From NCBI RefSeq assembly GCF_014196425.1, contig NZ_JACIDR010000002.1, positions 248,001-312,000 on the forward strand: DNA of 64,000 nucleotides, given 5' to 3'. Made by a program: the position numbers and the translations under genes. This document shows positions 1-64,000 of the stretch, piece after piece (the stretch's first letter is position 1; each line of letters begins with the position of its first letter). The notes beneath the pieces are model-generated. The model was not told the DNA's origin and made no database searches. It saw only the letters and a program-made list of their open reading frames with translations. This DNA is from Hansschlegelia beijingensis (GTDB lineage Bacteria > Pseudomonadota > Alphaproteobacteria > Rhizobiales > Methylopilaceae).

Positions 1-134
1 GCATCCTGATGCGCTCGAAGGGCATCGACGAAGAGCAGGCCTACGCCCTGCTGCGCAAGGTCGCGATGAACGAGAAGAAGAAGATCTCCGAGATCGCGCA
101 ATCTGTGGTCACCGCAGCGGAGCTTCTGGGATGA
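1..134 (+). CDS. nasT: NasT-type ANTAR antiterminator, C-terminal end (5' end outside window)
   Basis: Reading from base 3, the first 44 codons end in a TGA at 132-134. The visible protein (ILMRSKGIDEEQAYALLRKV, then AMNEKKKISEIAQ) is the end of an ANTAR RNA-binding domain, with the typical 'RSKGIDEEQAYxLLRKxAM' helix. ANTAR proteins bind paired hexaloop hairpins in leader RNA and block intrinsic termination. The stop overlaps the start of the next gene, a NasS-like nitrate sensor, as ATGA. That partner, and the attenuator-like leader downstream at 1397-1508, identify it as NasT rather than another ANTAR regulator. The receiver-like N-terminus lies upstream of the window and was not seen. Confidence 0.85.
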   Translation, partial: ILMRSKGIDEEQAYALLRKVAMNEKKKISEIAQSVVTAAELLG

Positions 135-1228
135 GCGCGGACCGCCTGAAGATCGGCTTCATCCCGCTGGTCGACGCCGCCGCGCCGATCGTCGCCGCGA
201 CATGCGGATTCGCCGCCGATGAGGGCCTGGAGATCGAGCTCGTCCGCGAGGTCTCCTGGGCGAACATCCGAGACCGGCTGACCTTCGGTCATTTCGACGC
301 CGCGCATCTTCTGGCGCCGCTCGCCATCTCGACCTCGCTCGGGCTGGGCGGCATCCGGGCGTCGCTGGCCGCCCCGGTGGCGCTCGGCCTGAACGGCAAC
401 GCCATCACCCTGACGCCGCACCTCCATGAGGAGCTGCTCGCCAATCTCGCGCCGCGCGCGAACCCGCGCGACCCGGCGGCCACCGGCGCCGCCTTCGCGG
501 CCGTCGTGCGGGCGCGCCGCCGGCGCGGCGACGAGCGGCCGACGCTCGGCATGACCTTTCCGTTCTCGACCCACAACTACCAGCTCCGCCTCTGGCTCGC
601 CGCGGCCGGCCTCGATCCGGAGGACGACGTCCGGCTCGCGGTGGTCCCGCCGCCCTACATGGTCGACGCGCTCAGGAGCGGCCATGTCGAGGGGTTTTGC
701 GTGGGCGCCCCGTGGAACTCGGTCGCGGTCGATCTCGGCATCGGCCGCATCCTGCATCTCGGGGTCGATCTCGTGCGGCGCTGCCCCGAGAAGGTGCTGG
801 CCGTCAGGTCGGCCTGGCTCGACGAGGACGCGGAGCGGACGGCGCGGCTGGTCCGCGCCTGCGTCCGCGCCGGCGAATGGCTGGACGAGCCGGGCAACCA
901 TGCCGAGGCCGCCCGGCTGCTCGCCGCGCCCCACATGCTCGACGTGCCGGAGCCGCTGATCCGCCGCGCGCTCGATGGTCGCCTTCCGACGGGCCCGGCC
1001 GGGGCGGAGCGCGAGGAGCCGGATTACCTCATCTTCGCGCGCGGCGGCGCCATGCGGCCCGACCTCCGCCACGCCGGTTGGCTCTACGGCGAGATGACCC
1101 GCTGGAGCCAGGCGCCCGAGGGGCAGGCGGGCGACGCGGAAGCCGTCTACCGCCCCGACCTCTATGACGCAGCCATGGGCGCCGCCGCCCCTGACGTTTC
1201 CGATCCGCTGGGCCTGTTCACCGGCTGA
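131..1228 (+). CDS. nasS: NasS-type cytoplasmic nitrate/nitrite sensor
   Basis: A 365-residue protein of the NrtA/CmpA/SsuA-like periplasmic-binding fold, but with no signal peptide: it begins MSADRLKIGFIPLVDAAAP, directly with the first strand of the fold. Lack of export and tight linkage to nasT (ATGA overlap at 131-134) match NasS, the cytosolic sensor that holds NasT inactive until nitrate or nitrite binds. It resembles the exported NrtA encoded just downstream (shared 'GFIxLxDAxP', 'MTFPxxTHxxxxRxWLAAxG', 'VPPxxMVxxxxxGxxxxFCVxxPWN'), so the sensor and the transporter-binding protein look like paralogues within one locus. The order nasT-nasS before the structural genes follows the arrangement known from other alphaproteobacterial nas clusters. 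Confidence 0.87.
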   Translation: MSADRLKIGFIPLVDAAAPIVAATCGFAADEGLEIELVREVSWANIRDRLTFGHFDAAHLLAPLAISTSLGLGGIRASLAAPVALGLNGNAITLTPHLHEELLANLAPRANPRDPAATGAAFAAVVRARRRRGDERPTLGMTFPFSTHNYQLRLWLAAAGLDPEDDVRLAVVPPPYMVDALRSGHVEGFCVGAPWNSVAVDLGIGRILHLGVDLVRRCPEKVLAVRSAWLDEDAERTARLVRACVRAGEWLDEPGNHAEAARLLAAPHMLDVPEPLIRRALDGRLPTGPAGAEREEPDYLIFARGGAMRPDLRHAGWLYGEMTRWSQAPEGQAGDAEAVYRPDLYDAAMGAAAPDVSDPLGLFTG

Positions 1229-1250
1229 GCTCGGCGCCCTCCGGGGCATC

Positions 1251-1265
1251 GCACAATTTTCGCGC
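1251..1265 (+). promoter_or_regulatory. possible NtrC-type enhancer site
   Basis: GCAC-N7-GCGC at 1251-1265 differs by one base from the GCAC-N7-GTGC core of NtrC sites. It lies about 110-120 bp upstream of the -24 element at 1374, a normal enhancer distance. Only one weak match is seen, so this is a suggestion supported mainly by context. Confidence 0.3.
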
Positions 1266-1371
1266 AGCGAACGCGCAGGCCTGCCGCGCCGACAGGCGTC
1301 AGCGCGGCGACCGCTGATTTCCTTTGCGCGCAAAACGCCTCTGATCCTCGTTCCCACGCCGGTCCGAGCGG

Positions 1372-1388
1372 TTGGCACGCGGCTTGAA
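1372..1388 (+). promoter_or_regulatory. sigma-54 (-24/-12) promoter for the nrt-nir-nas operon
   Basis: TTGGCACG-CGGC-TTGAA at 1372-1388 fits the sigma-54 consensus TTGGCACG-N4-TTGCW with a single mismatch: GA instead of GC at the -12 position. The -24 GG is at 1374-1375 and the -12 element at 1386-1387. Initiation about 12 bases further on (near 1398) would start the RNA just at the first hairpin of the leader. Nitrogen genes are commonly driven by NtrC and RpoN, and rpoN itself is at 39685-41208. Confidence 0.7.
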
Positions 1389-1396
1389 TGAATAGT

Positions 1397-1450
1397 CGCG
1401 CAGGTTCGCGTCGCCGCTGACGCCTTGGACCTCTCCGCCCAACGATGGGC
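1397..1450 (+). promoter_or_regulatory. candidate NasT (ANTAR) RNA target: hexaloop hairpins in the nrtA leader
   Basis: ANTAR proteins recognise two small hairpins with six-base loops that have A at loop position 1 and G at position 4. Here GCCC(1437-1440)-AACGAT-GGGC(1447-1450) is an exact A1/G4 hexaloop. Upstream, CGCG(1397-1400)-CAGGTT-CGCG(1407-1410) and GCGTC(1408-1412)-GCCGCT-GACGC(1419-1423) are two mutually exclusive hexaloop hairpins with G at position 4 but not A at position 1; either could be the first hairpin. They sit between the sigma-54 promoter and an intrinsic terminator, downstream of nasTS, which is what a NasT target should look like. Confidence 0.6.
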
Positions 1451-1460
1451 CGCCAGCGAC

Positions 1461-1508
1461 GCCGCTGAACGACTGCGCCAACGCGCACCTCGTCAGCGGC
1501 TTTTTTTT
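1461..1508 (+). terminator. intrinsic terminator (attenuator) in the nrtA leader
   Basis: GCCGCTGA (1461-1468) pairs with TCAGCGGC (1493-1500), with an inner TGCG/CGCA stem at 1474-1477 and 1484-1487, and is followed at once by eight T residues (1501-1508). It stands 66 bases before the nrtA start, so unless it is bypassed it would stop transcription of the whole operon. This is the expected site of NasT antitermination. Confidence 0.8.
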
Positions 1509-1573
1509 GTTCTCCGCCCCTCGGGGCGATCCGCCAGAGCCGGCGCGCGCGCGCCTTCACGGAGCCGACCACG

Positions 1574-2884
1574 ATGACCGACCACGTGAAGACCCTCCTG
1601 ACGAGCGGCGCGAGCCGCCGCTCCGTGCTGCGCGCCGGGGCTGGCGCGGCCGCCACGCTGCTGGCCGCCCGCGCCCTGCTGCCCTCCGGCGCCTACGCCC
1701 AGACCGCGGGACCGGAGACGCCCAAGGCGAAGCTCGGCTTCATCGCGCTGACGGACGCGGGACCGCTGTTCGTCGCCAAGGAAAAGGGGCTGTTCGACAA
1801 GTACGGCATGACCGAGGTGGAGGTCGCCAAGCAGTCCTCCTGGGGCACCACGCGCGACAACATCGTGCTCGGCTCGGCCGGCGGCGGCATCGACGGCGCG
1901 CACATCCTGACCCCGATGCCGTACCTCATCACCACCGGGGCGATGACCCAGAACAACCGGCCGACGGAGATGATGATCCTCGGCCGGCTGAACGTCGCCG
2001 GCCAGTGCATCTCGGTCGGCCAGGAATATGCGGATTTGAAGCTCGGCCTCGACACCAGGCCGTTCAAGACTGCGCTCGAGAAGAAGAAGGCCTCCGGCAA
2101 GGACGTCAAAGCCGCGATGACCTTCCCGGGCGGCACCCATGATCTCTGGATCCGCTACTGGCTCGCGGCCGGCGGCGTCGATCCCAACAAGGACATCCAG
2201 ACCATCGTCGTCCCGCCCGCCCAGATGGTGGCGAACATGAAGGTCGGGACGATGGACTGCTTCTGCGTCTGCGAGCCGTGGAACGAGCAGCTCAAGAACC
2301 AGAAGATCGGCTACACGGCGCTCACCACCGGCGAGCTCTGGGACAAGCATCCCGAGAAGGCGTTCGCGCTGCGCGCCGACTATGTCGAGAAGAACCCGAA
2401 GGCCGCCAAGGCTCTGCTGATGGCCGTCATGGAGGCCCAGCAATGGTGCGAGAAGATGGAGAACAAGGAGGAGCTCGCCGCCATCTGCGCCAAGCGCAAC
2501 TGGATCGGCGCTCCGATCTCCGACACCGTGGCGCGCATGAAGGGCACGTTCGACTACGGCGCCGGCAAGCCGGTGCTCGAGAACAGCCCGTTCATGATGC
2601 ACTACTGGGCGGACAACGCCGGCTATCCTTACAAGAGCCATGACCTCTGGTTCATCACCGAGGACATGCGCTGGGGCTACCTGCCCGAAAACACCGACGC
2701 CAAGGCGCTGATCGACAAGGTCAACCGCGAAGACCTCTGGCGCGAGGCCGCCAAGGAGCTCGGCGTGACCGACCTCCCGGCCTCGACCTCGCGCGGCGTC
2801 GAGAAGTTCTTCGACGGCAAGGTCTTCGATCCCGAGAACCCGGGCGAATACCTCGCGAGCCTCGACATCAAGCGCATGGTCTGA
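1574..2884 (+). CDS. nrtA: nitrate ABC transporter substrate-binding protein, Tat-exported
   Basis: A 436-residue NrtA/NasF-like periplasmic nitrate-binding protein. The N-terminus carries a twin-arginine signal (SRRSVLR, residues 14-20), a hydrophobic stretch and a likely cleavage site after AYA at residues 40-42, so export is probably through Tat in folded form. The mature part shows the family blocks GFIALTDAGPLFVAKEKG and MTFPGGTHDLWIRYWLAAGG. The ATG at 1574 is preceded by GGAG at 1561-1564. It is the first gene after the leader attenuator and is followed within 41 bp by the permease gene. It takes nitrate (and perhaps nitrite) to NrtB. Confidence 0.9.
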   Translation: MTDHVKTLLTSGASRRSVLRAGAGAAATLLAARALLPSGAYAQTAGPETPKAKLGFIALTDAGPLFVAKEKGLFDKYGMTEVEVAKQSSWGTTRDNIVLGSAGGGIDGAHILTPMPYLITTGAMTQNNRPTEMMILGRLNVAGQCISVGQEYADLKLGLDTRPFKTALEKKKASGKDVKAAMTFPGGTHDLWIRYWLAAGGVDPNKDIQTIVVPPAQMVANMKVGTMDCFCVCEPWNEQLKNQKIGYTALTTGELWDKHPEKAFALRADYVEKNPKAAKALLMAVMEAQQWCEKMENKEELAAICAKRNWIGAPISDTVARMKGTFDYGAGKPVLENSPFMMHYWADNAGYPYKSHDLWFITEDMRWGYLPENTDAKALIDKVNREDLWREAAKELGVTDLPASTSRGVEKFFDGKVFDPENPGEYLASLDIKRMV

Positions 2885-2925
2885 GGCGGCCGCCCGCTTC
2901 GCCGCGCCCTCCCCGGAGACATGCG

Positions 2926-3834
2926 ATGACACAGATTGCCGCCGCGACGTCGAACGTGACGCCGCTCAAGACGCCGACCTCCGCGGCAGGGACGGTCGTG
3001 AGCCTGCCGGCGCCGGCCGCGCGGCCGGTGTTCGGCCCGCGCGCCCGGACACGGCTGACGGAGCTCGCTCGGGCGATCATTCCTCCGCTTCTGACGATCG
3101 CCGCGCTGCTGCTGCTCTGGGAGCTGCTGTGCTCCTCGCCGACATCGTCGCTGCCCGCGCCGTCGCGCGTCGTCAGCGACACCTGGGAGCTGATCGCCCA
3201 CCCGTTCTACGACAATGGCGGCAACGACAAAGGCCTCGGCTGGCAGCTCTACGTCAGCCTGAAGCGCGTCGCGCTCGGCTATGCGCTGGCGGCGGTCGCC
3301 GGGGTTGCGCTCGGCGCGCTTGTGGGCGGCTCGGTCTGGGCGATGCGCGGCCTCGATCCGGTCTTCCAGGTGCTGCGGACGATCCCGCCGCTCGCCTGGC
3401 TGCCGCTCTCGCTCGCCGCGTTCCGGGACGGCGAGCCGTCCGCGATCTTCGTGATCTTCATCACCGCGATCTGGCCGATCATCATCAACACGGCGGTCGG
3501 CATCCGGAACATTCCGCAGGACTACAAGAACGTCGCGCAGGTCCTGCGGCTGAACCCTCTCGAATACTTCATCAAGATCATGCTGCCGGCGGCCGCTCCG
3601 TACATCTTCACCGGGCTCAGGATCGGCATCGGCCTGTCGTGGCTCGCGATCGTCGCGGCAGAAATGCTGATCGGCGGCGTGGGCATCGGCTTCTTCATCT
3701 GGGACGCGTGGAACTCGTCGCGGATCAGCGACATCATCCTCGCGCTCGTCTACGTCGGCGCGGTCGGCTTCATCCTCGATCGCATCGTCGCCCTGATCGC
3801 CGTCGCGGTCACCCGCGGCACGGCCAACGCGTGA
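2926..3834 (+). CDS. nrtB: nitrate ABC transporter permease
   Basis: A 302-residue inner-membrane permease of the NrtB/SsuC/TauC type. The first ~45 residues are a cytoplasmic, Pro/Ala-rich tail; then come about six membrane segments, starting near PLLTIAALLLLWELL. The cytoplasmic coupling loop with the EAA-like region is visible around VAQVLRLNPLEYFIKIMLPAAAP. It lies between the binding protein and the ATPase gene (10 bp before the latter), so it forms the channel of the nitrate importer. Confidence 0.9.
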   Translation: MTQIAAATSNVTPLKTPTSAAGTVVSLPAPAARPVFGPRARTRLTELARAIIPPLLTIAALLLLWELLCSSPTSSLPAPSRVVSDTWELIAHPFYDNGGNDKGLGWQLYVSLKRVALGYALAAVAGVALGALVGGSVWAMRGLDPVFQVLRTIPPLAWLPLSLAAFRDGEPSAIFVIFITAIWPIIINTAVGIRNIPQDYKNVAQVLRLNPLEYFIKIMLPAAAPYIFTGLRIGIGLSWLAIVAAEMLIGGVGIGFFIWDAWNSSRISDIILALVYVGAVGFILDRIVALIAVAVTRGTANA

Positions 3835-3844
3835 GGACGAGCCC

Positions 3845-4642
3845 ATGGCCAAGTCATTCCTGACCATCGAACACGTCGACAAGAGCTTCACCCGCGGGGC
3901 CGTCACCAACGAGGTGCTGAAGAACATCTCGCTCGAGGTGAACGAAAGCGAGTTCATCTCGATCATCGGTCATTCGGGGTGCGGAAAGTCGACGCTGCTC
4001 AACATCGTCGCCGGCCTGACCCAGGCCACGACCGGCGTCGTCTTCCTCGAAGGCCAGGTGGTCGACGAGCCCGGCCCGGATCGCGCGGTCGTATTCCAGA
4101 ACCACAGTCTTCTGCCGTGGCTGACCTGCTACGAGAACGTTGCGCTCGCGGTCGACAAGGTTTTCGGCAAGACGAAGTCCAAGGCCGAGCGCCACGACTG
4201 GACGATGCACAAGCTCAAGCTCGTCCACATGGAGCACGCCAAGGACCGGCGGCCGTCCGAAATCTCGGGCGGCATGAAGCAGCGCATCGGGATCGCCCGC
4301 GCGCTCGCGATGCAGCCGAAGGTCCTCCTGCTGGACGAGCCGTTCGGCGCGCTCGACGCGCTCACCCGCACCCATCTGCAGGACCAGGTCATGCAGATCC
4401 AGGCGGAGCTCAGGAACACCGTGCTGATGATCACGCACGATGTCGACGAGGCGGTGCTGCTGTCGGACCGCATCGTGATGATGACGAACGGACCCTCGGC
4501 CCGCATCGGCGACGTTCTGGAGGTGCCGCTCGACCGCCCGCGCAACCGGCTCGAACTGGTGTCGGACCGGGGCTACATCGCGGCGCGGGCCGCCGTGCTC
4601 AAGTTCCTCTACGAACGCCACCGCTTCGTCGAGGCGGCGTGA
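3845..4642 (+). CDS. nrtC: nitrate ABC transporter ATP-binding protein
   Basis: A 265-residue ABC ATPase with all motifs: Walker A GHSGCGKST, Q-loop at FQNHSLLPW, signature ISGGMKQR, Walker B VLLLDEPFGALDA and switch histidine in MITHDVDEA. It is a single-domain ATPase without the extra NrtA-like domain that cyanobacterial NrtC carries, so it corresponds in size to NrtD; the symbol nrtC follows its operon position. It energises nitrate uptake through NrtB. The next gene begins within 6 bp, or overlaps if GTG is the start. Confidence 0.9.
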   Translation: MAKSFLTIEHVDKSFTRGAVTNEVLKNISLEVNESEFISIIGHSGCGKSTLLNIVAGLTQATTGVVFLEGQVVDEPGPDRAVVFQNHSLLPWLTCYENVALAVDKVFGKTKSKAERHDWTMHKLKLVHMEHAKDRRPSEISGGMKQRIGIARALAMQPKVLLLDEPFGALDALTRTHLQDQVMQIQAELRNTVLMITHDVDEAVLLSDRIVMMTNGPSARIGDVLEVPLDRPRNRLELVSDRGYIAARAAVLKFLYERHRFVEAA

Positions 4643-4647
4643 GCGAG

Positions 4648-5862
4648 ATGCAGCCCGAACGCCTCGTCATCGTCGGCGCCGGCATGGCGAGCCTCAAACT
4701 CCTCGAGGAGCTCGCCGCCGCCGCTCCCCGCCGCTACGACGTCACCGTCGTGGGGGCGGAGCCGACGCCGGCCTACAACCGGGTTCTGCTGTCCTCCCTG
4801 CTCGCCGGCGAAGCGAGCGACGAGGACCTGCGCCTCCGGGGCCGTGACTGGTACGCCGCGCATGGGTTTCGCCTGCTGACCGGCGCTCCCGCGCAGGCGA
4901 TCGACCGTGCAGGGAAGCGGCTGATCCTGCGCGGCGGCCGGGCGCTCGCCTTCGACAAGCTTGTCCTGGCGACCGGATCCGAAGCGATCCGCCTGCCTTT
5001 GCCTGGCGCGGATCTGCCCCAGACGCTGACGTTCCGCGACCTCTACGACGCGACGCGGCTGCGCGCCCTCGCGGCTCCGGGACGGCGGGCCCTGGTGATC
5101 GGGGGCGGCCTGCTCGGTCTCGAGGCCGCCTATGGGCTCGTCCGGCGCGGCTGCTCCGTCACGGTGGTCCATCTCGCCGACCGGCTGATGGAGCGCCAGC
5201 TCGACGAGCGCGGCGCGGCGACGCTCAGGCGGACGCTGGAGGCCAAGGGCGTCGGCTTCGCCCTGTCCGCGTCGAGCGTCGCCATAACGGGCGACGCGCA
5301 GGTGACGGGTCTCGAACTCGCGACTGGCGAGAGGCTTCCGGCCGATCTGGTGGTGATGGCGTGCGGAGTCCGGGCGAACGCCGGCCTCGCGAAGGCGGCC
5401 GGACTGCGCGTCAATCGCGGGATCACGGTGGATGATCGCCTCGCGACCTCCGATCCGGACATCTTCGCGCTCGGCGAATGCGCGGAGCACCGCGGCGACG
5501 TCTACGGCCTCGTGGCTCCGGCCTACGAGCAGGCGAGAACGCTCGCCCGCCGCCTCGCGGGCGACGACAGCGCGACCTACGCCGGCAGCGTGCTCTCCAC
5601 CAATCTCAAGGTCTCGGGCGTCGGCGTGTTCTCCGCCGGCGCGATCGAGCCGGAAGACGGCGACGAGACCATGGTGCTCGCCGATCCCGGGCACGGGCAC
5701 TATCGCAAGCTGATCGTCCGCGATGACCGGCTCAAGGGAGCGATCCTGGTCGGCGAGACCTCGGACGCCCTCTGGTACCTCGACCTGATCACGACCGCGA
5801 CGCCGCTCGGCCCGCTGCGCGAAGACCTCGCCTTCGGCCGCGGCTTCGCGATGGCGGCGTGA
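4648..5862 (+). CDS. FAD-dependent NAD(P)H oxidoreductase (NasC/NirB N-terminal type)
   Basis: A 404-residue protein with two dinucleotide-binding motifs: FAD at the N-terminus (VIVGAGMASLKLLEEL) and NAD(P)H in the middle (ALVIGGGLLGLEAAYGL). The ATG at 4648 follows the nrtC stop by 5 bp; an in-frame GTG at 4639 overlapping that stop is an alternative. It matches the reductase half of NADH-nitrite reductase NirB and of NasC, the electron-transfer subunit of Klebsiella nitrate reductase, but has no siroheme domain and no C-terminal [2Fe-2S] domain. NasA encoded at 9327 carries the [2Fe-2S] BFD-like domain instead, so the most likely role is to pass electrons from NAD(P)H to NasA. A role with the nitrite reductase cannot be excluded. 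Confidence 0.75.
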   Translation: MQPERLVIVGAGMASLKLLEELAAAAPRRYDVTVVGAEPTPAYNRVLLSSLLAGEASDEDLRLRGRDWYAAHGFRLLTGAPAQAIDRAGKRLILRGGRALAFDKLVLATGSEAIRLPLPGADLPQTLTFRDLYDATRLRALAAPGRRALVIGGGLLGLEAAYGLVRRGCSVTVVHLADRLMERQLDERGAATLRRTLEAKGVGFALSASSVAITGDAQVTGLELATGERLPADLVVMACGVRANAGLAKAAGLRVNRGITVDDRLATSDPDIFALGECAEHRGDVYGLVAPAYEQARTLARRLAGDDSATYAGSVLSTNLKVSGVGVFSAGAIEPEDGDETMVLADPGHGHYRKLIVRDDRLKGAILVGETSDALWYLDLITTATPLGPLREDLAFGRGFAMAA

Positions 5863-5870
5863 GGGAGACG

Positions 5871-7667
5871 ATGAGCCAGGACTTCTCACCCGACCAGAAG
5901 CGCTATCTCGAGGGCTTCGTCTCGGGCGTGCAGGCGGTGCGGGGTTCGCGCGGACTGCCCGGCTTCGGCGGAGCGCCCGCCTTCCAGACGCAGCCCGCGA
6001 CCAATGCGCCGGCTGCGCCGTCCGGCCCGGACGCCGCGCATCTCGAGGCGATGGCGCGCTTCGAGCGCGAGGGCCGGAAGCTCAGCCCGCAGGAGATCGC
6101 CAAGCGCGAGGAGCACCCGTTCGACGCCTACGCCCGGTTCAAGACCATGGCGAAGGAGAACAGGTTCGCGAAACAGCTCGACGACTTCCGCATCCGCTTT
6201 CACGGCCTGTTCTATGTGGGTCCGACGCAGGACGCGTATATGTGCCGGCTAAGGATCCACAACGGCATCCTCCGCGCCTGGCAGTTCCGCGGGGTCGCCG
6301 ATCTCGCGCGGCAGTATGGCGGCGGCTACAGCCACGTCACGACACGCGCCAATCTGCAGGTCCGGGAGATCGGCGCGGCCGACGGCATCTCCTTCGTCGA
6401 AGGCCTCGTCGACCTCGGCCTGACCTCGAAGGGCGCCGGCGCGGACAACATCCGCAACGTCACCGGCACGCCGACGGCGGGAATCGACCCGCAGGAGCTG
6501 GTCGACACCCGGCCCTACGCGAAGGAGTGGCATCACCACATCCTCAACGACCGCTCGCTCTATGGCCTGCCGCGCAAGTTCAACGTCGCGTTCGACGGGG
6601 CCGGCCGGATCGCGGCGCTCGAAGACACCAACGACATCGGCTTCCAGGCCGTCGAGCTGCGCGACGGCTTCGGCGTCGCGCCGGGGGCGTGGTGGCGGCT
6701 GGCGCTCGGCGGCATCACCGGACACAAGGATTTCGCGCGCGACACCGGCGTGATCGTCCCGCTCGATCAGGCCGTGAGGGTCGCCGACGCGATCGTGCGG
6801 GTCTTCATCCGCGCCGGCGACCGCACCGAGCGAACCAGATCGCGCCTGAAGTATCTGCTCGACGCATGGGGCTTCGAGAAATTCCTCGAAGCCGTCGAAG
6901 CCGAGCTCGGCGCCGAACTCACCCGCGCTCCCGCCGGCGCCGTGGCCCCGCGACCGGAAAGCGACCGGATGGCGCATATCGGCGTCCACCCGCAGCGGCA
7001 GGCCGGCCACAACTGGGTGGGCGTCGCGCTGCCGCTCGGGCGCCTGACCTGCGAGCAGATGCGCGCGCTCGCGGCCATCTCAGAGGAGCTCGGCGACGGC
7101 GACATACGCCTTACGGTCTGGCAGAATCTGCTGATCTCGGGCGTGCGCGACGCCTGTGTGGCGGAGGTCGAGCGCCGCGTCGCGGAGATTGGACTGGCGA
7201 CCTCGGCCTCCAACGTCCGCGCGGGCCTCGTGGCCTGCACCGGCAGCCGCGGCTGCAAGTTCTCCGCCGCCGACACCAAGGGCTACGCGGACCAGATCGC
7301 GACCCATATCGACGCCGCCGGACTGGTCGTCGACACGCCCATCAACATCCACGCGACGGGCTGCCACAACTCGTGCGCGCAGCACTACATCGGCGACATC
7401 GGCCTGATCGGGGCGCGGGTCCCGGTCGGCGAGGACGACACCGTCGAGGGCTTCCACCTGCTTGTCGGCGGCGGCTTCGGCGGCGACGCCAGCATCGCGC
7501 GCGAGCTCGTTCGCGACGTGAAGGGCGAGGACTGCGCGGCCGTCGTCGAGAAGATGCTGCGCGGCTATCTGGCCCGCCGCTCGGGACCGGAAGAGACCTT
7601 CGCGGCCTTCTCGCGCCGCCACGCGATCGACGAGCTGAAAGCCATCTTCGAACTCGAGGGAGCCTGA
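5871..7667 (+). CDS. nirA: assimilatory nitrite reductase, siroheme/[4Fe-4S] (NirA type)
   Basis: A 598-residue nitrite/sulfite reductase hemoprotein. The siroheme-[4Fe-4S] ligands are visible as C456-x5-C462 (ACTGSRGCKF) and C498-x3-C502 (TGCHNSCAQ). Two ferredoxin-like repeats are recognisable, with NLQVREIG in the first half and HPQRQAGHNW opening the second. It reduces nitrite to ammonium in six electron steps. The nitrate context favours nitrite over sulfite. ATG 5871 follows GAGGGAG; a GTG at 5859 overlapping the upstream stop is possible. Odd: the N-terminus (FSPDQKRYLEGFVSG, residues 5-19) resembles the start of the flavoprotein encoded next (FSPEQRAWLNGFFAG) and the N-terminus of CysJ, suggesting a shared docking element. 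Confidence 0.88.
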   Translation: MSQDFSPDQKRYLEGFVSGVQAVRGSRGLPGFGGAPAFQTQPATNAPAAPSGPDAAHLEAMARFEREGRKLSPQEIAKREEHPFDAYARFKTMAKENRFAKQLDDFRIRFHGLFYVGPTQDAYMCRLRIHNGILRAWQFRGVADLARQYGGGYSHVTTRANLQVREIGAADGISFVEGLVDLGLTSKGAGADNIRNVTGTPTAGIDPQELVDTRPYAKEWHHHILNDRSLYGLPRKFNVAFDGAGRIAALEDTNDIGFQAVELRDGFGVAPGAWWRLALGGITGHKDFARDTGVIVPLDQAVRVADAIVRVFIRAGDRTERTRSRLKYLLDAWGFEKFLEAVEAELGAELTRAPAGAVAPRPESDRMAHIGVHPQRQAGHNWVGVALPLGRLTCEQMRALAAISEELGDGDIRLTVWQNLLISGVRDACVAEVERRVAEIGLATSASNVRAGLVACTGSRGCKFSAADTKGYADQIATHIDAAGLVVDTPINIHATGCHNSCAQHYIGDIGLIGARVPVGEDDTVEGFHLLVGGGFGGDASIARELVRDVKGEDCAAVVEKMLRGYLARRSGPEETFAAFSRRHAIDELKAIFELEGA

Positions 7668-7669
7668 GC

Positions 7670-9286
7670 ATGACCGCGCAGACCCCGGTCCTGCCGCCGA
7701 TCCTGCCCGAGAACGCGCCGTTCAGCCCCGAGCAGCGGGCCTGGCTCAACGGCTTCTTCGCCGGGCTGCTTTCGCTCGATGGCGGCGTGCAGCCGCTGTC
7801 CCCGGACGCCGCCAAGGCGCTGCTGGGCTCGCCGCTGCCGGGCCAGGCGCAGCCTGTCGAGGAGGATGACGGCGCGCCCTGGCATGACGCCTCCATGCCT
7901 ATCGAGGAGCGCATGCGGCTCGCGGACGGCAGGCCGCTGCACCGGCGCATGATGGCCGCGATGGCGCAGCAGGATTGCGGGCAGTGCGGCTATCTCTGCG
8001 AGAGCTATGCGGACTCTCTCGCCAAAGGCGAAGAAAAGAAGCTCAACCTCTGCGCGCCGGGCGGCAAGGAAACCCAGCGCATGCTGAAGAAGCTCGCGCT
8101 GGAGCTCGACGGCGGCGGGACGCCGACGGCCGAGGCTGCGCCCGCAGCCGCGCCGGTCGCGGACGCGCCGGGCCGCTCGCGCGAGAACCCGGTCGAGGCA
8201 GCCTTTCTGTCGCGGCGGCGCCTCAACGCGGAAGGGTCCGACAAGGAGACGCACCACGTCGAGATCGACCTCTCGGAAAGCGGGCTGAGCTACGAGCCGG
8301 GCGACAGCTTCGGCCTGTTCGCCTCCAACGCCCGGGAGCTTTGCGCGCTCGTCGCAGCGCGGCTCGGCTGCGCGATGAACGATCTCGTGACCCATGCGGG
8401 CGAGACTCTTCCGCTCGCCACGTGGCTCGCAGACAAGGTGTCCCTCGGCGCGGCCCCTGACGCGCTGTTCGAACTGCTCGGGACCTATGCGGAGGACGCC
8501 GCCGACAAGGCGAGGCTCGCGCGGCTCGCGGAGGGCGAGGATCCGGACGGCGACCTCGAGACGCTGGACGTGCTCGCCGCGCTGGAGAAGTTTCCCGACG
8601 CGAAGCCGCCGCTCGCCGAGTTTCTCGCGACCCTGGAGCCGCTGCAGCCGCGGCTCTACTCGATCTCCTCCGCGCTGTCCGCCGATCCCGGCAAGGTCAG
8701 CCTCACGGTCGACGCCGTCCGCTACCGCGTCGGCGACCGCATGCGGCTCGGCCTCGCCTCCACCTACCTCGCGGACCGGGTCGGGCCCGGCGACCGTCTC
8801 AAGGTCTATGTCCAGAAGGCGCACGGCTTCGCCCTGCCGAAGGACGGGGCCACGCCGATCGTCATGGTCGGCCCCGGCACCGGGATCGCGCCGTTCCGGT
8901 CTTTCCTGCGCGAGCGGCGCGCGACCGGCGCGACCGGCGGCGCCTGGCTGTTCTTCGGGCACCAGCGCGAGGCGACCGACTTTCTCTACCGCGAAGAGCT
9001 GGCGGAGCTTCAGCAAGCGGGCGCGCTGACGACGCTGTCCCTCGCCTGGTCACGCGACGGCGCGGAGAAGGTCTACGTCCAGGACCGCATGCGGGAGGCT
9101 GGCGCGGAGCTCTGGAACTGGCTGGAGCGCGGCGCGCATTTCTACGTCTGCGGCGACGCCAAGCGCATGGCCGTCGACGTCGAGAAGGCGCTGGTCGACA
9201 TCGTCTCCGAACACGGCGCGCGCGACGGCAAGGCGTTCGTCGCCGAACTGCGCAAGGCCGGCCGCTATCAGGCGGACGTCTATTGA
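7670..9286 (+). CDS. CysJ-like FAD/NADPH reductase with an N-terminal [Fe-S] domain in place of the FMN domain
   Basis: A 538-residue protein. Residues 17-32 (PFSPEQRAWLNGFFAG) resemble the CysJ N-terminal motif. A four-cysteine motif follows, C103-x2-C106-x3-C110-x17-C128 (DCGQCGYLCESYA ... LCAPGG), the pattern of PF04060-type [4Fe-4S] domains as in RnfB. From about residue 165 onward it is the FAD/NADPH half of the CPR/CysJ family: RLYSISSAL (FAD), VGPGTGIAPFRSFL and LFFGHQREATDFLYREEL (NADPH), ending AGRYQADVY. No flavodoxin-like FMN domain is present. It starts 2 bp after nirA, so the simplest reading is NADPH to FAD to [4Fe-4S] to NirA. Annotation pipelines often call such proteins 'sulfite reductase subunit alpha'. 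Confidence 0.8.
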   Translation: MTAQTPVLPPILPENAPFSPEQRAWLNGFFAGLLSLDGGVQPLSPDAAKALLGSPLPGQAQPVEEDDGAPWHDASMPIEERMRLADGRPLHRRMMAAMAQQDCGQCGYLCESYADSLAKGEEKKLNLCAPGGKETQRMLKKLALELDGGGTPTAEAAPAAAPVADAPGRSRENPVEAAFLSRRRLNAEGSDKETHHVEIDLSESGLSYEPGDSFGLFASNARELCALVAARLGCAMNDLVTHAGETLPLATWLADKVSLGAAPDALFELLGTYAEDAADKARLARLAEGEDPDGDLETLDVLAALEKFPDAKPPLAEFLATLEPLQPRLYSISSALSADPGKVSLTVDAVRYRVGDRMRLGLASTYLADRVGPGDRLKVYVQKAHGFALPKDGATPIVMVGPGTGIAPFRSFLRERRATGATGGAWLFFGHQREATDFLYREELAELQQAGALTTLSLAWSRDGAEKVYVQDRMREAGAELWNWLERGAHFYVCGDAKRMAVDVEKALVDIVSEHGARDGKAFVAELRKAGRYQADVY

Positions 9287-9326
9287 AGCCCGCCCCGGCC
9301 GGGTCAACGCACATGGCGGGGCGCTC

Positions 9327-12014
9327 GTGAACCCCCATGAGCGTGAGCCGACGCCGGTCCGCACCGCCTGCCCGTATTGCGGCGTCGGCTGCGGCGTGCT
9401 GGCGACGCCTGACGGCGCCGGCGGCGCAAGCATCGCCGGCGATCCGGCGCACCCGTCGAATTTCGGCCGGCTCTGCTCCAAGGGCGCGGCGCTGGGCGAG
9501 ACGCTCTCGCTCGACGGCCGCCTGCTGCACCCCGAGATCGAAGGCCGCCGGGCGTCGTGGGACGAGGCGCTGGACGCCGCCGCGCGGGGCTTCCGCGAAA
9601 CGCTCGATCGGCACGGGCCGGAGGCGATCGCCCTCTATCTGTCGGGGCAGTTGCTGACGGAGGACTATTACGCCGCCAACAAGCTGTTCAAAGGCTTCCT
9701 CGGCTCCGCGAACGTCGACACCAATTCCCGGCTCTGCATGTCGTCCTCCGTCGCGGGCCACAAGCGCGCCTTCGGCGCCGACACCGTCCCGGGCGTCTAC
9801 CGCGATCTCGAGACCGCCGACCTCCTCGTGCTCGTCGGCTCCAACGCCGCTTGGTGCCACCCGGTGCTGCACCAGCGGATGCTGGCCGCGCGGGCCGCGC
9901 GCGGGACCAGGATCGTCGTGCTGGACCCCCGCCGCACCGCGACGGCGGACGAAGCCGACCTGCATCTGCAGCTCAGGGGCGGCTCGGACGTCGCGCTGTT
10001 CTCCGGGCTGCTCGTCGCGCTGGCCGACGGCGGCTTCGTCGATCAGGCTTACGTCGACGCCCACACGTCAGGCTTCCAGGCGGCTCTCGCCCGCGCGCGC
10101 GAGATCGCGCCCGACCTCGCCGCCGTCGCGGCCGCGTGCGGCCTCGCCGAGGCGGAGATCGCCGCGTTCTTCGACCTGTTCGCCGGCGCCGAACGCGTGG
10201 TGACGCTCTACAGCCAGGGCGTGAACCAGTCGGCGCAGGGGACCGACAAGGTCAACGCGATCATCAACGTGCATCTCGCGACAGGCCGCATCGGCCGCGA
10301 AGGCATGGGGCCCTTTTCGCTCACCGGGCAGCCCAACGCGATGGGCGGCCGCGAGGTCGGGGGCCTCGCCAACCAGCTCGCGGCCCATATGGGCTTCGAC
10401 GCCGCCTCGATCGACAGGGTCCGCCGCTTCTGGGACGCGCCCCGCATGGCGCGCGCGGAGGGCCGCATGGCGGTCGACATGTTCGAGGCCATCGACCGCG
10501 GGGAGATCAGAGCCCTTTGGGTGATGGGCACCAATCCGGCCGCCTCGCTGCCGCGCGCCGACGCTGTGCGCAAGGCCTTGGCGAAGCTCGATCATTTCGT
10601 CGTGTCGGAGAACGTCGCCTCGAACGACACCCTCACGGCCGGAGCGAAGATCCGTCTTCCGGCTTCGGCGTGGGGCGAGAAGGACGGCACAGTCACGAAC
10701 TCGGAACGGCGCATATCGCGTCAGCGGCCTTTCCTGCCCCTGCCCGGCGAGGCGCGGCCGGACTGGTGGATCATCGCCCGCGTCGCGGAGCGGCTCGGCT
10801 TCGGCGCGGCCTTCGCCTGGCGTACGGCCGGCGAGGCGTTCCGCGAGCACGCCGCGCTTTCGGCCTTCGAGAATGGCGGCGCGCGCGACTTCGACATCGG
10901 CGCGCTCGCCGAGCTCGACGACGACGCCTATGACGCCCTGGAGCCGACCCAGTGGCCCGCCAAGCGCCGCGACGCCGGCGGGGAGACGCGGTTCTTCGCC
11001 GAGGGCGGCTTCTTCACCGGCGACCGGCGCGCGCGCTTTGTGGCCGTCGAGCCGCCCGCGAGCCGTCCCCCGGACGCCGGCCGGACGCTGCGCCTCAACA
11101 CCGGGCGGATCCGCGACCAGTGGCACACGATGACCCGCACGGGCAGAAGCCCGCGTCTCGCCAGCCATCTGCCCGAGCCTTTCCTCGAGATCTCGCCGCG
11201 TGACGGGCTTCGGGCCGGACTGACCGACGGCGGCTTTGCGCGCGTGTCGAGCGCCCACGGCGAAGCGGTGCTCCGCGTGCGGTTCGACCCGACCGCGCGC
11301 GACGGCGCCGTCTTCGCCCCGATTCACTGGACGGAGGAGACCTCATCCGGCGCGCGCGTCGCCGCCCTCGTGCACGCCGTGACCGACCCGGTCTCCGGCC
11401 AGCCCGACGCCAAGGCGACCGCCGTGGCCGCTGCGCCGGTCGTCTTCGGCCGACAGGGCTTCGCGCTGACCCGCGGCGCGCTCGGCGTTCTGGATGAAGG
11501 GGCCTGGTGGGCTCGCGCCGTGGCGCCTCACGGCGTCAGCCTGCTCTTCGCCACCAATGGCGCCGTCACGCTCGAAGAGGTGTTCCCGGATCTCCGGGGC
11601 AGCGACGAGATCGTCGACTTCGTCGACCCCGCCCGCGGGACCTACCGGGCCGGGGCGTTCCGCGACGGGCTGCTGCAGGCGGCCTTGTTCGTGGGACCTG
11701 GATCGCAGGCCGGCGCGTGGAGCTTCCTTCGGGGGAAGCTCGGCGCCAGGCTGACCGAGGGGGAGATCCGGGGCCTGCTCCTGGCCGGTCGCGCCCGCGG
11801 CGGCGCGGATTGCGGCCCCTTGGTCTGCGCCTGCCACGGCGTCTCCCGAGGCGCGATCGAGGACGCGCTGCGCGCCGGCGCGAACGACGCCGCCACCGTG
11901 GGGAGCATGACGAGCGCCGGAACGAACTGCGGCTCCTGCCTTCCGGAGATCCGCCGGATGGTCGCCGCGGCCCGGGTCAGGACGAACGTCCCGGCGTTGG
12001 GTCTCTTCGGCTGA
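9327..12014 (+). CDS. nasA: assimilatory nitrate reductase catalytic subunit with C-terminal [2Fe-2S] domain
   Basis: An 895-residue molybdopterin oxidoreductase that reduces nitrate to nitrite in the cytoplasm; no Tat signal is present. The N-terminal [4Fe-4S] ligands are C15, C18, C22 and C50 (CPYCGVGC ... LCSKG). The bis-MGD-binding core follows with family blocks such as NSRLCMSS, GQPNAMGGREVG and WVMGTNPAASLP. The extreme C-terminus is a BFD-like [2Fe-2S] domain with C834-x-C836 and C868-x2-C871 (VCACHG ... NCGSC), the port for a flavoprotein donor. Translation starts at GTG 9327, 40 bp after the preceding gene. It ends the nitrate operon, 5 bp from a convergent gene, with no visible terminator between them. 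Confidence 0.92.
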   Translation: MNPHEREPTPVRTACPYCGVGCGVLATPDGAGGASIAGDPAHPSNFGRLCSKGAALGETLSLDGRLLHPEIEGRRASWDEALDAAARGFRETLDRHGPEAIALYLSGQLLTEDYYAANKLFKGFLGSANVDTNSRLCMSSSVAGHKRAFGADTVPGVYRDLETADLLVLVGSNAAWCHPVLHQRMLAARAARGTRIVVLDPRRTATADEADLHLQLRGGSDVALFSGLLVALADGGFVDQAYVDAHTSGFQAALARAREIAPDLAAVAAACGLAEAEIAAFFDLFAGAERVVTLYSQGVNQSAQGTDKVNAIINVHLATGRIGREGMGPFSLTGQPNAMGGREVGGLANQLAAHMGFDAASIDRVRRFWDAPRMARAEGRMAVDMFEAIDRGEIRALWVMGTNPAASLPRADAVRKALAKLDHFVVSENVASNDTLTAGAKIRLPASAWGEKDGTVTNSERRISRQRPFLPLPGEARPDWWIIARVAERLGFGAAFAWRTAGEAFREHAALSAFENGGARDFDIGALAELDDDAYDALEPTQWPAKRRDAGGETRFFAEGGFFTGDRRARFVAVEPPASRPPDAGRTLRLNTGRIRDQWHTMTRTGRSPRLASHLPEPFLEISPRDGLRAGLTDGGFARVSSAHGEAVLRVRFDPTARDGAVFAPIHWTEETSSGARVAALVHAVTDPVSGQPDAKATAVAAAPVVFGRQGFALTRGALGVLDEGAWWARAVAPHGVSLLFATNGAVTLEEVFPDLRGSDEIVDFVDPARGTYRAGAFRDGLLQAALFVGPGSQAGAWSFLRGKLGARLTEGEIRGLLLAGRARGGADCGPLVCACHGVSRGAIEDALRAGANDAATVGSMTSAGTNCGSCLPEIRRMVAAARVRTNVPALGLFG

Positions 12015-12019
12015 AAAGC

Positions 12020-13066
12020 TCAGGCCGGGAAGGCGAGCACGATCCGGGTGCCGCGGTGCGCGGAGTCCCGCTCCATGCGGGACTGGATCGTCGCGGCCAT
12101 CGTGCGGACGATCTTCTGGCCGAGCCCGGTGCCCTTCGGCGCGGCGTCCTCCGCCATGCCGACGCCGTCGTCCTCGACGCTGAGCGCCAGGGTCGCGCCC
12201 GCGCGCGCGAGCTTCACGCGCACCTCGCCCTCGACGCCCTTCGGATAGGCGTATTTGAACGCATTCGTGACGAGCTCCGTCACGATCACGCCGAGGGAGA
12301 CCGCGCGGTCCGTGGCCATCTTCATCGGCTCCACCATGAGCGCGATGCGGTGCGGACGGTCGCTGGTGCGCAGCGAGCTCTCGAGCTCCTCGGCGAGCCC
12401 GGTCAGATACTCGTCCATGTCGACCGAACGGACGTCGTGCGACGTGTAGAGCCGGCGATGGATCTGCGCGATCGCGAGAATCCGCGCCTCCGTCTCGCGC
12501 ATCATGTCGCGCGCCGGCCCGTCCGGCAGCGAAGAGGACTGCAGATGCACGAAGGCCGAGACGAGCTGCAGGCTGTTGCCGACGCGGTGGTTGACCTCGC
12601 GCAGCAGCGTCTCGGCGCGGTCGCGCGCCTCGACCATGGCGCGCTCGGCGGCTTCCTTCTGCCGCCGCACCTCGACCTGCTCGATGGCCTGCGTGATCGC
12701 GGCGCGGAGCAGGGCCAGGAATTCGCCCGCCACATCCTTGATGACGTAGTCGGAAGCGCCGGCCTTGAGGGCCGCGACCGCGACGCGGCCGTCGTCCGTG
12801 CCGGTGACGTAGATCACGGGCGGTGGCTCGGGCAGCGCCTTGATCGCCGGGAGCAGATCGAGGCCGGTCTCGCCGGCCAGGAAATGGTCGAGCGCGACCA
12901 CGTCGAAGCGCTCCTCGCCCAGCAGCCGCAACCCCTCGCCGCAGGTCGCGACCGCCGTCACCGCGTAGCCGGCCCGCGCCAGATCCCGCGAGACGAGACG
13001 GCGCAGCGCCTCGTCGTCCTCGATGTAGAGGATCTTGCGCGCGACCTCTGCCGGGCCTTCGCTCAT
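12020..13066 (-). CDS. hybrid receiver-histidine kinase (REC-HisKA_2-HATPase)
   Basis: 348 residues, soluble. A receiver domain comes first (acidic pocket IEDD at 15-18, phosphoacceptor D60 in VVALDHFLAG, conserved K110), then a HisKA_2-type dimerisation helix with phosphohistidine H160 (REVNHRVGNSLQLV) and an HATPase domain (N268 in ELVTNAFKYAYP, GTGLGQKI). The 'H-R-x-x-N-x-L' box is that of HisKA_2/PdtaS-like kinases, which in alphaproteobacteria often feed the general stress response. It is the last of three genes that overlap by 4 bp each, so it may take phosphate from the CHASE3 kinase at its own receiver. The downstream target is not in the window. Confidence 0.85.
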   Translation of the reverse strand: MSEGPAEVARKILYIEDDEALRRLVSRDLARAGYAVTAVATCGEGLRLLGEERFDVVALDHFLAGETGLDLLPAIKALPEPPPVIYVTGTDDGRVAVAALKAGASDYVIKDVAGEFLALLRAAITQAIEQVEVRRQKEAAERAMVEARDRAETLLREVNHRVGNSLQLVSAFVHLQSSSLPDGPARDMMRETEARILAIAQIHRRLYTSHDVRSVDMDEYLTGLAEELESSLRTSDRPHRIALMVEPMKMATDRAVSLGVIVTELVTNAFKYAYPKGVEGEVRVKLARAGATLALSVEDDGVGMAEDAAPKGTGLGQKIVRTMAATIQSRMERDSAHRGTRIVLAFPA

Positions 13067-13497
13067 GCGTCGGGAACCTGCATCACCGACAGGAACAGGC
13101 CGAGCTGGCGGATCGCGGTGGCGAAGGTGTCGTAGTCCACCGGCTTGGTGATGTAGACGTTGCAGCCGAGATCGTAGCAGCGCTGGATCTCGACCTTGTC
13201 GTCGGTGGTGGTCAGCACGATCACCGGCGCGCGCTTCAGCCGGTCGTGGTGCTTGAGGATCGTCAGGATGTCGATCCCGGTCATGTCCGGCAGGTTCAGG
13301 TCGAGCAGGATCAGCAGCGGGCCGTTCGCGGTCGTCTCGGACGACTGCAGGAACTGCAGCGCGGACGTGCCGTCGGCGAAGTGGCGGATCTCATTGTTGA
13401 CGCCCGCGCGGCGGACGTTCTTCTCGATCAGGCGTGCGTGTCCCTGATCGTCCTCGATCATGACGATCACGACCGGACGTTGGTTGCTGGTGTTCAT
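13063..13497 (-). CDS. single-domain response regulator (Rcp1-like)
   Basis: 144 residues consisting of a receiver domain only: acidic pair in MIEDDQGHARLIEKNVRRAG, phosphoacceptor D66 (LLILLDLNLPDMTG), T/S switch in IVLTTTDD and K118 (YITKPVDYDTF). The ARLIEKN signature and the long linker after the acidic pair are those of Rcp1-type regulators, usually partners of kinases encoded next to them. No output domain is present, so it acts by protein contact or as a phosphate shuttle. It overlaps the neighbouring genes on both sides by 4 bp (13063-13066 and 13494-13497), implying strict co-translation with the two kinases. Confidence 0.88.
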   Translation of the reverse strand: MNTSNQRPVVIVMIEDDQGHARLIEKNVRRAGVNNEIRHFADGTSALQFLQSSETTANGPLLILLDLNLPDMTGIDILTILKHHDRLKRAPVIVLTTTDDKVEIQRCYDLGCNVYITKPVDYDTFATAIRQLGLFLSVMQVPDA

Positions 13498-14996
13498 GCT
13501 GCGGCCTGCGTCTCGGTTTGCGGCCGCAGAACGGCCGGGAAGGTCAGGTGGAAGGTGGAGCCCTTGCCGGGCTCGGAAGTCAGGCTGATCGTGCCGCCCA
13601 GCCTGCGCACGCTGGCGCGCACGAAGGCGAGGCCCAGGCCTTCCCCGGGCTTGTCCTGCGCGCCGGCGCGGCGGAAGAGCTCGAACACGCGTTCATGGTC
13701 CTTGGCGTCGATGCCGCGCCCATTGTCCTCGATCGTGTACTCGACCTGCGGGCCGACCCGCCGTCCCCGGATCTCGATCCGGCCCGGTCGCGCCGGGTCG
13801 AGATACTTCACCGCGTTCTCTATCAGGTTTTGGAAAATCTGCTCTATCGAGAGCCGGTCGGTGACGAGCGCGGGCATGGACGGGTCGACCACGATCTCGG
13901 CCCCCACCCCGGCCGTCTGCTGATGCAGCGTCGCCGCGATCGCGTTCGCCATGTCGGTGACCGAGACGCTCTCCGGCGTCACCACGCGACGACCCTCGCG
14001 CGACAGCCGCAGGATGGCGTTGATCAGCCGGTCCATCTTGGCCGTCGAGGTGCGTATGAAGCTGATCGCCTCGGGCAGGTCGACCTCGACGGCCTCGCGG
14101 GCCTCCGGCCTGATCTTGTCCGGCACGCTTTCCGTCAGCTCATCCAGCTGCTCCTTCAGCACGCCCCGCGCGGCGTCCAGTTCGCTGGTGAAACCCATCA
14201 CGTTGACCAGCGGCGCCCGCAGATCGTGGCTGACGATATAGGCGAAGCGCTGGATTTCGCCATTCGCCGCGAGCAGCTCGGACGTGCGCTCCGCCACCGC
14301 CGCCTCGAGGCCGTGATTGGCCTGCGCCAGCTCCTGTTGCGCGGCCGCCAGCACGCGCGTCTGCCGCCGGACCAGCAGCTGCGCCACGAAGGCGAGCGCG
14401 GCCGCGATGACCAGTCCGAGCACGACGACAGCGAGCAGCCCGTTCGAGAGGCGCGCGGCGTCCTCCGTGCGTTCGGCGAGGGTCGCGTCCTCACGCGCGG
14501 TCATCCGGCTGACCAGCTGCCGTATCTGCACCATGGCCTCGCGGCCGCGGTCGGACAGCACGATGGCCTGCGCCTCCGCGCGACGCCCGCTTGTGCTGAG
14601 CCCGACGGTCTCCGCGAGTTCGGCGAACTTGTCCCTGACCGTCGCCCGCACCGTCTCGAAATCCTGACGCTGCGGCCCGTCCGGTCCGATCAGCTCCCCA
14701 AGGCGACGGAAGTGGTCGTCGATCTTCTCCAGGGAGCTGCGGTACGGCCTCAGGTAACGCTCTTCGCCCGTCAGCAGGTAGCCGCGCTGTCCCGTCTCGG
14801 CGTCCTGCGCGAGACTGAGCGTCCGGACGATCTCGTTCTTGGTCTCGAGCGTGGTCGCGACCTGACGGTTGAAGTCGTCGGATTTGCTGACGAGCCACAC
14901 CGTCGCCCCGCCGACCGCGACCAGCGCGGCGAAGCCGAGGATGAGCATCAGGATTTCGTTGCGGACGGCGGAGTCCCGCCCAAGCGAGCGCGTCAT
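13494..14996 (-). CDS. CHASE3-domain membrane sensor histidine kinase
   Basis: 500 residues. Membrane segments lie at about 14-36 and 184-208 and enclose a periplasmic CHASE3 domain (block QDAETGQRGYLLTGEERYLRPY). A short coiled coil follows (about 215-250), then HisKA with H257 (RFAYIVSHDLRAPL) and an HATPase domain (N394 in QNLIENAVKY, DNGRGID, GLGLAFVR). The C-terminal lobe resembles phytochrome-type kinases that pair with Rcp1-like regulators, matching the next gene. It is the first gene of the three-gene unit. The signal sensed by CHASE3 domains is generally not known, and nothing in the neighbourhood reveals it. Confidence 0.88.
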   Translation of the reverse strand: MTRSLGRDSAVRNEILMLILGFAALVAVGGATVWLVSKSDDFNRQVATTLETKNEIVRTLSLAQDAETGQRGYLLTGEERYLRPYRSSLEKIDDHFRRLGELIGPDGPQRQDFETVRATVRDKFAELAETVGLSTSGRRAEAQAIVLSDRGREAMVQIRQLVSRMTAREDATLAERTEDAARLSNGLLAVVVLGLVIAAALAFVAQLLVRRQTRVLAAAQQELAQANHGLEAAVAERTSELLAANGEIQRFAYIVSHDLRAPLVNVMGFTSELDAARGVLKEQLDELTESVPDKIRPEAREAVEVDLPEAISFIRTSTAKMDRLINAILRLSREGRRVVTPESVSVTDMANAIAATLHQQTAGVGAEIVVDPSMPALVTDRLSIEQIFQNLIENAVKYLDPARPGRIEIRGRRVGPQVEYTIEDNGRGIDAKDHERVFELFRRAGAQDKPGEGLGLAFVRASVRRLGGTISLTSEPGKGSTFHLTFPAVLRPQTETQAAA

Positions 14997-15148
14997 CGCG
15001 CCGTCCCAACCGCGGTGCGGCGCATTTCCAGGATTTCTGACACTCCGGCTATCAACGCGGCCGCCTTGTTGTTTCGCCGGTAGTCACATGCCGCCTAACG
15101 GGGGCCCCGTCCAGCCCTAAATCCACGCCAGCTGGCGGCGCACGAAAG

Positions 15149-15907
15149 TCAGTCGGCGATGCGGAGACTCGAGGCGGCCTGCTTGTCGAGCGCGCGGCGG
15201 CGCAGATCGACCTGACGCCAGTTGAACGTCATCCGCACCCGCCCGCCCGGCAGCCGCTTCACGCCCGCGATCCTACGCGGCCCGGCCGCGAACCCGAAGG
15301 TCGCGACCGGGACGGTCCCGGTGACCTTGAAGCCGCGCTCGGCGAGCAGCGCCCGCACCCGGACGCAATAGTCGACCGAGCGTTGCGAGTAGCGGGTCTC
15401 GCCGTGGCCCGCCCGGTACTTCATGACGGTGGCGCAGATGTCCTGGCCGGTCTTTCGCCAGGCCTGGCTGAGATAACGGACGCCGTACCGCACGTTCACC
15501 GCCGGATCGAACAAGGTCGGCAAGGGCCCCTGAAACCCGAGCATCCGGGCGGTCGAGGGCAACACCTGCATCAGCCCGACCTCGCCCACGGAGCCGACGG
15601 CGTTGGGGTCGAAGCCGCTCTCGACCTCGGCGACCGCTTCGGCGACCTCGGGGGGCAGCGCGTTCGCCACGGCCTGCTCCCGGACCATCTTGCGCAGGGT
15701 CGCGGCGTCGGGCGGCGCCGGCGGAGCCTCCGCGGAAGCGGCGGCCGGGGGCGGCGTGACCGCCGGCTCAGGGGGAGCCACGGCCTGGGCGTCAGCGCCC
15801 TGCGCCGCGGCCAGGCACACGAGCGCAGCCAGGCCGAGCCGCCCCAGATGGACGCCTGTCGACCGACACGCTCCTGGACGCGCGCGGGATCGGGGCTGGC
15901 CAGTCAT
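15149..15907 (-). CDS. lytic transglycosylase (SLT domain), exported
   Basis: 252 residues. A signal peptide (hydrophobic core LGLAALVCLAAA, likely cleavage after ADA) is followed by an Ala/Pro-rich linker to about residue 65. The SLT domain shows the catalytic glutamate in VAEVESGFDP and the family blocks GEVGLMQVLPSTARMLG and YLSQAWRKTG. Such enzymes cut the glycan strand of peptidoglycan, leaving 1,6-anhydro ends. The last ~55 residues (from about FAAGPRRIAGV) are outside the SLT fold and were not recognised. A 118-bp intergenic region separates it from the divergent membrane-protein gene. Confidence 0.85.
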   Translation of the reverse strand: MTGQPRSRARPGACRSTGVHLGRLGLAALVCLAAAQGADAQAVAPPEPAVTPPPAAASAEAPPAPPDAATLRKMVREQAVANALPPEVAEAVAEVESGFDPNAVGSVGEVGLMQVLPSTARMLGFQGPLPTLFDPAVNVRYGVRYLSQAWRKTGQDICATVMKYRAGHGETRYSQRSVDYCVRVRALLAERGFKVTGTVPVATFGFAAGPRRIAGVKRLPGGRVRMTFNWRQVDLRRRALDKQAASSLRIAD

Positions 15908-15967
15908 CCCGCCGATCTTGCGCCGCGCCGGGCCGGCCCCGCAACCTCGGCGGACGTTATCCTTTCA

Positions 15968-15979
15968 CCAAAGCTTTGG
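15968..15979. promoter_or_regulatory. 12-bp perfect palindrome between divergent genes
   Basis: CCAAAGCTTTGG at 15968-15979 is a perfect palindrome in the intergenic region between the lytic transglycosylase (minus) and the polytopic membrane protein (plus). It could be an operator; no known regulator is assigned. Confidence 0.25.
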
Positions 15980-16025
15980 CGCCATGCTCGCGCACGCCTT
16001 CCTCGCGAGACGTGGAGCAGACGCC

Positions 16026-17306
16026 ATGACCGCCCTTGACGCCGCCGGCAGCCGCCCGCGGAAAGCGCAGTTCGATCGCTGGACGGCGGTGACCGCCGTC
16101 GCGGTCGCCCTTGCGGTCGCGCTGGTGGCGGCGGCCTGCTATCGCGCCTTCGGGGAGCACGGGGGCGTCAACAGCTACGCCCTGCTCGCGGATGCGTTCC
16201 TGCACGGCCGCTTCGACAGCCCGACCTGCTTCGACAGCGACTGCGCGCGCTTCCAGGACCGGATCTACGTGATCTTCCCGCCTGTTCCGGCGGTGATCGC
16301 GACGCCGCTGGTGGCGCTGTTCGGCGTCGACACGCGCGGCTTCATTCCGCTTTCCATGGCGCTCACGGCGGTCAGCGGCTGGGCCTGGTGGGCCATCGCC
16401 GGACGCCTCGGCCTCAGTCGCCCCGCGCGCTTCTGGGCCGCCCTCGCCTTCATCTTCGGGGCGCCGGCCGCCTATGTGACGCTGCGTGGCGACGGCGTGT
16501 GGTTCTTCGCGCAGGTCGTGGCCCTGACGCTGGTCAGCCTGGCGATCCTCGCGACGCTCGACCGCCGCCTGGTGCTCGCCGGCGCCCTGATCGGCCTCGC
16601 CTTCCTGTCGCGCCAGATGGCGCTGTTCGTCGCGCCCTTCCTGTTCGCCCTGTCCCGACCCAAGGACGCGCGTCTGATCGCGTTTGACCGCGCCACGATC
16701 ATGGACGCGCTCCGGCTTGGCGCGCCGATCCTGGCCGCAATCGGCGTCTACTGCCTCTACAACTGGGCCCGCTTCGGCGCGCCGCTCGACACCGGCTACG
16801 CCCACATCGCGGCCTATCCGGCGGAAGACGACCGCAACTTCATCACCTGGCGAATCCTCGATCTCGGCCTGTTCTCGAAGGACTACGTCGTCTTCAACCT
16901 GGCGCACCTGTTCCTGCAGGGCTTCCATGTCGAGTTCGGCGGCAAGCACATGACGGAGCTCGTCCGGATGGACCCGATGGGCTCCTCCCTGGTCGCCGCG
17001 AGCCCCTTCCTGCTCTATGCCTTCTATGCCCGCGCGGACGCGAAGCTGCTGATCGGCGTCCTGGTGATCTCGATCGTCGCCGGGATCACGCTGTTCTACC
17101 ATTCGAACGGGTTCTCGCAGCACAACGTGCAGCGCTACGCGCTCGACTGGCTGCCGGTCCTTTACGTCCTGCTGCTGCCGGCGCTGGCGGGCGATGCGGA
17201 GAAGGCCGCCGAACGCCTCAAGATGTTCCGGCTGCTCGCGACCTACGCGATCGCGCTCAACGTGGCGGCGTTCGCGCTGGTGGCGGCGACCAAGGGCGCC
17301 ACCTGA
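16026..17306 (+). CDS. polytopic membrane protein, possible GT-C type glycosyltransferase
   Basis: 426 residues with about ten hydrophobic segments (for example AVTAVAVALAVALVAAACY near the start and LVISIVAGITLFYH late). ATG 16026 is preceded by GGAG. The layout, a first membrane helix followed by a loop with acidic residues and paired cysteines (SPTCFDSDCARFQD), then many helices, resembles PMT/ArnT-like lipid-linked sugar transferases, but I could not find a decisive motif. It lies tail to tail with an O-acyltransferase and near GtrA and a UbiA-type prenyltransferase, consistent with a role in surface polysaccharide or lipid modification. The function is inferred from topology and context only. 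Confidence 0.55.
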   Translation: MTALDAAGSRPRKAQFDRWTAVTAVAVALAVALVAAACYRAFGEHGGVNSYALLADAFLHGRFDSPTCFDSDCARFQDRIYVIFPPVPAVIATPLVALFGVDTRGFIPLSMALTAVSGWAWWAIAGRLGLSRPARFWAALAFIFGAPAAYVTLRGDGVWFFAQVVALTLVSLAILATLDRRLVLAGALIGLAFLSRQMALFVAPFLFALSRPKDARLIAFDRATIMDALRLGAPILAAIGVYCLYNWARFGAPLDTGYAHIAAYPAEDDRNFITWRILDLGLFSKDYVVFNLAHLFLQGFHVEFGGKHMTELVRMDPMGSSLVAASPFLLYAFYARADAKLLIGVLVISIVAGITLFYHSNGFSQHNVQRYALDWLPVLYVLLLPALAGDAEKAAERLKMFRLLATYAIALNVAAFALVAATKGAT

Positions 17307-17315
17307 GCGGAGCCC

Positions 17316-19319
17316 TCAGGGCCGGTCCGTCAGGGCGACCGCTCCGGCCGTCGCCGCGCGGCGGAACGCGCTCTCGAACAGCGGCGTGAGCCGCAGCGCC
17401 GCGGCGCGCGCGATGTGGTCGGTGTCCCGGTAGATCGGGGCGCCGTTCCTGACGACCGGGCATTTCTTGTCGTCGCAGAGCGCAGGGATCGGATCGACGA
17501 TGTCGGCGCCGTGCTTGGCCGCAGCCGCGGCGATGATCTCGCGCGCGCGGGCTTCGCGCTCCTCGACCGCTTCGCGAGGCGGCGCGATGTCCGCCTTGCG
17601 CCCGGAGAGCATCAGGCGGGCGAGCTCGTAGGGCACGTTGTAGCCGGGCTCAGGCACCGACATCACGATGACGGGACGGACGCCGAGCTCGACCAGCCGG
17701 CCGAGCGTCCTGTCGAGCGCTGCGGCGAACTTGGCGTCCTCCCCGGGCACCGGGGGCGCGATGTCCTTGGGGTCGAAGAACAGGCCTTCGTCGCCATAGC
17801 CGTTGCCGAGCGCCGCGCGCGGCCAGCGCGCCACCAGGAAGGCCACGGGAATCTTCTGCGTGGCGATCAGGTCGAGGGTCGCCTCGTTCACCTCCTGGCA
17901 GCGCCGCCGCGTCTCCTCGCGCGCGGTGATCGTCTCGAAATCGAGCAGCGGCGGACAGGCGCCGGCCCCCACGATCACGCCCCGCGGCCCGAGCCGGTCC
18001 CCCGCCGCGAAGATCGGCGGCGACATGGAGGCGGCGTGGCTGTCTCCCCAGACGATGAAGTCCGGACGCCCCGCGGGCGCGCGCCCACGCGAGCAGACCC
18101 GACCGGCGCGGATGTCGTCGAGGCTGGGGCCGGTGCGGCCCTTGGTGTCGATGAAGCACGCCGGGCTCTCCGGCCAGTCGTCGCCCATGCGGGCGTAGAT
18201 CGCGCGCACGTCCTCCGGCAGCCGCTGGGGCAACCCGCCGGTGGCGCTGAAGCTCGCGCCGGCGGCGCAGCACAGGGCCGTCGCCGCGGCGGCGCGGCTG
18301 AAGACCCGCAGCGGCCGGCCGGGAGCGTGCTGACGGAACGGCTGCTCCACAAAGCGCCAGGACAGCCACGCGAGCACCAGCGAGACGCCGATCACGGCGA
18401 GGCCGCCCATGAGGCCAAGGCGGGCGTCGTGCCGGTACTCGAGCAGCACGATGAGCGGCCAGTGCACGAGGTAGAGCGAGTACGAGATCTTGCCCACGAA
18501 CACGGCCGGGCGCACGGCGAGGGCGCTGGCGACCACCGTGCCGGCGCGCGCGCCGTTGAGGACGAGCGCCGTTCCGACCGTCGGCAGCAGGGCGGGCCAG
18601 CCGGGGAAATCGCTCTCGGCGTTGAAGATGAAGAAGGACGTCGCGATCATCGCCACGCCGAGGCCGGCGAAGACGTCGCCTTCGAGCCGCCTGACCGGCC
18701 GCAGCGCGATCAGGCCGCCGAGCATGAGCTCCCACAGCCTGAACGGCGCGAGGTAGAAGGCGGTCAGCGGCTGATCCGGCGCCGTCCATGCGGCGGCTGC
18801 GAGCGACAGGCCGAAGAGCAGCGCCAGGGTCCACAGCAGCAGCCGCCGCCCGAGCTTCCAGAGCGCGGCGAGCAGCAGCGGATAGACGAGGTAGAACTGC
18901 TCCTCGATGGCGAGCGACCAGGTGTGCAGAAGCGGTTTGGTCTGCGCGGCCGCGTCGAAATAGCCGGCCTCGTCCCAGAACAGCACGTTCGAGACCATCA
19001 GGGCGGCCGCGACCGCGCTCTTGCCCATCGCCTTCAGGTCGAGCGGCAGCAGGATCATGGCCGAGGCCGCCGCCGTCACGAGGATCGTGACGGCGAGCGC
19101 GGGGAACAGTCGCCTGACCCGGCGCTCGTAGAAGCGGACAAGGCTGAAGCGGCCGGCGTCGAGCTCCGCCGCAAGCATCGAGGTGATGACGTAGCCGGAG
19201 ATCACGAAGAAGACGTCCACGCCCGCAAAGCCGCCCGGGAGCAGCCCGGTCGCGTGGAACAGCAGCACGGCCAGAACAGCGACCGCGCGCAGTCCGTCGA
19301 TCTCAGGTCTGTAGGTCAA
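17316..19319 (-). CDS. membrane O-acyltransferase (OafA/YrhL type) with C-terminal SGNH domain
   Basis: About 667 residues. The N-terminal half is an acyltransferase-3 domain with roughly ten membrane segments (start TYRPEIDGLRAVAVL, FHATGLLPGGFAGVDVFFVI, conserved SGYVIT). The C-terminal half is a periplasmic SGNH hydrolase-like domain: GDSHAA supplies the serine block and DTDHIA the Asp-His pair. Proteins of this design O-acetylate LPS O-antigen, capsule or other glycans. The start is taken as TTG 19319 because the product then begins with the family-typical (M)TYRPEIDGLRA; a TTG at 19421 would add a Pro/Arg/Ser-rich extension that looks non-coding. It ends 9 bp from the convergent membrane-protein gene. 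Confidence 0.85.
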   Translation of the reverse strand: MTYRPEIDGLRAVAVLAVLLFHATGLLPGGFAGVDVFFVISGYVITSMLAAELDAGRFSLVRFYERRVRRLFPALAVTILVTAAASAMILLPLDLKAMGKSAVAAALMVSNVLFWDEAGYFDAAAQTKPLLHTWSLAIEEQFYLVYPLLLAALWKLGRRLLLWTLALLFGLSLAAAAWTAPDQPLTAFYLAPFRLWELMLGGLIALRPVRRLEGDVFAGLGVAMIATSFFIFNAESDFPGWPALLPTVGTALVLNGARAGTVVASALAVRPAVFVGKISYSLYLVHWPLIVLLEYRHDARLGLMGGLAVIGVSLVLAWLSWRFVEQPFRQHAPGRPLRVFSRAAAATALCCAAGASFSATGGLPQRLPEDVRAIYARMGDDWPESPACFIDTKGRTGPSLDDIRAGRVCSRGRAPAGRPDFIVWGDSHAASMSPPIFAAGDRLGPRGVIVGAGACPPLLDFETITAREETRRRCQEVNEATLDLIATQKIPVAFLVARWPRAALGNGYGDEGLFFDPKDIAPPVPGEDAKFAAALDRTLGRLVELGVRPVIVMSVPEPGYNVPYELARLMLSGRKADIAPPREAVEEREARAREIIAAAAAKHGADIVDPIPALCDDKKCPVVRNGAPIYRDTDHIARAAALRLTPLFESAFRRAATAGAVALTDRP

Positions 19320-19448
19320 ACGGAACGTCCCGGGAGGCTTACGCTGCGCCGACGGAGAGCGGCGCCGAGAGGGCGGCGGGGAGCCGCCGGTCCGATGTGA
19401 GCCGCGGCTCAGGGATCGCAAGATGCCGCGACGTCGGGCCGCGCCGTG

Positions 19449-19901
19449 TCAGTTCTGCCGAAACGTCAGCAGCCGGTGGCCGACATAGCTCGTCGCGGCG
19501 CCGATTCCGATGGCCGCCGCGTGCGAGATCGGCTCGACCCAGAGGGTCCAGCCGATCGCCGGCGCGAGCCAGCGCACGGACCCGACCGCGAGCGCCCAGA
19601 CCTCGACGGCGCCGACGAGATTGACGAGGACGAACTTCCAGAGCTGCGAGCGGGCGTCGCCCTGCTGCGCCTCGAACACGAAGAAGCGGTACAGGAAGAA
19701 GCCCACCGCCATGCCGATCGCATAGGCCACGATCACGGCGGCGCCGAACGGCATCACCTCGTTGAGCGGGAAGCGCGCGGCCCAGTTCACCAGCGCCGCG
19801 AAGCCGCCGGCAAGCAGGAACCGTCCGATGCGGCGGAGCTCTTGGGGAGAGATGCGTGACCGCATCGCGGGCGGCATCAGCGCCTGCGCGAGCTCGTACA
19901 T
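19449..19901 (-). CDS. GtrA-family membrane protein
   Basis: 150 residues with four predicted membrane helices and the GtrA hallmarks FLLAGGFAALVNW near the N-terminus, AYAIGMAVGFFLYRFFVF in the middle and SYVGHRLLTF at the end. GtrA-like proteins are thought to help move polyprenyl-linked sugars across the inner membrane. ATG 19901 lies 8 bp after the stop of the upstream prenyltransferase gene, with GGTGAGG as ribosome-binding site, so the two are co-transcribed. A longer in-frame extension overlapping the prenyltransferase gene was rejected. The pairing with a UbiA/DPPR-type prenyltransferase recalls decaprenyl-phosphoribose/arabinose pathways. Confidence 0.8.
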   Translation of the reverse strand: MYELAQALMPPAMRSRISPQELRRIGRFLLAGGFAALVNWAARFPLNEVMPFGAAVIVAYAIGMAVGFFLYRFFVFEAQQGDARSQLWKFVLVNLVGAVEVWALAVGSVRWLAPAIGWTLWVEPISHAAAIGIGAATSYVGHRLLTFRQN

Positions 19902-19909
19902 CGAACGCC

Positions 19910-21397
19910 TCACCAGAACACGAGAGACCGCGGGAGCACCGCCGCCAGGAAGGCCAGCGCCATCACCGCGCCGAGCGCGAGGCTCGGTCTGTCGCGCACC
20001 GCGAAGGCCACCGGGTCGTCGTTCAGCTGGTCCCGGCCGGACAGCACCCAGACCCGCCCGAGCCAGAGGAACAGCACGCAGGGGAACGCCCAGAGCGCGG
20101 CGGGCGTCGTGTAGAAGCCCGCCCGGAAGGCCTCCTCGATCAGATAGAGCACCATGACCAGCACGGCCGACATGCCGGTCGACACCCCCATGCCGATCAG
20201 GAACGGCGCGTCCGCAGCGAGGTAGCCGCGCCCGCTCGCCTTCTCGGCCCCCGAAAGCGCCACCCGCACCATCTCGGTGTGGCGCTTGGCGAAGGACAGG
20301 GACGAGAAGATGAACATGGAGAACACCAGCAGCCATGGCGATCCCGGAACGGCGGCGAGCGCGATGCCGATCACCAGGCGGAGCGTGAAAAGCGCCGCGA
20401 GCGTGAACACGTCAAGCACCGCGATCCGCTTGAGGCGGAAGGAATACGCCAGAGTGACGACGAGATAGGCCAGGAATGAGGCCAGCACCGCGCCGCCGAG
20501 CATCGCGGCCCCCACGAGGGCGATCAGGATCCCGATCGGCGCCGCCGCCAGCCCGGCCCAGATCGGAAGGCGGCCGCTGGCGAACGCCCTGTCCTTCTTC
20601 GACCAGTGCCGACGATCGTCGTCGATGTCCCACAGATCGTTGAGGACATAGGTCGACGAAGCGAGCAGCCCGAGCAGCACGAAGCCGATCAGCACCGTGG
20701 CCCACGCATGCGGATCGAACGCTCTGCCGCCGAGCACCAGCGGAACCGCCACCAAGGCGTTCTTGGCCCACTGATGGACGCGCGCGGCTTTGGCGATCGT
20801 GCGCAGGCCGACCGGCCGGCGCGGGATGACCGAGAGCGGCTTCTCAAGCGTTTCGACCGCGCGCAGCGTCGCGCCGGCCGGCTCGACCGCCACGACCTCC
20901 CGGGCCGCGCGCCAGACCGGCAGATCCTCGGCGCGGCCGCCCGCATAGGCGAACCCGCCGGGGAAACGCTTCTGAAGCACCGGGGCCCGCGCCTCCCCGC
21001 CGTCGCCCGCGACCACGCCGTCCACGAAGCCGAGCCGGTCCGCGAGCTGAGCGGCGACCCGGGGATCCGCCTCGGTGACCAGATGGACCTCGCGGCCACG
21101 CGCATGCTCGGTTTCCGCCAGCTCGACCAGCGCGTCGTTCACCGGAAGCGCGCCGGCGTCGATGGCGTTGCGGTCCGCCAGCCGTCGCCGAAGCGCCGTA
21201 GGACCGCGCAGCAGCCAGAGCAGCAGCAAGAATATCCGCCACGGGTTCTCGCGCAGAAAGGCGAGCGCGGCTTCCGCCGCGAGATCGCCGCGCAGGAGGC
21301 CTCCCTCGACGCTGACGACCAACGCCGGCGCCGCGGACGTCAGGCGCGGATCCGCGTCGGCCGAAGCCCTGGGCGGCGTGCGTGGCTCCAGGGCCAT
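19910..21397 (-). CDS. HAD-like / UbiA-family prenyltransferase fusion protein
   Basis: 495 residues. Residues 1 to about 190 are a soluble HAD-like domain (LVVSVEGGLLRGD, where the usual first Asp of the HAD motif DxD appears replaced, so catalysis is doubtful). From about 200 onward it is a UbiA-type prenyltransferase with about nine helices and the first aspartate-rich motif in LNDLWDIDDDRRH with SKKDRAFASGRL. Relatives of the second half include decaprenyl-phosphate phosphoribosyltransferase, which attaches phosphoribose to polyprenyl phosphate. Followed by gtrA, this suggests synthesis and flipping of a lipid-linked pentose. The substrate is inferred. Confidence 0.8.
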   Translation of the reverse strand: MALEPRTPPRASADADPRLTSAAPALVVSVEGGLLRGDLAAEAALAFLRENPWRIFLLLLWLLRGPTALRRRLADRNAIDAGALPVNDALVELAETEHARGREVHLVTEADPRVAAQLADRLGFVDGVVAGDGGEARAPVLQKRFPGGFAYAGGRAEDLPVWRAAREVVAVEPAGATLRAVETLEKPLSVIPRRPVGLRTIAKAARVHQWAKNALVAVPLVLGGRAFDPHAWATVLIGFVLLGLLASSTYVLNDLWDIDDDRRHWSKKDRAFASGRLPIWAGLAAAPIGILIALVGAAMLGGAVLASFLAYLVVTLAYSFRLKRIAVLDVFTLAALFTLRLVIGIALAAVPGSPWLLVFSMFIFSSLSFAKRHTEMVRVALSGAEKASGRGYLAADAPFLIGMGVSTGMSAVLVMVLYLIEEAFRAGFYTTPAALWAFPCVLFLWLGRVWVLSGRDQLNDDPVAFAVRDRPSLALGAVMALAFLAAVLPRSLVFW

Positions 21398-21428
21398 CGG
21401 CAGCTCTCCCGCTAAAGAGATCTTGCGT

Positions 21429-21449
21429 CGCCGCTGAATTTTTGCGGCG
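21429..21449. other. short inverted repeat in the divergent prenyltransferase/mprF intergenic region
   Basis: CGCCGC (21429-21434) and GCGGCG (21444-21449) enclose a nine-base AT-rich loop, 32 bp upstream of the prenyltransferase start. The rest of this 181-bp region presumably holds promoters for both genes; I could not assign -35/-10 elements. Confidence 0.25.
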
Positions 21450-21578
21450 TTTCGCCTCCTGCTAGGGCAATAGCGTTAAGAACCGCCCTATGTCCGCCGC
21501 TATGACGCGTTTGTCTGCGTCCGCCGCTGGTCCCGGGTTGCGTGTCCGGAGGCTGGATGACATCTCCTCACGGCAGAC

Positions 21579-24332
21579 ATGCCCCGATCGACCGACACGG
21601 CCGCCGATACCGAGCCGCGGCTTGAACCGCGCGTGACCGACCTGCCGGACGGCCGGACGGATAGCGAACCCGTGCCCCCGGCCGCGCCTGAAATCGACCC
21701 GATCCCGACGGCGCAGTTCCCCAAGCTGCGGGCCCTGGCGGCGCGCGCGCCATGGCGGACCATCGGGGCCTGCGGGTCCTTGCTGCTGTTCGGGATGGTG
21801 CTGTTCGTCCTGCACCGGCTGGTGCAGGAAGTGAACATCGCCGACGTGAAGGCCGCCGCGGCCGCAACGCCGTGGCGGGTGCTGGGAATCTCGCTCGCCG
21901 CCACCGCCGCGAGTTACGTGGCCCTCACGGGCTACGACTGGTTCGGCATCCTGCACATCAAGCGTCGGGACGTCGGGTACCCGGTCGCGGCGCTCGCCTC
22001 GTTCACCGGCTACGCGCTCTCCTACACGATCGGATTCCAGATCGTGGTCGCCGGGGCGGTGCGCTACCGGATCTACGCCGGCGCCGGACTGGGGGCGGCC
22101 GAAGTCGCCGCCATCACGGCGATTTCGGCGCTGACGCTCTGGATCGGCATCTTCTTCACGCTCGCGCTCGGCCTCGTCACCGAGGCCGCGGACGTCTCCC
22201 GGCTCGACGGTCTTTCGGTGACGGTGAACACCTCGCTGGGCGTCGCCATCCTGGTCGCGCTCGGGGCCTATCTGATCTGGATCGGCCGGCGCGAGCGGGC
22301 CGTGACGATCGACGGCTACCGGCTCGCTCTGCCGAACGTGAAGTCCACGGGCGCGCAGATCCTCATCGGCGTGGTCGACCTCATGGGCGCGGCCTTCGCG
22401 CTCTGGATCCTGCTTCCGCCCGACGCGGCCATCGCCTTCCCGACCTTCGCGGCGCTGTTCGTGGTCGCGATGACGCTCGGCATGCTGAGCCACGCGCCCG
22501 GCGGCGCCGGCGTGATCGAGGCGACCGTCCTGCTCGCCCTGCCCAACCTTTCGACCGACGCGGTGCTGGCGAGCCTGCTGCTGTGGCGGGTCGTCTACTA
22601 CCTGATCCCGTTCACGCTCGCGCTCGCGCTGCTGGGCGGCTCGGAACTCGCGCGCCGCCGTGGCCGCATGCATCGCGCCGGCGTCATGCTGGCCGCCGTC
22701 ATGCGCCCGGTCGCGCCGATCGTTCTCGGCGCCGCGGTCTTCCTCGGCGGCATCGTCCTGCTCGTCTCGGGCGCGCTGCCGGCCGAGACGGACCGGCTGC
22801 ATGTTCTGCGGCGGGTCGTGCCGCTGCCCTTTGTGGAGGCGTCCCACCTGCTGGCGAGCGTCGTCGGCGTGGTCCTGCTGGTGGTCGCCCGCGGGCTGCT
22901 GCGGCGGCTCGACAGCGCCTACCGGGTCGCCCAGGTCCTGCTGACGGCGGGACTGATCTTCTCGCTGACCAAGGGGTTCGACGTCGAGGAAGCGATCGTG
23001 CTCGGCGTCGTCCTGTCGCTTCTGACGGTGAACCGCCGCGCCTTCTACCGGCGCGCCTCGCTGTGGGACCAGGACCTCGCCCCGGCCTGGCTCGCAGCCG
23101 TCGCGATCGTGCTGGCGGGCTCCATCTGGCTGGGCTTCTTCGCCTATCAGGACGTCGACTACACCAACCAGATGTGGTGGGAGTTCGCCTATCGGGGCGA
23201 CGCCCCGCGCTTCCTGCGAGCGAGCCTCGCGGCCTGCGTCGCGGCGCTCGCGATCGGCCTGCACGCGCTGCTGCATCGGCATGGCCGACCGCGCGACACG
23301 GCGCCGGAACCCGAGGAGCGGATCGCCGCGATCGTGGCGACCTCGCCGCGCGCGGACTCGAACCTCGCCTTCCTGGGCGACAAGCGGTTCCTGTTCTCCG
23401 AAGCCGGCGACGCCTTCATCATGTACCAGGTCCAGGGTCGCAGCTGGGTCGCGATGGGCGATCCGGTCGGCCCGGCCGAGCGCACGTCGGAGCTGCTCTG
23501 GTCGTTCCGCGAGCTCGCCGACCAGCATGGCGGCTGGCCGGTGTTCTACCAGGCGAGCGTCGCGCGGCTGCCGACCTATCTGGACCTCGGCCTGTCGCTG
23601 CTGAAGCTCGGCGAGGAGGCCCGGGTCGACCTCTCGAAGTTCACCCTGGAGGGCAAGGCCGGCTACGAGTGGCGCTATGTCGACCGCAAGGCCAGCAAGG
23701 AGGGGCTCGAGGTCGCGGTGGTCCCGGCGCGCGACGCCGTCGCGCTCTACCCGGAGCTGAAACGCGTCTCCGACGCCTGGATGTCCTCCAAGAAGAACAG
23801 CGAGAAGGGCTTCTCCCTCGGCTTCTGGTCGGAGGACTATCTGCGCCACTTCGACATCGCCGTCGTGCGCCACAACGGCCGGATCGTGGGCTTCGCCAAC
23901 ATGTGGTATGGCGCGAACCGCGAGGAGGCGACCGTCGACCTGATGCGCTACGCGCCCGACGCGCCCAAGGGGGTCATGGACGCGCTGTTCGTCCGCCTGA
24001 TGATCCGGGCGAAGGCGGACGGCTATCGCTGGTTCAATCTCGGCATGGCCCCGCTGTCCGGCCTCGCCGACCACCCGCTCGGGCCGACCTGGAACAGGGT
24101 CGGAGCCTTCCTGTTCCGCTACGGCGACAACTTCTACAATTTCGAGGGTTTGCGGACCTACAAGTCGAAGTTCGACCCGGTCTGGGAGCCGCGCTACCTC
24201 GCGTGCCCGGGCGGCTGGGTGCTGCCCCAGATCCTGCTCGACATCACGGCGCTGATCGGCGGCTCGCCGAAGCGCGCCGCGCCCTCCGCGGCTTCCGCCG
24301 AGCCCACGCTGACCGAGGATTCCGCCGCGTGA
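21579..24332 (+). CDS. mprF: bifunctional lysylphosphatidylglycerol flippase/synthetase
   Basis: 917 residues. The N-terminal ~560 residues are a polytopic flippase domain with about fourteen membrane helices; the loop GMLSHAPGGAGVIEA in the first half is a family hallmark. The C-terminal ~330 residues are the cytoplasmic aminoacyltransferase (DUF2156) domain, with GDPVGP, EGKAGYEWRY and the characteristic ending block GDNFYNFEGLRTYKSKFDP. It transfers lysine from Lys-tRNA to phosphatidylglycerol and flips the product outward, lowering the negative surface charge; in rhizobia this is the acid-induced LpiA. The stop overlaps the GTG of acvB, forming the lpiA-acvB operon. The ribosome-binding site of the chosen ATG is weak. 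Confidence 0.9.
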   Translation: MPRSTDTAADTEPRLEPRVTDLPDGRTDSEPVPPAAPEIDPIPTAQFPKLRALAARAPWRTIGACGSLLLFGMVLFVLHRLVQEVNIADVKAAAAATPWRVLGISLAATAASYVALTGYDWFGILHIKRRDVGYPVAALASFTGYALSYTIGFQIVVAGAVRYRIYAGAGLGAAEVAAITAISALTLWIGIFFTLALGLVTEAADVSRLDGLSVTVNTSLGVAILVALGAYLIWIGRRERAVTIDGYRLALPNVKSTGAQILIGVVDLMGAAFALWILLPPDAAIAFPTFAALFVVAMTLGMLSHAPGGAGVIEATVLLALPNLSTDAVLASLLLWRVVYYLIPFTLALALLGGSELARRRGRMHRAGVMLAAVMRPVAPIVLGAAVFLGGIVLLVSGALPAETDRLHVLRRVVPLPFVEASHLLASVVGVVLLVVARGLLRRLDSAYRVAQVLLTAGLIFSLTKGFDVEEAIVLGVVLSLLTVNRRAFYRRASLWDQDLAPAWLAAVAIVLAGSIWLGFFAYQDVDYTNQMWWEFAYRGDAPRFLRASLAACVAALAIGLHALLHRHGRPRDTAPEPEERIAAIVATSPRADSNLAFLGDKRFLFSEAGDAFIMYQVQGRSWVAMGDPVGPAERTSELLWSFRELADQHGGWPVFYQASVARLPTYLDLGLSLLKLGEEARVDLSKFTLEGKAGYEWRYVDRKASKEGLEVAVVPARDAVALYPELKRVSDAWMSSKKNSEKGFSLGFWSEDYLRHFDIAVVRHNGRIVGFANMWYGANREEATVDLMRYAPDAPKGVMDALFVRLMIRAKADGYRWFNLGMAPLSGLADHPLGPTWNRVGAFLFRYGDNFYNFEGLRTYKSKFDPVWEPRYLACPGGWVLPQILLDITALIGGSPKRAAPSAASAEPTLTEDSAA

Positions 24333-25708
24333 AGGCTCAGTCGGCGCTCGCTGCCCTCGCCATACTCGCCGGGCTTGCGGGCCCGGTGGCGGCCGATGAG
24401 CTCCGCCGCGCGTCCGTCGGGAACGAGACGCTGAAGGACGTCGCGGTCATCGCGCCGGCCGCCGAACCCTCGACGATCGTCGCGCTGATCTCCGGCATGG
24501 ACGGCTGGACGCCGGCGCGGGCCGCCGAGGCCGAGGCGATCGCCCGGGAAGGCGGCGCGGTCATCGCGATCGACCTGCCGCGCTATCTCGCCGGGGCCGC
24601 CAGGACCTCTGAGGACTGCATCTTCCTGTCCGGCGACATCGAGGATTACGCCCGCCTCGCCGGCAAGACCTTCGGCATGAAGACCTACCGGCTGCCGGTC
24701 CTGCTCGGCGTCGGCGTGGGCGCGGACATCGCCTATGCGATGCTGGCGCAGGCCCCCGCCAACATGTTCTCAGGCGCGGTCTCGGTCGGCTTCAGCGACC
24801 GCGCGCCGCTGCCGAAGCCGCTCTGCGACGGCCCGAAATCGACCACCCGTGACGGGCCGGATCTCGTCATCGGCCGCGATCCGCCGGACGGCCTGCAGGG
24901 CGAATGGCGCATCCTGACGCCCGCTCCCGCAGCCGACGACCTCAAGAACTTCGTGAAAGACCTGCCGAACGCAGAGGTCGTCGAACAGGAGGCGGGCGCA
25001 GACATGGCCGCCGAGGCGCGCGACGCCGCCTTCGACATCGGCGGCGGCGAGCCCGACGCCGTGAACGCGCTGCCGCTTGTGCTCTATCCGCCGAACCGCC
25101 CGGACCCCAAGGGCCTTGCGGTCATCTACGCCGGCGACGGCGGCTGGCGCGATCTCGACAAGAGCGTGGCCGGCTATTTCCAGCAGGAGGGCTACGGCGT
25201 CGTCGGCGTCGACACGCTGCGCTACTTCTGGAACGAGAAGACGCCCCGTGAACTCGGCGACGACCTCGAGGCGATCGTGGGCCGCTACGGCCCGGAGTGG
25301 AAGGCGAAGCGCATCCTGCTCGCGGGCTATTCCTTCGGCGCCGACGTCATCCCCTTCGCCTGGCAGCGCATCTCCCGCCAGGTGCGCGATCAGGTCGGCC
25401 TGATCGCCCTGCTCGGCCTCTCCAAGACCGCCGACTTCGAGGTCAGCGTCGCGGGCTGGCTCGGAGTCGGCTCCGGCCAGCATGACGTGCTCAAGCCCGC
25501 CGCCGGCCTGCCGATGGACCGCGTGTTGTGCGTCTACGGCAAGGAGGAGCTCGAGGAGAAGGACAACGACGTCGCCTGCGCGACCGACGTGTTCCCGGCC
25601 TCGGCCCGCCTGGAGCTGCCCGGCGGGCACCATTTCGACGAGGACTACGCCGCCCTCGCCCGGCGGATCGACGACGCTTTCACCCGGGGCCCTTCGGCCG
25701 GCCGCTGA
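24329..25708 (+). CDS. acvB: AcvB/VirJ-family periplasmic lysyl-phosphatidylglycerol hydrolase
   Basis: 459 residues starting at GTG 24329, which overlaps the mprF stop. A signal peptide (LAALAILAGLAGPVAA) leads into a two-part alpha/beta-hydrolase-like protein: an N-terminal non-catalytic-looking repeat (VALISGMDGW) and a C-terminal VirJ domain with YAGDGGWRD, a GYSFGAD nucleophile elbow and a histidine in ELPGGHHFDED. In Agrobacterium AcvB has been described as hydrolysing lysyl-phosphatidylglycerol in the periplasm. Encoding synthesis (mprF) and hydrolysis (acvB) as one transcript would allow tight control of this lipid. Confidence 0.87.
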   Translation: MKAQSALAALAILAGLAGPVAADELRRASVGNETLKDVAVIAPAAEPSTIVALISGMDGWTPARAAEAEAIAREGGAVIAIDLPRYLAGAARTSEDCIFLSGDIEDYARLAGKTFGMKTYRLPVLLGVGVGADIAYAMLAQAPANMFSGAVSVGFSDRAPLPKPLCDGPKSTTRDGPDLVIGRDPPDGLQGEWRILTPAPAADDLKNFVKDLPNAEVVEQEAGADMAAEARDAAFDIGGGEPDAVNALPLVLYPPNRPDPKGLAVIYAGDGGWRDLDKSVAGYFQQEGYGVVGVDTLRYFWNEKTPRELGDDLEAIVGRYGPEWKAKRILLAGYSFGADVIPFAWQRISRQVRDQVGLIALLGLSKTADFEVSVAGWLGVGSGQHDVLKPAAGLPMDRVLCVYGKEELEEKDNDVACATDVFPASARLELPGGHHFDEDYAALARRIDDAFTRGPSAGR

Positions 25709-25793
25709 GCGGAGGCCGGCCCGCTATCGCGCTGCGCCGCCCGGGGCTAACCTCCCGCTGACGCCGCTCGGGCGGTGATGCGGATGAACAGCC

Positions 25794-27053
25794 ATGTCGG
25801 CGAACTCCGGACCCGGCGCCCCACGTGAGCTTGCCGCGCGGTGCTGCGTCGTGGGCGGCGGCCCCGCCGGACTGATGCTCGGCCTGCTGCTGGCGCGCGC
25901 GGGCGTCGATGTCGTGGTGCTGGAGAAGCACGCCGACTTCCTGCGCGATTTCCGGGGCGACACGATCCATCCCTCGACGCTCGACGTCATGGCCGATCTC
26001 GGGCTGCTGCGGCGGCTGCTCGAACTGCCGCACCAGGAGGTCGAGACGCTGACGGGCTTCGTGGAGGACGAGGCCTTCGGCATCGCGGACTTCCGCCGGC
26101 TCTCCACCCGCTGCCGGTTCATCGCCCTGATGCCGCAATGGGATTTTCTCGACTTCATCGCCGGCGAGGCCGGGCGGTACCCGGGGTTTCGCCTCATCCG
26201 GCGCGCGGAGGCCACGGGCGTCATCCGGCGCGAGGGCCGCGTGATGGGCGTCGAGGCCCGCACCGAGGAGGGCCCGCTCACGATCACGGCCGATCTGGTG
26301 GTCGGCTGCGACGGCCGACGGTCGGCGATCCGCCAGAGCGCCGGCCTCGAGAGCGGAGCGCTCGGCGCGCCGATGGACGTCATGTGGTTCCGGCTGTCGC
26401 GGAAGCCCGCCGACGGCGACGCCACCGCGGGCCGGTTCAGCGCCGGCGCGGTGTTCGTGACGATCAATCGCGGCGACTACTGGCAGTGCGCCTATCTGAT
26501 CCCGAAAGGCGGCGCGGACGCGGTGCGGGAGCGCGGCCTGGAGGCGTTCCGCCAGGCCGTCGCCCGGCTCGCGCCGTTCGCGGCCGAACGCGCCGCGGAG
26601 CTCGTGTCGTGGGATCAGGTCAGCCTGCTGACCGTCGCCGTCGACCGGCTGAAGCGTTGGGACCGGCCCGGCGTGCTGTGCATCGGAGACGCCGCCCACG
26701 CGATGTCGCCGATCGGCGGCGTCGGCATCAACCTCGCGATCCAGGACGCCGTGGCGACCGCCAATCTGCTCGCCGCGCCGTTGCGGGAGGGCCGGCTCCG
26801 GCCAGAGGACGTCCGCCGGGTGCAGGCCCGGCGGGAATGGCCGACGCGGGTGACGCAGGCGCTGCAGGTCCAGGTCCAGAACCGGATCATCACGCGGGCG
26901 CTCGCCGGCGGAGAGCGGCTCCGGCCGCCGCTCGCCCTGCGGCTCATGCGGCGTTTTCCGGCGCTGACGCGGATCCCCGCCCGCATCGTCGGAGTGGGCG
27001 TGCGGCCCGAACGCGTGACGGCTCCGCCCGTGGCCGCGCAGACGCCGCCTTAG
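25794..27053 (+). CDS. FAD-dependent aromatic hydroxylase-like monooxygenase
   Basis: 419 residues of the p-hydroxybenzoate hydroxylase/UbiH fold. The FAD-binding GxGxxG motif is near the N-terminus (CCVVGGGPAGLMLGLLLARAG), the DG motif is in LVVGCDGRRSAIR and the GD motif is in GVLCIGDAAHAMSPIGGVGINLAIQDA-type sequence around residue 300. Such enzymes hydroxylate aromatic rings using NAD(P)H and O2. A ubiquinone hydroxylase role is possible, but the sequence and context do not fix a substrate. The stop codon overlaps that of the convergent bolA gene (27050-27053). Confidence 0.75.
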   Translation: MSANSGPGAPRELAARCCVVGGGPAGLMLGLLLARAGVDVVVLEKHADFLRDFRGDTIHPSTLDVMADLGLLRRLLELPHQEVETLTGFVEDEAFGIADFRRLSTRCRFIALMPQWDFLDFIAGEAGRYPGFRLIRRAEATGVIRREGRVMGVEARTEEGPLTITADLVVGCDGRRSAIRQSAGLESGALGAPMDVMWFRLSRKPADGDATAGRFSAGAVFVTINRGDYWQCAYLIPKGGADAVRERGLEAFRQAVARLAPFAAERAAELVSWDQVSLLTVAVDRLKRWDRPGVLCIGDAAHAMSPIGGVGINLAIQDAVATANLLAAPLREGRLRPEDVRRVQARREWPTRVTQALQVQVQNRIITRALAGGERLRPPLALRLMRRFPALTRIPARIVGVGVRPERVTAPPVAAQTPP

Positions 27054-27328
27054 GGGCGGCCGGGCTCGTCCGGCGAGCGCGCGTCGATCGCCAGCGCGTG
27101 AACCTGCCCGGCGAGTTCGCCCGCCAGCAGCGCGTTGACCCGCCGGTGCCGGTTGATCCGGCTCACGCCCGAAAACGCGTCCGAGACGACCCGCACGCGA
27201 AAATGTGTCTCGCCGCCCGGCCGCGATCCGGCGTGTCCGGCGTGCAGGTGGCTCTCGTCGACGACCTCCAGCCGCTGCGGGCTCAGCGCTTCTCTCAAGG
27301 TGCTCTCGATGCGGTCGCGCACGCTCAT
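27050..27328 (-). CDS. bolA: BolA-family protein
   Basis: 92 residues with the class II KH-like BolA fold: start SVRDRIESTLREAL, then LEVVDESHLHAGHAGS and THFRVRVVSDAFSGVSRINRHRRV. The HAGH segment holds the conserved histidine used with monothiol glutaredoxins to bind a shared [2Fe-2S] cluster. It lies convergent to the FAD monooxygenase and divergent from the J-domain protein gene, an arrangement common near cobST in Hyphomicrobiales. Likely roles are iron-sulfur or iron regulation and envelope stress. Confidence 0.88.
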   Translation of the reverse strand: MSVRDRIESTLREALSPQRLEVVDESHLHAGHAGSRPGGETHFRVRVVSDAFSGVSRINRHRRVNALLAGELAGQVHALAIDARSPDEPGRP

Positions 27329-27443
27329 GCTAAGTCTCCGTCTTCGCCGCTGAATCGCTCAAGGGCCGGGCTCGTCAAGGCGCCCGCGCGAAGAACGGCG
27401 TTGCGCCGCCGCATCCTTGTTCGGGTCAGCCGGCGCGACCATA

Positions 27444-28082
27444 ATGGACCACGTGATGAAGCTCGACAGCCCCTGGTTCGATCGGATCCGCGTCTCCCGC
27501 TCCCGCCCCGAGGAGCGCCCGGAGCCGAAGGTCGCGCGTTGCCAGCATCCCGGCTGCCGCGAGCCCGGAACCTACCGGGCGCCGAAGGGCCGTGACCGCG
27601 AGAACGACTACTGGCGCTTCTGCCTGGAACATGTGCGCGCCTACAACTCTTCCTACAACTTCTTCGCCGGCATGTCGGACGAGGATTTGCGGGCCTATGA
27701 GAAGGACGCGCATGTCGGCCACCGTCCCACCTGGCAGATGGGACGCAACGGCCCCGCCAGCGCGGACGCCCGCAAGCAGAAGGGCCGCCAGCGCCAGCGC
27801 GGCTGGGCCAGCGACTTCGTGTTCGAGGACGGCTTCAACGTCTTCGGCGAACAGGCCTCCGGCCGGACCGAGCCGGAGCGGGAGCTCAAGAGGTTGGAGC
27901 GGAAGTCGCTCGAGTCACTGAATCTCGGCGCAAGCGCCACTCCCGAGGAGATCAAGGCGCGCTACAAGGAACTGGTGAAGCGGCTGCATCCGGACGCGAA
28001 TGGCGGCGACCGCAGCACCGAGGACAAATTGCGCGAGATCATCCAAGCCTATAATCATCTCCGATCCGCCGGCTTCTGCTGA
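27444..28082 (+). CDS. J-domain protein with an N-terminal Cys/His cluster
   Basis: 212 residues. Unlike classical DnaJ, the J domain is at the C-terminus (about residues 150-212, LNLGASATPEEIKARYKELV, with the HPD tripeptide in KRLHPDANGG), so it can stimulate an Hsp70 ATPase. The N-terminal half has a possible metal site, C-x-H-x2-C (CQHPGC) with a later C-x2-H (FCLEHV). ATG 27444 is chosen; MKLDSP at 27456 is an alternative. It is encoded directly upstream of cobS, and this linkage is frequent in the order, but a role in cobaltochelatase assembly is only a guess. Confidence 0.82.
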   Translation: MDHVMKLDSPWFDRIRVSRSRPEERPEPKVARCQHPGCREPGTYRAPKGRDRENDYWRFCLEHVRAYNSSYNFFAGMSDEDLRAYEKDAHVGHRPTWQMGRNGPASADARKQKGRQRQRGWASDFVFEDGFNVFGEQASGRTEPERELKRLERKSLESLNLGASATPEEIKARYKELVKRLHPDANGGDRSTEDKLREIIQAYNHLRSAGFC

Positions 28083-28154
28083 TCCGAACTTTGAGCGCGC
28101 GTCCCGCGCGCCGCCGGGCCTGCCGCGCGGGCTCTCGCCCGGCCAGGAGGCCCC

Positions 28155-29153
28155 ATGACCGTTCTCATCGACGCTCCGTCCGCCGACTCGCTCCTGCCCG
28201 ACATGAAGGTGTCGGCGCGCCAGGTTTTCGGCATCGACAGCGATCTGGAGATCCCGGCCTTCGCCGAGGCGCGCGGCGCGGTGCCGGACCTCGACCCCGA
28301 CTACCTGTTCGACCATGACACCACGCTGGCGATCCTGGCGGGCTTCGCCCGCAACCGGCGCGTCATGGTCACCGGCTACCACGGCACCGGCAAGTCGACC
28401 CATATCGAGCAGGTCGCGGCGCGGCTGAACTGGCCGTGCGTCCGCGTCAACCTCGACAGCCATGTCAGCCGCATCGACCTGATCGGCAAGGACGCGATCG
28501 TCCTGAAGGACGGCAAGCAGGTCACGGAGTTCCGCGACGGCATCCTGCCGTGGGCGCTGCAGAACAACGTCGCGCTGGTGTTCGACGAGTATGACGCCGG
28601 CCGGCCCGACGTGATGTTCGTCATCCAGCGCGTCCTCGAGCAGTCCGGCAAGCTGACGCTGCTGGACCAGCGGCGCGTGCTGCGGCCGCACCCGGCGTTC
28701 CGGCTGTTCGCGACCGCAAACACGGTCGGGCTCGGCGACACGTCCGGCCTCTATCACGGCACCCAGCAGATCAATCAGGGCCAGATGGACCGCTGGTCGA
28801 TCGTGACCACGCTGAACTACCTGGCGCACGACAAGGAGGTCGACATCGTGCTGGCCAAGGCCCCGCAGTATCGCGGCGCGCCGAACGGCCGCGACACGGT
28901 GTCGAAGATGGTCAGGCTCGCGGATCTCACGCGCCAGGCCTTCATCAACGGCGACCTGTCCACCGTGATGAGCCCCCGCACCGTCATCACCTGGGCCGAG
29001 AACGCCGACATCTTCGGCGATCTGGGCTTCGCGTTCCGGCTCACCTTCCTCAACAAGTGCGACGAGCTCGAGCGGTCCCTGGTCGCCGAGTTCTACCAGC
29101 GGTGCTTCGGCAAGGAGCTGCCGGAGAGCGCCGTCAACGTCGTGATGAGCTGA
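28155..29153 (+). CDS. cobS: aerobic cobaltochelatase subunit CobS (AAA+ ATPase)
   Basis: 332 residues. An N-terminal segment typical of CobS ([20 protein letters not shown]) precedes an AAA+ core with Walker [10 protein letters not shown], a Walker B-like LVFDEYDAG and a sensor region in [19 protein letters not shown]. CobS forms a ring with CobT and drives ATP-dependent insertion of cobalt by CobN into hydrogenobyrinate a,c-diamide in the aerobic vitamin B12 pathway. A strong AGGAGG-type ribosome-binding site lies just upstream. cobN is not in the window. Confidence 0.95.
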
Positions 29154-29163
29154 CCGCCCGACC

Positions 29164-31041
29164 GTGATCTCCAACCGCAAGCCCGGCGAAAAGCTCGCCC
29201 CGCCGTCCGAGCCGCTGAAGCGGGCGGTCGCGGGCTGCCTCCGCGCCATCGCGGGGGATGCGGAGGTCGAAGTCACCTTCGCGCCCGAGCGCCCGGCGCT
29301 CTCGGGCGAGAAGGCGCGCCTGCCGGAGCCGCCGCGCCGGATGAGCCCCCAGGACGTCGCGGTGCTGCGCGGCCATGCGGACTCCATGGCGCTGCGGCTC
29401 GCCTGCCATGACCAGGGCACGCACGCCCGGCTGGCCCCGCAGGGCTCGGAGGCGCGCGCCGTGTTCGACGCGGTGGAGCAGGCCCGCGTCGAGGCGATCG
29501 GCGCCCGGCGGATGGCCGGCTCCGCGGTGAACCTCGCGGCGATGCTGGAGGACCGTTACCACCGCGGCGCCTATGCGGACATCACCGACCGCGCCGACGC
29601 TCCCCTCGAGGACGCGGTGGCGCTGCTGGTGCGCGAGCGCCTCACCGGCAGGAAGCCCCCGGAGTCCGCCCGCAAGCTGGTCGAGCTGTGGCGGCCATGG
29701 ATCGAGGAGAAGGCCGGGGCGGACCTGTCGCGGCTGGATCACGTGCTGGAGGACCAGAACGCCTACGCCCGCACGATCCGCGATCTGCTGAGCTCGCTCG
29801 ACATGGGCGAGGAGCTGGCGTCCGACCGCCAGCAGAACGAGGAGGAAGGCGAAGCCGACGGCGAGCAGCCGCCCCCGCAGCAGGGCGAGACCGCCGACGC
29901 GCCGCAGGATCACAGCCAGGGCGCGGACGAGGCCGAGGCCGAATCATCGGCTGAAGCCGACGACGACGCCGAGCAGATCGAGGCCGCGGACGCGCCGCCG
30001 ACCGACGCGCCGGACGACGACGAGCTCGGCGAGGCCGAGGAGGCGACCGAGCCGTGGCGGCCGAAGGACGACCGTCGCAACGAGCGCGACAAGCCGGACT
30101 ACGTCGCCTTCACCACCAAGTTCGACGAGGAGGCGCTCGCCGAGGATCTCTGCGATCCCGAGGAGCTCGCCCGCCTGCGCACCTATCTGGACAAGCAGCT
30201 TTCCGCGCTCCAGGGCGTGGTCGGCCGGCTCGCCAACCGGCTGCAGCGCCGGCTGCTGGCGCAGCAGAGCCGCGCCTGGGACTTCGACCTCGAAGAGGGC
30301 ATGCTGGATCCCGCACGGCTGTCGAGGGTCGTGATCGACCCGATGAGCGCGCTGTCGTTCATGCACGAGCGGGACACCGAGTTCCGCGACACCGTGGTCA
30401 CGCTGCTGCTCGACAACTCCGGCTCGATGCGGGGCCGGCCGATCACGGTCGCGGCGACCTGCGCGGACATCCTCGCCCGCACGCTGGAGCGCTGCGGCGT
30501 GAAGGTCGAGATCCTCGGCTTCACGACCCGCGCCTGGAAGGGCGGCCAGTCGCGCGAGCAGTGGCTCGCCGCCGGCAAGCCGATGGGCCCCGGCCGGCTG
30601 AACGACCTGCGGCACATCATCTACAAGGCGGCCGACGCGCCGTGGCGGCGCACGCGCAAGAATCTCGGCCTGATGATGCGCGAGGGTCTTCTGAAGGAGA
30701 ACATCGACGGCGAGGCGCTCGTCTGGGCGCATGAGCGGCTGCTCCGCCGTCCCGAGCAGCGCCGCATCCTGATGGTGATCTCCGACGGCGCGCCGGTCGA
30801 CGACTCCACGCTCTCGGTCAATCCGGGCAACTATCTCGAGCGCCACCTGCGCAAGGTCATCCACGAGATCGAGACCCGCTCGACCGTGGAGCTGATCGCG
30901 ATCGGCATCGGCCATGACGTGACCCGCTACTACCGTCGCGCGGTCACGATCGTGGACGCCGAGGAGCTTGGCGGCGCGATGACCGAGAAGCTGGCCGAAC
31001 TGTTCGAGGAGACCAGCGGACACCGCGGCGGCCGCGCGTGA
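29164..31041 (+). CDS. cobT: aerobic cobaltochelatase subunit CobT
   Basis: 625 residues from a GTG start 10 bp after cobS. The N-terminal half is helical; a strongly acidic, Glu/Asp/Gln-rich linker follows (about residues 220-300); and the C-terminal part is a von Willebrand A domain with the MIDAS motif DNSGSMRG and the later DGAPVDDST. CobT pairs with CobS in the chelatase motor. The order cobS-cobT and the acidic linker are standard. The stop overlaps the GTG start of the next gene by 4 bp. Confidence 0.95.
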
Positions 31042-32030
31042 AAACCGCCTGGGCGGCGGTCGCCCTGCTCACCTTCATCGGAGCCGCCGCCGCCGAGCCC
31101 GCCCAGTCGCCGGTCGAGAGCCCGAAGGCGATCGAGGTCACGGCGTCTCCGATCCTTCATTTCGACAGCCGCACTCCGGTCGGCGCCGCCTATGGCCAGC
31201 TGGTCTTCCTCGGAGGCCTCGATCTCAGATCCCCGGAGCGGCGGTTCGGCGGCCTCTCCGGGTTGAGGCTTTCGGCGGATGGCCGGCGACTGACCGCGGT
31301 GAGCGATCGCGGGTCCTGGTTCACCGGAACGCTGCGCTACGACGGATCACGGCCGACCGGTCTGGACGACGTCGTGGTCGCGGACACGCCCGGGCGCGAC
31401 GGTCGCCCGCTCCGTGGCCGCAGGGGCTTCGACACCGAGGGCCTCGAGATCCAGGGCCGCGTCGCCTGGCTCTCCTCCGAGCGCGTCAACTGGCTGACCC
31501 GCTACCGCCTCGACGAGGCCGGCCTGCCTGCCGGACGCGGCGAACCGGTCGCGTTGCCGAAGCTCGCGACGCGGGCGCCGCGCAACGAGGGCTACGAGGC
31601 CATCGCCTCCTTCGGTCCCGGCGTTCTGCTCCTCGTGGCGGAACGGTTCCTGGACCCGGACGGCAACAACCGGGCCTTCGCGGCAGGCGCGAAATCATTC
31701 GCCTTCAGCGTCCGCCGCACCGAGGATTTCTCGCCGACCGACCTCGCGCGGCTGCCGGACGGCGACTTCGTACTGCTCGAACGGCGCTACCGGCGGCCGC
31801 TGTCGCTCAGCGTGCGCGTGCGGCGCCTGCCGGCGGCCGAGATTCGCGCCGGCGGGCTGGTCGACGGCCCGGTGCTGATGGAGGCGACGCTGTCCCAGGC
31901 GATCGACAATTTCGAGGCGATCTCGGCGCACCGAGGGCCGGACGGCCGCACCGTCCTGACCCTCCTGGCCGACGACAACTTCTTCGTCTTCGAGCGGACC
32001 CTGCTGATGCAGTTCGCCCTGCCCGACTGA
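31038..32030 (+). CDS. exported esterase-like (phytase-type propeller) protein
   Basis: 330 residues, start GTG overlapping cobT. A signal peptide ([16 protein letters not shown]) leads into a protein matching the 'esterase-like activity of phytase' family: [42 protein letters not shown] and the closing [10 protein letters not shown]. These are beta-propeller-like exported proteins with poorly known substrates. It is translationally coupled to cobT but a direct role in cobalamin synthesis is not evident. The stop lies 2 bp from the convergent DUF3617 gene. Confidence 0.72.
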
Positions 32031-32032
32031 GC

Positions 32033-32581
32033 CTACTGGATCTGCGGCGCCGGCATGTCGCGCACGTTCATGGTGCGGCCGCTCCCGAGATCGATGTCGC
32101 CCGGCTTCATGCCCGCCTGGCATTCGCCGACATGCGTCGCCTCGATCGTCGTCTGCTGCGTGCTCGGCCCCTGCGGCGAGACCCTGTCGAGCGCCCCGGG
32201 CGCGTCGCGCTGGCCGGTCATCTCCACCGAGGTCTTCATCGTATAGGCGCTGTTGAAGTCGCCGGTGATCACCGAGTGGGTCACGGCGTGCATCTGACCG
32301 AGGCTGCACTGGCTGTCGAGGATGATCGAATCGCCATCGGTGCGCTGCTCCTGCTTGGAGCACATGCTGGCCGCCATGCCGCCGAAACGGTCGTTCAGCA
32401 TCTTGTCGGTCTCAGCGTCCAGGCACATCCGGATGATCTGCGGCGGCATCGCGGCGGTGTCGACCTGGATCTTCATCTCCCACTGGCCGGGCTTGCGCGG
32501 CGGCAGGTTGAAGCCGGCGGCCGCCACAGGCGCCGCGACGGCCATCAGCGGGAGGAGGATCATGAAACGGCGCATGGGCAT
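32033..32581 (-). CDS. DUF3617-type exported protein
   Basis: 182 residues with a signal peptide (MILLPLMAVAAPVAAAG). The pattern that follows, RKPGQWEMKIQVD, MPPQIIRMCLDAETD and several cysteines (MCSKQE, DSQCSLG, GECQAGMKPGDI), is that of DUF3617 proteins, which typically start with a PGxWE motif and close with C-x-x-GMKPGD. The function is unknown; these are small periplasmic proteins. It faces the esterase-like gene tail to tail. Confidence 0.75.
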   Translation of the reverse strand: MPMRRFMILLPLMAVAAPVAAAGFNLPPRKPGQWEMKIQVDTAAMPPQIIRMCLDAETDKMLNDRFGGMAASMCSKQEQRTDGDSIILDSQCSLGQMHAVTHSVITGDFNSAYTMKTSVEMTGQRDAPGALDRVSPQGPSTQQTTIEATHVGECQAGMKPGDIDLGSGRTMNVRDMPAPQIQ

Positions 32582-32656
32582 TCTTCCCTCGATCTTGCTT
32601 TGCGCGATTCCAGACCACGGCGCGAAGGCGCGGGCAAGGCCGCGGGGGCGCGCCGT

Positions 32657-33517
32657 TCACCGCGCGAGCGCCGCCATCCCTTCGCGATAGGTCGGATAGG
32701 CCAGCTGCACCCCCAGCCGCTCGCGCAGCACGCGGTTCGCGACCCGCTTGTTGGAGGAATAGAAGCTCCGCTGCATCGGCGAGAGCTCGGCGGTCTCGAA
32801 GGCGGTCTCCGGCGGCGGAGCGACGCCCATGAGCTCGGCCGCGTAGGCGATCACGTCCTGCGGCGGCGCCGGCTCGTCGTCGGTCACGTTGATCACAGGT
32901 CCGACGAGCGGACGCTCGATCCCCGCCGCGATCGCCGCCGCGATGTCGTCGACGTGGATGCGGTTGAACACCTGACCCTGCTTGACCAGCCGCTTCGCCG
33001 TCCCCGCGCGCAGATGCTCGACCGGGCCCCGGCCGGGTCCATAGATGCCGGCGAGCCGGAAGATCTGGACCTGAACGCGCTTCACGGCCCCGAAGGCGAG
33101 CCAGCTTCCCTCGGCCGTCACGCGGCGCCGGCCGCGGTCGCTGTCGGAGTCCGGCGGCGTCGCCTCGTCCACCCAGCCGCCGCCGGCGTCCGGGTAGACG
33201 CCGATCGTCGACAGATAGCCGACCCATCGCAGCTCGCCCGCCGCCTGCAAGGCTTCGCCGGCCCCGCGCAGCGTCGGATCGCCGGCGGCGTCGGGCGGCG
33301 CCGAGACCAGCACGTGGCTGGCTTCGGCGATGGCCCCCCGGAGGCCATCCCCGACCGGCCCTCCGTCGAAGAGATGTGTGCGCAGCCCTTCCGCGCGGAG
33401 AGCGGCGGCGGTCGCCTCGCTCCGCGTGGTGACGTCGACGGCGTCGAAGCCGCCGCGATGAAGCTCAACGAAACGCCGCGCCGAATAGCCGCAGCCGAAC
33501 ACCACAAGCCGCTTCAA
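32657..33517 (-). CDS. NAD(P)-dependent epimerase/SDR-like protein (YeeZ type)
   Basis: About 286 residues. The Rossmann motif is atypical, [12 protein letters not shown], as in YeeZ-like extended SDR proteins. Later blocks include [26 protein letters not shown] and [12 protein letters not shown]. The start is taken as TTG 33517, which overlaps the queG stop (TTGA) and gives a protein beginning (M)[11 protein letters not shown]; upstream in-frame sequence would only read through queG in another frame. The substrate is unknown. It is co-transcribed with queG. Confidence 0.72.
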
Positions 33518-34644
33518 GCCGCCTCCCGAGCCATCGCCACGTCCCATTCGCCGCGGACCGAAGCTTCGCGCTCCGCCGTCCGCTCGCTCGCCTCCAGCCC
33601 CGCAAGTCGCGCGGGGTCGAGCCGCCCCAGCCCCCACACCGCCGCCCCGCGAACCAGAGGCGAGCGGTCGCGGAGCAAGCCAGCCAGAACCGGCGCCAGC
33701 TCCGGCGCGCCCGAATTTCCGATCGCGATCGCCACGTTACGGACGAACCGGTCGCGACCGATCCGCTTCACGGGGGACTTCGCGAACAGCTTGCGGAACC
33801 CGGCGTCGTCGAGACCCGCAAGTTCGGCCAACGGGGGCGCGCGCAGCTCGTCCCGCGCGAACAGCCGGGCCTCCCGCGAGGCCTGGGCGAACTTGTTCCA
33901 GGGGCAGGCAGCGAGGCAGTCGTCGCAGCCATAGACCCGGTTGCCGATCGCGGGGCGGAACTCGAGCGGGATCGGACCGGCGTGCTCGATCGTGAGGTAG
34001 GAGATGCAGCGCCTTGCGTCGAGCCGATAGGGCGCGGGGAATGCGTTGGTCGGGCAGGCGTCCAGACAGGCGCGGCAGGAGCCGCAATGATCGGCCTCCG
34101 GCGCGTCCGGCGGCAGCTCGGCGGTGGTGAAGATCGCGCCGAGGAACAGCCAGGAGCCGAACTCGCGCGACACCAGGTTGGTGTGCTTGCCCTGCCAGCC
34201 GAGGCCCGCCGCCTCGGCGAGCGGCTTCTCCATCACCGGCGCGGTGTCGACGAACACCTTGATCTCGGCCCCCGCCGAGGCGAGCGCGCCCGCGACCTGC
34301 TTGAGCCGCCCCTTGATGACCTCGTGGTAGTCGTCGCCCTGGGCGTAGACCGAGATCGCCGCGCGCTCCCGCCGCGTCACTGCGGCCCTTGGATCGTGGT
34401 CAGGCCCGTAGTTCATGCCGAGCATGATCACCGATCGGGCCTCCGGCCACAGCGCGGCCGGGTCGCCGCGCCACTCGGCGCGGGCCGCAAGCCAGCCCAT
34501 GGTGGCGTGATGGCCTTCGGCGAGCGCGCGGGCGAGCCGCGGCGCAGCCTGGGGAATGGCGTCGGGCGTCGTGACCGCGACGACGTCGAAGCCGAGGCTG
34601 CGGGCGCGCTCGGCGAGCCGGGCCTTGAGGCCAGCGGGCGTCAC
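33514..34644 (-). CDS. queG: epoxyqueuosine reductase
   Basis: 376 residues. QueG reduces epoxyqueuosine to queuosine in the wobble base of GUN tRNAs, using cobalamin and two [4Fe-4S] clusters. The cluster motifs are [16 protein letters not shown] and [15 protein letters not shown], with a HEAT-like C-terminus ([27 protein letters not shown]). The B12 cofactor fits the nearby cobS-cobT genes, though the linkage may be coincidental. Length and motifs are typical. Confidence 0.92.
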
Positions 34645-34693
34645 CGCGCCTCTCCGGGCGTCGCCGCCCTCGCGGAGCCCGCGAGGTCTTCGA

Positions 34694-35386
34694 TCAGAAA
34701 TCCAGGTCCGCGTAATGTGGCGCGGCGGCGGTGCCGGGCACGGACTCGGCCAGGAGCGGGCGGAACGACGGGCGCGACTTCACCCGCGCATACCAGCCTC
34801 TTGCGGTCTCGTCCTCGTCCCACGGCACGTCGCCCAGATAGTCCACGACCGAGAAATGGGCCGCGGCCGCCAGATCGGCATAGGTGAGCCGATCGCCCGC
34901 CAGCCATTTCCGCTGCCGGATCAGGTAGCCGACATATTTGAGATGATAGCGGATGTTGGCCCGGCCTGCGCGGATCGCCGCCATTTCGGGCGCGCCGCCG
35001 CCGAGATTGGTCGGCATGAACCGCTTGTAGATCTTCTCGGTCACGAGGTGGCTCGAGACCTCCTCGAAGAACTTCCGGTTGAACCAGTCCGTCAGGCGCC
35101 GGGTCTCGACCCGCTCGCGCGGCGATTCCGGCAGCAGGCGGCGGTCGCCGAGCGCGAGACCACGGGTCTCGTCGAGATATTCCGCGATCACGTCGGCGCC
35201 GGGCACCGAGGGCATGCTGGCCTCGACCAGGACCGGCGTCGTGCCCGCCGGGTTGAGGGCCAGGAACGGCTCACGGCGCTCCCAGACGCGCTCCTCGACC
35301 AGATCGGCGTCGAGCCCGTACTCGCCCATGGCGAGGCGCACGAAACGCGAATGCGGACAAAGCGGATGGTGGTAGAGGATGGCCAT
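34694..35386 (-). CDS. glutathione S-transferase family protein
   Basis: 230 residues with an N-terminal thioredoxin-like domain ([20 protein letters not shown], containing a C-P-H-S motif in the active-site position, and [23 protein letters not shown]) and a helical C-terminal domain ([25 protein letters not shown]). FAD-independent conjugation, isomerase or reductase activity is possible; the substrate cannot be read from sequence. It lies downstream of no obvious partner and divergent from uppP. Confidence 0.82.
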
Positions 35387-35537
35387 TAATGCCGGTGCGC
35401 TGTAGGGGGGTGTGGCCGGCGCGCAGCGGCCCGCGCCGGAACGCCGGGCGTTTGATGGCGCGGCGCAGAAGCCCCGTATAGAACCGGCCTAGCCCCGCGA
35501 CAACAACGAATCGGCCGCGGGTTTCGGGGAGTTCGGC

Positions 35538-36404
35538 ATGACGGTGGTGAACCTGATGGAGGCCGCCCTGCTCGGGGTGGTTGAAGGGCTCACCGAGTTC
35601 CTCCCGGTGTCGTCCACCGGACACCTCCTGCTGCTCGGTCATTTCCTCGGCTTCGAGGCCAAGGGCAAGACGTTCGAGGTGCTGATCCAGCTCGGCGCCA
35701 TCCTGGCGATTCTGGTGGTCTATTCGCGCCGGCTGACCGACGTCGCGGTCCGCGTGCCCTACGATCCGGCCGCGCGGCGCTTCGTCCTCGGCGTGCTGAT
35801 CGCCTTCCTGCCCGCGGCGGTGATCGGCGCGACGATGCACGGTTTCATCAAGAGCGTGCTGTTCGAGACCCCCGCGGTGGTCTGCGTGGCCCTCATCCTG
35901 GGCGGCCTTGTGCTGCTCTGGGTCGACATGCGGCATCCTCAGGCCGACGAGCCCCCGGTCGGCTCAGGGGGCGCGGTCCTGCGGCCGGACGGGGCGCGGC
36001 CCGTTCTCTATGACGACGCGATGCGCTTCCCGCTGCCGGTCTGCCTCGTGATCGGCCTCTGCCAGTGCTTCGCCCTTGTGCCCGGCGTGTCGCGCTCCGG
36101 CTCGACCATCGTGGCCGGCCTGCTGCTCGGCGCCAGCAAGCGCGCCGCGGCGGAGTTCTCCTTCTTTCTCGCGATCCCGACCATGTCGGGGGCGTTCGCC
36201 TACGACCTCTACAAGACCCGTCACGAGCTGAACTTCAACGACGCGACGCTGATCGTGGTGGGCTTCGTCTTCGCCTTCGTGACCGCGCTGATCGTGGTGC
36301 GCTACGTGCTCGACTTCATCTCGCGCCACGGCTTCGCCGCCTTCGCCTGGTGGCGGATGATCGTCGGGGCCGCCGGTCTCGCGGGCCTGATGGTCTACGG
36401 ATGA
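35538..36404 (+). CDS. uppP: undecaprenyl-diphosphatase
   Basis: 288 residues, polytopic. The two catalytic blocks are [17 protein letters not shown] near the N-terminus and the [10 protein letters not shown] motif in the middle (around residue 185), as expected for BacA/UppP. It dephosphorylates undecaprenyl diphosphate, recycling the lipid carrier for peptidoglycan and polysaccharide synthesis, and overproduction is known to give bacitracin resistance. An extra loop (about residues 135-165, Pro/Gly-rich) between the two halves is longer than in E. coli. Confidence 0.93.
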
Positions 36405-36432
36405 CCCGCCGGCCGGCGGAGGAGGCGCGCCC

Positions 36433-37503
<1,071 letters not shown>

Positions 37504-37535
37504 GGGCGACGCGGGTCAGCCCCCCGCTACGGTCG

Positions 37536-37566
37536 CTTGAAAGCGGATCGTATTGAAACCATCTTG
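37536..37566 (+). promoter_or_regulatory. possible heat-shock (RpoH-like) promoter of hsp20
   Basis: CTTGAAA at 37536-37542 resembles the sigma-32 -35 element, and CCATCTTG at 37559-37566 could be the -10, but the spacing is slightly long. Housekeeping sigma-70 promoters are also common upstream of ROSE elements, so the call is weak. Confidence 0.3.
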
Positions 37567-37572
37567 ACGCTT

Positions 37573-37646
37573 GGCCGGGCCCCGGCCATCGGAGCGCTTT
37601 ATTTACGAGGCTCCGTCAAAGTCGCTTCCTGCGAGGACTTTGAGCG
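37573..37646 (+). ncRNA. ROSE-type RNA thermometer in the hsp20 5' leader
   Basis: Three successive hairpins precede the start codon: GGCCG/CGGCC (37573-37577 with 37583-37587), GGAGC/GCTCC (37591-37595 with 37610-37614), and a last hairpin in which AAAGTC (37618-37623) pairs with GACTTT (37636-37641). In the last one, TCGCT (37622-37626) pairs with the Shine-Dalgarno AGGA (37634-37637) leaving one G bulged. That U(U/C)GCU-to-AGGA pairing with a bulged G is the defining element of ROSE thermometers, which melt on heat shock and free the ribosome-binding site of small heat-shock genes in rhizobia. Confidence 0.8.
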
Positions 37647-38102
37647 ATGTCGCGTCTGACGAGTCTACAGAGTCCGTTCCTGCTCGGTTTTGACGGGCTG
37701 GAACGCGTGCTCGACCGTGTGGCCAAGAGCGCCGACGGCTATCCCCCCTACAATATCGAGCGCCTCACGCCGAAGGACGGGGAGCCTGAGCGGCTGCGGA
37801 TCACGCTGGCGGTCGCAGGCTTCGCCCCCGACCAGATCGAGGTCACGCTCGAGAAGAACGAACTCGTCATACGCGGCCGCCCGCCGGCGGAACGGGAGGA
37901 TCGACAGTTTCTCCACCGGGGAATCGCGGCGCGCCAGTTCACCCGCGCCTTCGTTCTCGCCGAAGGCATGGAGGTTCTCGGCGCGGATCTTGCGACGGGG
38001 CTTCTGGTGGTCGACCTCGCGCGGCCGGAACCGAAGCGTTCGGTCCAGCGTATCGCGATAAGGGCGCGCGATGAAAACCGCCGCATCGCGGAGAAGGAGT
38101 GA
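37647..38102 (+). CDS. small heat shock protein (Hsp20/alpha-crystallin)
   Basis: 151 residues. The alpha-crystallin domain spans about 35-135 (YNIERLTPKDGEPERLRITLAVAGF-type start, then LEKNELVIRGR and the GIAARQFTRAFVLAEGMEV block). The N-terminus, SRLTSLQSPFLLGFDGLERVLDRV, is that of rhizobial class A HspA/IbpA-type proteins. ATP-independent holdase that keeps unfolding proteins soluble. Its ribosome-binding site is enclosed in a ROSE hairpin, so translation should rise with temperature. It is followed after 3 bp by a DUF1150 gene. Confidence 0.92.
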   Translation: MSRLTSLQSPFLLGFDGLERVLDRVAKSADGYPPYNIERLTPKDGEPERLRITLAVAGFAPDQIEVTLEKNELVIRGRPPAEREDRQFLHRGIAARQFTRAFVLAEGMEVLGADLATGLLVVDLARPEPKRSVQRIAIRARDENRRIAEKE

Positions 38103-38105
38103 GTC

Positions 38106-38375
38106 ATGGTGCGTGGAAATTCAGGCAACGAAGCCCGCAATCCGCTGACCCCCGCGGAATTCGCCGCGATCGGCGACGGTCACATCGCTTATGTGAAGCC
38201 GATCCTCTCGCAGGATCTCAACGCGCTGTTTCCGGAAGCTCCGGAACTCGAGCCCGGCCTCGAACTGTTCGCTCTTCTCGGCGCGGACGGCGTCCCGATC
38301 GTGGTCGCCGACACGCGTGAGGCGCTGATCGAAAGCGCGCGCGAGCACGAGCTGGTCACCGTCAGCCTGCACTGA
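38106..38375 (+). CDS. DUF1150 family protein
   Basis: 89 residues, matching the DUF1150 family in size and pattern (LTPAEFAAIGDGHIAYVKPI, LFALLGADGVPIVVADTREAL). The function is unknown; in this bacterial group the gene is characteristically found directly after hsp20, as here, with a 3-bp gap. Co-expression with Hsp20 suggests a role in heat stress. No membrane segment or signal peptide. Confidence 0.82.
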   Translation: MVRGNSGNEARNPLTPAEFAAIGDGHIAYVKPILSQDLNALFPEAPELEPGLELFALLGADGVPIVVADTREALIESAREHELVTVSLH

Positions 38376-38378
38376 AGG

Positions 38379-38405
38379 AAGGCGCCCCCCGGGGCGCCTT
38401 CGTCT
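38379..38405. terminator. bidirectional terminator-like hairpin between DUF1150 and ptsN
   Basis: AAGGCGCCCC (38379-38388) and GGGGCGCCTT (38391-38400) form a 10-bp perfect stem 3 bp after the DUF1150 stop and 10 bp from the convergent ptsN stop. A T-rich tail is weak on the plus side (TTCGTCT). Confidence 0.65.
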
Positions 38406-38410
38406 GCGCC

Positions 38411-38875
38411 TCACGCAGCGTTCGAGGCGACGACCTGTGTGAGCACGGCGTGCAGCGCGCTTGCGTCGCGCGAGGCGCGCAGCTTCTGGGCGGTCAGCGG
38501 ATCCCGCAGCACGCGGGCGACCCGCGCCAGCGCCTTCAGATGATCCGCCCCGGCGGTTTCCGGCGCGAGCAGCAGGAAGACCAGATCGACCGGCTCGCCA
38601 TCGAGCGCGTCGAAGTCGATCGGGCGGTCGAGCCGCGCGAACAACCCGAACAGATGATCGAAGCTCGGCAGCTTGCCGTGCGGGATCGCGATGCCGGCCC
38701 CCACGCCTGTCGAGCCCAGCCTCTCGCGCTGCAGCAGCGTGTCGAAGACTTCCCGCTCCGGCAGGCCGGTGAGCTCGGCCGCGCGCGCGGCGAGCTCCTG
38801 CAGCGCCTGTTTCTTCGAGTTCACCTTCAGCGCCGGCAACACGGCGTTCGGCGCTATGAGATCGCTCAGGGGCAT
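38411..38875 (-). CDS. ptsN: nitrogen-type PTS regulatory protein EIIA-Ntr
   Basis: 154 residues starting at MPLSDLIAPNAVLPALKVNSK-type sequence (ATG 38875); an in-frame extension to 38938 adds a basic stretch not seen in the family. The phosphorylation site is the histidine in GIAIPHGKLPSFD. EIIA-Ntr receives phosphate from NPr and regulates potassium, nitrogen and carbon functions by protein contact. It is the last gene of the lptA-lptB-rpoN-hpf-ptsN string, a conserved arrangement. Confidence 0.92.
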   Translation of the reverse strand: MPLSDLIAPNAVLPALKVNSKKQALQELAARAAELTGLPEREVFDTLLQRERLGSTGVGAGIAIPHGKLPSFDHLFGLFARLDRPIDFDALDGEPVDLVFLLLAPETAGADHLKALARVARVLRDPLTAQKLRASRDASALHAVLTQVVASNAA

Positions 38876-38954
38876 CAGACGTCTCAACCTTGCGTCGCGG
38901 CGCTCAGAGACGAAGCCTCCAGGCTTCCGCTCCGTCAATGGGCCGCTGAATGTC

Positions 38955-39530
38955 TCAATGGCCGTCGGCGCCGCCCGAGGGCGGATCGATCCAACCGACG
39001 TTCCCGTCTGACCGTCGATACACGATGTTTACGCGTCCATGGCTCGCATGCCGGAACACCACGACCGGCGCGCCGGTGAGGTCAAGCTCCATCACCGCGA
39101 AGCCGACCGTCATGCGACGCAGAGGCTTGGTGGTTTCCGCCACGATCACAGGGCTCCAGCCTTCCGCCTCCTCCACGCCGTCGGAGGGCGACTCGAACAC
39201 CACATAGGACAGCGGGTCGCTGTTGTCGGCGTCGGCGTGATGGTCGCGCAGGCGATTCTTGTACCGCTTGAGCCGCGTCTCGATCCGGTCCGCGGCCTGG
39301 TCGAAGCTCGCATACGCGTCCGGCGCCTCGCCGGCCGACTGCAGCACGATTCCGCTGTCGAGATGAAGCGAACATTCGGTCCGGAAGCCCGCGCCGTCCT
39401 TGCTGACGGTCACATGGCCGGAGAATCCCCCGCCGAAATATTTCGTCATCGCGTCGGAAATCCGGTCCTGAACCTGTCCGCGAAGGGCCTCGCCGAGATC
39501 GAGGTTCTTCCCGGAAATGCGCAAGCCCAT
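38955..39530 (-). CDS. hpf: ribosome hibernation promoting factor, long form
   Basis: 191 residues from ATG 39530 (MGLRISGKNLDLGEALR). The N-terminal domain (about 1-105) is the ribosome-binding HPF/YfiA fold. The C-terminal domain (about 135-187, MTVGFAVMELDLTGAPVVVFRHA, NIVYRRSDGNVGWIDP) is the S30AE dimerisation domain that lets long HPF form 100S ribosome dimers. The ORF extends to 39629 in frame, but the upstream part is Ser/Arg-rich and non-conserved. Located between rpoN and ptsN as usual. Confidence 0.92.
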   Translation of the reverse strand: MGLRISGKNLDLGEALRGQVQDRISDAMTKYFGGGFSGHVTVSKDGAGFRTECSLHLDSGIVLQSAGEAPDAYASFDQAADRIETRLKRYKNRLRDHHADADNSDPLSYVVFESPSDGVEEAEGWSPVIVAETTKPLRRMTVGFAVMELDLTGAPVVVFRHASHGRVNIVYRRSDGNVGWIDPPSGGADGH

Positions 39531-39684
39531 GTAGTCCGCTCCACTCAGGACGTCCGGCAGCAGGCTGGATCGGCAGCGCCAGCGAGGGTTGGTCAAGGAG
39601 TAAGAGCGGCGGCACGCGAAGTCAATCAAGCCTCCCGGCGCCTGTGGAGACCTCTAAACCACTGCGATTACACTAAAAACTGAA

Positions 39685-41208
39685 CTAGACCGATTCGGCC
39701 GCCGCCTTCTTCTCACGCCGCCTTTGGACCGAGGACGGGATGCGCAGGCTTTCGCGATATTTCGCGACGGTGCGGCGGGCGATCTCGACCCCGCTGTCGT
39801 GGAGCCGTTTCACGATGGTGTCGTCGGACAGCACGTCGTCCGGACTCTCCGCGTCGATCATGAGCTTGATGCGGTGCCGGACGGCTTCCGCCGAATGCGC
39901 CTCGCCGCCTTCCGCGTTCGCGATCGCGGCCGTGAAGAAGTACTTGAGCTCGAAAACGCCCCGCGGCGTCGCGATGTACTTGTTCGCGGTGACGCGCGAG
40001 ACCGTCGACTCGTGCATGCCGATGGCGTCGGCGATCATCCTGAGATTGAGCGGCCGCAGATGCGCCACGCCGCGGGTCAGGAAGCCGTCCTGCTGCCGCA
40101 CGATCTCGGTCGCGACCTTGAGGATGGTGCGGGCGCGCTGCTCGAGGCTGCGGGTCAGCCAGTTCGCGGTCTGAAGGCACTCGGTCAGGAAGGTTTTCTC
40201 GACCTCGTTCTTCGCGATCTTCACGACCTTCGCGTAGTAGGACTGGTTCACCAGCACGCGCGGCAGCGAGTCCGCCACCAGCTCGACGATCCAGGAGCCG
40301 TCGGGGGCGGCGCGGACGATCACGTCCGGCACGACCGGCTGGACGATCTCGGCGCCGAACATGTGCCCGGGCTTCGGGTCGAGCCGGCGGATCTCGGCCA
40401 GCATGTCCAGAAGATCCTCGTCGTCGACGCCGCACAGCCGGCGGAGCGCGGCGTAATCGCGCCGGGCGGCGAGTTCGAGATTCTCCACCAGCGCCTGCAT
40501 CGCCGGGTCGAAGCGGTCTCGCTCGCGGAGCTGGAGGGCCAGGCACTCCTGCAGCGAGCGCGCGCCGACTCCGGTCGGCTCGAAGGTCTGGATGACCGCC
40601 AGCACCCGCTCCACCGCCGGGAGCGGCGCGGCCAGCCGCTCCGCGACGGTCTCCAGAGGCTCCCGCAGATAGCCCGCAGGGTCCACCAGATCGATCAGAT
40701 GCGCGCCGATCAGCCGCTCGGTCGGATCCGTGACCGTGAGGGCGAGCTGGCGCTCCAGATGGTCGGCCAGCGTGGTCCGCTCGGCCACATAGGCCTCGAG
40801 GTCGGCGCCTTCGCCCGAATAGGCGCCGCCGGCGCCGAGGCCGGACCAATCCCCGGGCTCGGGCGTGGCCGGAAGCGTCGGCCGCTCCGCGGACTGAGGC
40901 GCGTCATCCGGAAAGACGTTTCCGAAGTCGGTGTCGAGCCGGGCCTCGATGGAGGAGCGGGATTCGGGTTCGACCGCGTCGCCCCACGACTCGTCGGCCT
41001 CGCGCTCGGCGGAGCTCGCCCCGGACGCCTCCGGCGCGGCCTGCTGGCCATCGTGGAGCTCCAGAAGGGGGTTCTGCTCGAGCTCGCGATCCACATAGGC
41101 GGCGAGGTCGAGGCTCGAGAGCTGCAACAGCTTGATCGCCTGCATCAGCTGCGGCGTCATCACCAGCGACTGGGATTGGCGCAGCTGAAGCTTCGGGGTC
41201 AGAGCCAT
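39685..41208 (-). CDS. rpoN: RNA polymerase sigma-54 factor
   Basis: 507 residues. Region I is glutamine- and leucine-rich (LQLRQSQSLVMTPQLMQAIKLLQLSS), an acidic region II follows (about 50-130), then the core-binding and helix-turn-helix regions (HESTVSRVTANKYIATPRGVFELKYFF, cited here in part) and the C-terminal RpoN box ARRTVAKYRESLRIPSS that reads the -24 element. It drives nitrogen and other enhancer-dependent promoters, plausibly including the one at 1372-1388 in this window. Confidence 0.96.
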   Translation of the reverse strand: MALTPKLQLRQSQSLVMTPQLMQAIKLLQLSSLDLAAYVDRELEQNPLLELHDGQQAAPEASGASSAEREADESWGDAVEPESRSSIEARLDTDFGNVFPDDAPQSAERPTLPATPEPGDWSGLGAGGAYSGEGADLEAYVAERTTLADHLERQLALTVTDPTERLIGAHLIDLVDPAGYLREPLETVAERLAAPLPAVERVLAVIQTFEPTGVGARSLQECLALQLRERDRFDPAMQALVENLELAARRDYAALRRLCGVDDEDLLDMLAEIRRLDPKPGHMFGAEIVQPVVPDVIVRAAPDGSWIVELVADSLPRVLVNQSYYAKVVKIAKNEVEKTFLTECLQTANWLTRSLEQRARTILKVATEIVRQQDGFLTRGVAHLRPLNLRMIADAIGMHESTVSRVTANKYIATPRGVFELKYFFTAAIANAEGGEAHSAEAVRHRIKLMIDAESPDDVLSDDTIVKRLHDSGVEIARRTVAKYRESLRIPSSVQRRREKKAAAESV

Positions 41209-41339
41209 CAGGCGAGTGCTCTCCGGCGCGAGCCGCCGGTCGTGCGATGACGACGAGCCGGCTCGAACCTAAATTCGTTACGCGCGGGCGGCGGACGCCC
41301 AGTGGGCCAATTCTTGCATGAGGATGGCCTGCGCGTCTC

Positions 41340-42191
41340 TTAAAGCCGAAATTCCTCCCCGAGGTAAAGCCGCCGCACGTCCTGGTTCTCGACGATCTGC
41401 TCCGGCGAGCCCTCCATCAGCACGCCCCCGGCATGGATGATGTAGGCGCGGTCGATCAGCCCGAGCGTCTCGCGCACATTGTGGTCGGTGATCAGGACGC
41501 CGATCCCGCGGTTGGTGAGATGACGCACCAGGGCCTGGATGTCGCCGACCGCGATCGGATCGATGCCGGCGAACGGCTCGTCCAGCAGCATGAAGCTCGG
41601 CCGGCTGGCGAGCGCCCGGGCGATCTCGACGCGGCGGCGCTCGCCGCCCGACAGCGCGATGGACGGGGATTTGCGCAGCCCTGTGAGGCCGAACTCGTCC
41701 AGCAGCGCGTCGAGGTCGTGCTTGCGCTTGGCGCGGTCGGGCTCGACCACCTCCAGCACCGCGCGGATGTTGTCCTCGACCGAGAGCCCGCGAAAGATCG
41801 AGGCCTCCTGCGGCAGATAGCCGATGCCGAGCCGGGCGCGCCGGAACATCGGCAGCCGCGTCACGTCGGCCCCGTCGAGCTCGATGCGGCCGCGGTCCAC
41901 CGGCACAAGGCCGGTGATCATGTAGAACACCGTCGTCTTGCCCGCGCCGTTGGGCCCGAGCAGGCCGACCGCCTCGCCCCTGCGGACCCACAGGCTCACG
42001 TCCTTCACGACGGAGCGCGCGCCGTAGCTCTTGGCGAGGTTGGTGGCGGAAAGCGCGCCGTCCCCGCCGGTGGTCGCGTAGTCGAACTCCGTCATGTTGC
42101 GGCTCGACGCGCCGCCGCCCGAGCCATCAGGCGCCGCGAGCGCAGGGCGGCTGGAGGCGCCGCGCGAAATCACGGACAAGGTCGGCTCCAT
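41340..42191 (-). CDS. lptB: LPS export ABC transporter ATP-binding protein
   Basis: 283 residues with Walker A GPNGAGKTT, Q-loop YLPQEASIFRGLSVEDN, signature LSGGERRRVEIARAL, Walker B FMLLDEPFAGIDP and H-loop LITDHNVRETL, the last two being LptB hallmarks. LptB powers LptFG, which lift LPS from the inner membrane. The protein is about 30-40 residues longer at the N-terminus than E. coli LptB; MTEF at 42095 is an alternative start. It is 25 bp downstream of lptA and 131 bp upstream of rpoN. Confidence 0.93.
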   Translation of the reverse strand: MEPTLSVISRGASSRPALAAPDGSGGGASSRNMTEFDYATTGGDGALSATNLAKSYGARSVVKDVSLWVRRGEAVGLLGPNGAGKTTVFYMITGLVPVDRGRIELDGADVTRLPMFRRARLGIGYLPQEASIFRGLSVEDNIRAVLEVVEPDRAKRKHDLDALLDEFGLTGLRKSPSIALSGGERRRVEIARALASRPSFMLLDEPFAGIDPIAVGDIQALVRHLTNRGIGVLITDHNVRETLGLIDRAYIIHAGGVLMEGSPEQIVENQDVRRLYLGEEFRL

Positions 42192-42216
42192 TCGGGCTTC
42201 TTGACGATCGCGTCGT

Positions 42217-42828
42217 TCAGTTCTTGGCGGACCCGGCCTGATCCCGCTGGCGCGGCTTGAAGACGCCCTGGACGCGCCCGCTGCCGCCGCTTTCCACGCG
42301 CGAGGTCTGCGTGGTCATGTTGACGTGGAGCCGGTCGCCCCGCACGACGTTGCCGTTCTGGGTCACCACCACGCCGCCGGTGAGATCCGCGGTGTTCGCC
42401 TGCGTGTCGAACACGCCGCGCGCGCCGGTCGCCCGCTGATCCTTCTGCGTGACGACGACGTCGCCCTCGGCCTCCATGCGACGGATGTCGCGGCCGGCTT
42501 CGGGCGTCGCTCCGCCGGCCGGAGCCTTGGTCTCGCCCTGGGTCGGCTTCACCCCGCCGGCGTTGGCGGGAGACTTGTTCTTGTCGTAGTAGAAGATCGT
42601 CAGCTTGCGTGAGGTCAGGGTCGACTCGCCCTGCTTCATCACCACGTTGCCGGTGAAGATCGCCGACTGCTCCTGGTCCCGCACCTCGAGATTGTCGGCC
42701 TCGATGTTCACGGGCTCGTCGGACTTCAGCGAGAAGCCGGAAAAGGCGCTGGTGACGCCCTGCTGCTGTTGCGCCGCAGCGGGCGAAGAGACGGCGAGCA
42801 CGGCAAGCACGGCAAGCTGAAATCTCAT
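42217..42828 (-). CDS. lptA: LPS transport periplasmic protein LptA
   Basis: 203 residues from ATG 42828, chosen because it begins a clear signal peptide (MRFQLAVLAVLAVSSPAAAQ) and is preceded by GAGGAG; the in-frame extension to 42987 is arginine-rich and unlikely. The OstA-like beta-jellyroll repeats are visible: EPVNIEADNLEVRDQEQSAI, GNVVMKQGESTLTSRKL and GGVVVTQNGNVVRGDRL. A Pro/Gly/Ala insertion (about 90-120) interrupts the strands. LptA bridges the periplasm for LPS transport. An lptC gene, normally just upstream, is missing here. Confidence 0.9.
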   Translation of the reverse strand: MRFQLAVLAVLAVSSPAAAQQQQGVTSAFSGFSLKSDEPVNIEADNLEVRDQEQSAIFTGNVVMKQGESTLTSRKLTIFYYDKNKSPANAGGVKPTQGETKAPAGGATPEAGRDIRRMEAEGDVVVTQKDQRATGARGVFDTQANTADLTGGVVVTQNGNVVRGDRLHVNMTTQTSRVESGGSGRVQGVFKPRQRDQAGSAKN

Positions 42829-43002
42829 CGTCGACTCCTCGTCCGCGGCCGGGACAGGCTTCCCTCTGCGCCTGCCCGCGCAGCGCCGTCTTTCGTGTCC
42901 GGCTTGCCGGGCGCCGTCAACTGGTCTCGTGACGTTCTTGCGACGCCGGACGCCTTGCGAGGTATGAAGAGGACGCGCCTGCGACAAGCGTCCCGGCCGC
43001 GC

Positions 43003-43617
43003 TCAGGTGTGGGCGAAGATGTCGCTGTCGGCCCAGCCCGCGAGGTCAAGCGCGGCGCGCACCGGCACGAAGGCGAAGCAGGCGTCTGCGAAGGCCGAGC
43101 GACCCTCGCGCGCAAGCAGCGTGTCGAGCCGCTCGCGAAGTGCGTGGAGATAGAGCACGTCGCTCGCCGCATAATTGAGCTGCGCTTCCGAAAGCTCCTC
43201 CGCGCCCCAGTCGGACGACTGCTGCTGCTTGGAGATCTCGACGCCGAGAAGCTCGCGCACGAGGTCCTTGAGGCCGTGCCGGTCGGTGTAGGTGCGCACC
43301 AGCTTGGAGGCGATCTTGGTGCAGTAGACCGGCTCGGTCATCACGCCGAACGCCTTGTAGAGCGCGGCGACGTCGAAGCGCGCGAAGTGGAAGAGCTTCT
43401 GGACCGAGCGGTCGCGCAGCAGGCGCTCGAGATTGGGCGCGCTGTTCTGGCCCGGCGCGATCTGCACGAGATCCGCGGAGCCGTCGCCGGTCGAGAGCTG
43501 CACCAGGCAGAGCCGGTCGCGATTGGGATTGAGGCCGAGGGTTTCGGTGTCGATCGCGACGGCGGCGCCCGCCGCATAGCCGTCGGGAAGATCGCCGCGG
43601 TGGAACCGGATCGTCAT
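43003..43617 (-). CDS. rnd: ribonuclease D (single exonuclease domain)
   Basis: 204 residues, comprising only the DEDD 3'-5' exonuclease domain and lacking the HRDC domains of E. coli RNase D, the usual size in alphaproteobacteria. Exo motifs: VAIDTETLGLNPNRDRLCLVQ (Exo I, D and E), FHFARFDVAALYK (Exo II) and LNYAASDVLYLHALRERLD (Exo III, Y and D). It trims the 3' ends of tRNAs and other small RNAs. It lies next to tRNA-Leu and upstream of lptA. Confidence 0.9.
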   Translation of the reverse strand: MTIRFHRGDLPDGYAAGAAVAIDTETLGLNPNRDRLCLVQLSTGDGSADLVQIAPGQNSAPNLERLLRDRSVQKLFHFARFDVAALYKAFGVMTEPVYCTKIASKLVRTYTDRHGLKDLVRELLGVEISKQQQSSDWGAEELSEAQLNYAASDVLYLHALRERLDTLLAREGRSAFADACFAFVPVRAALDLAGWADSDIFAHT

Positions 43618-43678
43618 GCTGCCGCCTCTGGAAGGATCGGACGCGCGCCGACGGCGGCCCTGAAGGGGAGAGGCCGCC

Positions 43679-43706
43679 CCGGCGCCGCGAAATCTCGCGG
43701 CGCCGG
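43679..43706 (-). terminator. strong GC-rich hairpin downstream of tRNA-Leu
   Basis: A 12-bp perfect stem (43679-43690 with 43695-43706; core GGCGCCGCGA/TCGCGGCGCC) with a four-base loop lies 9 bp after the tRNA-Leu CCA end and upstream of rnd. No T-run follows, so it may act in termination or 3'-end processing. Confidence 0.5.
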
Positions 43707-43715
43707 TCAGCGGCT

Positions 43716-43800
43716 TGGTGCCCAGGAGAGGACTCGAACCTCCACGGTGTTACCCACACGGACCTGAACCGTGCGCGTCTACCAGTTCCGCCACCTGGGC
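43716..43800 (-). tRNA. tRNA-Leu (anticodon CAG)
   Basis: Read on the minus strand: acceptor GCCCAGG pairs with CCTGGGC at the other end, followed by an encoded ACCA (43716-43719). The anticodon stem CACGG/CCGTG encloses loop TTCAGGT, giving CAG. The class II variable arm (GTGGGTAACACC region) and the T-loop GGTTCGAGTCC are present. Confidence 0.95.
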
Positions 43801-43932
43801 TCGCGGCGGGTCTTAGGGGGCCGGAGGCCGCCGTGTCAATGGCGTAGGCGACGCGGCGGTCGCTTTACGGCCCCCGGCTTCTGTCTTAGGTCTGGCCTGC
43901 CCGCGGCGCGAGGCCGCAAGGAGACCAGAAGA

Positions 43933-44928
43933 ATGACGATCGCTGAAGTCCGCCGGCCGGTCGGGGACAAGCTCGTCACCGTGTTCGGCGGCTCCGGTTT
44001 CATCGGCCGGCACGTGGTGCGCGCGCTCGCCCGCGACGGCTGGCGCGTCCGAGTCGCGGTCCGCCGGCCGGATCTCGCCGGTCATCTGCAGCCGCTCGGC
44101 GGCGTCGGCCAGATCGTGGCCGTGCAGGCCAATGTCCGCTTCCCCGAATCGGTCGCGCAGGCGGTGCAGGGCGCGGACGCCGTGGTGAACCTCGTCGGCA
44201 TCCTGTCCGAGAGCGGCAAGCAGAGCTTCGACGCCGTGCAGGCCCGCGCTCCGGGCGTCGTGGCGGCGGCCGCGCGCGCCGCCGGCGTCGCCCGGTTCGT
44301 GCAGATGTCGGCGATCGGCGCCGACCGCGCCAGCCGCGGCCTCTACGGGCGCAGCAAGGCTGCGGGCGAGGAGGCGGTCCTGGCCGTCTATCCGGACGCC
44401 GTGATCCTGCGTCCCTCGGTGGTGTTCGGCCCGGAGGACCAGTTCTTCAATCGCTTCGCCGCCATGGCGCGGATGTCTCCGGCGCTGCCGCTGGTCGGCG
44501 GCGGCCGCACCCTGTTCCAGCCCGTGTTCGTGGGCGACGTCGCCGAGGTCGTGGCGCGCGCCGTCTCGGGCGCGGTTCCGGGCGGCCCGCAGGCCTACGA
44601 GCTTGGCGGACCCGAGACCCTGAGCTTCAAGGACATCCTGCGCTACGTGCTGAAGACCACCTGCCGGCGACGCCTGCTCGCGCCGCTGCCGTTCGGGCTG
44701 GCGCGCATGGCCGGACGCGTTCTCCAGATTCTCCCCAATGCGCCGTTGACGGCGGATCAGGTGGCGATGCTGGAGACCGACAACGTCGTGTCCCAGGAGG
44801 CGCGCGCCGCCGGCCGCACCCTGGAAGGCCTCGGCATCGTCCCGACCCCGTTCGACGCCGTCGCGCCGAGCTATCTCTGGCGGTTCCGCAGGGCCGGCCA
44901 GTTCGAGAGAGCCCGGCAGGAAGGCTGA
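43933..44928 (+). CDS. NDUFA9-like NAD(P)-binding protein (complex I accessory type)
   Basis: 331 residues of the atypical/extended SDR fold. The Rossmann motif is VFGGSGFIGRHVVRALARDG, with FVQMSAIGAD, YGRSKAAGEEAVL (YxxxK) and PSVVFGPEDQFFNRFA, all typical of the 'complex I NDUFA9 subunit family'. In mitochondria NDUFA9 is a peripheral-arm subunit with bound NADPH; bacterial members are found outside the nuo operon and their role is less clear. ATG 43933 is preceded by AAGGAG. Confidence 0.8.
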   Translation: MTIAEVRRPVGDKLVTVFGGSGFIGRHVVRALARDGWRVRVAVRRPDLAGHLQPLGGVGQIVAVQANVRFPESVAQAVQGADAVVNLVGILSESGKQSFDAVQARAPGVVAAAARAAGVARFVQMSAIGADRASRGLYGRSKAAGEEAVLAVYPDAVILRPSVVFGPEDQFFNRFAAMARMSPALPLVGGGRTLFQPVFVGDVAEVVARAVSGAVPGGPQAYELGGPETLSFKDILRYVLKTTCRRRLLAPLPFGLARMAGRVLQILPNAPLTADQVAMLETDNVVSQEARAAGRTLEGLGIVPTPFDAVAPSYLWRFRRAGQFERARQEG

Positions 44929-45016
44929 GCGGAGCCGCGGCGGCGGTTTGCCTCGCCGTCGCGATGGCGGTATCGGACGCGCCTCGCCCCGAGGCGGGCT
45001 TTAGGAAGGCGCCGAC

Positions 45017-45763
45017 GTGAAAGCCATCATTCTGAGCGCAGGCCAAGGCCGGAGACTGCTGCCGCTTACGGCCGAGACGCCGAAGTGCCTGATCCCGTTC
45101 GCGGGCCGTCCGCTGGTCGAGTGGCAGGTCCGCGCGCTCGCGGAGGCGGGCGTTACCGACATCGTGGTCGTGACCGGGTTCGAGGCCGGCAAGGTCGAGG
45201 CCGCGCTCGACGCCATCCGCCTGCCGGGCGTGACCGTCCGGGCGACCCACAACCCGTTCTTCGAGCTGGCCGACAATCTGGCGAGCTGCTGGATCGCGCG
45301 CCACGAGATGAAGGGGCCGTTCCTCATCCTGAACGGCGACACGCTGATCGAGCCCGAGATCGCCCGCCGCGTCCTCGCCGATCCGGCCACCGCGCCGATC
45401 ACGGTCACGATCGACCGCAAGGCCGAGTACGACACCGACGACATGAAGGTCCGCACCGAGGGCGACCGGCTGCTCGCGATCGGCAAGACGCTGCCGAACG
45501 ATCTCGTCACCGGCGAATCCATCGGCTTCCTGCGCTTCACCGAGGAAGGCTGCCGCGCCTTCGTGAGCGAGATCGAGCGCCTGATGCGCTCGGAGGAAGG
45601 CCTCAAGCGCTGGTATCTCTCCGCGATCGACGGCATCGCCCGCTACCACAGCAATGTCGGGGTGCGGTCTATCGAAGGGCTCGAGTGGAGCGAACTCGAT
45701 TTCCCGGCCGATCTCGATCGCGGCGTCGCCATGACCGAAGGCTGGGTGAAGCGCGGCCTCTGA
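45017..45763 (+). CDS. sugar-phosphate/choline-type nucleotidyltransferase
   Basis: 248 residues, single NTP_transferase domain. The nucleotide-binding loop is AGQGRRLLPLT followed by PKCLIPFAGRPLVEWQ; the metal-binding Asp is in FLILNGDTLIEPEI, and the second acidic motif near the C-terminus is LEWSELDFPADLDR, a pattern shared with LicC-like cytidylyltransferases. It would activate a phosphorylated sugar or alcohol as its NDP derivative for surface glycan synthesis. No partner transferase adjoins it, so the substrate is open. It is 88 bp after the NDUFA9-like gene, possibly in the same operon. Confidence 0.75.
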   Translation: MKAIILSAGQGRRLLPLTAETPKCLIPFAGRPLVEWQVRALAEAGVTDIVVVTGFEAGKVEAALDAIRLPGVTVRATHNPFFELADNLASCWIARHEMKGPFLILNGDTLIEPEIARRVLADPATAPITVTIDRKAEYDTDDMKVRTEGDRLLAIGKTLPNDLVTGESIGFLRFTEEGCRAFVSEIERLMRSEEGLKRWYLSAIDGIARYHSNVGVRSIEGLEWSELDFPADLDRGVAMTEGWVKRGL

Positions 45764-45767
45764 AGCC

Positions 45768-46397
45768 CTACTGGCTCGCCCAGACGATCCGGGCGATCCA
45801 GGCGATCTCGCTCGGGGCGAAGGAGCGATCAGGATATTCGTGGTTGAGCGAGCGCAGCTCGACCTGCTTGGCGGTGCGCCGCGCGAGCTCCTTCGCCATC
45901 ACCTCGCCGTCCATGGTCTTGACGATCACGCGGTCGCCCCGCCTCACGGCCGCGCCGGGCGCCACCAGCACCACGTCGCCCTCGCGGAACGCGGGCGCCA
46001 TGGAGTCGCCCGAGATCTCCAGCGCATAGACGTGCTCGCGATCCACGTCCGGAAACGCGATCTCGTCCCAGCCCTGGCCGGTCGGAAACCCGGCGTCGTC
46101 GAAGAAGCCGCCCTGCCCGGCCTGGGCCAGCCCGATCAGCGGGACGTTCTGGCGCAGCCGCGGCGAGCCTTCCACAAGCAGGCTCATGAAGCTGTCGAGG
46201 TTCGTCGCGGTCGCCTCGAGCGCCTTGGCGATCGACTCGGTCGAAGGCCAGCGCGGCCGGCCGTCCGGCGCGATGCGCTTGGAGCGGTTGAACGTCGTCG
46301 GATCGAGGCCCGACTTCCGGGCGAGCCCGGACGCCGACAGCCCGTTCTTCGCCGCGAGGGCGTCGATCGCAGCCCAGATCTGGCCGTGGCCTAGCAT
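45768..46397 (-). CDS. XRE-family repressor with S24 (LexA-like) peptidase domain
   Basis: 209 residues. The N-terminal HTH (about 8-70, LSASGLARKSGLDPTTFNRSK) precedes a linker and an S24 domain, with the catalytic serine in EISGDSMAPAFREGD and the lysine in VIVKTMDGEVMAKELARR. An Ala-Gly pair in LAQAGQGGFF is a candidate self-cleavage site. Phage-repressor-like design, but no phage genes are present, so it is more likely a chromosomal stress regulator. It ends 4 bp from the convergent nucleotidyltransferase gene. A candidate operator lies upstream at 46443-46456. Confidence 0.82.
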   Translation of the reverse strand: MLGHGQIWAAIDALAAKNGLSASGLARKSGLDPTTFNRSKRIAPDGRPRWPSTESIAKALEATATNLDSFMSLLVEGSPRLRQNVPLIGLAQAGQGGFFDDAGFPTGQGWDEIAFPDVDREHVYALEISGDSMAPAFREGDVVLVAPGAAVRRGDRVIVKTMDGEVMAKELARRTAKQVELRSLNHEYPDRSFAPSEIAWIARIVWASQ

Positions 46398-46442
46398 GTT
46401 CCTGATGGTCCCCTGGCCGCCGCGAGGCGAGACCTGTTTGAT

Positions 46443-46456
46443 AGGAATTAGTACCT
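46443..46456. promoter_or_regulatory. candidate operator upstream of the XRE-S24 repressor
   Basis: AGGAATTAGTACCT is an imperfect inverted repeat (AGG-N8-CCT) in an AT-rich patch 46 bp upstream of the repressor start, in the divergent region to DUF952. Position and base composition suggest autoregulation; there is no direct proof. Confidence 0.3.
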
Positions 46457-46597
46457 TTTCAGGCCGGTGTCCACCTTCCGGGGAGGCCGGGCTTGTCCGA
46501 CGATCCGAGCGGTCCTAAAGCTCCCGCGTCGCCGCACAACGTTCTGCGGCGGAACGTGTTCCGCCCTGCGCCGCGCAGGGCGAAGCCGGAGCGAGCG

Positions 46598-46945
46598 ATG
46601 CCTCCTGTGATCTACAAGATCGCGCCGTCCGGCCTGTGGGCCGAAGCCGACCGCATCGGCCGCTTCACGGGCGCGCCGGTCGACCACGCCGACGGCTACA
46701 TCCACTTCTCGACCGCCGAACAGGCGCGGGAGACGGCCGCGAAGCACTTCGCCGGCCAGCAGGAGCTGCTGCTGGTCGCGGTCGACGCGGCGGCGCTCGG
46801 GACGGATCTCAAGTGGGAGCCGTCCCGCGGCGGCGCCCTGTTCCCGCACCTTTACGGGGAGCTGCCGCTTTCCGCGGTGATGTGGGCGAAGCCGCTGCCG
46901 CTCGGGCCGGACGGGCTGCACGTCTTTCCGGAGCACATGCGGTGA
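46598..46945 (+). CDS. DUF952 family protein
   Basis: 115 residues from ATG 46598 ([14 protein letters not shown]). DUF952 pattern: [21 protein letters not shown] and [13 protein letters not shown]. The family resembles tRNA/ADP-ribose-related folds but has no firmly known function. A longer frame back to 46493 has basic, non-conserved sequence and was not used. The stop overlaps the GTG start of pyrD, so the two are co-translated, an arrangement often seen. Confidence 0.8.
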
Positions 46946-48030
46946 TCGCCCCCTTCTGGCCGCTGCTGCGCGCCGCGCTGCATGCGCTGTCGCCCGAACC
47001 TGCGCATCTCGCGACGCTCGCGGCGCTGGAGCGGCTGCCGCGCCGCGCTCCGCCCCCGGACGACCCGCGGCTCGCGGTGCGCGCCTTCGGGCTCGACTTT
47101 CCGAATCCGATCGGCCTCGCCGCGGGCTTCGACAAGGACGCGCGCGCGCCGGACGCTCTGCTCGGGCTCGGCTTCGGCTTCGTGGAGATCGGCTCCGTCA
47201 CGCCCCGCCCGCAGCCCGGCAATCCCAAGCCGCGCCTGTTCCGGCTGACGCAGGACGGCGCGATCGTGAACCGCATGGGGTTCAACAATGAGGGCGCGGA
47301 GGCGGCCCGCAGGCGGCTGGCGGCCCGCGCCGGGAGACCGGGCCTCATCGGCGTCAACATCGGCGCGAACAAGGACGCCGCGGACCGCACGGCGGACTAT
47401 GTGGCCGGGGTGAGGACCTTCGCGCCCTACGCGTCCTTCTTCACCGTCAACATCTCGTCGCCGAACACGCCCGGCCTGCGCGACCTGCAGGCGCGCGCGG
47501 CGCTCGACGATCTGGTCGCGCGCGTCATCGCGGCGCGGGACGAGGCCGCGGCGGCCTCCGGCCGCCGCCCCGTCCTGCTGAAGATCGCGCCGGACCTCGA
47601 CCTGCCCGGCCTCGACGACGTCGTCGCGGTGGCGCGCGCCCGCGGGCTCGACGGGCTGATCGTCTCGAACACGACGCTCGCGCGGCCCGCCTCGCTGCGC
47701 GATCCGGCCGCGAAGGAAGCCGGCGGCCTTTCGGGGGCGCCGCTGTTCCGCCGCTCCACCTGGATGCTCGCCGAGGCCTTCCTGCGCATGGAGGGCGCGA
47801 TGCCGCTCGTCGGCGTCGGCGGGATCGCGTCGGGCGCCGACGCGCTCGCCAAGCTGCGCGCGGGCGCGACCCTGGTCGAGCTCTACAGCGCGCTGGTTTT
47901 CGAGGGCCCCGGACTGGTTCAGGCCATCAAGGCGGATCTGCTGGCGGCGCTGCCCTCCGGGGCCGGCTCGCTCGCCTCCCTGACCGGCCGGGACGCCGCG
48001 GCGGTCGCCGCGGCGGGGCCGGGCGGCTGA
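46942..48030 (+). CDS. pyrD: dihydroorotate dehydrogenase (quinone), class 2
   Basis: 362 residues from a GTG that overlaps the DUF952 stop. FMN-binding barrel with [38 protein letters not shown]-type block, NRMGFNN, the catalytic serine region [12 protein letters not shown] and the closing [14 protein letters not shown]. The N-terminal helical extension (1-45) is that of membrane-associated class 2 enzymes which use ubiquinone. Catalyses the fourth step of pyrimidine synthesis. Confidence 0.94.
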
Positions 48031-48034
48031 GCGC

Positions 48035-48349
48035 CTAGCGGCCGGAGCCGATGCGGAAGACCCGCAGCAGGATCCAGATCGGCACGACCACCACGGCGCC
48101 GATCAGGAAATAGCGCCCGATCAGACGCAGCAGGTCCGCGCTGTTGGCGATCGCGTCCCTGACCAGATGGCTCGCCCAGCGGAAGATCTCGAAGGCGTCG
48201 AGGTCGAGCTGGTCGAGCACCAGCCCGACGATCACGCAAAGCAGCGCGAGCCGGGCCAGAACGCCGATCGGCGAGCCGCCGAACACGCGGGTGAGGCCGG
48301 CCGATCCGTAGCGCATGCGTCCTGGCTCCCCGTCGCGGCGGAAGATCAT
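48035..48349 (-). CDS. small conserved-looking membrane protein, function unknown
   Basis: 104 residues. Two hydrophobic segments are visible, about 28-47 ([20 protein letters not shown]) and 79-97 ([20 protein letters not shown]). Its ATG at 48349 overlaps the lysK stop (48346-48348), so it is translated with lysK. I do not recognise a named family with certainty. The protein ends 4 bp from the convergent pyrD stop. Reality is supported by the translational coupling, the compact topology and the clean fit between two genes. Confidence 0.65.
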
Positions 48350-50028
48350 GTGACCGGCTCCTCGGCGGGCGTGGCCGACCGCGCCAGCTCGCCGTCGAGC
48401 GCGCGACGGATAAGTTCGCGGGTCTCCTCGACGCCGTAAAGCGCCGCGAAGGAGCCGAAGCGCGGCCCCTTCTCCTGCCCGATCAGGATCCGGTACAGCG
48501 CCGAGAACCATTCCTGCGACACGCCGGGCCGCTCGGGCGTGGCGCCCTTGGCCTTGAAGTCCTGGTAGCGCGGCACGGCCCGGCCGACGTCGTAGAGCGC
48601 CTCCTGGACCTGCTCGGGGGTCGGATCGGCGTCGAGCTGGCCCAGCGCGTCGGCCAGCCGCTCGAGCGCCTCGCGCTCGACCTCGTCCGGCGCCGAGAAG
48701 CGCTTGGTCGGCTTCACATGGTCTTCGTAGTAGCGCAGCGCGTAGCCGACGAGTTCGTCGAGCTTCGGATGGGTCTCGGGGCTGACGCCCGGCGCGTAGC
48801 GGCCGATGAAGCCCCACAGCACGGACCGGTTCTCGGCGTTGGAGGCGGAGACCAGGTTCAGCAGCAGGGCGAAGGTCACCGGCATGTCGATCACCGGCGG
48901 GCGGCCGCCATGGATGTGCCAGACCGGGTTGCCGAGCTGCTGCTTCGGCTCCTGCCGCGGGAAGCCGCCGAGGAACTGGAAATACTCGTCGACCGCGCGC
49001 GGAATGACGTCGAAGTGCAGCTTCTTCGCCTCGCGCGGCTTCTGGAACATGTAGAGCGACAGGCTCTCCGGGCTCGCATAGGTGAGCCACTCGTCGATCG
49101 TCAGCCCGTTGCCCTTGGACTTCGAGATCTTCTGCCCCTTCTCATCGAGGAACAGCTCGTAGTTGAAGCCCTCCGGCGGCGTTCCGTCGAGCGCGCGGCA
49201 GATCTGGTTCGCGAGCTTGACGGAGTCGATCAGGTCCTTGCCGGACATCTCGTAGTCGACCTCGAGCGCGGTCCAGCGCATCGCCCAGTCGGGCTTCCAC
49301 TGCAGCTTCACATGGCCGCCCGTCACCGGGCTCTCGAACCGCTCGCCGGTCTCGGGATCGCGCCACACGATCGTGCCGGCGGAGACGTTCCGCTCCTCGA
49401 TCGGCACCTGCATGACCACGCGCGTCTTCGGATGGATCGGCAGGAAGGGCGAATAGGTCGCGGACCGCTCCTCGCGGAGCGAGGGCAGCATGATCTCCAT
49501 GACCCGCTCGAAGCGCTCCAGCATCAGCAGCAGCGTCTCGTCGAAACGGCCCGAGCGGTAGTATTCGGTCGAGGAGGCGAACTCGTAGTCGAAGCCGAAC
49601 TGATCCAGGAACGCCCGCAGCCGCGCATTGTTGGCGGCGCCGAAGGATCCCTCGGGGCTGCCGAACGGGTCCGGCACCTCGGTCAGCGGCTTGCCCAGAT
49701 TGGCGCGCAGCAGCTCCTGGTTCGGGACGTTGTCCGGAACCTTGCGCAGCCCGTCCATGTCGTCCGAGAAGCACAGCAGCCGCGTCGGGACCTTGTCCTC
49801 GGTCAGCGTCCGGAAGGCGTTCCGCACCATGGTGGTGCGGGCGACCTCGCCGAAGGTGCCGATATGCGGCAGGCCCGAGGGGCCATAGCCGGTCTCGAAC
49901 AGCACCGGACCGTCCTTCGGCCGCTTCTTCAGCCGCTCGACGAGCTTTTTCGCTTCCTCGAACGGCCAGGCGTTCGAGGTGCGGGCGAGTTCGGCGAGAG
50001 CTGCGGGATCGGCGATCGTCATCTGCAT
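48346..50028 (-). CDS. lysK: lysyl-tRNA synthetase, class I
   Basis: About 560 residues from MQMTIADP (ATG 50028; an in-frame GTG/ATG upstream at 50076 adds 16 doubtful residues). Class I Rossmann signature: the HIGH motif appears as HIGT in [19 protein letters not shown], and the KMSKS motif as KISKSKG. Class I LysRS is archaeal in type and replaces the class II enzyme in many alphaproteobacteria. Its product Lys-tRNA is also the substrate of MprF, encoded at 21579. Confidence 0.93.
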
Positions 50029-50094
50029 GCGGGGTCCGGTCGAAAGGGGGCGCACGTTAAGAACGGCTTCCCGCACGCGTCAATGACGCGCGGG

Positions 50095-51003
50095 TCACCA
50101 GATCCCGATGGGGAAGTGCTTCAGGTAGATCTCCGCATAGGCGCCGGACTCGTCCAGGCGCTGCAGCGCGTAGTCGATCGCCTGCCGCAGCTTCTCGTCT
50201 CCGGGCTTGAGCAGGACCCCCACCCCCTCGCCGAAATAGCGCGCGTCCACATAGGGTCCCCCGACGAAGCGGCAGCAGCCGTTGGACGAGGTGCCGTTGA
50301 GCCAGAAGGCGAGCGCGACCGCGTCGCCGAACGCCAGCTCGGCCTCGCCGTCCCGGACCGCCGCCCGCGCGGCGTCCGCCTTCTCGAAGGTCTTGAGCTG
50401 CGCCTTGGGAAAGAAGGCCTTGAGAAAGGCCTCGTGCGCCGAGCCCGTCACGACCGCGACGGCGCGGCCGGCGAGCGCTTCGGGCGTCGCCTCCGCGGGC
50501 GCCTTGTCGCGCCGCGCCACGAAGCGCGCAGGCGTCTGATGCACGCGCGCCGACATGGCGAAGCGCGATCGGAGCTCCGGCGACGGCCGGACCATCGCCA
50601 GGATGACGTCCGCCTGGCGCTTGTCGATCGTGTCGAGCAGCGCGTCCCAGCGCCATGCCTGCAACGTGCAGGCGATCTTGAGCTCGCTGCAGACCGCCCG
50701 AGCCAGATCGACCGCGAAGCCGGCGGGCTGACCGTCGGCGTCGATGTAGTGGAACGGCGCGTAATCGTCGCCCGTCGCCCACCGGACGACCCGGCCGGCG
50801 GGCAGGTTCGGGCCTTCGATCCGCGCGTTCGGGTCGGAGAAGCGCGGGATGACGACGGCCGGTTGCGCGGCTCCCGCGGCCGCTTGCGCGGCTCCTGCGG
50901 GCGCAGGAGCCGCTGCGCGGCCGGACGAGACGGCGAGGCAAGCCAGGGCGACCACAGCCAGCGCGCTTCTCAGCAGGTACGCGGAAACACCTAGAGGTTG
51001 CAT
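50095..51003 (-). CDS. polar amino acid-type periplasmic solute-binding protein
   Basis: 302 residues. A signal peptide (LAVVALACLAVSSGRAAA) and an Ala-rich linker precede an SBP_bac_3 domain: WATGDDYAPFHYIDADGQPAGFAVDLA-type start, LDTIDKRQADVIL, RFVARRDKAP, and the end block GVLLKPGDEKLRQAIDYALQRL. No permease or ATPase lies beside it. It may bind an amino acid for a transporter encoded elsewhere or act as a sensor. Confidence 0.8.
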   Translation of the reverse strand: MQPLGVSAYLLRSALAVVALACLAVSSGRAAAPAPAGAAQAAAGAAQPAVVIPRFSDPNARIEGPNLPAGRVVRWATGDDYAPFHYIDADGQPAGFAVDLARAVCSELKIACTLQAWRWDALLDTIDKRQADVILAMVRPSPELRSRFAMSARVHQTPARFVARRDKAPAEATPEALAGRAVAVVTGSAHEAFLKAFFPKAQLKTFEKADAARAAVRDGEAELAFGDAVALAFWLNGTSSNGCCRFVGGPYVDARYFGEGVGVLLKPGDEKLRQAIDYALQRLDESGAYAEIYLKHFPIGIW

Positions 51004-51050
51004 TCGACTCGACTCCTCGCCCGGGCCAATCTTACACTTTCGGCCTTGGC

Positions 51051-53051
51051 TTGGCGTGCACGCGCCGCTCGCGCGGCGCTCCGGGGGGCGAGGCTCGCGT
51101 CAGCTTGTACATCGGTCCAGCTCAAGAGAGCGCTGGGCGCGCCGAGGCCGCGCGTCTTGCCTGGCCGGCCGCGCGGCCTGCAGCACGCGGCCCGGAGGCG
51201 CGGCCGCACGCGGCGACGCCCGCCCTGCCGCCCGAGTTCGCCGCGCTCGCCGCCAACGGCTTCCCGCCCGGTCCTCTCATGCATGCGCTCGCGGAGGCGG
51301 AGCGGGCAGGCGTCGCGCCGTTCGACGCGCTGGCGGCGTCCTGCGGGCTCGAGGAGGACGCGCTGACGGCGACGCTCGCCGCGAGCCTCGGCGTCGGGCT
51401 CGTCGGCCCGGAGGATTTCGAGGGCGAGCCCATCGACGCCGACGCGTATGCGCTCGCGCTCCGCACAGGCGTGCTGCGGGCGACCACGGCGGACGGTCGG
51501 AGCCGGCTGATCATCGCGGCGCGCGGGCCGCGGATCGGGCGGCTGGCGCTCGTGGGACGCGGACGCGCCCGCCAGATCAACGTGGCCCTCGCGGGGACGC
51601 GCGCCTTCGCGGATCTTCTGACCGCGCGCGCCGGGGCCGCGCTCGCAGAGCGCGCCTGTCAGGGCCCTGGGCTGACCTTCCCGAAGCTCACGGTCGCCGG
51701 GCTGCCGGCGGTCGCGCCGGTCCTTCGCTACGCCGCCTCAGCGACGCTGCTGGCGGCGGCGCTCTGCGCCTTCTGGTTCGACGCGGTGGGCCTCGCGGTG
51801 ATCGCCGGCTCGGGGCTGCTGTTCGCGACCCTCAACGGCTTCCGGCTGTGGCTCGCCTGCACCCCGCCGAGCGACCGCAAGCCGCAGCGGCGGACCGCCG
51901 ACCGGGATCTGCCGCTCTATACGGTGCTGGTCGCGCTCGCGAAGGAGGCGGCGGTCGTCCCGGGGCTGCTGGACGCTCTTGAGGCTCTCGACTACCCGGC
52001 GGCCAAGCTCGACATCAAGCTGCTGATCGAGGAGGGCGACCGCGAGACGCTCGGGGCGCTCGAGGCGCGCCCGCCGCGGCCGGGCACGGAGGTGCTCGTC
52101 CTGCCGCCCGGCGGGCCGAAGACGAAGCCGCGGGCGCTCAATGCGGGGCTGCTCGGCGCGCGCGGCCAGTTCCTGACCGTGTTCGACGCCGAGGACCGGC
52201 CGGACCCCGACCAGCTCCGCGTGGCGCTCGAGGCCTTCCGCTGCGGGCCTCCCGAGCTCGCCTGCGTCCAGGCGCGCCTCGCGATCGACAATGTCGCCGA
52301 CGGCTGGCTCGCCCGCCAGTTCGCCATCGAGTACGCCGCGCTGTTCGACGTCGTGCTGCCGGCGCTCGGCACGCTCGGCCTGCCGATCGCGCTCGGCGGC
52401 ACGTCCAATCACTTCCGGACGGCGGCTCTGAGATCGGTCGGCGGCTGGGACCCGGGCAACGTCACCGAGGACGCCGATCTCGGGCTGAGGCTGGCGCGGC
52501 TCGGCTGGTCGACGCGCACCATCGCCTCGACCACCTGGGAGGAAGCGCCGCTGCGGCTGTGGCCGTGGCTCAAGCAGCGGACGCGCTGGATCAAGGGCTT
52601 CATGGTGACCGCGGTGGTTCACGGCCGCGATCTGCCAGGCCTCGCCCGGCGGCTCGATCCGCTGAGCTTCGCGGCCGCTCAGCTGCTGATCGGCGGGGTC
52701 GCGGCGACCGCCCTCGCCTATCCGGTCGTGCTCGCGCTCATCCTGTGGCGCGGGCTGGACGGCTCGCTGCTGGCCCCGGCCGAGAGCCTCGCAGGCGCGG
52801 CCTTCGCCGGCCTCCACGTCACCAACCTGATCGTGGGCTACTCGGCCGGTCTCGCCTGCGGCTGGATGGGAATCGACCGGCGCGGCCCCTCCGGACTGGC
52901 GCAGGACCTGTTCACGATGCCGTTCTACTGGCTCCTGGTGGGCGTCGCGGCGTGGCGCGCGCTCTACCAGATCGCGGTCGCGCGGACGACGCACTGGGAG
53001 AAGACGGCCCATGGCGTCTCCCGCCGCCGCGCGCAGCCCGATCAGGTGTAG
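51051..53051 (+). CDS. membrane GT2 glycosyltransferase with N-terminal MshEN-like domain
   Basis: Up to 666 residues. The first ~60 residues are uncertain; the frame opens at TTG 51051 and TTG 51105 is an alternative. About 60-200 resembles the MshEN/GSPII_E N-terminal domain (FPPGPLMHALAEAE, LEEDALTATLAASLGV). Two membrane helices follow (about 225-270), then a cellulose-synthase-like GT2 core: KTKPRALNAGL, FDAEDRPDPDQL (DxD), TEDADLGLRLARLG and QRTRWIKGF (the QxxRW motif), then four more helices. Such enzymes make or export beta-linked polysaccharides. MshEN domains in other proteins bind cyclic di-GMP, so allosteric control is possible. The 3' end overlaps the convergent SCO gene by 10 bp. 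Confidence 0.78.
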   Translation: MACTRRSRGAPGGEARVSLYIGPAQESAGRAEAARLAWPAARPAARGPEARPHAATPALPPEFAALAANGFPPGPLMHALAEAERAGVAPFDALAASCGLEEDALTATLAASLGVGLVGPEDFEGEPIDADAYALALRTGVLRATTADGRSRLIIAARGPRIGRLALVGRGRARQINVALAGTRAFADLLTARAGAALAERACQGPGLTFPKLTVAGLPAVAPVLRYAASATLLAAALCAFWFDAVGLAVIAGSGLLFATLNGFRLWLACTPPSDRKPQRRTADRDLPLYTVLVALAKEAAVVPGLLDALEALDYPAAKLDIKLLIEEGDRETLGALEARPPRPGTEVLVLPPGGPKTKPRALNAGLLGARGQFLTVFDAEDRPDPDQLRVALEAFRCGPPELACVQARLAIDNVADGWLARQFAIEYAALFDVVLPALGTLGLPIALGGTSNHFRTAALRSVGGWDPGNVTEDADLGLRLARLGWSTRTIASTTWEEAPLRLWPWLKQRTRWIKGFMVTAVVHGRDLPGLARRLDPLSFAAAQLLIGGVAATALAYPVVLALILWRGLDGSLLAPAESLAGAAFAGLHVTNLIVGYSAGLACGWMGIDRRGPSGLAQDLFTMPFYWLLVGVAAWRALYQIAVARTTHWEKTAHGVSRRRAQPDQV

Positions 53052-53632
53052 CGGCGGATCTCCGCCGCGAGCTCCTCCGGCGGGCGCTTCGGATTGATCG
53101 GCGCCACGAAGTTTCCGTTGCGGTCCATCAGATAGATCACCGCGGTGTGGTCCATCGTGTAGTCGCCGCCTTCGAGCGGCTGCTTCTTGGCGTAGGCCTT
53201 GTAGGCCTTGACCATGGCGTCGACCTGCTCCTGCGTGCCCGTCAGCCCGCGGATGCGCGGCGAGAAGCTCTTGAGGTAGTCCCTGAGCGCCTGCGGCGTG
53301 TCCCTCTCCGGGTCGACCGTGACGAAGAACGCCTCGGTCTTCTCGGCGTCCGCGCCCATGGCGTTGAGCGCCTGGGTCATCTCGTAGAGCGCGGTGGGGC
53401 ACACGTCCGGGCAGTGCGTGAAGCCGAAGAACACGAGGTGCGGCTTGCCCTTCATGTCCGCCTCGGTGACCGTCCGCCCCTCCTGATCCACCAGCCTGAA
53501 CGGGCCGCCGACCGTCGAGGTCTGCGTGGCGGTCAGCCCGCGGTCCTGGAAGTGCAGAAGCCCCGCTCCGAGGCCGACCGCCCCGAGGGCGAACACGACC
53601 GCGCCGGCGAAGAACGCGTTTCGAGGGGACAT
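53042..53632 (-). CDS. SCO1/SenC/PrrC-family copper chaperone
   Basis: 196 residues, anchored by one N-terminal membrane helix (about 6-26). Thioredoxin-like domain with the copper-binding CPDVC motif (FFGFTHCPDVCPTALYEM) and the conserved histidine in GGDYTMDHTAVIYLMD. SCO proteins deliver copper to the CuA site of cytochrome oxidase subunit II. No oxidase genes are nearby. Followed upstream, 12 bp before its start, by a small membrane-protein gene. Confidence 0.9.
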   Translation of the reverse strand: MSPRNAFFAGAVVFALGAVGLGAGLLHFQDRGLTATQTSTVGGPFRLVDQEGRTVTEADMKGKPHLVFFGFTHCPDVCPTALYEMTQALNAMGADAEKTEAFFVTVDPERDTPQALRDYLKSFSPRIRGLTGTQEQVDAMVKAYKAYAKKQPLEGGDYTMDHTAVIYLMDRNGNFVAPINPKRPPEELAAEIRRYT

Positions 53633-53644
53633 GACCGAACTCCG

Positions 53645-53827
53645 TCAGAAGCACGCGGCCAGCGCGGAGAACGCGGCCTGCATGAACACCGAAGCGCCTT
53701 CCGACGCCCAAAGCGCGGCGCCGCCGAGGGCGAGCATCGCCGCGCCGAGGCCCGCCGCGATCCAGGAGGCCACGGCGAGCCGCGACCCCGTCGCGGCGCT
53801 CTCCGGCTGAACCCGACCTCCGCTCAT
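53645..53827 (-). CDS. small membrane protein, function unknown
   Basis: 60 residues with one or two hydrophobic segments (LAVASWIAAGLGAAMLALGGAALW and a shorter one at the C-terminus ending LAACF). It stops 12 bp before the SCO start and could be co-transcribed with it. No family was recognised. Coding status rests on hydrophobicity and operon-like placement. Confidence 0.45.
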   Translation of the reverse strand: MSGGRVQPESAATGSRLAVASWIAAGLGAAMLALGGAALWASEGASVFMQAAFSALAACF

Positions 53828-53980
53828 GCGGCTCCTCGACTGCGGCGTTCCGCCGGCGCTTCCTACGCCTCTCGCGTCCCCGCGTCGACGCGCCGCCGAT
53901 CAAAACCCCGCGTTTCGGGGACGGAGACGCCTCAGCAGACTCTTGTCCGCCGCCGCCGGCCATCTTATGGTCTCGCCGCC

Positions 53981-54054
53981 GCGGGCGTAGTTCAATGGTA
54001 GAACGGCAGCTTCCCAAGCTGCATACGAGGGTTCGATTCCCTTCGCCCGCTCCA
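53981..54054 (+). tRNA. tRNA-Gly (anticodon CCC)
   Basis: Acceptor GCGGGCG pairs with CGCCCGC, with T as discriminator and encoded CCA (54052-54054). The anticodon stem GCAGC/GCTGC encloses loop TTCCCAA, giving CCC. T-arm GGGTTCGATTCCC is present. A short T-run follows at 54056-54061. Confidence 0.96.
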
Positions 54055-54107
54055 GATTTTTCTGAAATCACCAGCGCCTGCGTGACGGCCGTTCCCGCCG
54101 AGACGTG

Positions 54108-54157
54108 TTCCTGCGCGCAGGAAGGCGTCGGAGCGTCAGCGGCTTCGACGCTGACGC
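54108..54157. other. 16-bp palindrome and 9-bp hairpin between tRNA-Gly and the amidase gene
   Basis: TTCCTGCGCGCAGGAA (54108-54123) is a perfect palindrome. GCGTCAGCG (54133-54141) and CGCTGACGC (54149-54157) form a perfect hairpin with a 7-base loop, 10 bp past the amidase stop on the minus strand. The hairpin may end or stabilise the amidase transcript; neither has a T-run. Confidence 0.5.
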
Positions 54158-54167
54158 CCGCCTCGGT

Positions 54168-55592
54168 TCAGGAGCGAAGTTCCGGCGCGAGGCGCTTCGC
54201 GAACAGGCCGGCGTCGTCGGGCTGGGCGCGTTCGATCGCGGCGGCGGCCGCCACCACGTCGTCCTCGCCGAGCGCGCGCCCGACGATCTGGAGACCGACC
54301 GGCATGCCGTCGGCGGCGAGGCCGGCCCGCACAGAGGCCGCCGGGTTTCCGGTGAGGTTGAACGGGTAGGTGTAGAACACCCAGCTCACCAGCGTGCGGT
54401 CCTCCAGGCCCTCCGGCACGTCCACGCCGGCCGGCACGCTCGCCTTGGGCAGCGTCGGCGACAGCAGCAGGTCGTAGCCCTCGAAGAAGCGGCGCACCTT
54501 GTCGCGCAGCGCATAGCGCTCGAACACCGTGGCGTAGTAGCCGCGCATCTCCTGCGCCAGCGCCGCCTCGAGCACCACCGCGACCGCCGGATCGAGCAGT
54601 TCGCGCTTGGTCTCCACCACGCTGCGCAGGCGCGTGCCGACGCCGGCGTAGAACTCCGCCATCCAGAGGTCGCCCGGATCGCCTTCGAACACGCCGTCGA
54701 CCTCCTCGACGATCGCGCCCTCGTCAGCGAGCCGCCTGGCCGCGGCCTCCGCGATGGCCACCACCTCCGGATCGGGGCGGGCGTAGCCGAGCGTCGGGCT
54801 CCAGGCCACGCGCAGGCCTTCGACGCCGCGCGCCACCGCGCCCTGCACGTCCGGGACCGGCCCCGCCACCGAGAAGGGATCGCGCGGGTCGTAGCCGGCG
54901 ATCGCGGAGAACATCAGCGCCGCGTCCTCGATCGAGCGCGCGATCGGCCCGACATGGGCCAGCGTCGGCGTCGCCGAGGTCGGCCATACGGCGACGCGCC
55001 CGAACTGGCCCTTGATGCCGGCGAGGCCCGTCAGGCTGCAGGGAATGCGGATCGAGCCGCCGCCGTCGGTGCCGAGCGCGAGCGGCGTGATCCCCGCCGC
55101 GACCGAAGCCGCGGCGCCGGCGCTCGATCCGCCGGGCGTCTTCGTCAGGTCCCAGGGGTGGCGCGTCACGCCGGTGAGCGGGCTGTCGCCGACCGGCTTG
55201 CAGCCGAACTCCGAGGTCGTGGTCTTGCCGATCAGGATCGCGCCGGCGGCCTTGGCGCGCTCGACCGCGGGCGCGTCGACGTCCGCGACGTTGTCCGCCG
55301 TGGCGCGCGAGCCGGACGCATAGCGCTGGCCCTTCACGGCCATCAGGTCCTTGGCCGAGAACGGCACGCCGTGGAGCGGGCCGAGCGCGTCGCCGCGCAG
55401 CACCGCGGCCTCAGCCTCGCGCGCGGCGTCCAGCGCCTCGTTCTCCATCAGCAGGAAGAAGGCGTTGAGCGAGCCTTGCGTCGCCGCCGCGCGGTCCAGC
55501 GCGCGGCGCGTGAGCTCGACCGGCGAGACGGCCCTGGTCGCCACCATCCGCGCGAGCGCGGTCGCGCTCATGAAGTCGAAGTCGGCGGACAT
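54168..55592 (-). CDS. amidase (amidase signature family)
   Basis: 474 residues from ATG 55592 (MSADFDFMSATALARMV). The Ser-cisSer-Lys triad is visible: lysine in PFSAKDLMAVKG and the serines in TPGGSSAGAAASVAAG, with GTDGGGSIRIP typical of the family. It hydrolyses an amide to acid and ammonia. It is the last gene of a unit with a cyclase-family hydrolase and a LIV-type transporter; the natural amide is not evident. A GatA role is unlikely because no gatB or gatC is adjacent. The frame extends upstream into the next gene, which is not coding. Confidence 0.85.
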   Translation of the reverse strand: MSADFDFMSATALARMVATRAVSPVELTRRALDRAAATQGSLNAFFLLMENEALDAAREAEAAVLRGDALGPLHGVPFSAKDLMAVKGQRYASGSRATADNVADVDAPAVERAKAAGAILIGKTTTSEFGCKPVGDSPLTGVTRHPWDLTKTPGGSSAGAAASVAAGITPLALGTDGGGSIRIPCSLTGLAGIKGQFGRVAVWPTSATPTLAHVGPIARSIEDAALMFSAIAGYDPRDPFSVAGPVPDVQGAVARGVEGLRVAWSPTLGYARPDPEVVAIAEAAARRLADEGAIVEEVDGVFEGDPGDLWMAEFYAGVGTRLRSVVETKRELLDPAVAVVLEAALAQEMRGYYATVFERYALRDKVRRFFEGYDLLLSPTLPKASVPAGVDVPEGLEDRTLVSWVFYTYPFNLTGNPAASVRAGLAADGMPVGLQIVGRALGEDDVVAAAAAIERAQPDDAGLFAKRLAPELRS

Positions 55593-55640
55593 GGTCGCTC
55601 TCCGGGCGGGTGCGGTCTTAAAGAGGCGGCCCGCCTCGGC

Positions 55641-55670
55641 CGTCATGCCCGGCTGCCGCCGGGCATGACG
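55641..55670. repeat. perfect 12-bp inverted repeat, likely dispersed palindromic element
   Basis: CGTCATGCCCGG (55641-55652) and CCGGGCATGACG (55659-55670) with a six-base loop. TCATGCCCGG palindromes are widespread in intergenic regions of Rhizobiales genomes, so this may be a REP-like repeat as well as a hairpin between the cyclase and amidase genes. No second copy is seen in this window. Confidence 0.65.
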
Positions 55671-55692
55671 ATGGTGGGCTATCTCGACGGGA

Positions 55693-56388
55693 TCAGTTGA
55701 CGATCGCGAAGGCGCGGACCGGGGAGCCGGAGCCGCCCTTGAACTTGATCGGCACGCCGAAGAACTGGAATTCGCCGGCGCCGACGAGCTCCTCGAGGTT
55801 GACCAGCCACTCCCAGTGGCTGACGCCGAGGTCGCGGCAGAGGCGATGCTGCGCGAAGATGTTGTCGGTCGGCTTGTCGGTCGAAGGACCTTCGACGCCG
55901 TGCATCTTGGAGCCGCGGTCATAGAGCCACTGGGTGGCTTCGACGGTCAGCAGCGGGTTCTTCCACACGGAGTCGAGGCCCGGATAGTTGCGGGCGTGGA
56001 AGCCGGTGCAGAGCAGCACGATGTGGCCATCGACCTTGACGCCGCACTTCTCCTCGGCCGCCTCCATGTCGGCGACGGTGATGTCGCCGAGGTCCGGGAT
56101 GTGGCGCAGGTCGAAGCACAGCGCCTTGCCCATGAACATCTCGAGCGGCATCTCGTCGATCGGCGCGCCGTTCGGGTTCACGTGCTTGAAGGCGTCCACA
56201 TGGGTGCCGACGTGGTCGAGCATCGCGATGAAGTTGGTCTGGAACGTCATCGCGTCGCCGGGCACGCCCAGATTGAACGCGGCCGAGCTCTCATGGCTGA
56301 GGTGGGTGGTGATGACCGGCCGCTGAAACAGCTTGTGGGCCGGCATGTTGTCTTCGACGGTGAGGCTGAGGTCGACGACGCGGGACAT
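55693..56388 (-). CDS. cyclase-family metal-dependent hydrolase (kynurenine formamidase/isatin hydrolase type)
   Basis: 231 residues. The family metal-binding motif H-x-G-T-H-x-D-x3-H is exact in DHVGTHVDAFKH, after the N-terminal VVDLSLTVEDNMPAH. Members use Mn or Zn to hydrolyse amides or lactams, including N-formylkynurenine and isatin. Together with the amidase and transporter it suggests uptake and stepwise hydrolysis of an amide or cyclic imide. The exact substrate is inferred, not read from sequence. Confidence 0.83.
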   Translation of the reverse strand: MSRVVDLSLTVEDNMPAHKLFQRPVITTHLSHESSAAFNLGVPGDAMTFQTNFIAMLDHVGTHVDAFKHVNPNGAPIDEMPLEMFMGKALCFDLRHIPDLGDITVADMEAAEEKCGVKVDGHIVLLCTGFHARNYPGLDSVWKNPLLTVEATQWLYDRGSKMHGVEGPSTDKPTDNIFAQHRLCRDLGVSHWEWLVNLEELVGAGEFQFFGVPIKFKGGSGSPVRAFAIVN

Positions 56389-56423
56389 GGATGCTCCTTG
56401 GATGAGGTGTCGTTTAGACAGGC

Positions 56424-57154
<731 letters not shown>

Positions 57155-57158
<4 letters not shown>

Positions 57159-58951
57159 GCCGAGGCCTCCGAAAGCTCGCCATGGGCCACGGGCGAGCCG
57201 AAATAGGCCTCGATCACCCGCGGATCGTTCTGCACCACGCCCGGACGGTCGCTGGCGATCACCTGGCCGTAGTCGAGCACGGTCACGGTGTCGGCGACCG
57301 CCATGATCAGGTCGACATGGTGCTCGATCAGCAGCACCGAGACGCCGGAGGCCGCGATCTTGCGGATCATCGCCGCGAGCTCGTCGATCTCCTGGCTGGT
57401 GAGGCCGGCCGCGGGCTCGTCGAGCAGCAGCAGCCGCGGCCGGGCGGCGAGCGCGCGGGCGATCTCCAGCCGGCGCTGCAGGCCGAAGGGCAGGTAGCGC
57501 GCGGCCTCGTTGGCGTGGTCGGTCAGCCCGACGAAGGCCAGGAGCCCGACCGCCGCCGCGCGAAGCTCGCGCTCCTCGCGCCTGCGCCGCGGCGTGCGCA
57601 GCAGGGCGTCGACGAGGCCGTAGCGAAGCCTGGACTGGCCGCCGACCAGGACGTTCTCCAGCACCGTGAGTTCGCCGAACAGCTCGGTGTTCTGGAAGGT
57701 GCGGGCGAGGCCGAGGCGGGCGATCTCGTGCTGGCTCTTGCCGGTCAGATCCTCGCCGTCGATCCCGAACGCGCCTTCGCTCGGCCGGTACACGCCCGAG
57801 ATGGCGTTGACGAAGGTGGACTTGCCGGCGCCGTTCGGCCCGATCAGCGCGTGGACCTCGCCTCCCTTGACGCGGACATTGGCGTGGGAGAGGGCGGTCA
57901 GCCCGCCGAAGCGCACGGTGAGCCCCTGCGTGACCAGCTCCGCCGTCGTGGCGCGGGACGCCGCGGGCAGTCCGGCCCCCGCCGCGGCCACCTCCGCGGG
58001 GTCGAGCCCGCGGGCCGCAGGGCGCAGCCGCTTGAGGCCGAGCCCGAGCGTGCCCATGACGCCGCGCGGCAGCACGAACATCACGGCGAGCAGCAGCGCG
58101 CCATAGGCGAACTTCTGCCAGAGCTGGAAGTCCTGCAGGTACTCCGGGAGGTAGGTGAGCACGAACGCGCCGAGCACCGGGCCGAAGGTCGTCGCCGCGC
58201 CGCCGAGGATGACCATCAGCAGGAAGCGCACGCTGTCGGAGAAGGTGAAGATGTCCGGCGAGATGTACTGGTTCAGGAAGCTGTAGAACACGCCGGCGAC
58301 GCCTGCCGTCACCGCCGCCGCCACGAAGGCGAGAATGCGCATCGCGGTGGCGTTGACGCCGAGCGAGCGGGCCGCGATCTCGCTCTGCGAGACCGCGAGC
58401 ATGGCGCGGCCGTAGCGGCTGTCCGTGAGGTTGTGGGCCGCAAGCGTCGCCAGAAGCAGCGTCGCCGCAAGCACGCCGTAGAAGCCGTAGCCCGTGAGCT
58501 CGTAGCCGAACACGCTCGGCGTCGGGATGCCGGAAAGGCCCGTGGTGCCGCCCGTGAGCGCGGTCCACTCGATCGCGACGTTCTCGACGATGATGCCGAA
58601 CGCGATGGTGACGACCGCGAGATAGACGCCGCGGACGCGCACCGTGGGATAGGCGAGCGCGACGCCGAACAGGGCCGCCACGACGGCCGCGCCGATCGAC
58701 GCGGTGACGAGGTCGGCGCCGAGCCGGACGGCGAGGATCGCCCCGGTGTAGGAGCCGAGCGCGAACAGGCCGGCCTGTCCCAGCGAGACGAGCCCCGTCA
58801 GGCCGACCAGAACGTTCAGGCCGACGGCGATCAGGCCGTAGATCAGGAACAGCATGAACAGGCGGAGTTCGTACTCGTTCTCCGCCGTGAGCGGCACCGC
58901 GACGAGGAGCGCGGCGAAGGCCAGGAAGCCGAGGAGATGCGACCGGCTCAT
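57155..58951 (-). CDS. fused LivM permease - LivG ATPase
   Basis: 598 residues. Residues 1 to about 310 are the LivM permease with about nine helices (GLVSLGQAGLFALGSYTGA, MVILGGAATTFGP, the coupling-loop region at 180-200). About 340-598 is the LivG ATPase with Walker A GPNGAGKST at 371-379, Q-loop ARTFQNTELFGELTVLENV and Walker B LLLLDEPAAGLTSQE. The signature reads LPFGLQRRLEIA rather than LSYGQQRRLEIA, a notable change of the serine. Such LivMG fusions occur in proteobacteria. It overlaps livH and livF by 4 bp each, so the whole transporter is translated as a chain. Confidence 0.87.
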
Positions 58952-59823
58952 ACCTTCACCGTCTCACGCTTGCCGAACAGACCCTGCGGGAACACCAGCA
59001 GCACCGCGATCATGACGCCGAAGGCGACGATCTCGCGGGCGGCGGTCGAGATGTAGCCCTCGACGAATTTCTCGAGGACGCCGAAGGCGAGGCCCGCCAC
59101 CAGCACGCCCGGGGCGCTCGTGATGCCGCCGATGATGGCGACCGCGAAGCCCTTGAGGCCGAGCAGGACGCCCATGGTGGCGGAGGCCTGGATCACCGGC
59201 GCGACCAGCACGCCCGCGCCGGCGCCGAGCAGCGCGGAAAGGCCGAACGACAGGGCGACGATGCGGTTGACGTTGATGCCCATCAGGGCGGCGGCGCGCT
59301 TGTCATGGGCGACGGCGCGCATGGCGCGGCCGACCAGCGTCCGCTTCTGCATCAGGCCGAGGCCGAGGGTGAGCACGATCGCGACCGCGGGGATCAGCAG
59401 TTCCTGCGGGTAGACGCCGGCGCCGAAGACGTTGATCGGGCGATCGACGCCCGGAGAGGGCAGCGGCCGCGAGAAGCCGCCGAACTGCATGGTGGCGAGG
59501 CTCTCCGCCATGATGCCGATGGCGATCGTGGAGAGCATCCAGCCGATGGAGTTCGCCTGGGCCGTGAAGGGCCGCACCGCGACCCGCTCCAGCGCCACGC
59601 CGAAGACCGCGCCGGCGAGGATGGCGAGCGAGCAGGCAAGCCACACCGGCATCCCGGCGTCGACGCCCATGACGGCGAGCACGGCGCCGATCATCAGGGT
59701 GTCGCCATGCGCGAAGTTCACGGCCTTGGCCGTCGACCACATGATGTGGAAGCCGAGCGCCACGAGCGCGTAGACGCCGCCTATGGCGAGGCCTGACAGC
59801 GTGTATTGCAGGATTGTGGTCAT
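58948..59823 (-). CDS. livH: branched-chain amino acid-type ABC transporter permease LivH
   Basis: 291 residues, polytopic, with the LivH opening SGLAIGGVYALVALGFHIMW and NFAHGDTLMIGAVL, then MGINVNRIVALSFGLSALLGAGAGVL and GFAVAIIGGITSAPGVLVAGLAFGVLE (given here as landmarks). Pairs with the LivM domain of the fusion protein. A 135-bp gap with two hairpins separates it from the binding-protein gene. Confidence 0.88.
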   Translation of the reverse strand: MTTILQYTLSGLAIGGVYALVALGFHIMWSTAKAVNFAHGDTLMIGAVLAVMGVDAGMPVWLACSLAILAGAVFGVALERVAVRPFTAQANSIGWMLSTIAIGIMAESLATMQFGGFSRPLPSPGVDRPINVFGAGVYPQELLIPAVAIVLTLGLGLMQKRTLVGRAMRAVAHDKRAAALMGINVNRIVALSFGLSALLGAGAGVLVAPVIQASATMGVLLGLKGFAVAIIGGITSAPGVLVAGLAFGVLEKFVEGYISTAAREIVAFGVMIAVLLVFPQGLFGKRETVKV

Positions 59824-59845
59824 GTACTCCGCTGCTTTCGGATGT

Positions 59846-59952
59846 CGCGGGCGGTTCCGGGGGAGGAGCCGCCCGCGTCCGGCCGGCCGGGGATCCGCAG
59901 CCCCCCTGCCGAACGGTTGGCGGTGGACGGCGCGCGCCAGGCGCCGCCGTCC
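59846..59952 (-). other. two strong hairpins in the gap between binding-protein gene and livH
   Basis: CGCGGGCGG/CCGCCCGCG (59846-59854 with 59869-59877) and a long hairpin at 59925-59952 (GGACGGCG/CGCCGTCC outer stem, GCGCC/GGCGC inner stem, one bulged base). The second begins 6 bp after the binding-protein stop. Such structures often stabilise binding-protein mRNA and reduce read-through into permease genes. Confidence 0.55.
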
Positions 59953-59958
59953 GAAGCC

Positions 59959-61155
59959 TCAGTTGCTCTTGCCGTAGGGGGTCTGCTCGATCGGGAGCAG
60001 CTTGCCGTCCTGCCAGGCCGTGACCTTGTAGTACTGCGGAAGGATCGCATCCTGCCGCTCCGGATCGGAGGCGTCGAAGGCCGGGTCGTAGTTCGCCACA
60101 AGACCTTCCAGCTTCACCTGGTAGAGCGCCTCGCGAACCTTGCCCCAGTCGAACGCGCCGGCCTTCTCGATCGCCTGCGCGATGATGTAGATGGCGTCAT
60201 AGGCGTTGCCGACGCCGGAGCTCATCTTGATCTCCTGCGGGTCCTTGAGACCGTACTTCGCGGAGATCTTGTCCCAGAGCGCCTTCTTCTTCGGGTCCAT
60301 CTCGCCCATGAAGGTATAGGTCTGGACCACCTGGACGCCGTTCGCGAGCGGACCGGCGAGCTCGCCGAGATTGCCCGCGATGCCCCAGGCGCCGATGATC
60401 GTCGGCTTGAAGCCGACCTTGTCCATCGAGCGGAGGATCTGGTTGCCTTCGCGGTCGAGCGCCCAGAACAGCACCACGTCGGCGCCGGCGTCGCGGGCGC
60501 GGATCGCCTGGGGCGTCATGTCCTGGTCGTTCCAGTTGAAGGTCTCGGTCGCGACCAGCTCCTTGCCGGCGGCCTTCATCGCCGCCTGGACGTCCGGCAG
60601 CGCGCCGTTGCCCCAGCCGGTGTTCTCGTAGAAGAACGCGATCTTGCCGGTCTTCGACTGCGCGACCGCCTTCTCGACGAGGAAGCGCGCGACCCATTTG
60701 TCCTTGGCCGAAACGCGGAACATGAAGTTCGGCGACTTGCCGTTCTCGATCGCCTTGGTGTTGGCGGCGAGCACGCCGATGAACGGAATGCCGATCGCGT
60801 TCACGGGCTCGGCCTGCGCCACCGTGACGGTGGAGTGGTAGCCGCCGAGGATCGCCACGCACTTGTCGGCGAGCGCGACGCGGCGGGTGTTGTCGACGCC
60901 GCGGGGCGGCGCGCCGGCGTCGTCATACTGGATGAGCTTCAGCTTCTGACCCAGCACGCCGCCTTTCGCATTGATCTCTTCAATGGCGATCTCGGCGCCC
61001 ATCTTGATCGCCGCGCCGCCAAACGCCGCCGGACCAGTGGTCGCGACAGAATTGCCAATGCAGGGCGCCTTCTGGGCAAGCACGGCGGACGGGAAGAGCG
61101 CGACGGCCGCAGCCGCCAGCCAGCCGGAGCTGCGCGATAGTCTTGTCGACGCCAT
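59959..61155 (-). CDS. LIV-type ABC transporter substrate-binding protein
   Basis: 398 residues from ATG 61155, with GAGAGG upstream and a signal peptide (LAAAAVALFPSAVLAQ). Leu/Ile/Val-binding fold (Peripla_BP_6): IGNSVATTGPAAFGGAAIKMGAEIA near the start, GGYHSTVTVAQAEP, then IAFFYENTGWGNG. It is the first gene of the amidase/cyclase/transporter operon and divergent from a LysR gene. Members of this family bind diverse ligands, including amides (AmiC, urea/amide porters) and aromatic acids; an amide-like ligand would fit the downstream hydrolases. Confidence 0.87.
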   Translation of the reverse strand: MASTRLSRSSGWLAAAAVALFPSAVLAQKAPCIGNSVATTGPAAFGGAAIKMGAEIAIEEINAKGGVLGQKLKLIQYDDAGAPPRGVDNTRRVALADKCVAILGGYHSTVTVAQAEPVNAIGIPFIGVLAANTKAIENGKSPNFMFRVSAKDKWVARFLVEKAVAQSKTGKIAFFYENTGWGNGALPDVQAAMKAAGKELVATETFNWNDQDMTPQAIRARDAGADVVLFWALDREGNQILRSMDKVGFKPTIIGAWGIAGNLGELAGPLANGVQVVQTYTFMGEMDPKKKALWDKISAKYGLKDPQEIKMSSGVGNAYDAIYIIAQAIEKAGAFDWGKVREALYQVKLEGLVANYDPAFDASDPERQDAILPQYYKVTAWQDGKLLPIEQTPYGKSN

Positions 61156-61288
61156 GTTGAACCTCTCGGACATCAAGCCGCAGCGCGGTGACGAAGGGTG
61201 ATCGACTTAAAGATCGCGTGAAAGCTGACGGACCGCCCGAACGCAATCAAAGACGGTTTTCCGATCACAGCTATTGCCCCAACCTATG

Positions 61289-61379
61289 GCTTGCCGTTTA
61301 CTCACGGCCAAGCACGCCATGAGGCTGCCTAACGCGCTGATTAAAGTGATTTTTTCCTGGAAAAGACCCATAAAATGGG
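61289..61379. promoter_or_regulatory. AT-rich divergent control region with inverted repeats
   Basis: Between the binding-protein gene and lysR (61156-61435) the sequence is unusually AT-rich. GCTTGCCGT (61289-61297) and ACGGCCAAGC (61304-61313) form a near-perfect inverted repeat with one bulge, and CCCAT-AAA-ATGGG (61367-61379) a perfect one. These are candidate LysR operators; promoters on both strands should lie here, but exact -35/-10 boxes were not fixed. Confidence 0.4.
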
Positions 61380-61435
61380 CGAATGATCAAATATTAGGCA
61401 GGTTCAAAAATGTCAACACAGGACCGTTAGAAGCC

Positions 61436-62395
61436 GTGGATCTCAGGCAGCTTCGCTACTTCGTGCAGATCGTCGACAGCGGCAATTTCTCGCGTGCGGC
61501 GGAGATCCTGCGCGTGGCGCAGCCCTCGCTCAGCCAGCAGGTGCGCAACCTCGAGGAGGAGCTCGGCGTCGAGCTTCTGGTGCGCCATGCCCGCGGCGTC
61601 ACGCCCACCGAGCTCGGTCTGCGCTTCAGCGAGCGCGCCCGGCGCATCCTCGAGGAGGCCGACGACGCCAAGGCTGATCTGCGATCGCTCACCGAGAGCC
61701 CGTCGGGCCGCGTTCTGGTCGGTCTGCCGACCTCCGCGGCGCGCGGTCTCGCGCCCGATCTCTACGCCGCCTTCGCGCAGCGCCTGCCGAACGTCGACCT
61801 GCGGGTCGTCGAGGCGATGAGCGGTTATCTCGACGAGCTGATCCAGGCCGGGCGGATCGACGTCGCCCTGCTCTACGACCACAAGGCCTTCGAGAACGTC
61901 GCCTGGACCGAGATGATGGTCGAGGAGCTGCTGCTGTTCGTGCCGAAAGGCCATGCGCTGGCGGCGCGCGGCGAGATCCCCTTCGCGCGCCTGTTCGATC
62001 TGCCGCTCGTCCTGCCGGGCCGGCCGAACGTGCTGCGGACGGTGCTCCACCGGCTCGCCGCGCGGCAGGACCTGACGCCCCGCGCGGTCGACTGCGACAG
62101 CCTGCCGGCGATCGCCAAGATGGTCAGCGGCGGCCGTTTCCTCGGCGTGATGCCGCACTTCGCCTTCGCCGACGAGATCGCGCGCGGGGAGCTCGAAACC
62201 GTCCGCATCGTCGACCCGACGCCGTCGTGGCGGCTGTCGGTCGTGGTCTCAAAGCGGACGTTGAGTCCGCGCATCGCGGACCTGACGGCGCAGATCACCG
62301 CGGACGTGATCGCGGATCTCGTCAAGCGGAAGGTCTGGTCCGCGAAGCTCACCACCGTCGAAGCGCAGAGGATGCCGAGGCGACGCGTTTCCTAA
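61436..62395 (+). CDS. LysR-family transcriptional regulator
   Basis: 319 residues from GTG 61436, which gives the standard LysR start (M)DLRQLRYFVQIVDSGNFSRAA; the frame is open back to 61274 but that part is AT-rich control DNA. HTH: RAAEILRVAQPSLSQQVRNLE. The effector domain covers about 90-300 (GRVLVGLPTSAARGLAPDL onward). It resembles the Nac/CysB-like group that regulates nitrogen or amide use. Divergent from the LIV/cyclase/amidase operon, which it most likely controls in response to that pathway's substrate. Confidence 0.88.
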   Translation: MDLRQLRYFVQIVDSGNFSRAAEILRVAQPSLSQQVRNLEEELGVELLVRHARGVTPTELGLRFSERARRILEEADDAKADLRSLTESPSGRVLVGLPTSAARGLAPDLYAAFAQRLPNVDLRVVEAMSGYLDELIQAGRIDVALLYDHKAFENVAWTEMMVEELLLFVPKGHALAARGEIPFARLFDLPLVLPGRPNVLRTVLHRLAARQDLTPRAVDCDSLPAIAKMVSGGRFLGVMPHFAFADEIARGELETVRIVDPTPSWRLSVVVSKRTLSPRIADLTAQITADVIADLVKRKVWSAKLTTVEAQRMPRRRVS

Positions 62396-62715
62396 GGGGG
62401 TAGCCTGTGCCGTCTCCGTCGAGCTTTCAGCAGCGCCGTTCCCGGACGAGGAAACGCGACGCCCTGCGCGACGGCCCGGCGGGTCCACAGGGTGCTGTCG
62501 CTGATGGGACGCTTTGACGCGTTTTCCGATCGGGCGGGGCGCGAGGCGCCTCCACGGGCGGCATGCGAGGGCTCGGTCCCGTTGCCCGATGTTCGCCTGC
62601 TCTCGATCTTGCCGCCGCGCAGCGGTTCTCCGCGCTTTGCCGGCTGCGCCGAATGGCGTATCGGACGGCGCTCGCCTCAGTCAGGCGCAGCGCGTCCGCC
62701 GCATGTGAGAACCCG
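62396..62715. other. 320-bp region without a convincing gene
   Basis: Short open frames exist on both strands but none has a recognisable product or start signal. The only clear structure is the hairpin at 62662-62698 just before metW. No SAM riboswitch was recognised. Confidence 0.5.
62662..62698 (+). other. 15-bp stem-loop in the metW 5' leader
   Basis: CGGAC(g)GCGCT-CGCCT (62662-62677) pairs with AGGCG(c)AGCGC-GTCCG (62683-62698): three 5-bp blocks with one bulged base on each arm and loop CAGTC. It ends 17 bases before the metW ATG, so it could affect ribosome access. No T-run follows, which argues against a terminator. Confidence 0.6.
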
Positions 62716-63369
62716 ATGACCGTTCTCGACGCCGCCTCCCCCGTGCCCGCCGAGACCCTCGCGGCCGCGCCGCGCCCGGACCATCTGCTGGTCGCCGAGA
62801 TGGTGCAGCCGGGCTCGCGCGTGCTCGACGTCGGTTGCGGAGACGGGGCGCTGCTGCGGCTTCTGATCGCCCGGCGCGGCGTCGACGGCCGCGGCATCGA
62901 GATTTCCCAGTCGGGGGTGAACGCCTCGGTGGCGCACGGGCTCTCGGTCGTCCAGGGCGACGCGGACGCCGATCTCGCGCATTACCCCGACGACGCCTTC
63001 GATTACGTGATCCTCTCGCAGACCCTGCAGGCCACGAGGCGGCCGAAGGCGGTGGTGGAGGATCTGCTGCGGATCGGCCGCCGCGCGATCGTGTCGTTCC
63101 CGAATTTCGGCCACTGGCGGGTGCGGATGCAGTTCCTGCTCGAGGGCCGCATGCCGCAGACCGCGAACCTGCCCGACCCCTGGTACGAGACCCCGAACAT
63201 CCATCTCTGCACGATCCGCGACTTCGTCGACCTCGTGGATCTGCTCGGCGCGCGCATGGAGCGGGCGGTCGCGCTCGACGCCACCGGCCGCCCCGCGCCG
63301 GTGAACGCGCCCTGGTGGTTCTGGAACCTGTTCGGCGCCCAGGGCGTGTTTCTGCTCAGCCGGAAATAG
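62716..63369 (+). CDS. metW: methionine biosynthesis protein MetW
   Basis: 217 residues from ATG 62716. SAM-dependent methyltransferase-like fold with MVQPGSRVLDVGCGDGALL as motif I and the MetW-specific blocks VILSQTLQATRRPKAVVEDLL, FPNFGHWRVRMQFLLEGRMP and WYETPNIHLCTIRDF. MetW stimulates homoserine O-acetyltransferase MetX, and metX normally lies directly upstream; here it does not. The 3' end overlaps the convergent methyltransferase gene by 14 bp. Confidence 0.9.
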   Translation: MTVLDAASPVPAETLAAAPRPDHLLVAEMVQPGSRVLDVGCGDGALLRLLIARRGVDGRGIEISQSGVNASVAHGLSVVQGDADADLAHYPDDAFDYVILSQTLQATRRPKAVVEDLLRIGRRAIVSFPNFGHWRVRMQFLLEGRMPQTANLPDPWYETPNIHLCTIRDFVDLVDLLGARMERAVALDATGRPAPVNAPWWFWNLFGAQGVFLLSRK

Positions 63370-64000
63370 TGTCCCGGCGCGGCGCGGGCGCCGGAACCCC
63401 GAGGGGCGCCGGCCTGAGAGCCCGCGCCGGCGCCACGCGCCGCGGCGAACGGGCCGGCAGCGGCCGCACCGCCTGCTTGCTGGCCTCCACGATGTGCACC
63501 CCGGCGAACGGCGCCCACAGCCGGGCGCCGAGACGCTCCAGCGGCGCCGCGGAGCGAAACACCAGCCCGCGTTCGACCGGAGGCATGAACAGCGCCTCGT
63601 CCCACCCCTCCGGGGCGAACAGCGCCTCGCGGAGCAGCTCCGTCAGCTGGCTGCGGCTGAACGGCCGGCCATAGCCGAACGGCGTGGTGTCCAGCTTCGC
63701 CCAGGCGCCCCGGCGGTTCGGGACGATGGCGATCAGCCGGCCGCCGGGGGCGAGGCAGCGCCAGGCCTCGTTCAGGAATTCCGTCGCGCTGCCGCAGGTT
63801 TCGAGCGCGTGGACCGCCACGATCCGGTCGACGGCGGCGTCCGGCAGCGGCCACATCTCGTCGTCCACCAGTCCGGCGGCGTTCGGCCGGTCCAGCGGCC
63901 AGCCGGCGACGCCCTGCTGCGACGGCGAGAACGCCAGCACCCGCTCCGCATCCTCGCGAAACACGCCCACGAACGGCGTCGCGAACCCGATTCCGAGCAC
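63356..64000 (-). CDS. class I SAM-dependent methyltransferase, 5' end outside window
   Basis: At least 214 residues; the gene runs off the right edge, so the start is not seen. A motif-I-like segment is LGIGFATPF at the visible N-terminus, followed by VDRIVAVHALETCG, the post-motif CLAPGGRLIAIVPNRRGAWAK and PFGYGRPFSRSQLTELLREA. The C-terminal ~45 residues are Arg/Pro/Ala-rich. Proteins of this type are found next to hydroxyacylglutathione hydrolase genes in this order, but that neighbour is not visible here. The substrate is unknown. Confidence 0.75.
   Translation of the reverse strand: MLGIGFATPFVGVFREDAERVLAFSPSQQGVAGWPLDRPNAAGLVDDEMWPLPDAAVDRIVAVHALETCGSATEFLNEAWRCLAPGGRLIAIVPNRRGAWAKLDTTPFGYGRPFSRSQLTELLREALFAPEGWDEALFMPPVERGLVFRSAAPLERLGARLWAPFAGVHIVEASKQAVRPLPARSPRRVAPARALRPAPLGVPAPAPRRDTISG

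Follow-up and report, generated by a model that had tools for sequence, protein, structure and literature searches.

In the window, a 64,000-nt stretch of Hansschlegelia beijingensis DNA, the operon that begins with nrtA is very probably served by a sigma-54 promoter whose transcript would open directly with a NasT-responsive antitermination leader. Computation bears out the anatomy of this leader, the mutual exclusion of its hairpin P3 and its terminator, and its conservation with a degree of covariation, and it finds just one strong match in the genome; the coordinates of the features are collected in Table 1.

Table 1 Features of the nrtA leader, its neighbouring genes and rpoN in the window.
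Feature	Position	Strand	Basis or detail
nasT, 3' end	1..134	+	full gene starts outside the window
nasS, NrtA-like nitrate/nitrite sensor, NasT partner	131..1228	+	PF13379, 240.8 bits
Candidate upstream activator site CGCACAATTTTCGCGCA, NtrC-like but degenerate	1250..1266	+	2 mismatches to TGCACN7GTGCA
-24/-12 sigma-54-type promoter, TTGGCACGCGGCTTGAAT	1372..1389	+	sequence read and conservation
Predicted transcription start	1398	+	inferred from -24/-12 position
P1 hairpin, hexaloop 1413-1418 GCCGCU (G1, G4)	1402..1432	+	inner stem 1408-1412/1419-1423, outer stem 1402-1407/1427-1432
P2 hairpin GCCC-AACGAT-GGGC, hexaloop 1441-1446 AACGAU (A1, G4)	1437..1450	+	sequence and conserved pairing
P3, putative antiterminator hairpin CAGC-GACGCC-GCUG, hexaloop 1458-1463 (G1, G4)	1454..1467	+	overlaps terminator 5' arm
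Intrinsic terminator, stem 1461-1500, then U8 1501-1508	1461..1508	+	-25.4 kcal/mol
nrtA, first gene of the operon	1574..2884	+	PF13379, 349.5 bits
rpoN (sigma-54), activator-interacting domain	41056..41193	-	PF00309, 70.8 bits; G000:C2:289056-289193

The sequence-only reading that preceded this analysis had placed nasT and nasS directly upstream of the leader, and both genes are indeed found there, intact. The whole nasT gene encodes 201 aa with receiver-like and ANTAR regions (intact ORF at L001 1081-1686); the ANTAR match (PF03861, 76.5 bits, 6.3e-21) spans the start of the window, and the Response_reg match (3.8e-6) falls under the curated cut-off. The best relative of NasS among the matches listed is from Hansschlegelia plantiphila (73% identity), followed by further Hansschlegelia and Methylopila records. 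The next genes after nrtA encode, in order, a permease of the ntrB type (329.2 bits), an ATPase of the ntrCD type (348.8 bits) and a member of the NirA family (956 bits). Which ANTAR protein would act on the terminator? The genome encodes two more ANTAR proteins of about 200 aa (G000:C3:115648 and G000:C1:260930; L002 and L003), and control by one of these instead of NasT is scarcely credible given that nasT and nasS adjoin the leader, that 12 of 18 loci checked also have the C-terminus of NasT ahead of NasS, and that the NasT of Paracoccus binds the corresponding leader RNA (PMC3795266).

Three hexaloop hairpins and a competing terminator

Alignment of nine leaders resolved three hexaloop hairpins, P1, P2 and P3, ahead of the terminator. 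The canonical A1/G4 loop and the intrinsic terminator with eight T that had been read from the letters are both borne out, the former being P2, which carries A1 as well as G4; P1 and P3 carry G, not A, at position 1. It is P3, and not the P2 loop singled out in the first reading, that excludes the terminator. The 3' half of P3 is the terminator 5' arm, such that both structures use 1461-1467 and are therefore mutually exclusive, and in this folding model P3 is most likely the antiterminator hairpin. The hairpin CGCG-CAGGTT-CGCG was considered as an initial candidate for the 5' hexaloop and rejected, having C at position 1, being unlisted in other leaders and excluding P1. A terminator scan left out the 1461-1508 element, probably owing to the loop limit of the scan.

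Folding of the nascent chain predicts how the competition would unfold. When the RNA ends at 1467, P1, P2 and P3 each form with probability 1.0. As the chain is extended, the probability of P3 is 0.92 at 1475, 0.06 at 1485, 0.94 at 1495 and 0.02 at 1500; the dip at 1485, where P1 also falls to 0.06, is a predicted transient rearrangement, and once the RNA reaches 1500 the terminator takes over with probability 0.98 in a predicted flip from P3. Since P3 is worth -5.2 kcal/mol and the terminator -25.4 kcal/mol, P3 would need protein to persist. The fold of 1398-1510 lies 2.7 sd below dinucleotide shuffles (z -2.73), and 1398-1462 alone is as stable as its shuffles (z 0.10), so the excess stability of the leader belongs to the terminator. 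Elsewhere in the window, counting both strands, three R1/G4 hexaloop hairpins occur at two other places.

The promoter and its activator

A -24/-12 element upstream of the hexaloops had also been proposed, and it holds up. TTGGCACGCGGCTTGAAT carries TTGGCAC with its GG at 1374-1375 and, further on, a TTG whose G is at 1386; ten bases run to the -12 doublet, and this geometry predicts an RNA start near 1398. The core motif is weak when taken alone: TGGCACN5TTG has 8 matches genome-wide versus 6 for the reversed control, which is background level, and the longer TTGGCACN5TTGNAT has 1 match versus 0 in the control. The case for the promoter therefore rests on conservation at a fixed place, and TGGYAYN5TTG was found within 700 nt after nasS in 70 of 80 NasS loci, this set being the best 80 of 255 relatives. 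The motif is absent from that interval in the other ten (L012, L026, L042, L053, L060, L064, L068, L075, L078 and L079), and in nine of these, all but L012, no promoter block was found even within 3000 nt.

The sigma-54 consensus carries a GC doublet at -12. The doublet in the window is GA (TTGAA) instead, and across the 70 promoters from the best 80 of 255 relatives the -12 element reads TTGAA in 53, TTGTA in 16 and TTGAC in 1, with TTGC in none; as judged from these NasS-linked sequences, the element departs consistently from the consensus. At this position CTGCA stands in another leader, L108, and TTGCA in a further one, L112.

The activator-interacting domain of RpoN (PF00309) has a single match in the genome, and this match lies in the window. 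The genome also encodes an NtrC (720.9 bits) in which GAFTGA is kept, unlike the NtrC of Caulobacter and Rhodobacterales (PMC10274813). None of the sites that a search with TGCACN7GTGCA turned up in the window is convincing for NtrC; the best NtrC-like one, CGCACAATTTTCGCGCA, is centred about 140 nt ahead of the predicted start and carries 2 mismatches among 10 fixed bases. At other loci the best site is a perfect match in L006, has 1 mismatch in L009, L010, L032 and L069, and has 2-4 in all remaining loci; its distance varies, and in L006 and L009 it lies about 140 nt upstream. On this sequence evidence NtrC is a plausible activator of the nrtA promoter.

An alternative hypothesis is that the leader is as described here and that the sigma-54 activator is a different enhancer-binding protein. 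We regard this as unlikely, though it draws on several observations: the degeneracy of CGCACAATTTTCGCGCA, the presence of other NtrC-type matches in the genome, and a rare palindrome, GTGCA-S-TGCACAW, that occurs in 7 of 13 genomes of the genus (0-4 matches each), precedes the nas promoter in several of them, and at its other place examined, in three genomes, sits between genes apparently unrelated to nitrogen (read by eye). Against it stand the TGCACN7GTGCA sites about 140 nt upstream, perfect in L006 and with one mismatch in L009, and the Pseudomonas case, in which NtrC is the activator (PMC12830290). NtrC stays the preferred activator. The palindrome forms an overlapping pair at the nas promoter in G252, and a further overlapping pair in G215, G193 and G251 lies, by eye, between NDH-2-like and thioredoxin-like genes; because its other place adjoins these genes, GTGCASTGCACAW was not accepted as an NtrC site.

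Conservation of the leader in relatives

The order of promoter, hexaloops and terminator put forward from the sequence was upheld by its conservation in Methylopilaceae-like bacteria, Afipia, Hyphomicrobiaceae and further genomes of the order. Across the nine aligned leaders, every cell of the P1 inner stem is paired (100%) and one of its pairs has changed on both sides, and for the P1 outer stem the paired share is 76.5%; the P2 and P3 stems are invariant, and the inner helix of the terminator has two pairs changed on both sides. When compared with shuffles, the antiterminator structure fares weakly (57 of 500 for cells paired, 77 of 500 for covariation score) and the terminator structure better (4 of 500 and 8 of 500, respectively).

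A wider set of 29 distinct leaders was collected by the P3 stem only, and P2 was taken as whichever hexaloop 14-22 nt ahead of P3 had the longest stem. The P3 loop has G4 in 29 of 29, with A1 in 24 and G1 in 5; in the P2 loop, G4 occurs in 27 leaders and A1 in 23. Covariation is mute on the P3 stem, which served as the anchor for the 29 leaders and is invariant in the nine. The four inner pairs of P2 form in 112 of 116 cells versus 34-67% when slid, and 28 of 29 leaders show a spacing of 16-18 between the P2 and P3 loops within the allowed range of 14-22, both figures arising partly by construction because P2 was picked as the longest stem in a fixed range; the exception, L073, has a misassigned P2 at a spacing of 20. 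The P2 stem differs between families and still pairs, the third pair being CG in 19, TA in 5, TG in 3 and unpaired in 2. L112 is counted among the 29, although it has no NasS or NrtA match and its promoter fits a looser pattern only, because P2, P3 and a terminator are present.

P1 has a narrower distribution. Among 14 distinct close-relative leaders (the window, L004-L012, L104, L107, L108 and L116), a loop with A or G at position 1 and G4 is present in 13, with the loop sequence unconstrained in the search, the exception being L108, and in 13 of the 14 the hexaloop starts at +14 to +18 from the predicted start. Among more distant leaders with a stem of at least 4, such a loop was found in 0 of 13; the distant leader L113 has an A1/G4 loop on a 3-bp stem. 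These counts took only the upstream hexaloop with the longest stem, and the promoter pattern skipped L066, L083 and L117. As far as these sequences indicate, the third hexaloop at the RNA 5' end appears to be a new and lineage-specific element.

A covariance search with a model of P1-P3 (model R1) gave a single strong match in the genome, 84.9 bits at this leader; the next best reached 22.1 bits (E 0.6), with 150 of 3060 candidates scored. In 249 genomes of the order, under stricter filters, matches with E of at most 0.01 were found in 16, nine of them belonging to the genus and seven outside it. Four of these seven lie between nasS and nrtA and L112 does not, and L111 and L114, which have neither a NasS or NrtA match nor a promoter, were rejected as true leaders and are likely chance. 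Afipia and Bradyrhizobium sites score weakly with model R1, among chance matches (28 sources). Rfam 15 returned no family at gathering score for 1-4000, all matches being far below, and this does not amount to the failure of a defining feature.

Could the hairpin at 1461-1508 be a plain terminator of the nasTS operon, with the nrtA promoter downstream of it and the hexaloops there by chance? The hairpin does follow nasS, and transcription running on from nasTS would be stopped there as well. This reading is nevertheless highly improbable. Three non-overlapping R1/G4 hexaloop hairpins arose in 1 of 5000 leader shuffles, and in the best 80 of 255 relatives the promoter is accompanied by a P3-like CAGC-RNNGNN-GCTG hairpin in 70 of 70 promoter-bearing NasS loci, such that the two occur together in 70 of the 80. 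In L012, an ORF at 5105-6385 splits nasS from the block of promoter and leader, and the block still adjoins nrtA. Moreover, two genomes of the genus, at G193:C34 and G215:C1 (L116 and L117), carry the promoter and a three-hexaloop leader a second time past nrtB, at a distance from nasS, and a scan of 1-4000 for sigma-70-like promoters listed none.

In G193 the second copy lies between the NrtB and NirA matches; in G215 it has an ATPase ORF upstream of it and, downstream, an ORF that looks reductase-like by eye. In L112, a leader with P2, P3 and a terminator occupies 1402-1561 on the minus strand, with TGGCGCN5TTGCA, before an ORF of 380 aa that has no Pfam match and no NasS or NrtA match within 3 kb; it is possibly an extra ANTAR target.

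Proposed circuit, known systems and Bradyrhizobium-type leaders

We infer the start site, the role of NtrC, the binding of NasT and the response to nitrate, and the circuit would operate as follows. When nitrogen is limiting, RNA would be started at about 1398 by a sigma-54 activator, NtrC being the most likely one, and P1, P2 and P3 would fold in turn as the RNA emerges. When nitrate is absent, NasS would hold NasT, P3 would yield to the terminator and transcription would end before nrtA. When nitrate is present, NasT would be freed and would dock on the hexaloops, P2 and P3 being the widely conserved pair and P1 a lineage-specific extra; docked NasT would lock P3, the terminator 5' arm could not pair, and the polymerase would enter nrtA. 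Judged from the layout, switching on the nitrate-uptake genes appears to require both a shortage of nitrogen and the presence of nitrate.

Such a system is not new, as the two-layer circuit has already been described for Pseudomonas NalA and Klebsiella nasF. In Pseudomonas, the NalA leader has a sigma-54 promoter used with phosphorylated NtrC, and binding of NasT prevents its terminator from forming (PMC12830290, a review); as here, the sigma-54/NtrC-fed leader of NalA/nirBD terminates unless NasT binds, and nitrate or nitrite makes NasS release NasT. The downstream genes differ, and c-di-GMP control is reported for the NalA system. The nasA leader of Paracoccus denitrificans is likewise a non-coding leader with hairpins that has nasTS upstream, and there NasT binds the leader RNA and nitrate causes release (PMC3795266, PMC5424462); it has two hairpins, HI and HII, and PMC5424462 describes an NtrC site at nasT, with none identified in the leader. 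Klebsiella oxytoca nasF shares the combination of Ntr control and nitrate antitermination (PMC5424462), and its P1 and P2 hexaloops carry A1 and G4, with P2 overlapping the terminator (PMC3369936), but it uses the one-component NasR, not NasS-NasT, and has two hexaloops, not three. A dual A1/G4 hexaloop with the second hairpin within the terminator is an established arrangement (PMC3369931, PMC8934654, PMC3369936). In eutP and sibling leaders of Enterococcus faecalis, which respond to EutV, that second hairpin lies inside the terminator stem (PMC3369931, PMC8934654); these leaders differ in their ethanolamine signal and in a loop spacing of 24 nt (A29 to A53), compared with 17 for P2-P3 and 28 for P1-P2 here.

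Because the two-layer logic of nitrogen status followed by nitrate had already been described, the chief contribution of the window is a clear and conserved case from Methylopilaceae-like bacteria in which P1-P3 and the terminator are placed to the base. No description of a three-hexaloop leader was found in the open-access literature searched, a result that falls short of proving novelty. Why more than one hexaloop is needed, given that a dimer occupies a single hexaloop at a time, is still debated for ANTAR proteins (PMC8934654), and three-site leaders beside two-site relatives allow a direct test of it.

The Bradyrhizobium-type leaders, 52 in number (within L013-L082), are recognized by CAGC-AACGAR-GCTG and keep both the promoter and the hexaloop. 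Unlike the leader in the window, they show no U-tract: a U-run of at least 5 between hexaloop and start codon was found in 0 of 52. Their Shine-Dalgarno region is GGAGCTTCG in 49 of 52, complementary to the hexaloop CGAAGCT (or to CGAGGCT with a G-U pair), and CGAAGCT of the hexaloop and 3' stem complements AGCTTCG beside the Shine-Dalgarno in these 49 of 52 versus 0 of 138 other GGAG starts at the same loci. As the loci are closely related, this pairing is a lead and not a result. In Bradyrhizobium diazoefficiens, the nirA leader lies downstream of nasST and is reported to have a NasT-type hairpin, and nirA is lower in a nasT mutant (PMC6759348).

We tentatively raise the possibility, somewhat doubtful at present, that one front end of sigma-54 promoter and NasT hexaloop feeds two outputs in the order, an intrinsic terminator with a three-site docking array in the lineage of the window and, in Bradyrhizobium, a ribosome site that NasT would free as a translational activator. 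If confirmed, the Bradyrhizobium variant would mean that NasT acts on translation as well as on antitermination. Predicted folds of these leaders are mixed, ranging from fully hexaloop to fully loop-with-Shine-Dalgarno, with several showing neither, and in many of them the CGAAGCT bases can, by eye, also pair with a nearer GAAGC. Of the three leaders with a variant Shine-Dalgarno, L048 stays paired and L027 and L037 do not. In a record titled Streptomyces sp. AcH 505 (L044), nasS and the leader resemble those of Afipia records, which likely reflects contamination or mislabelling.
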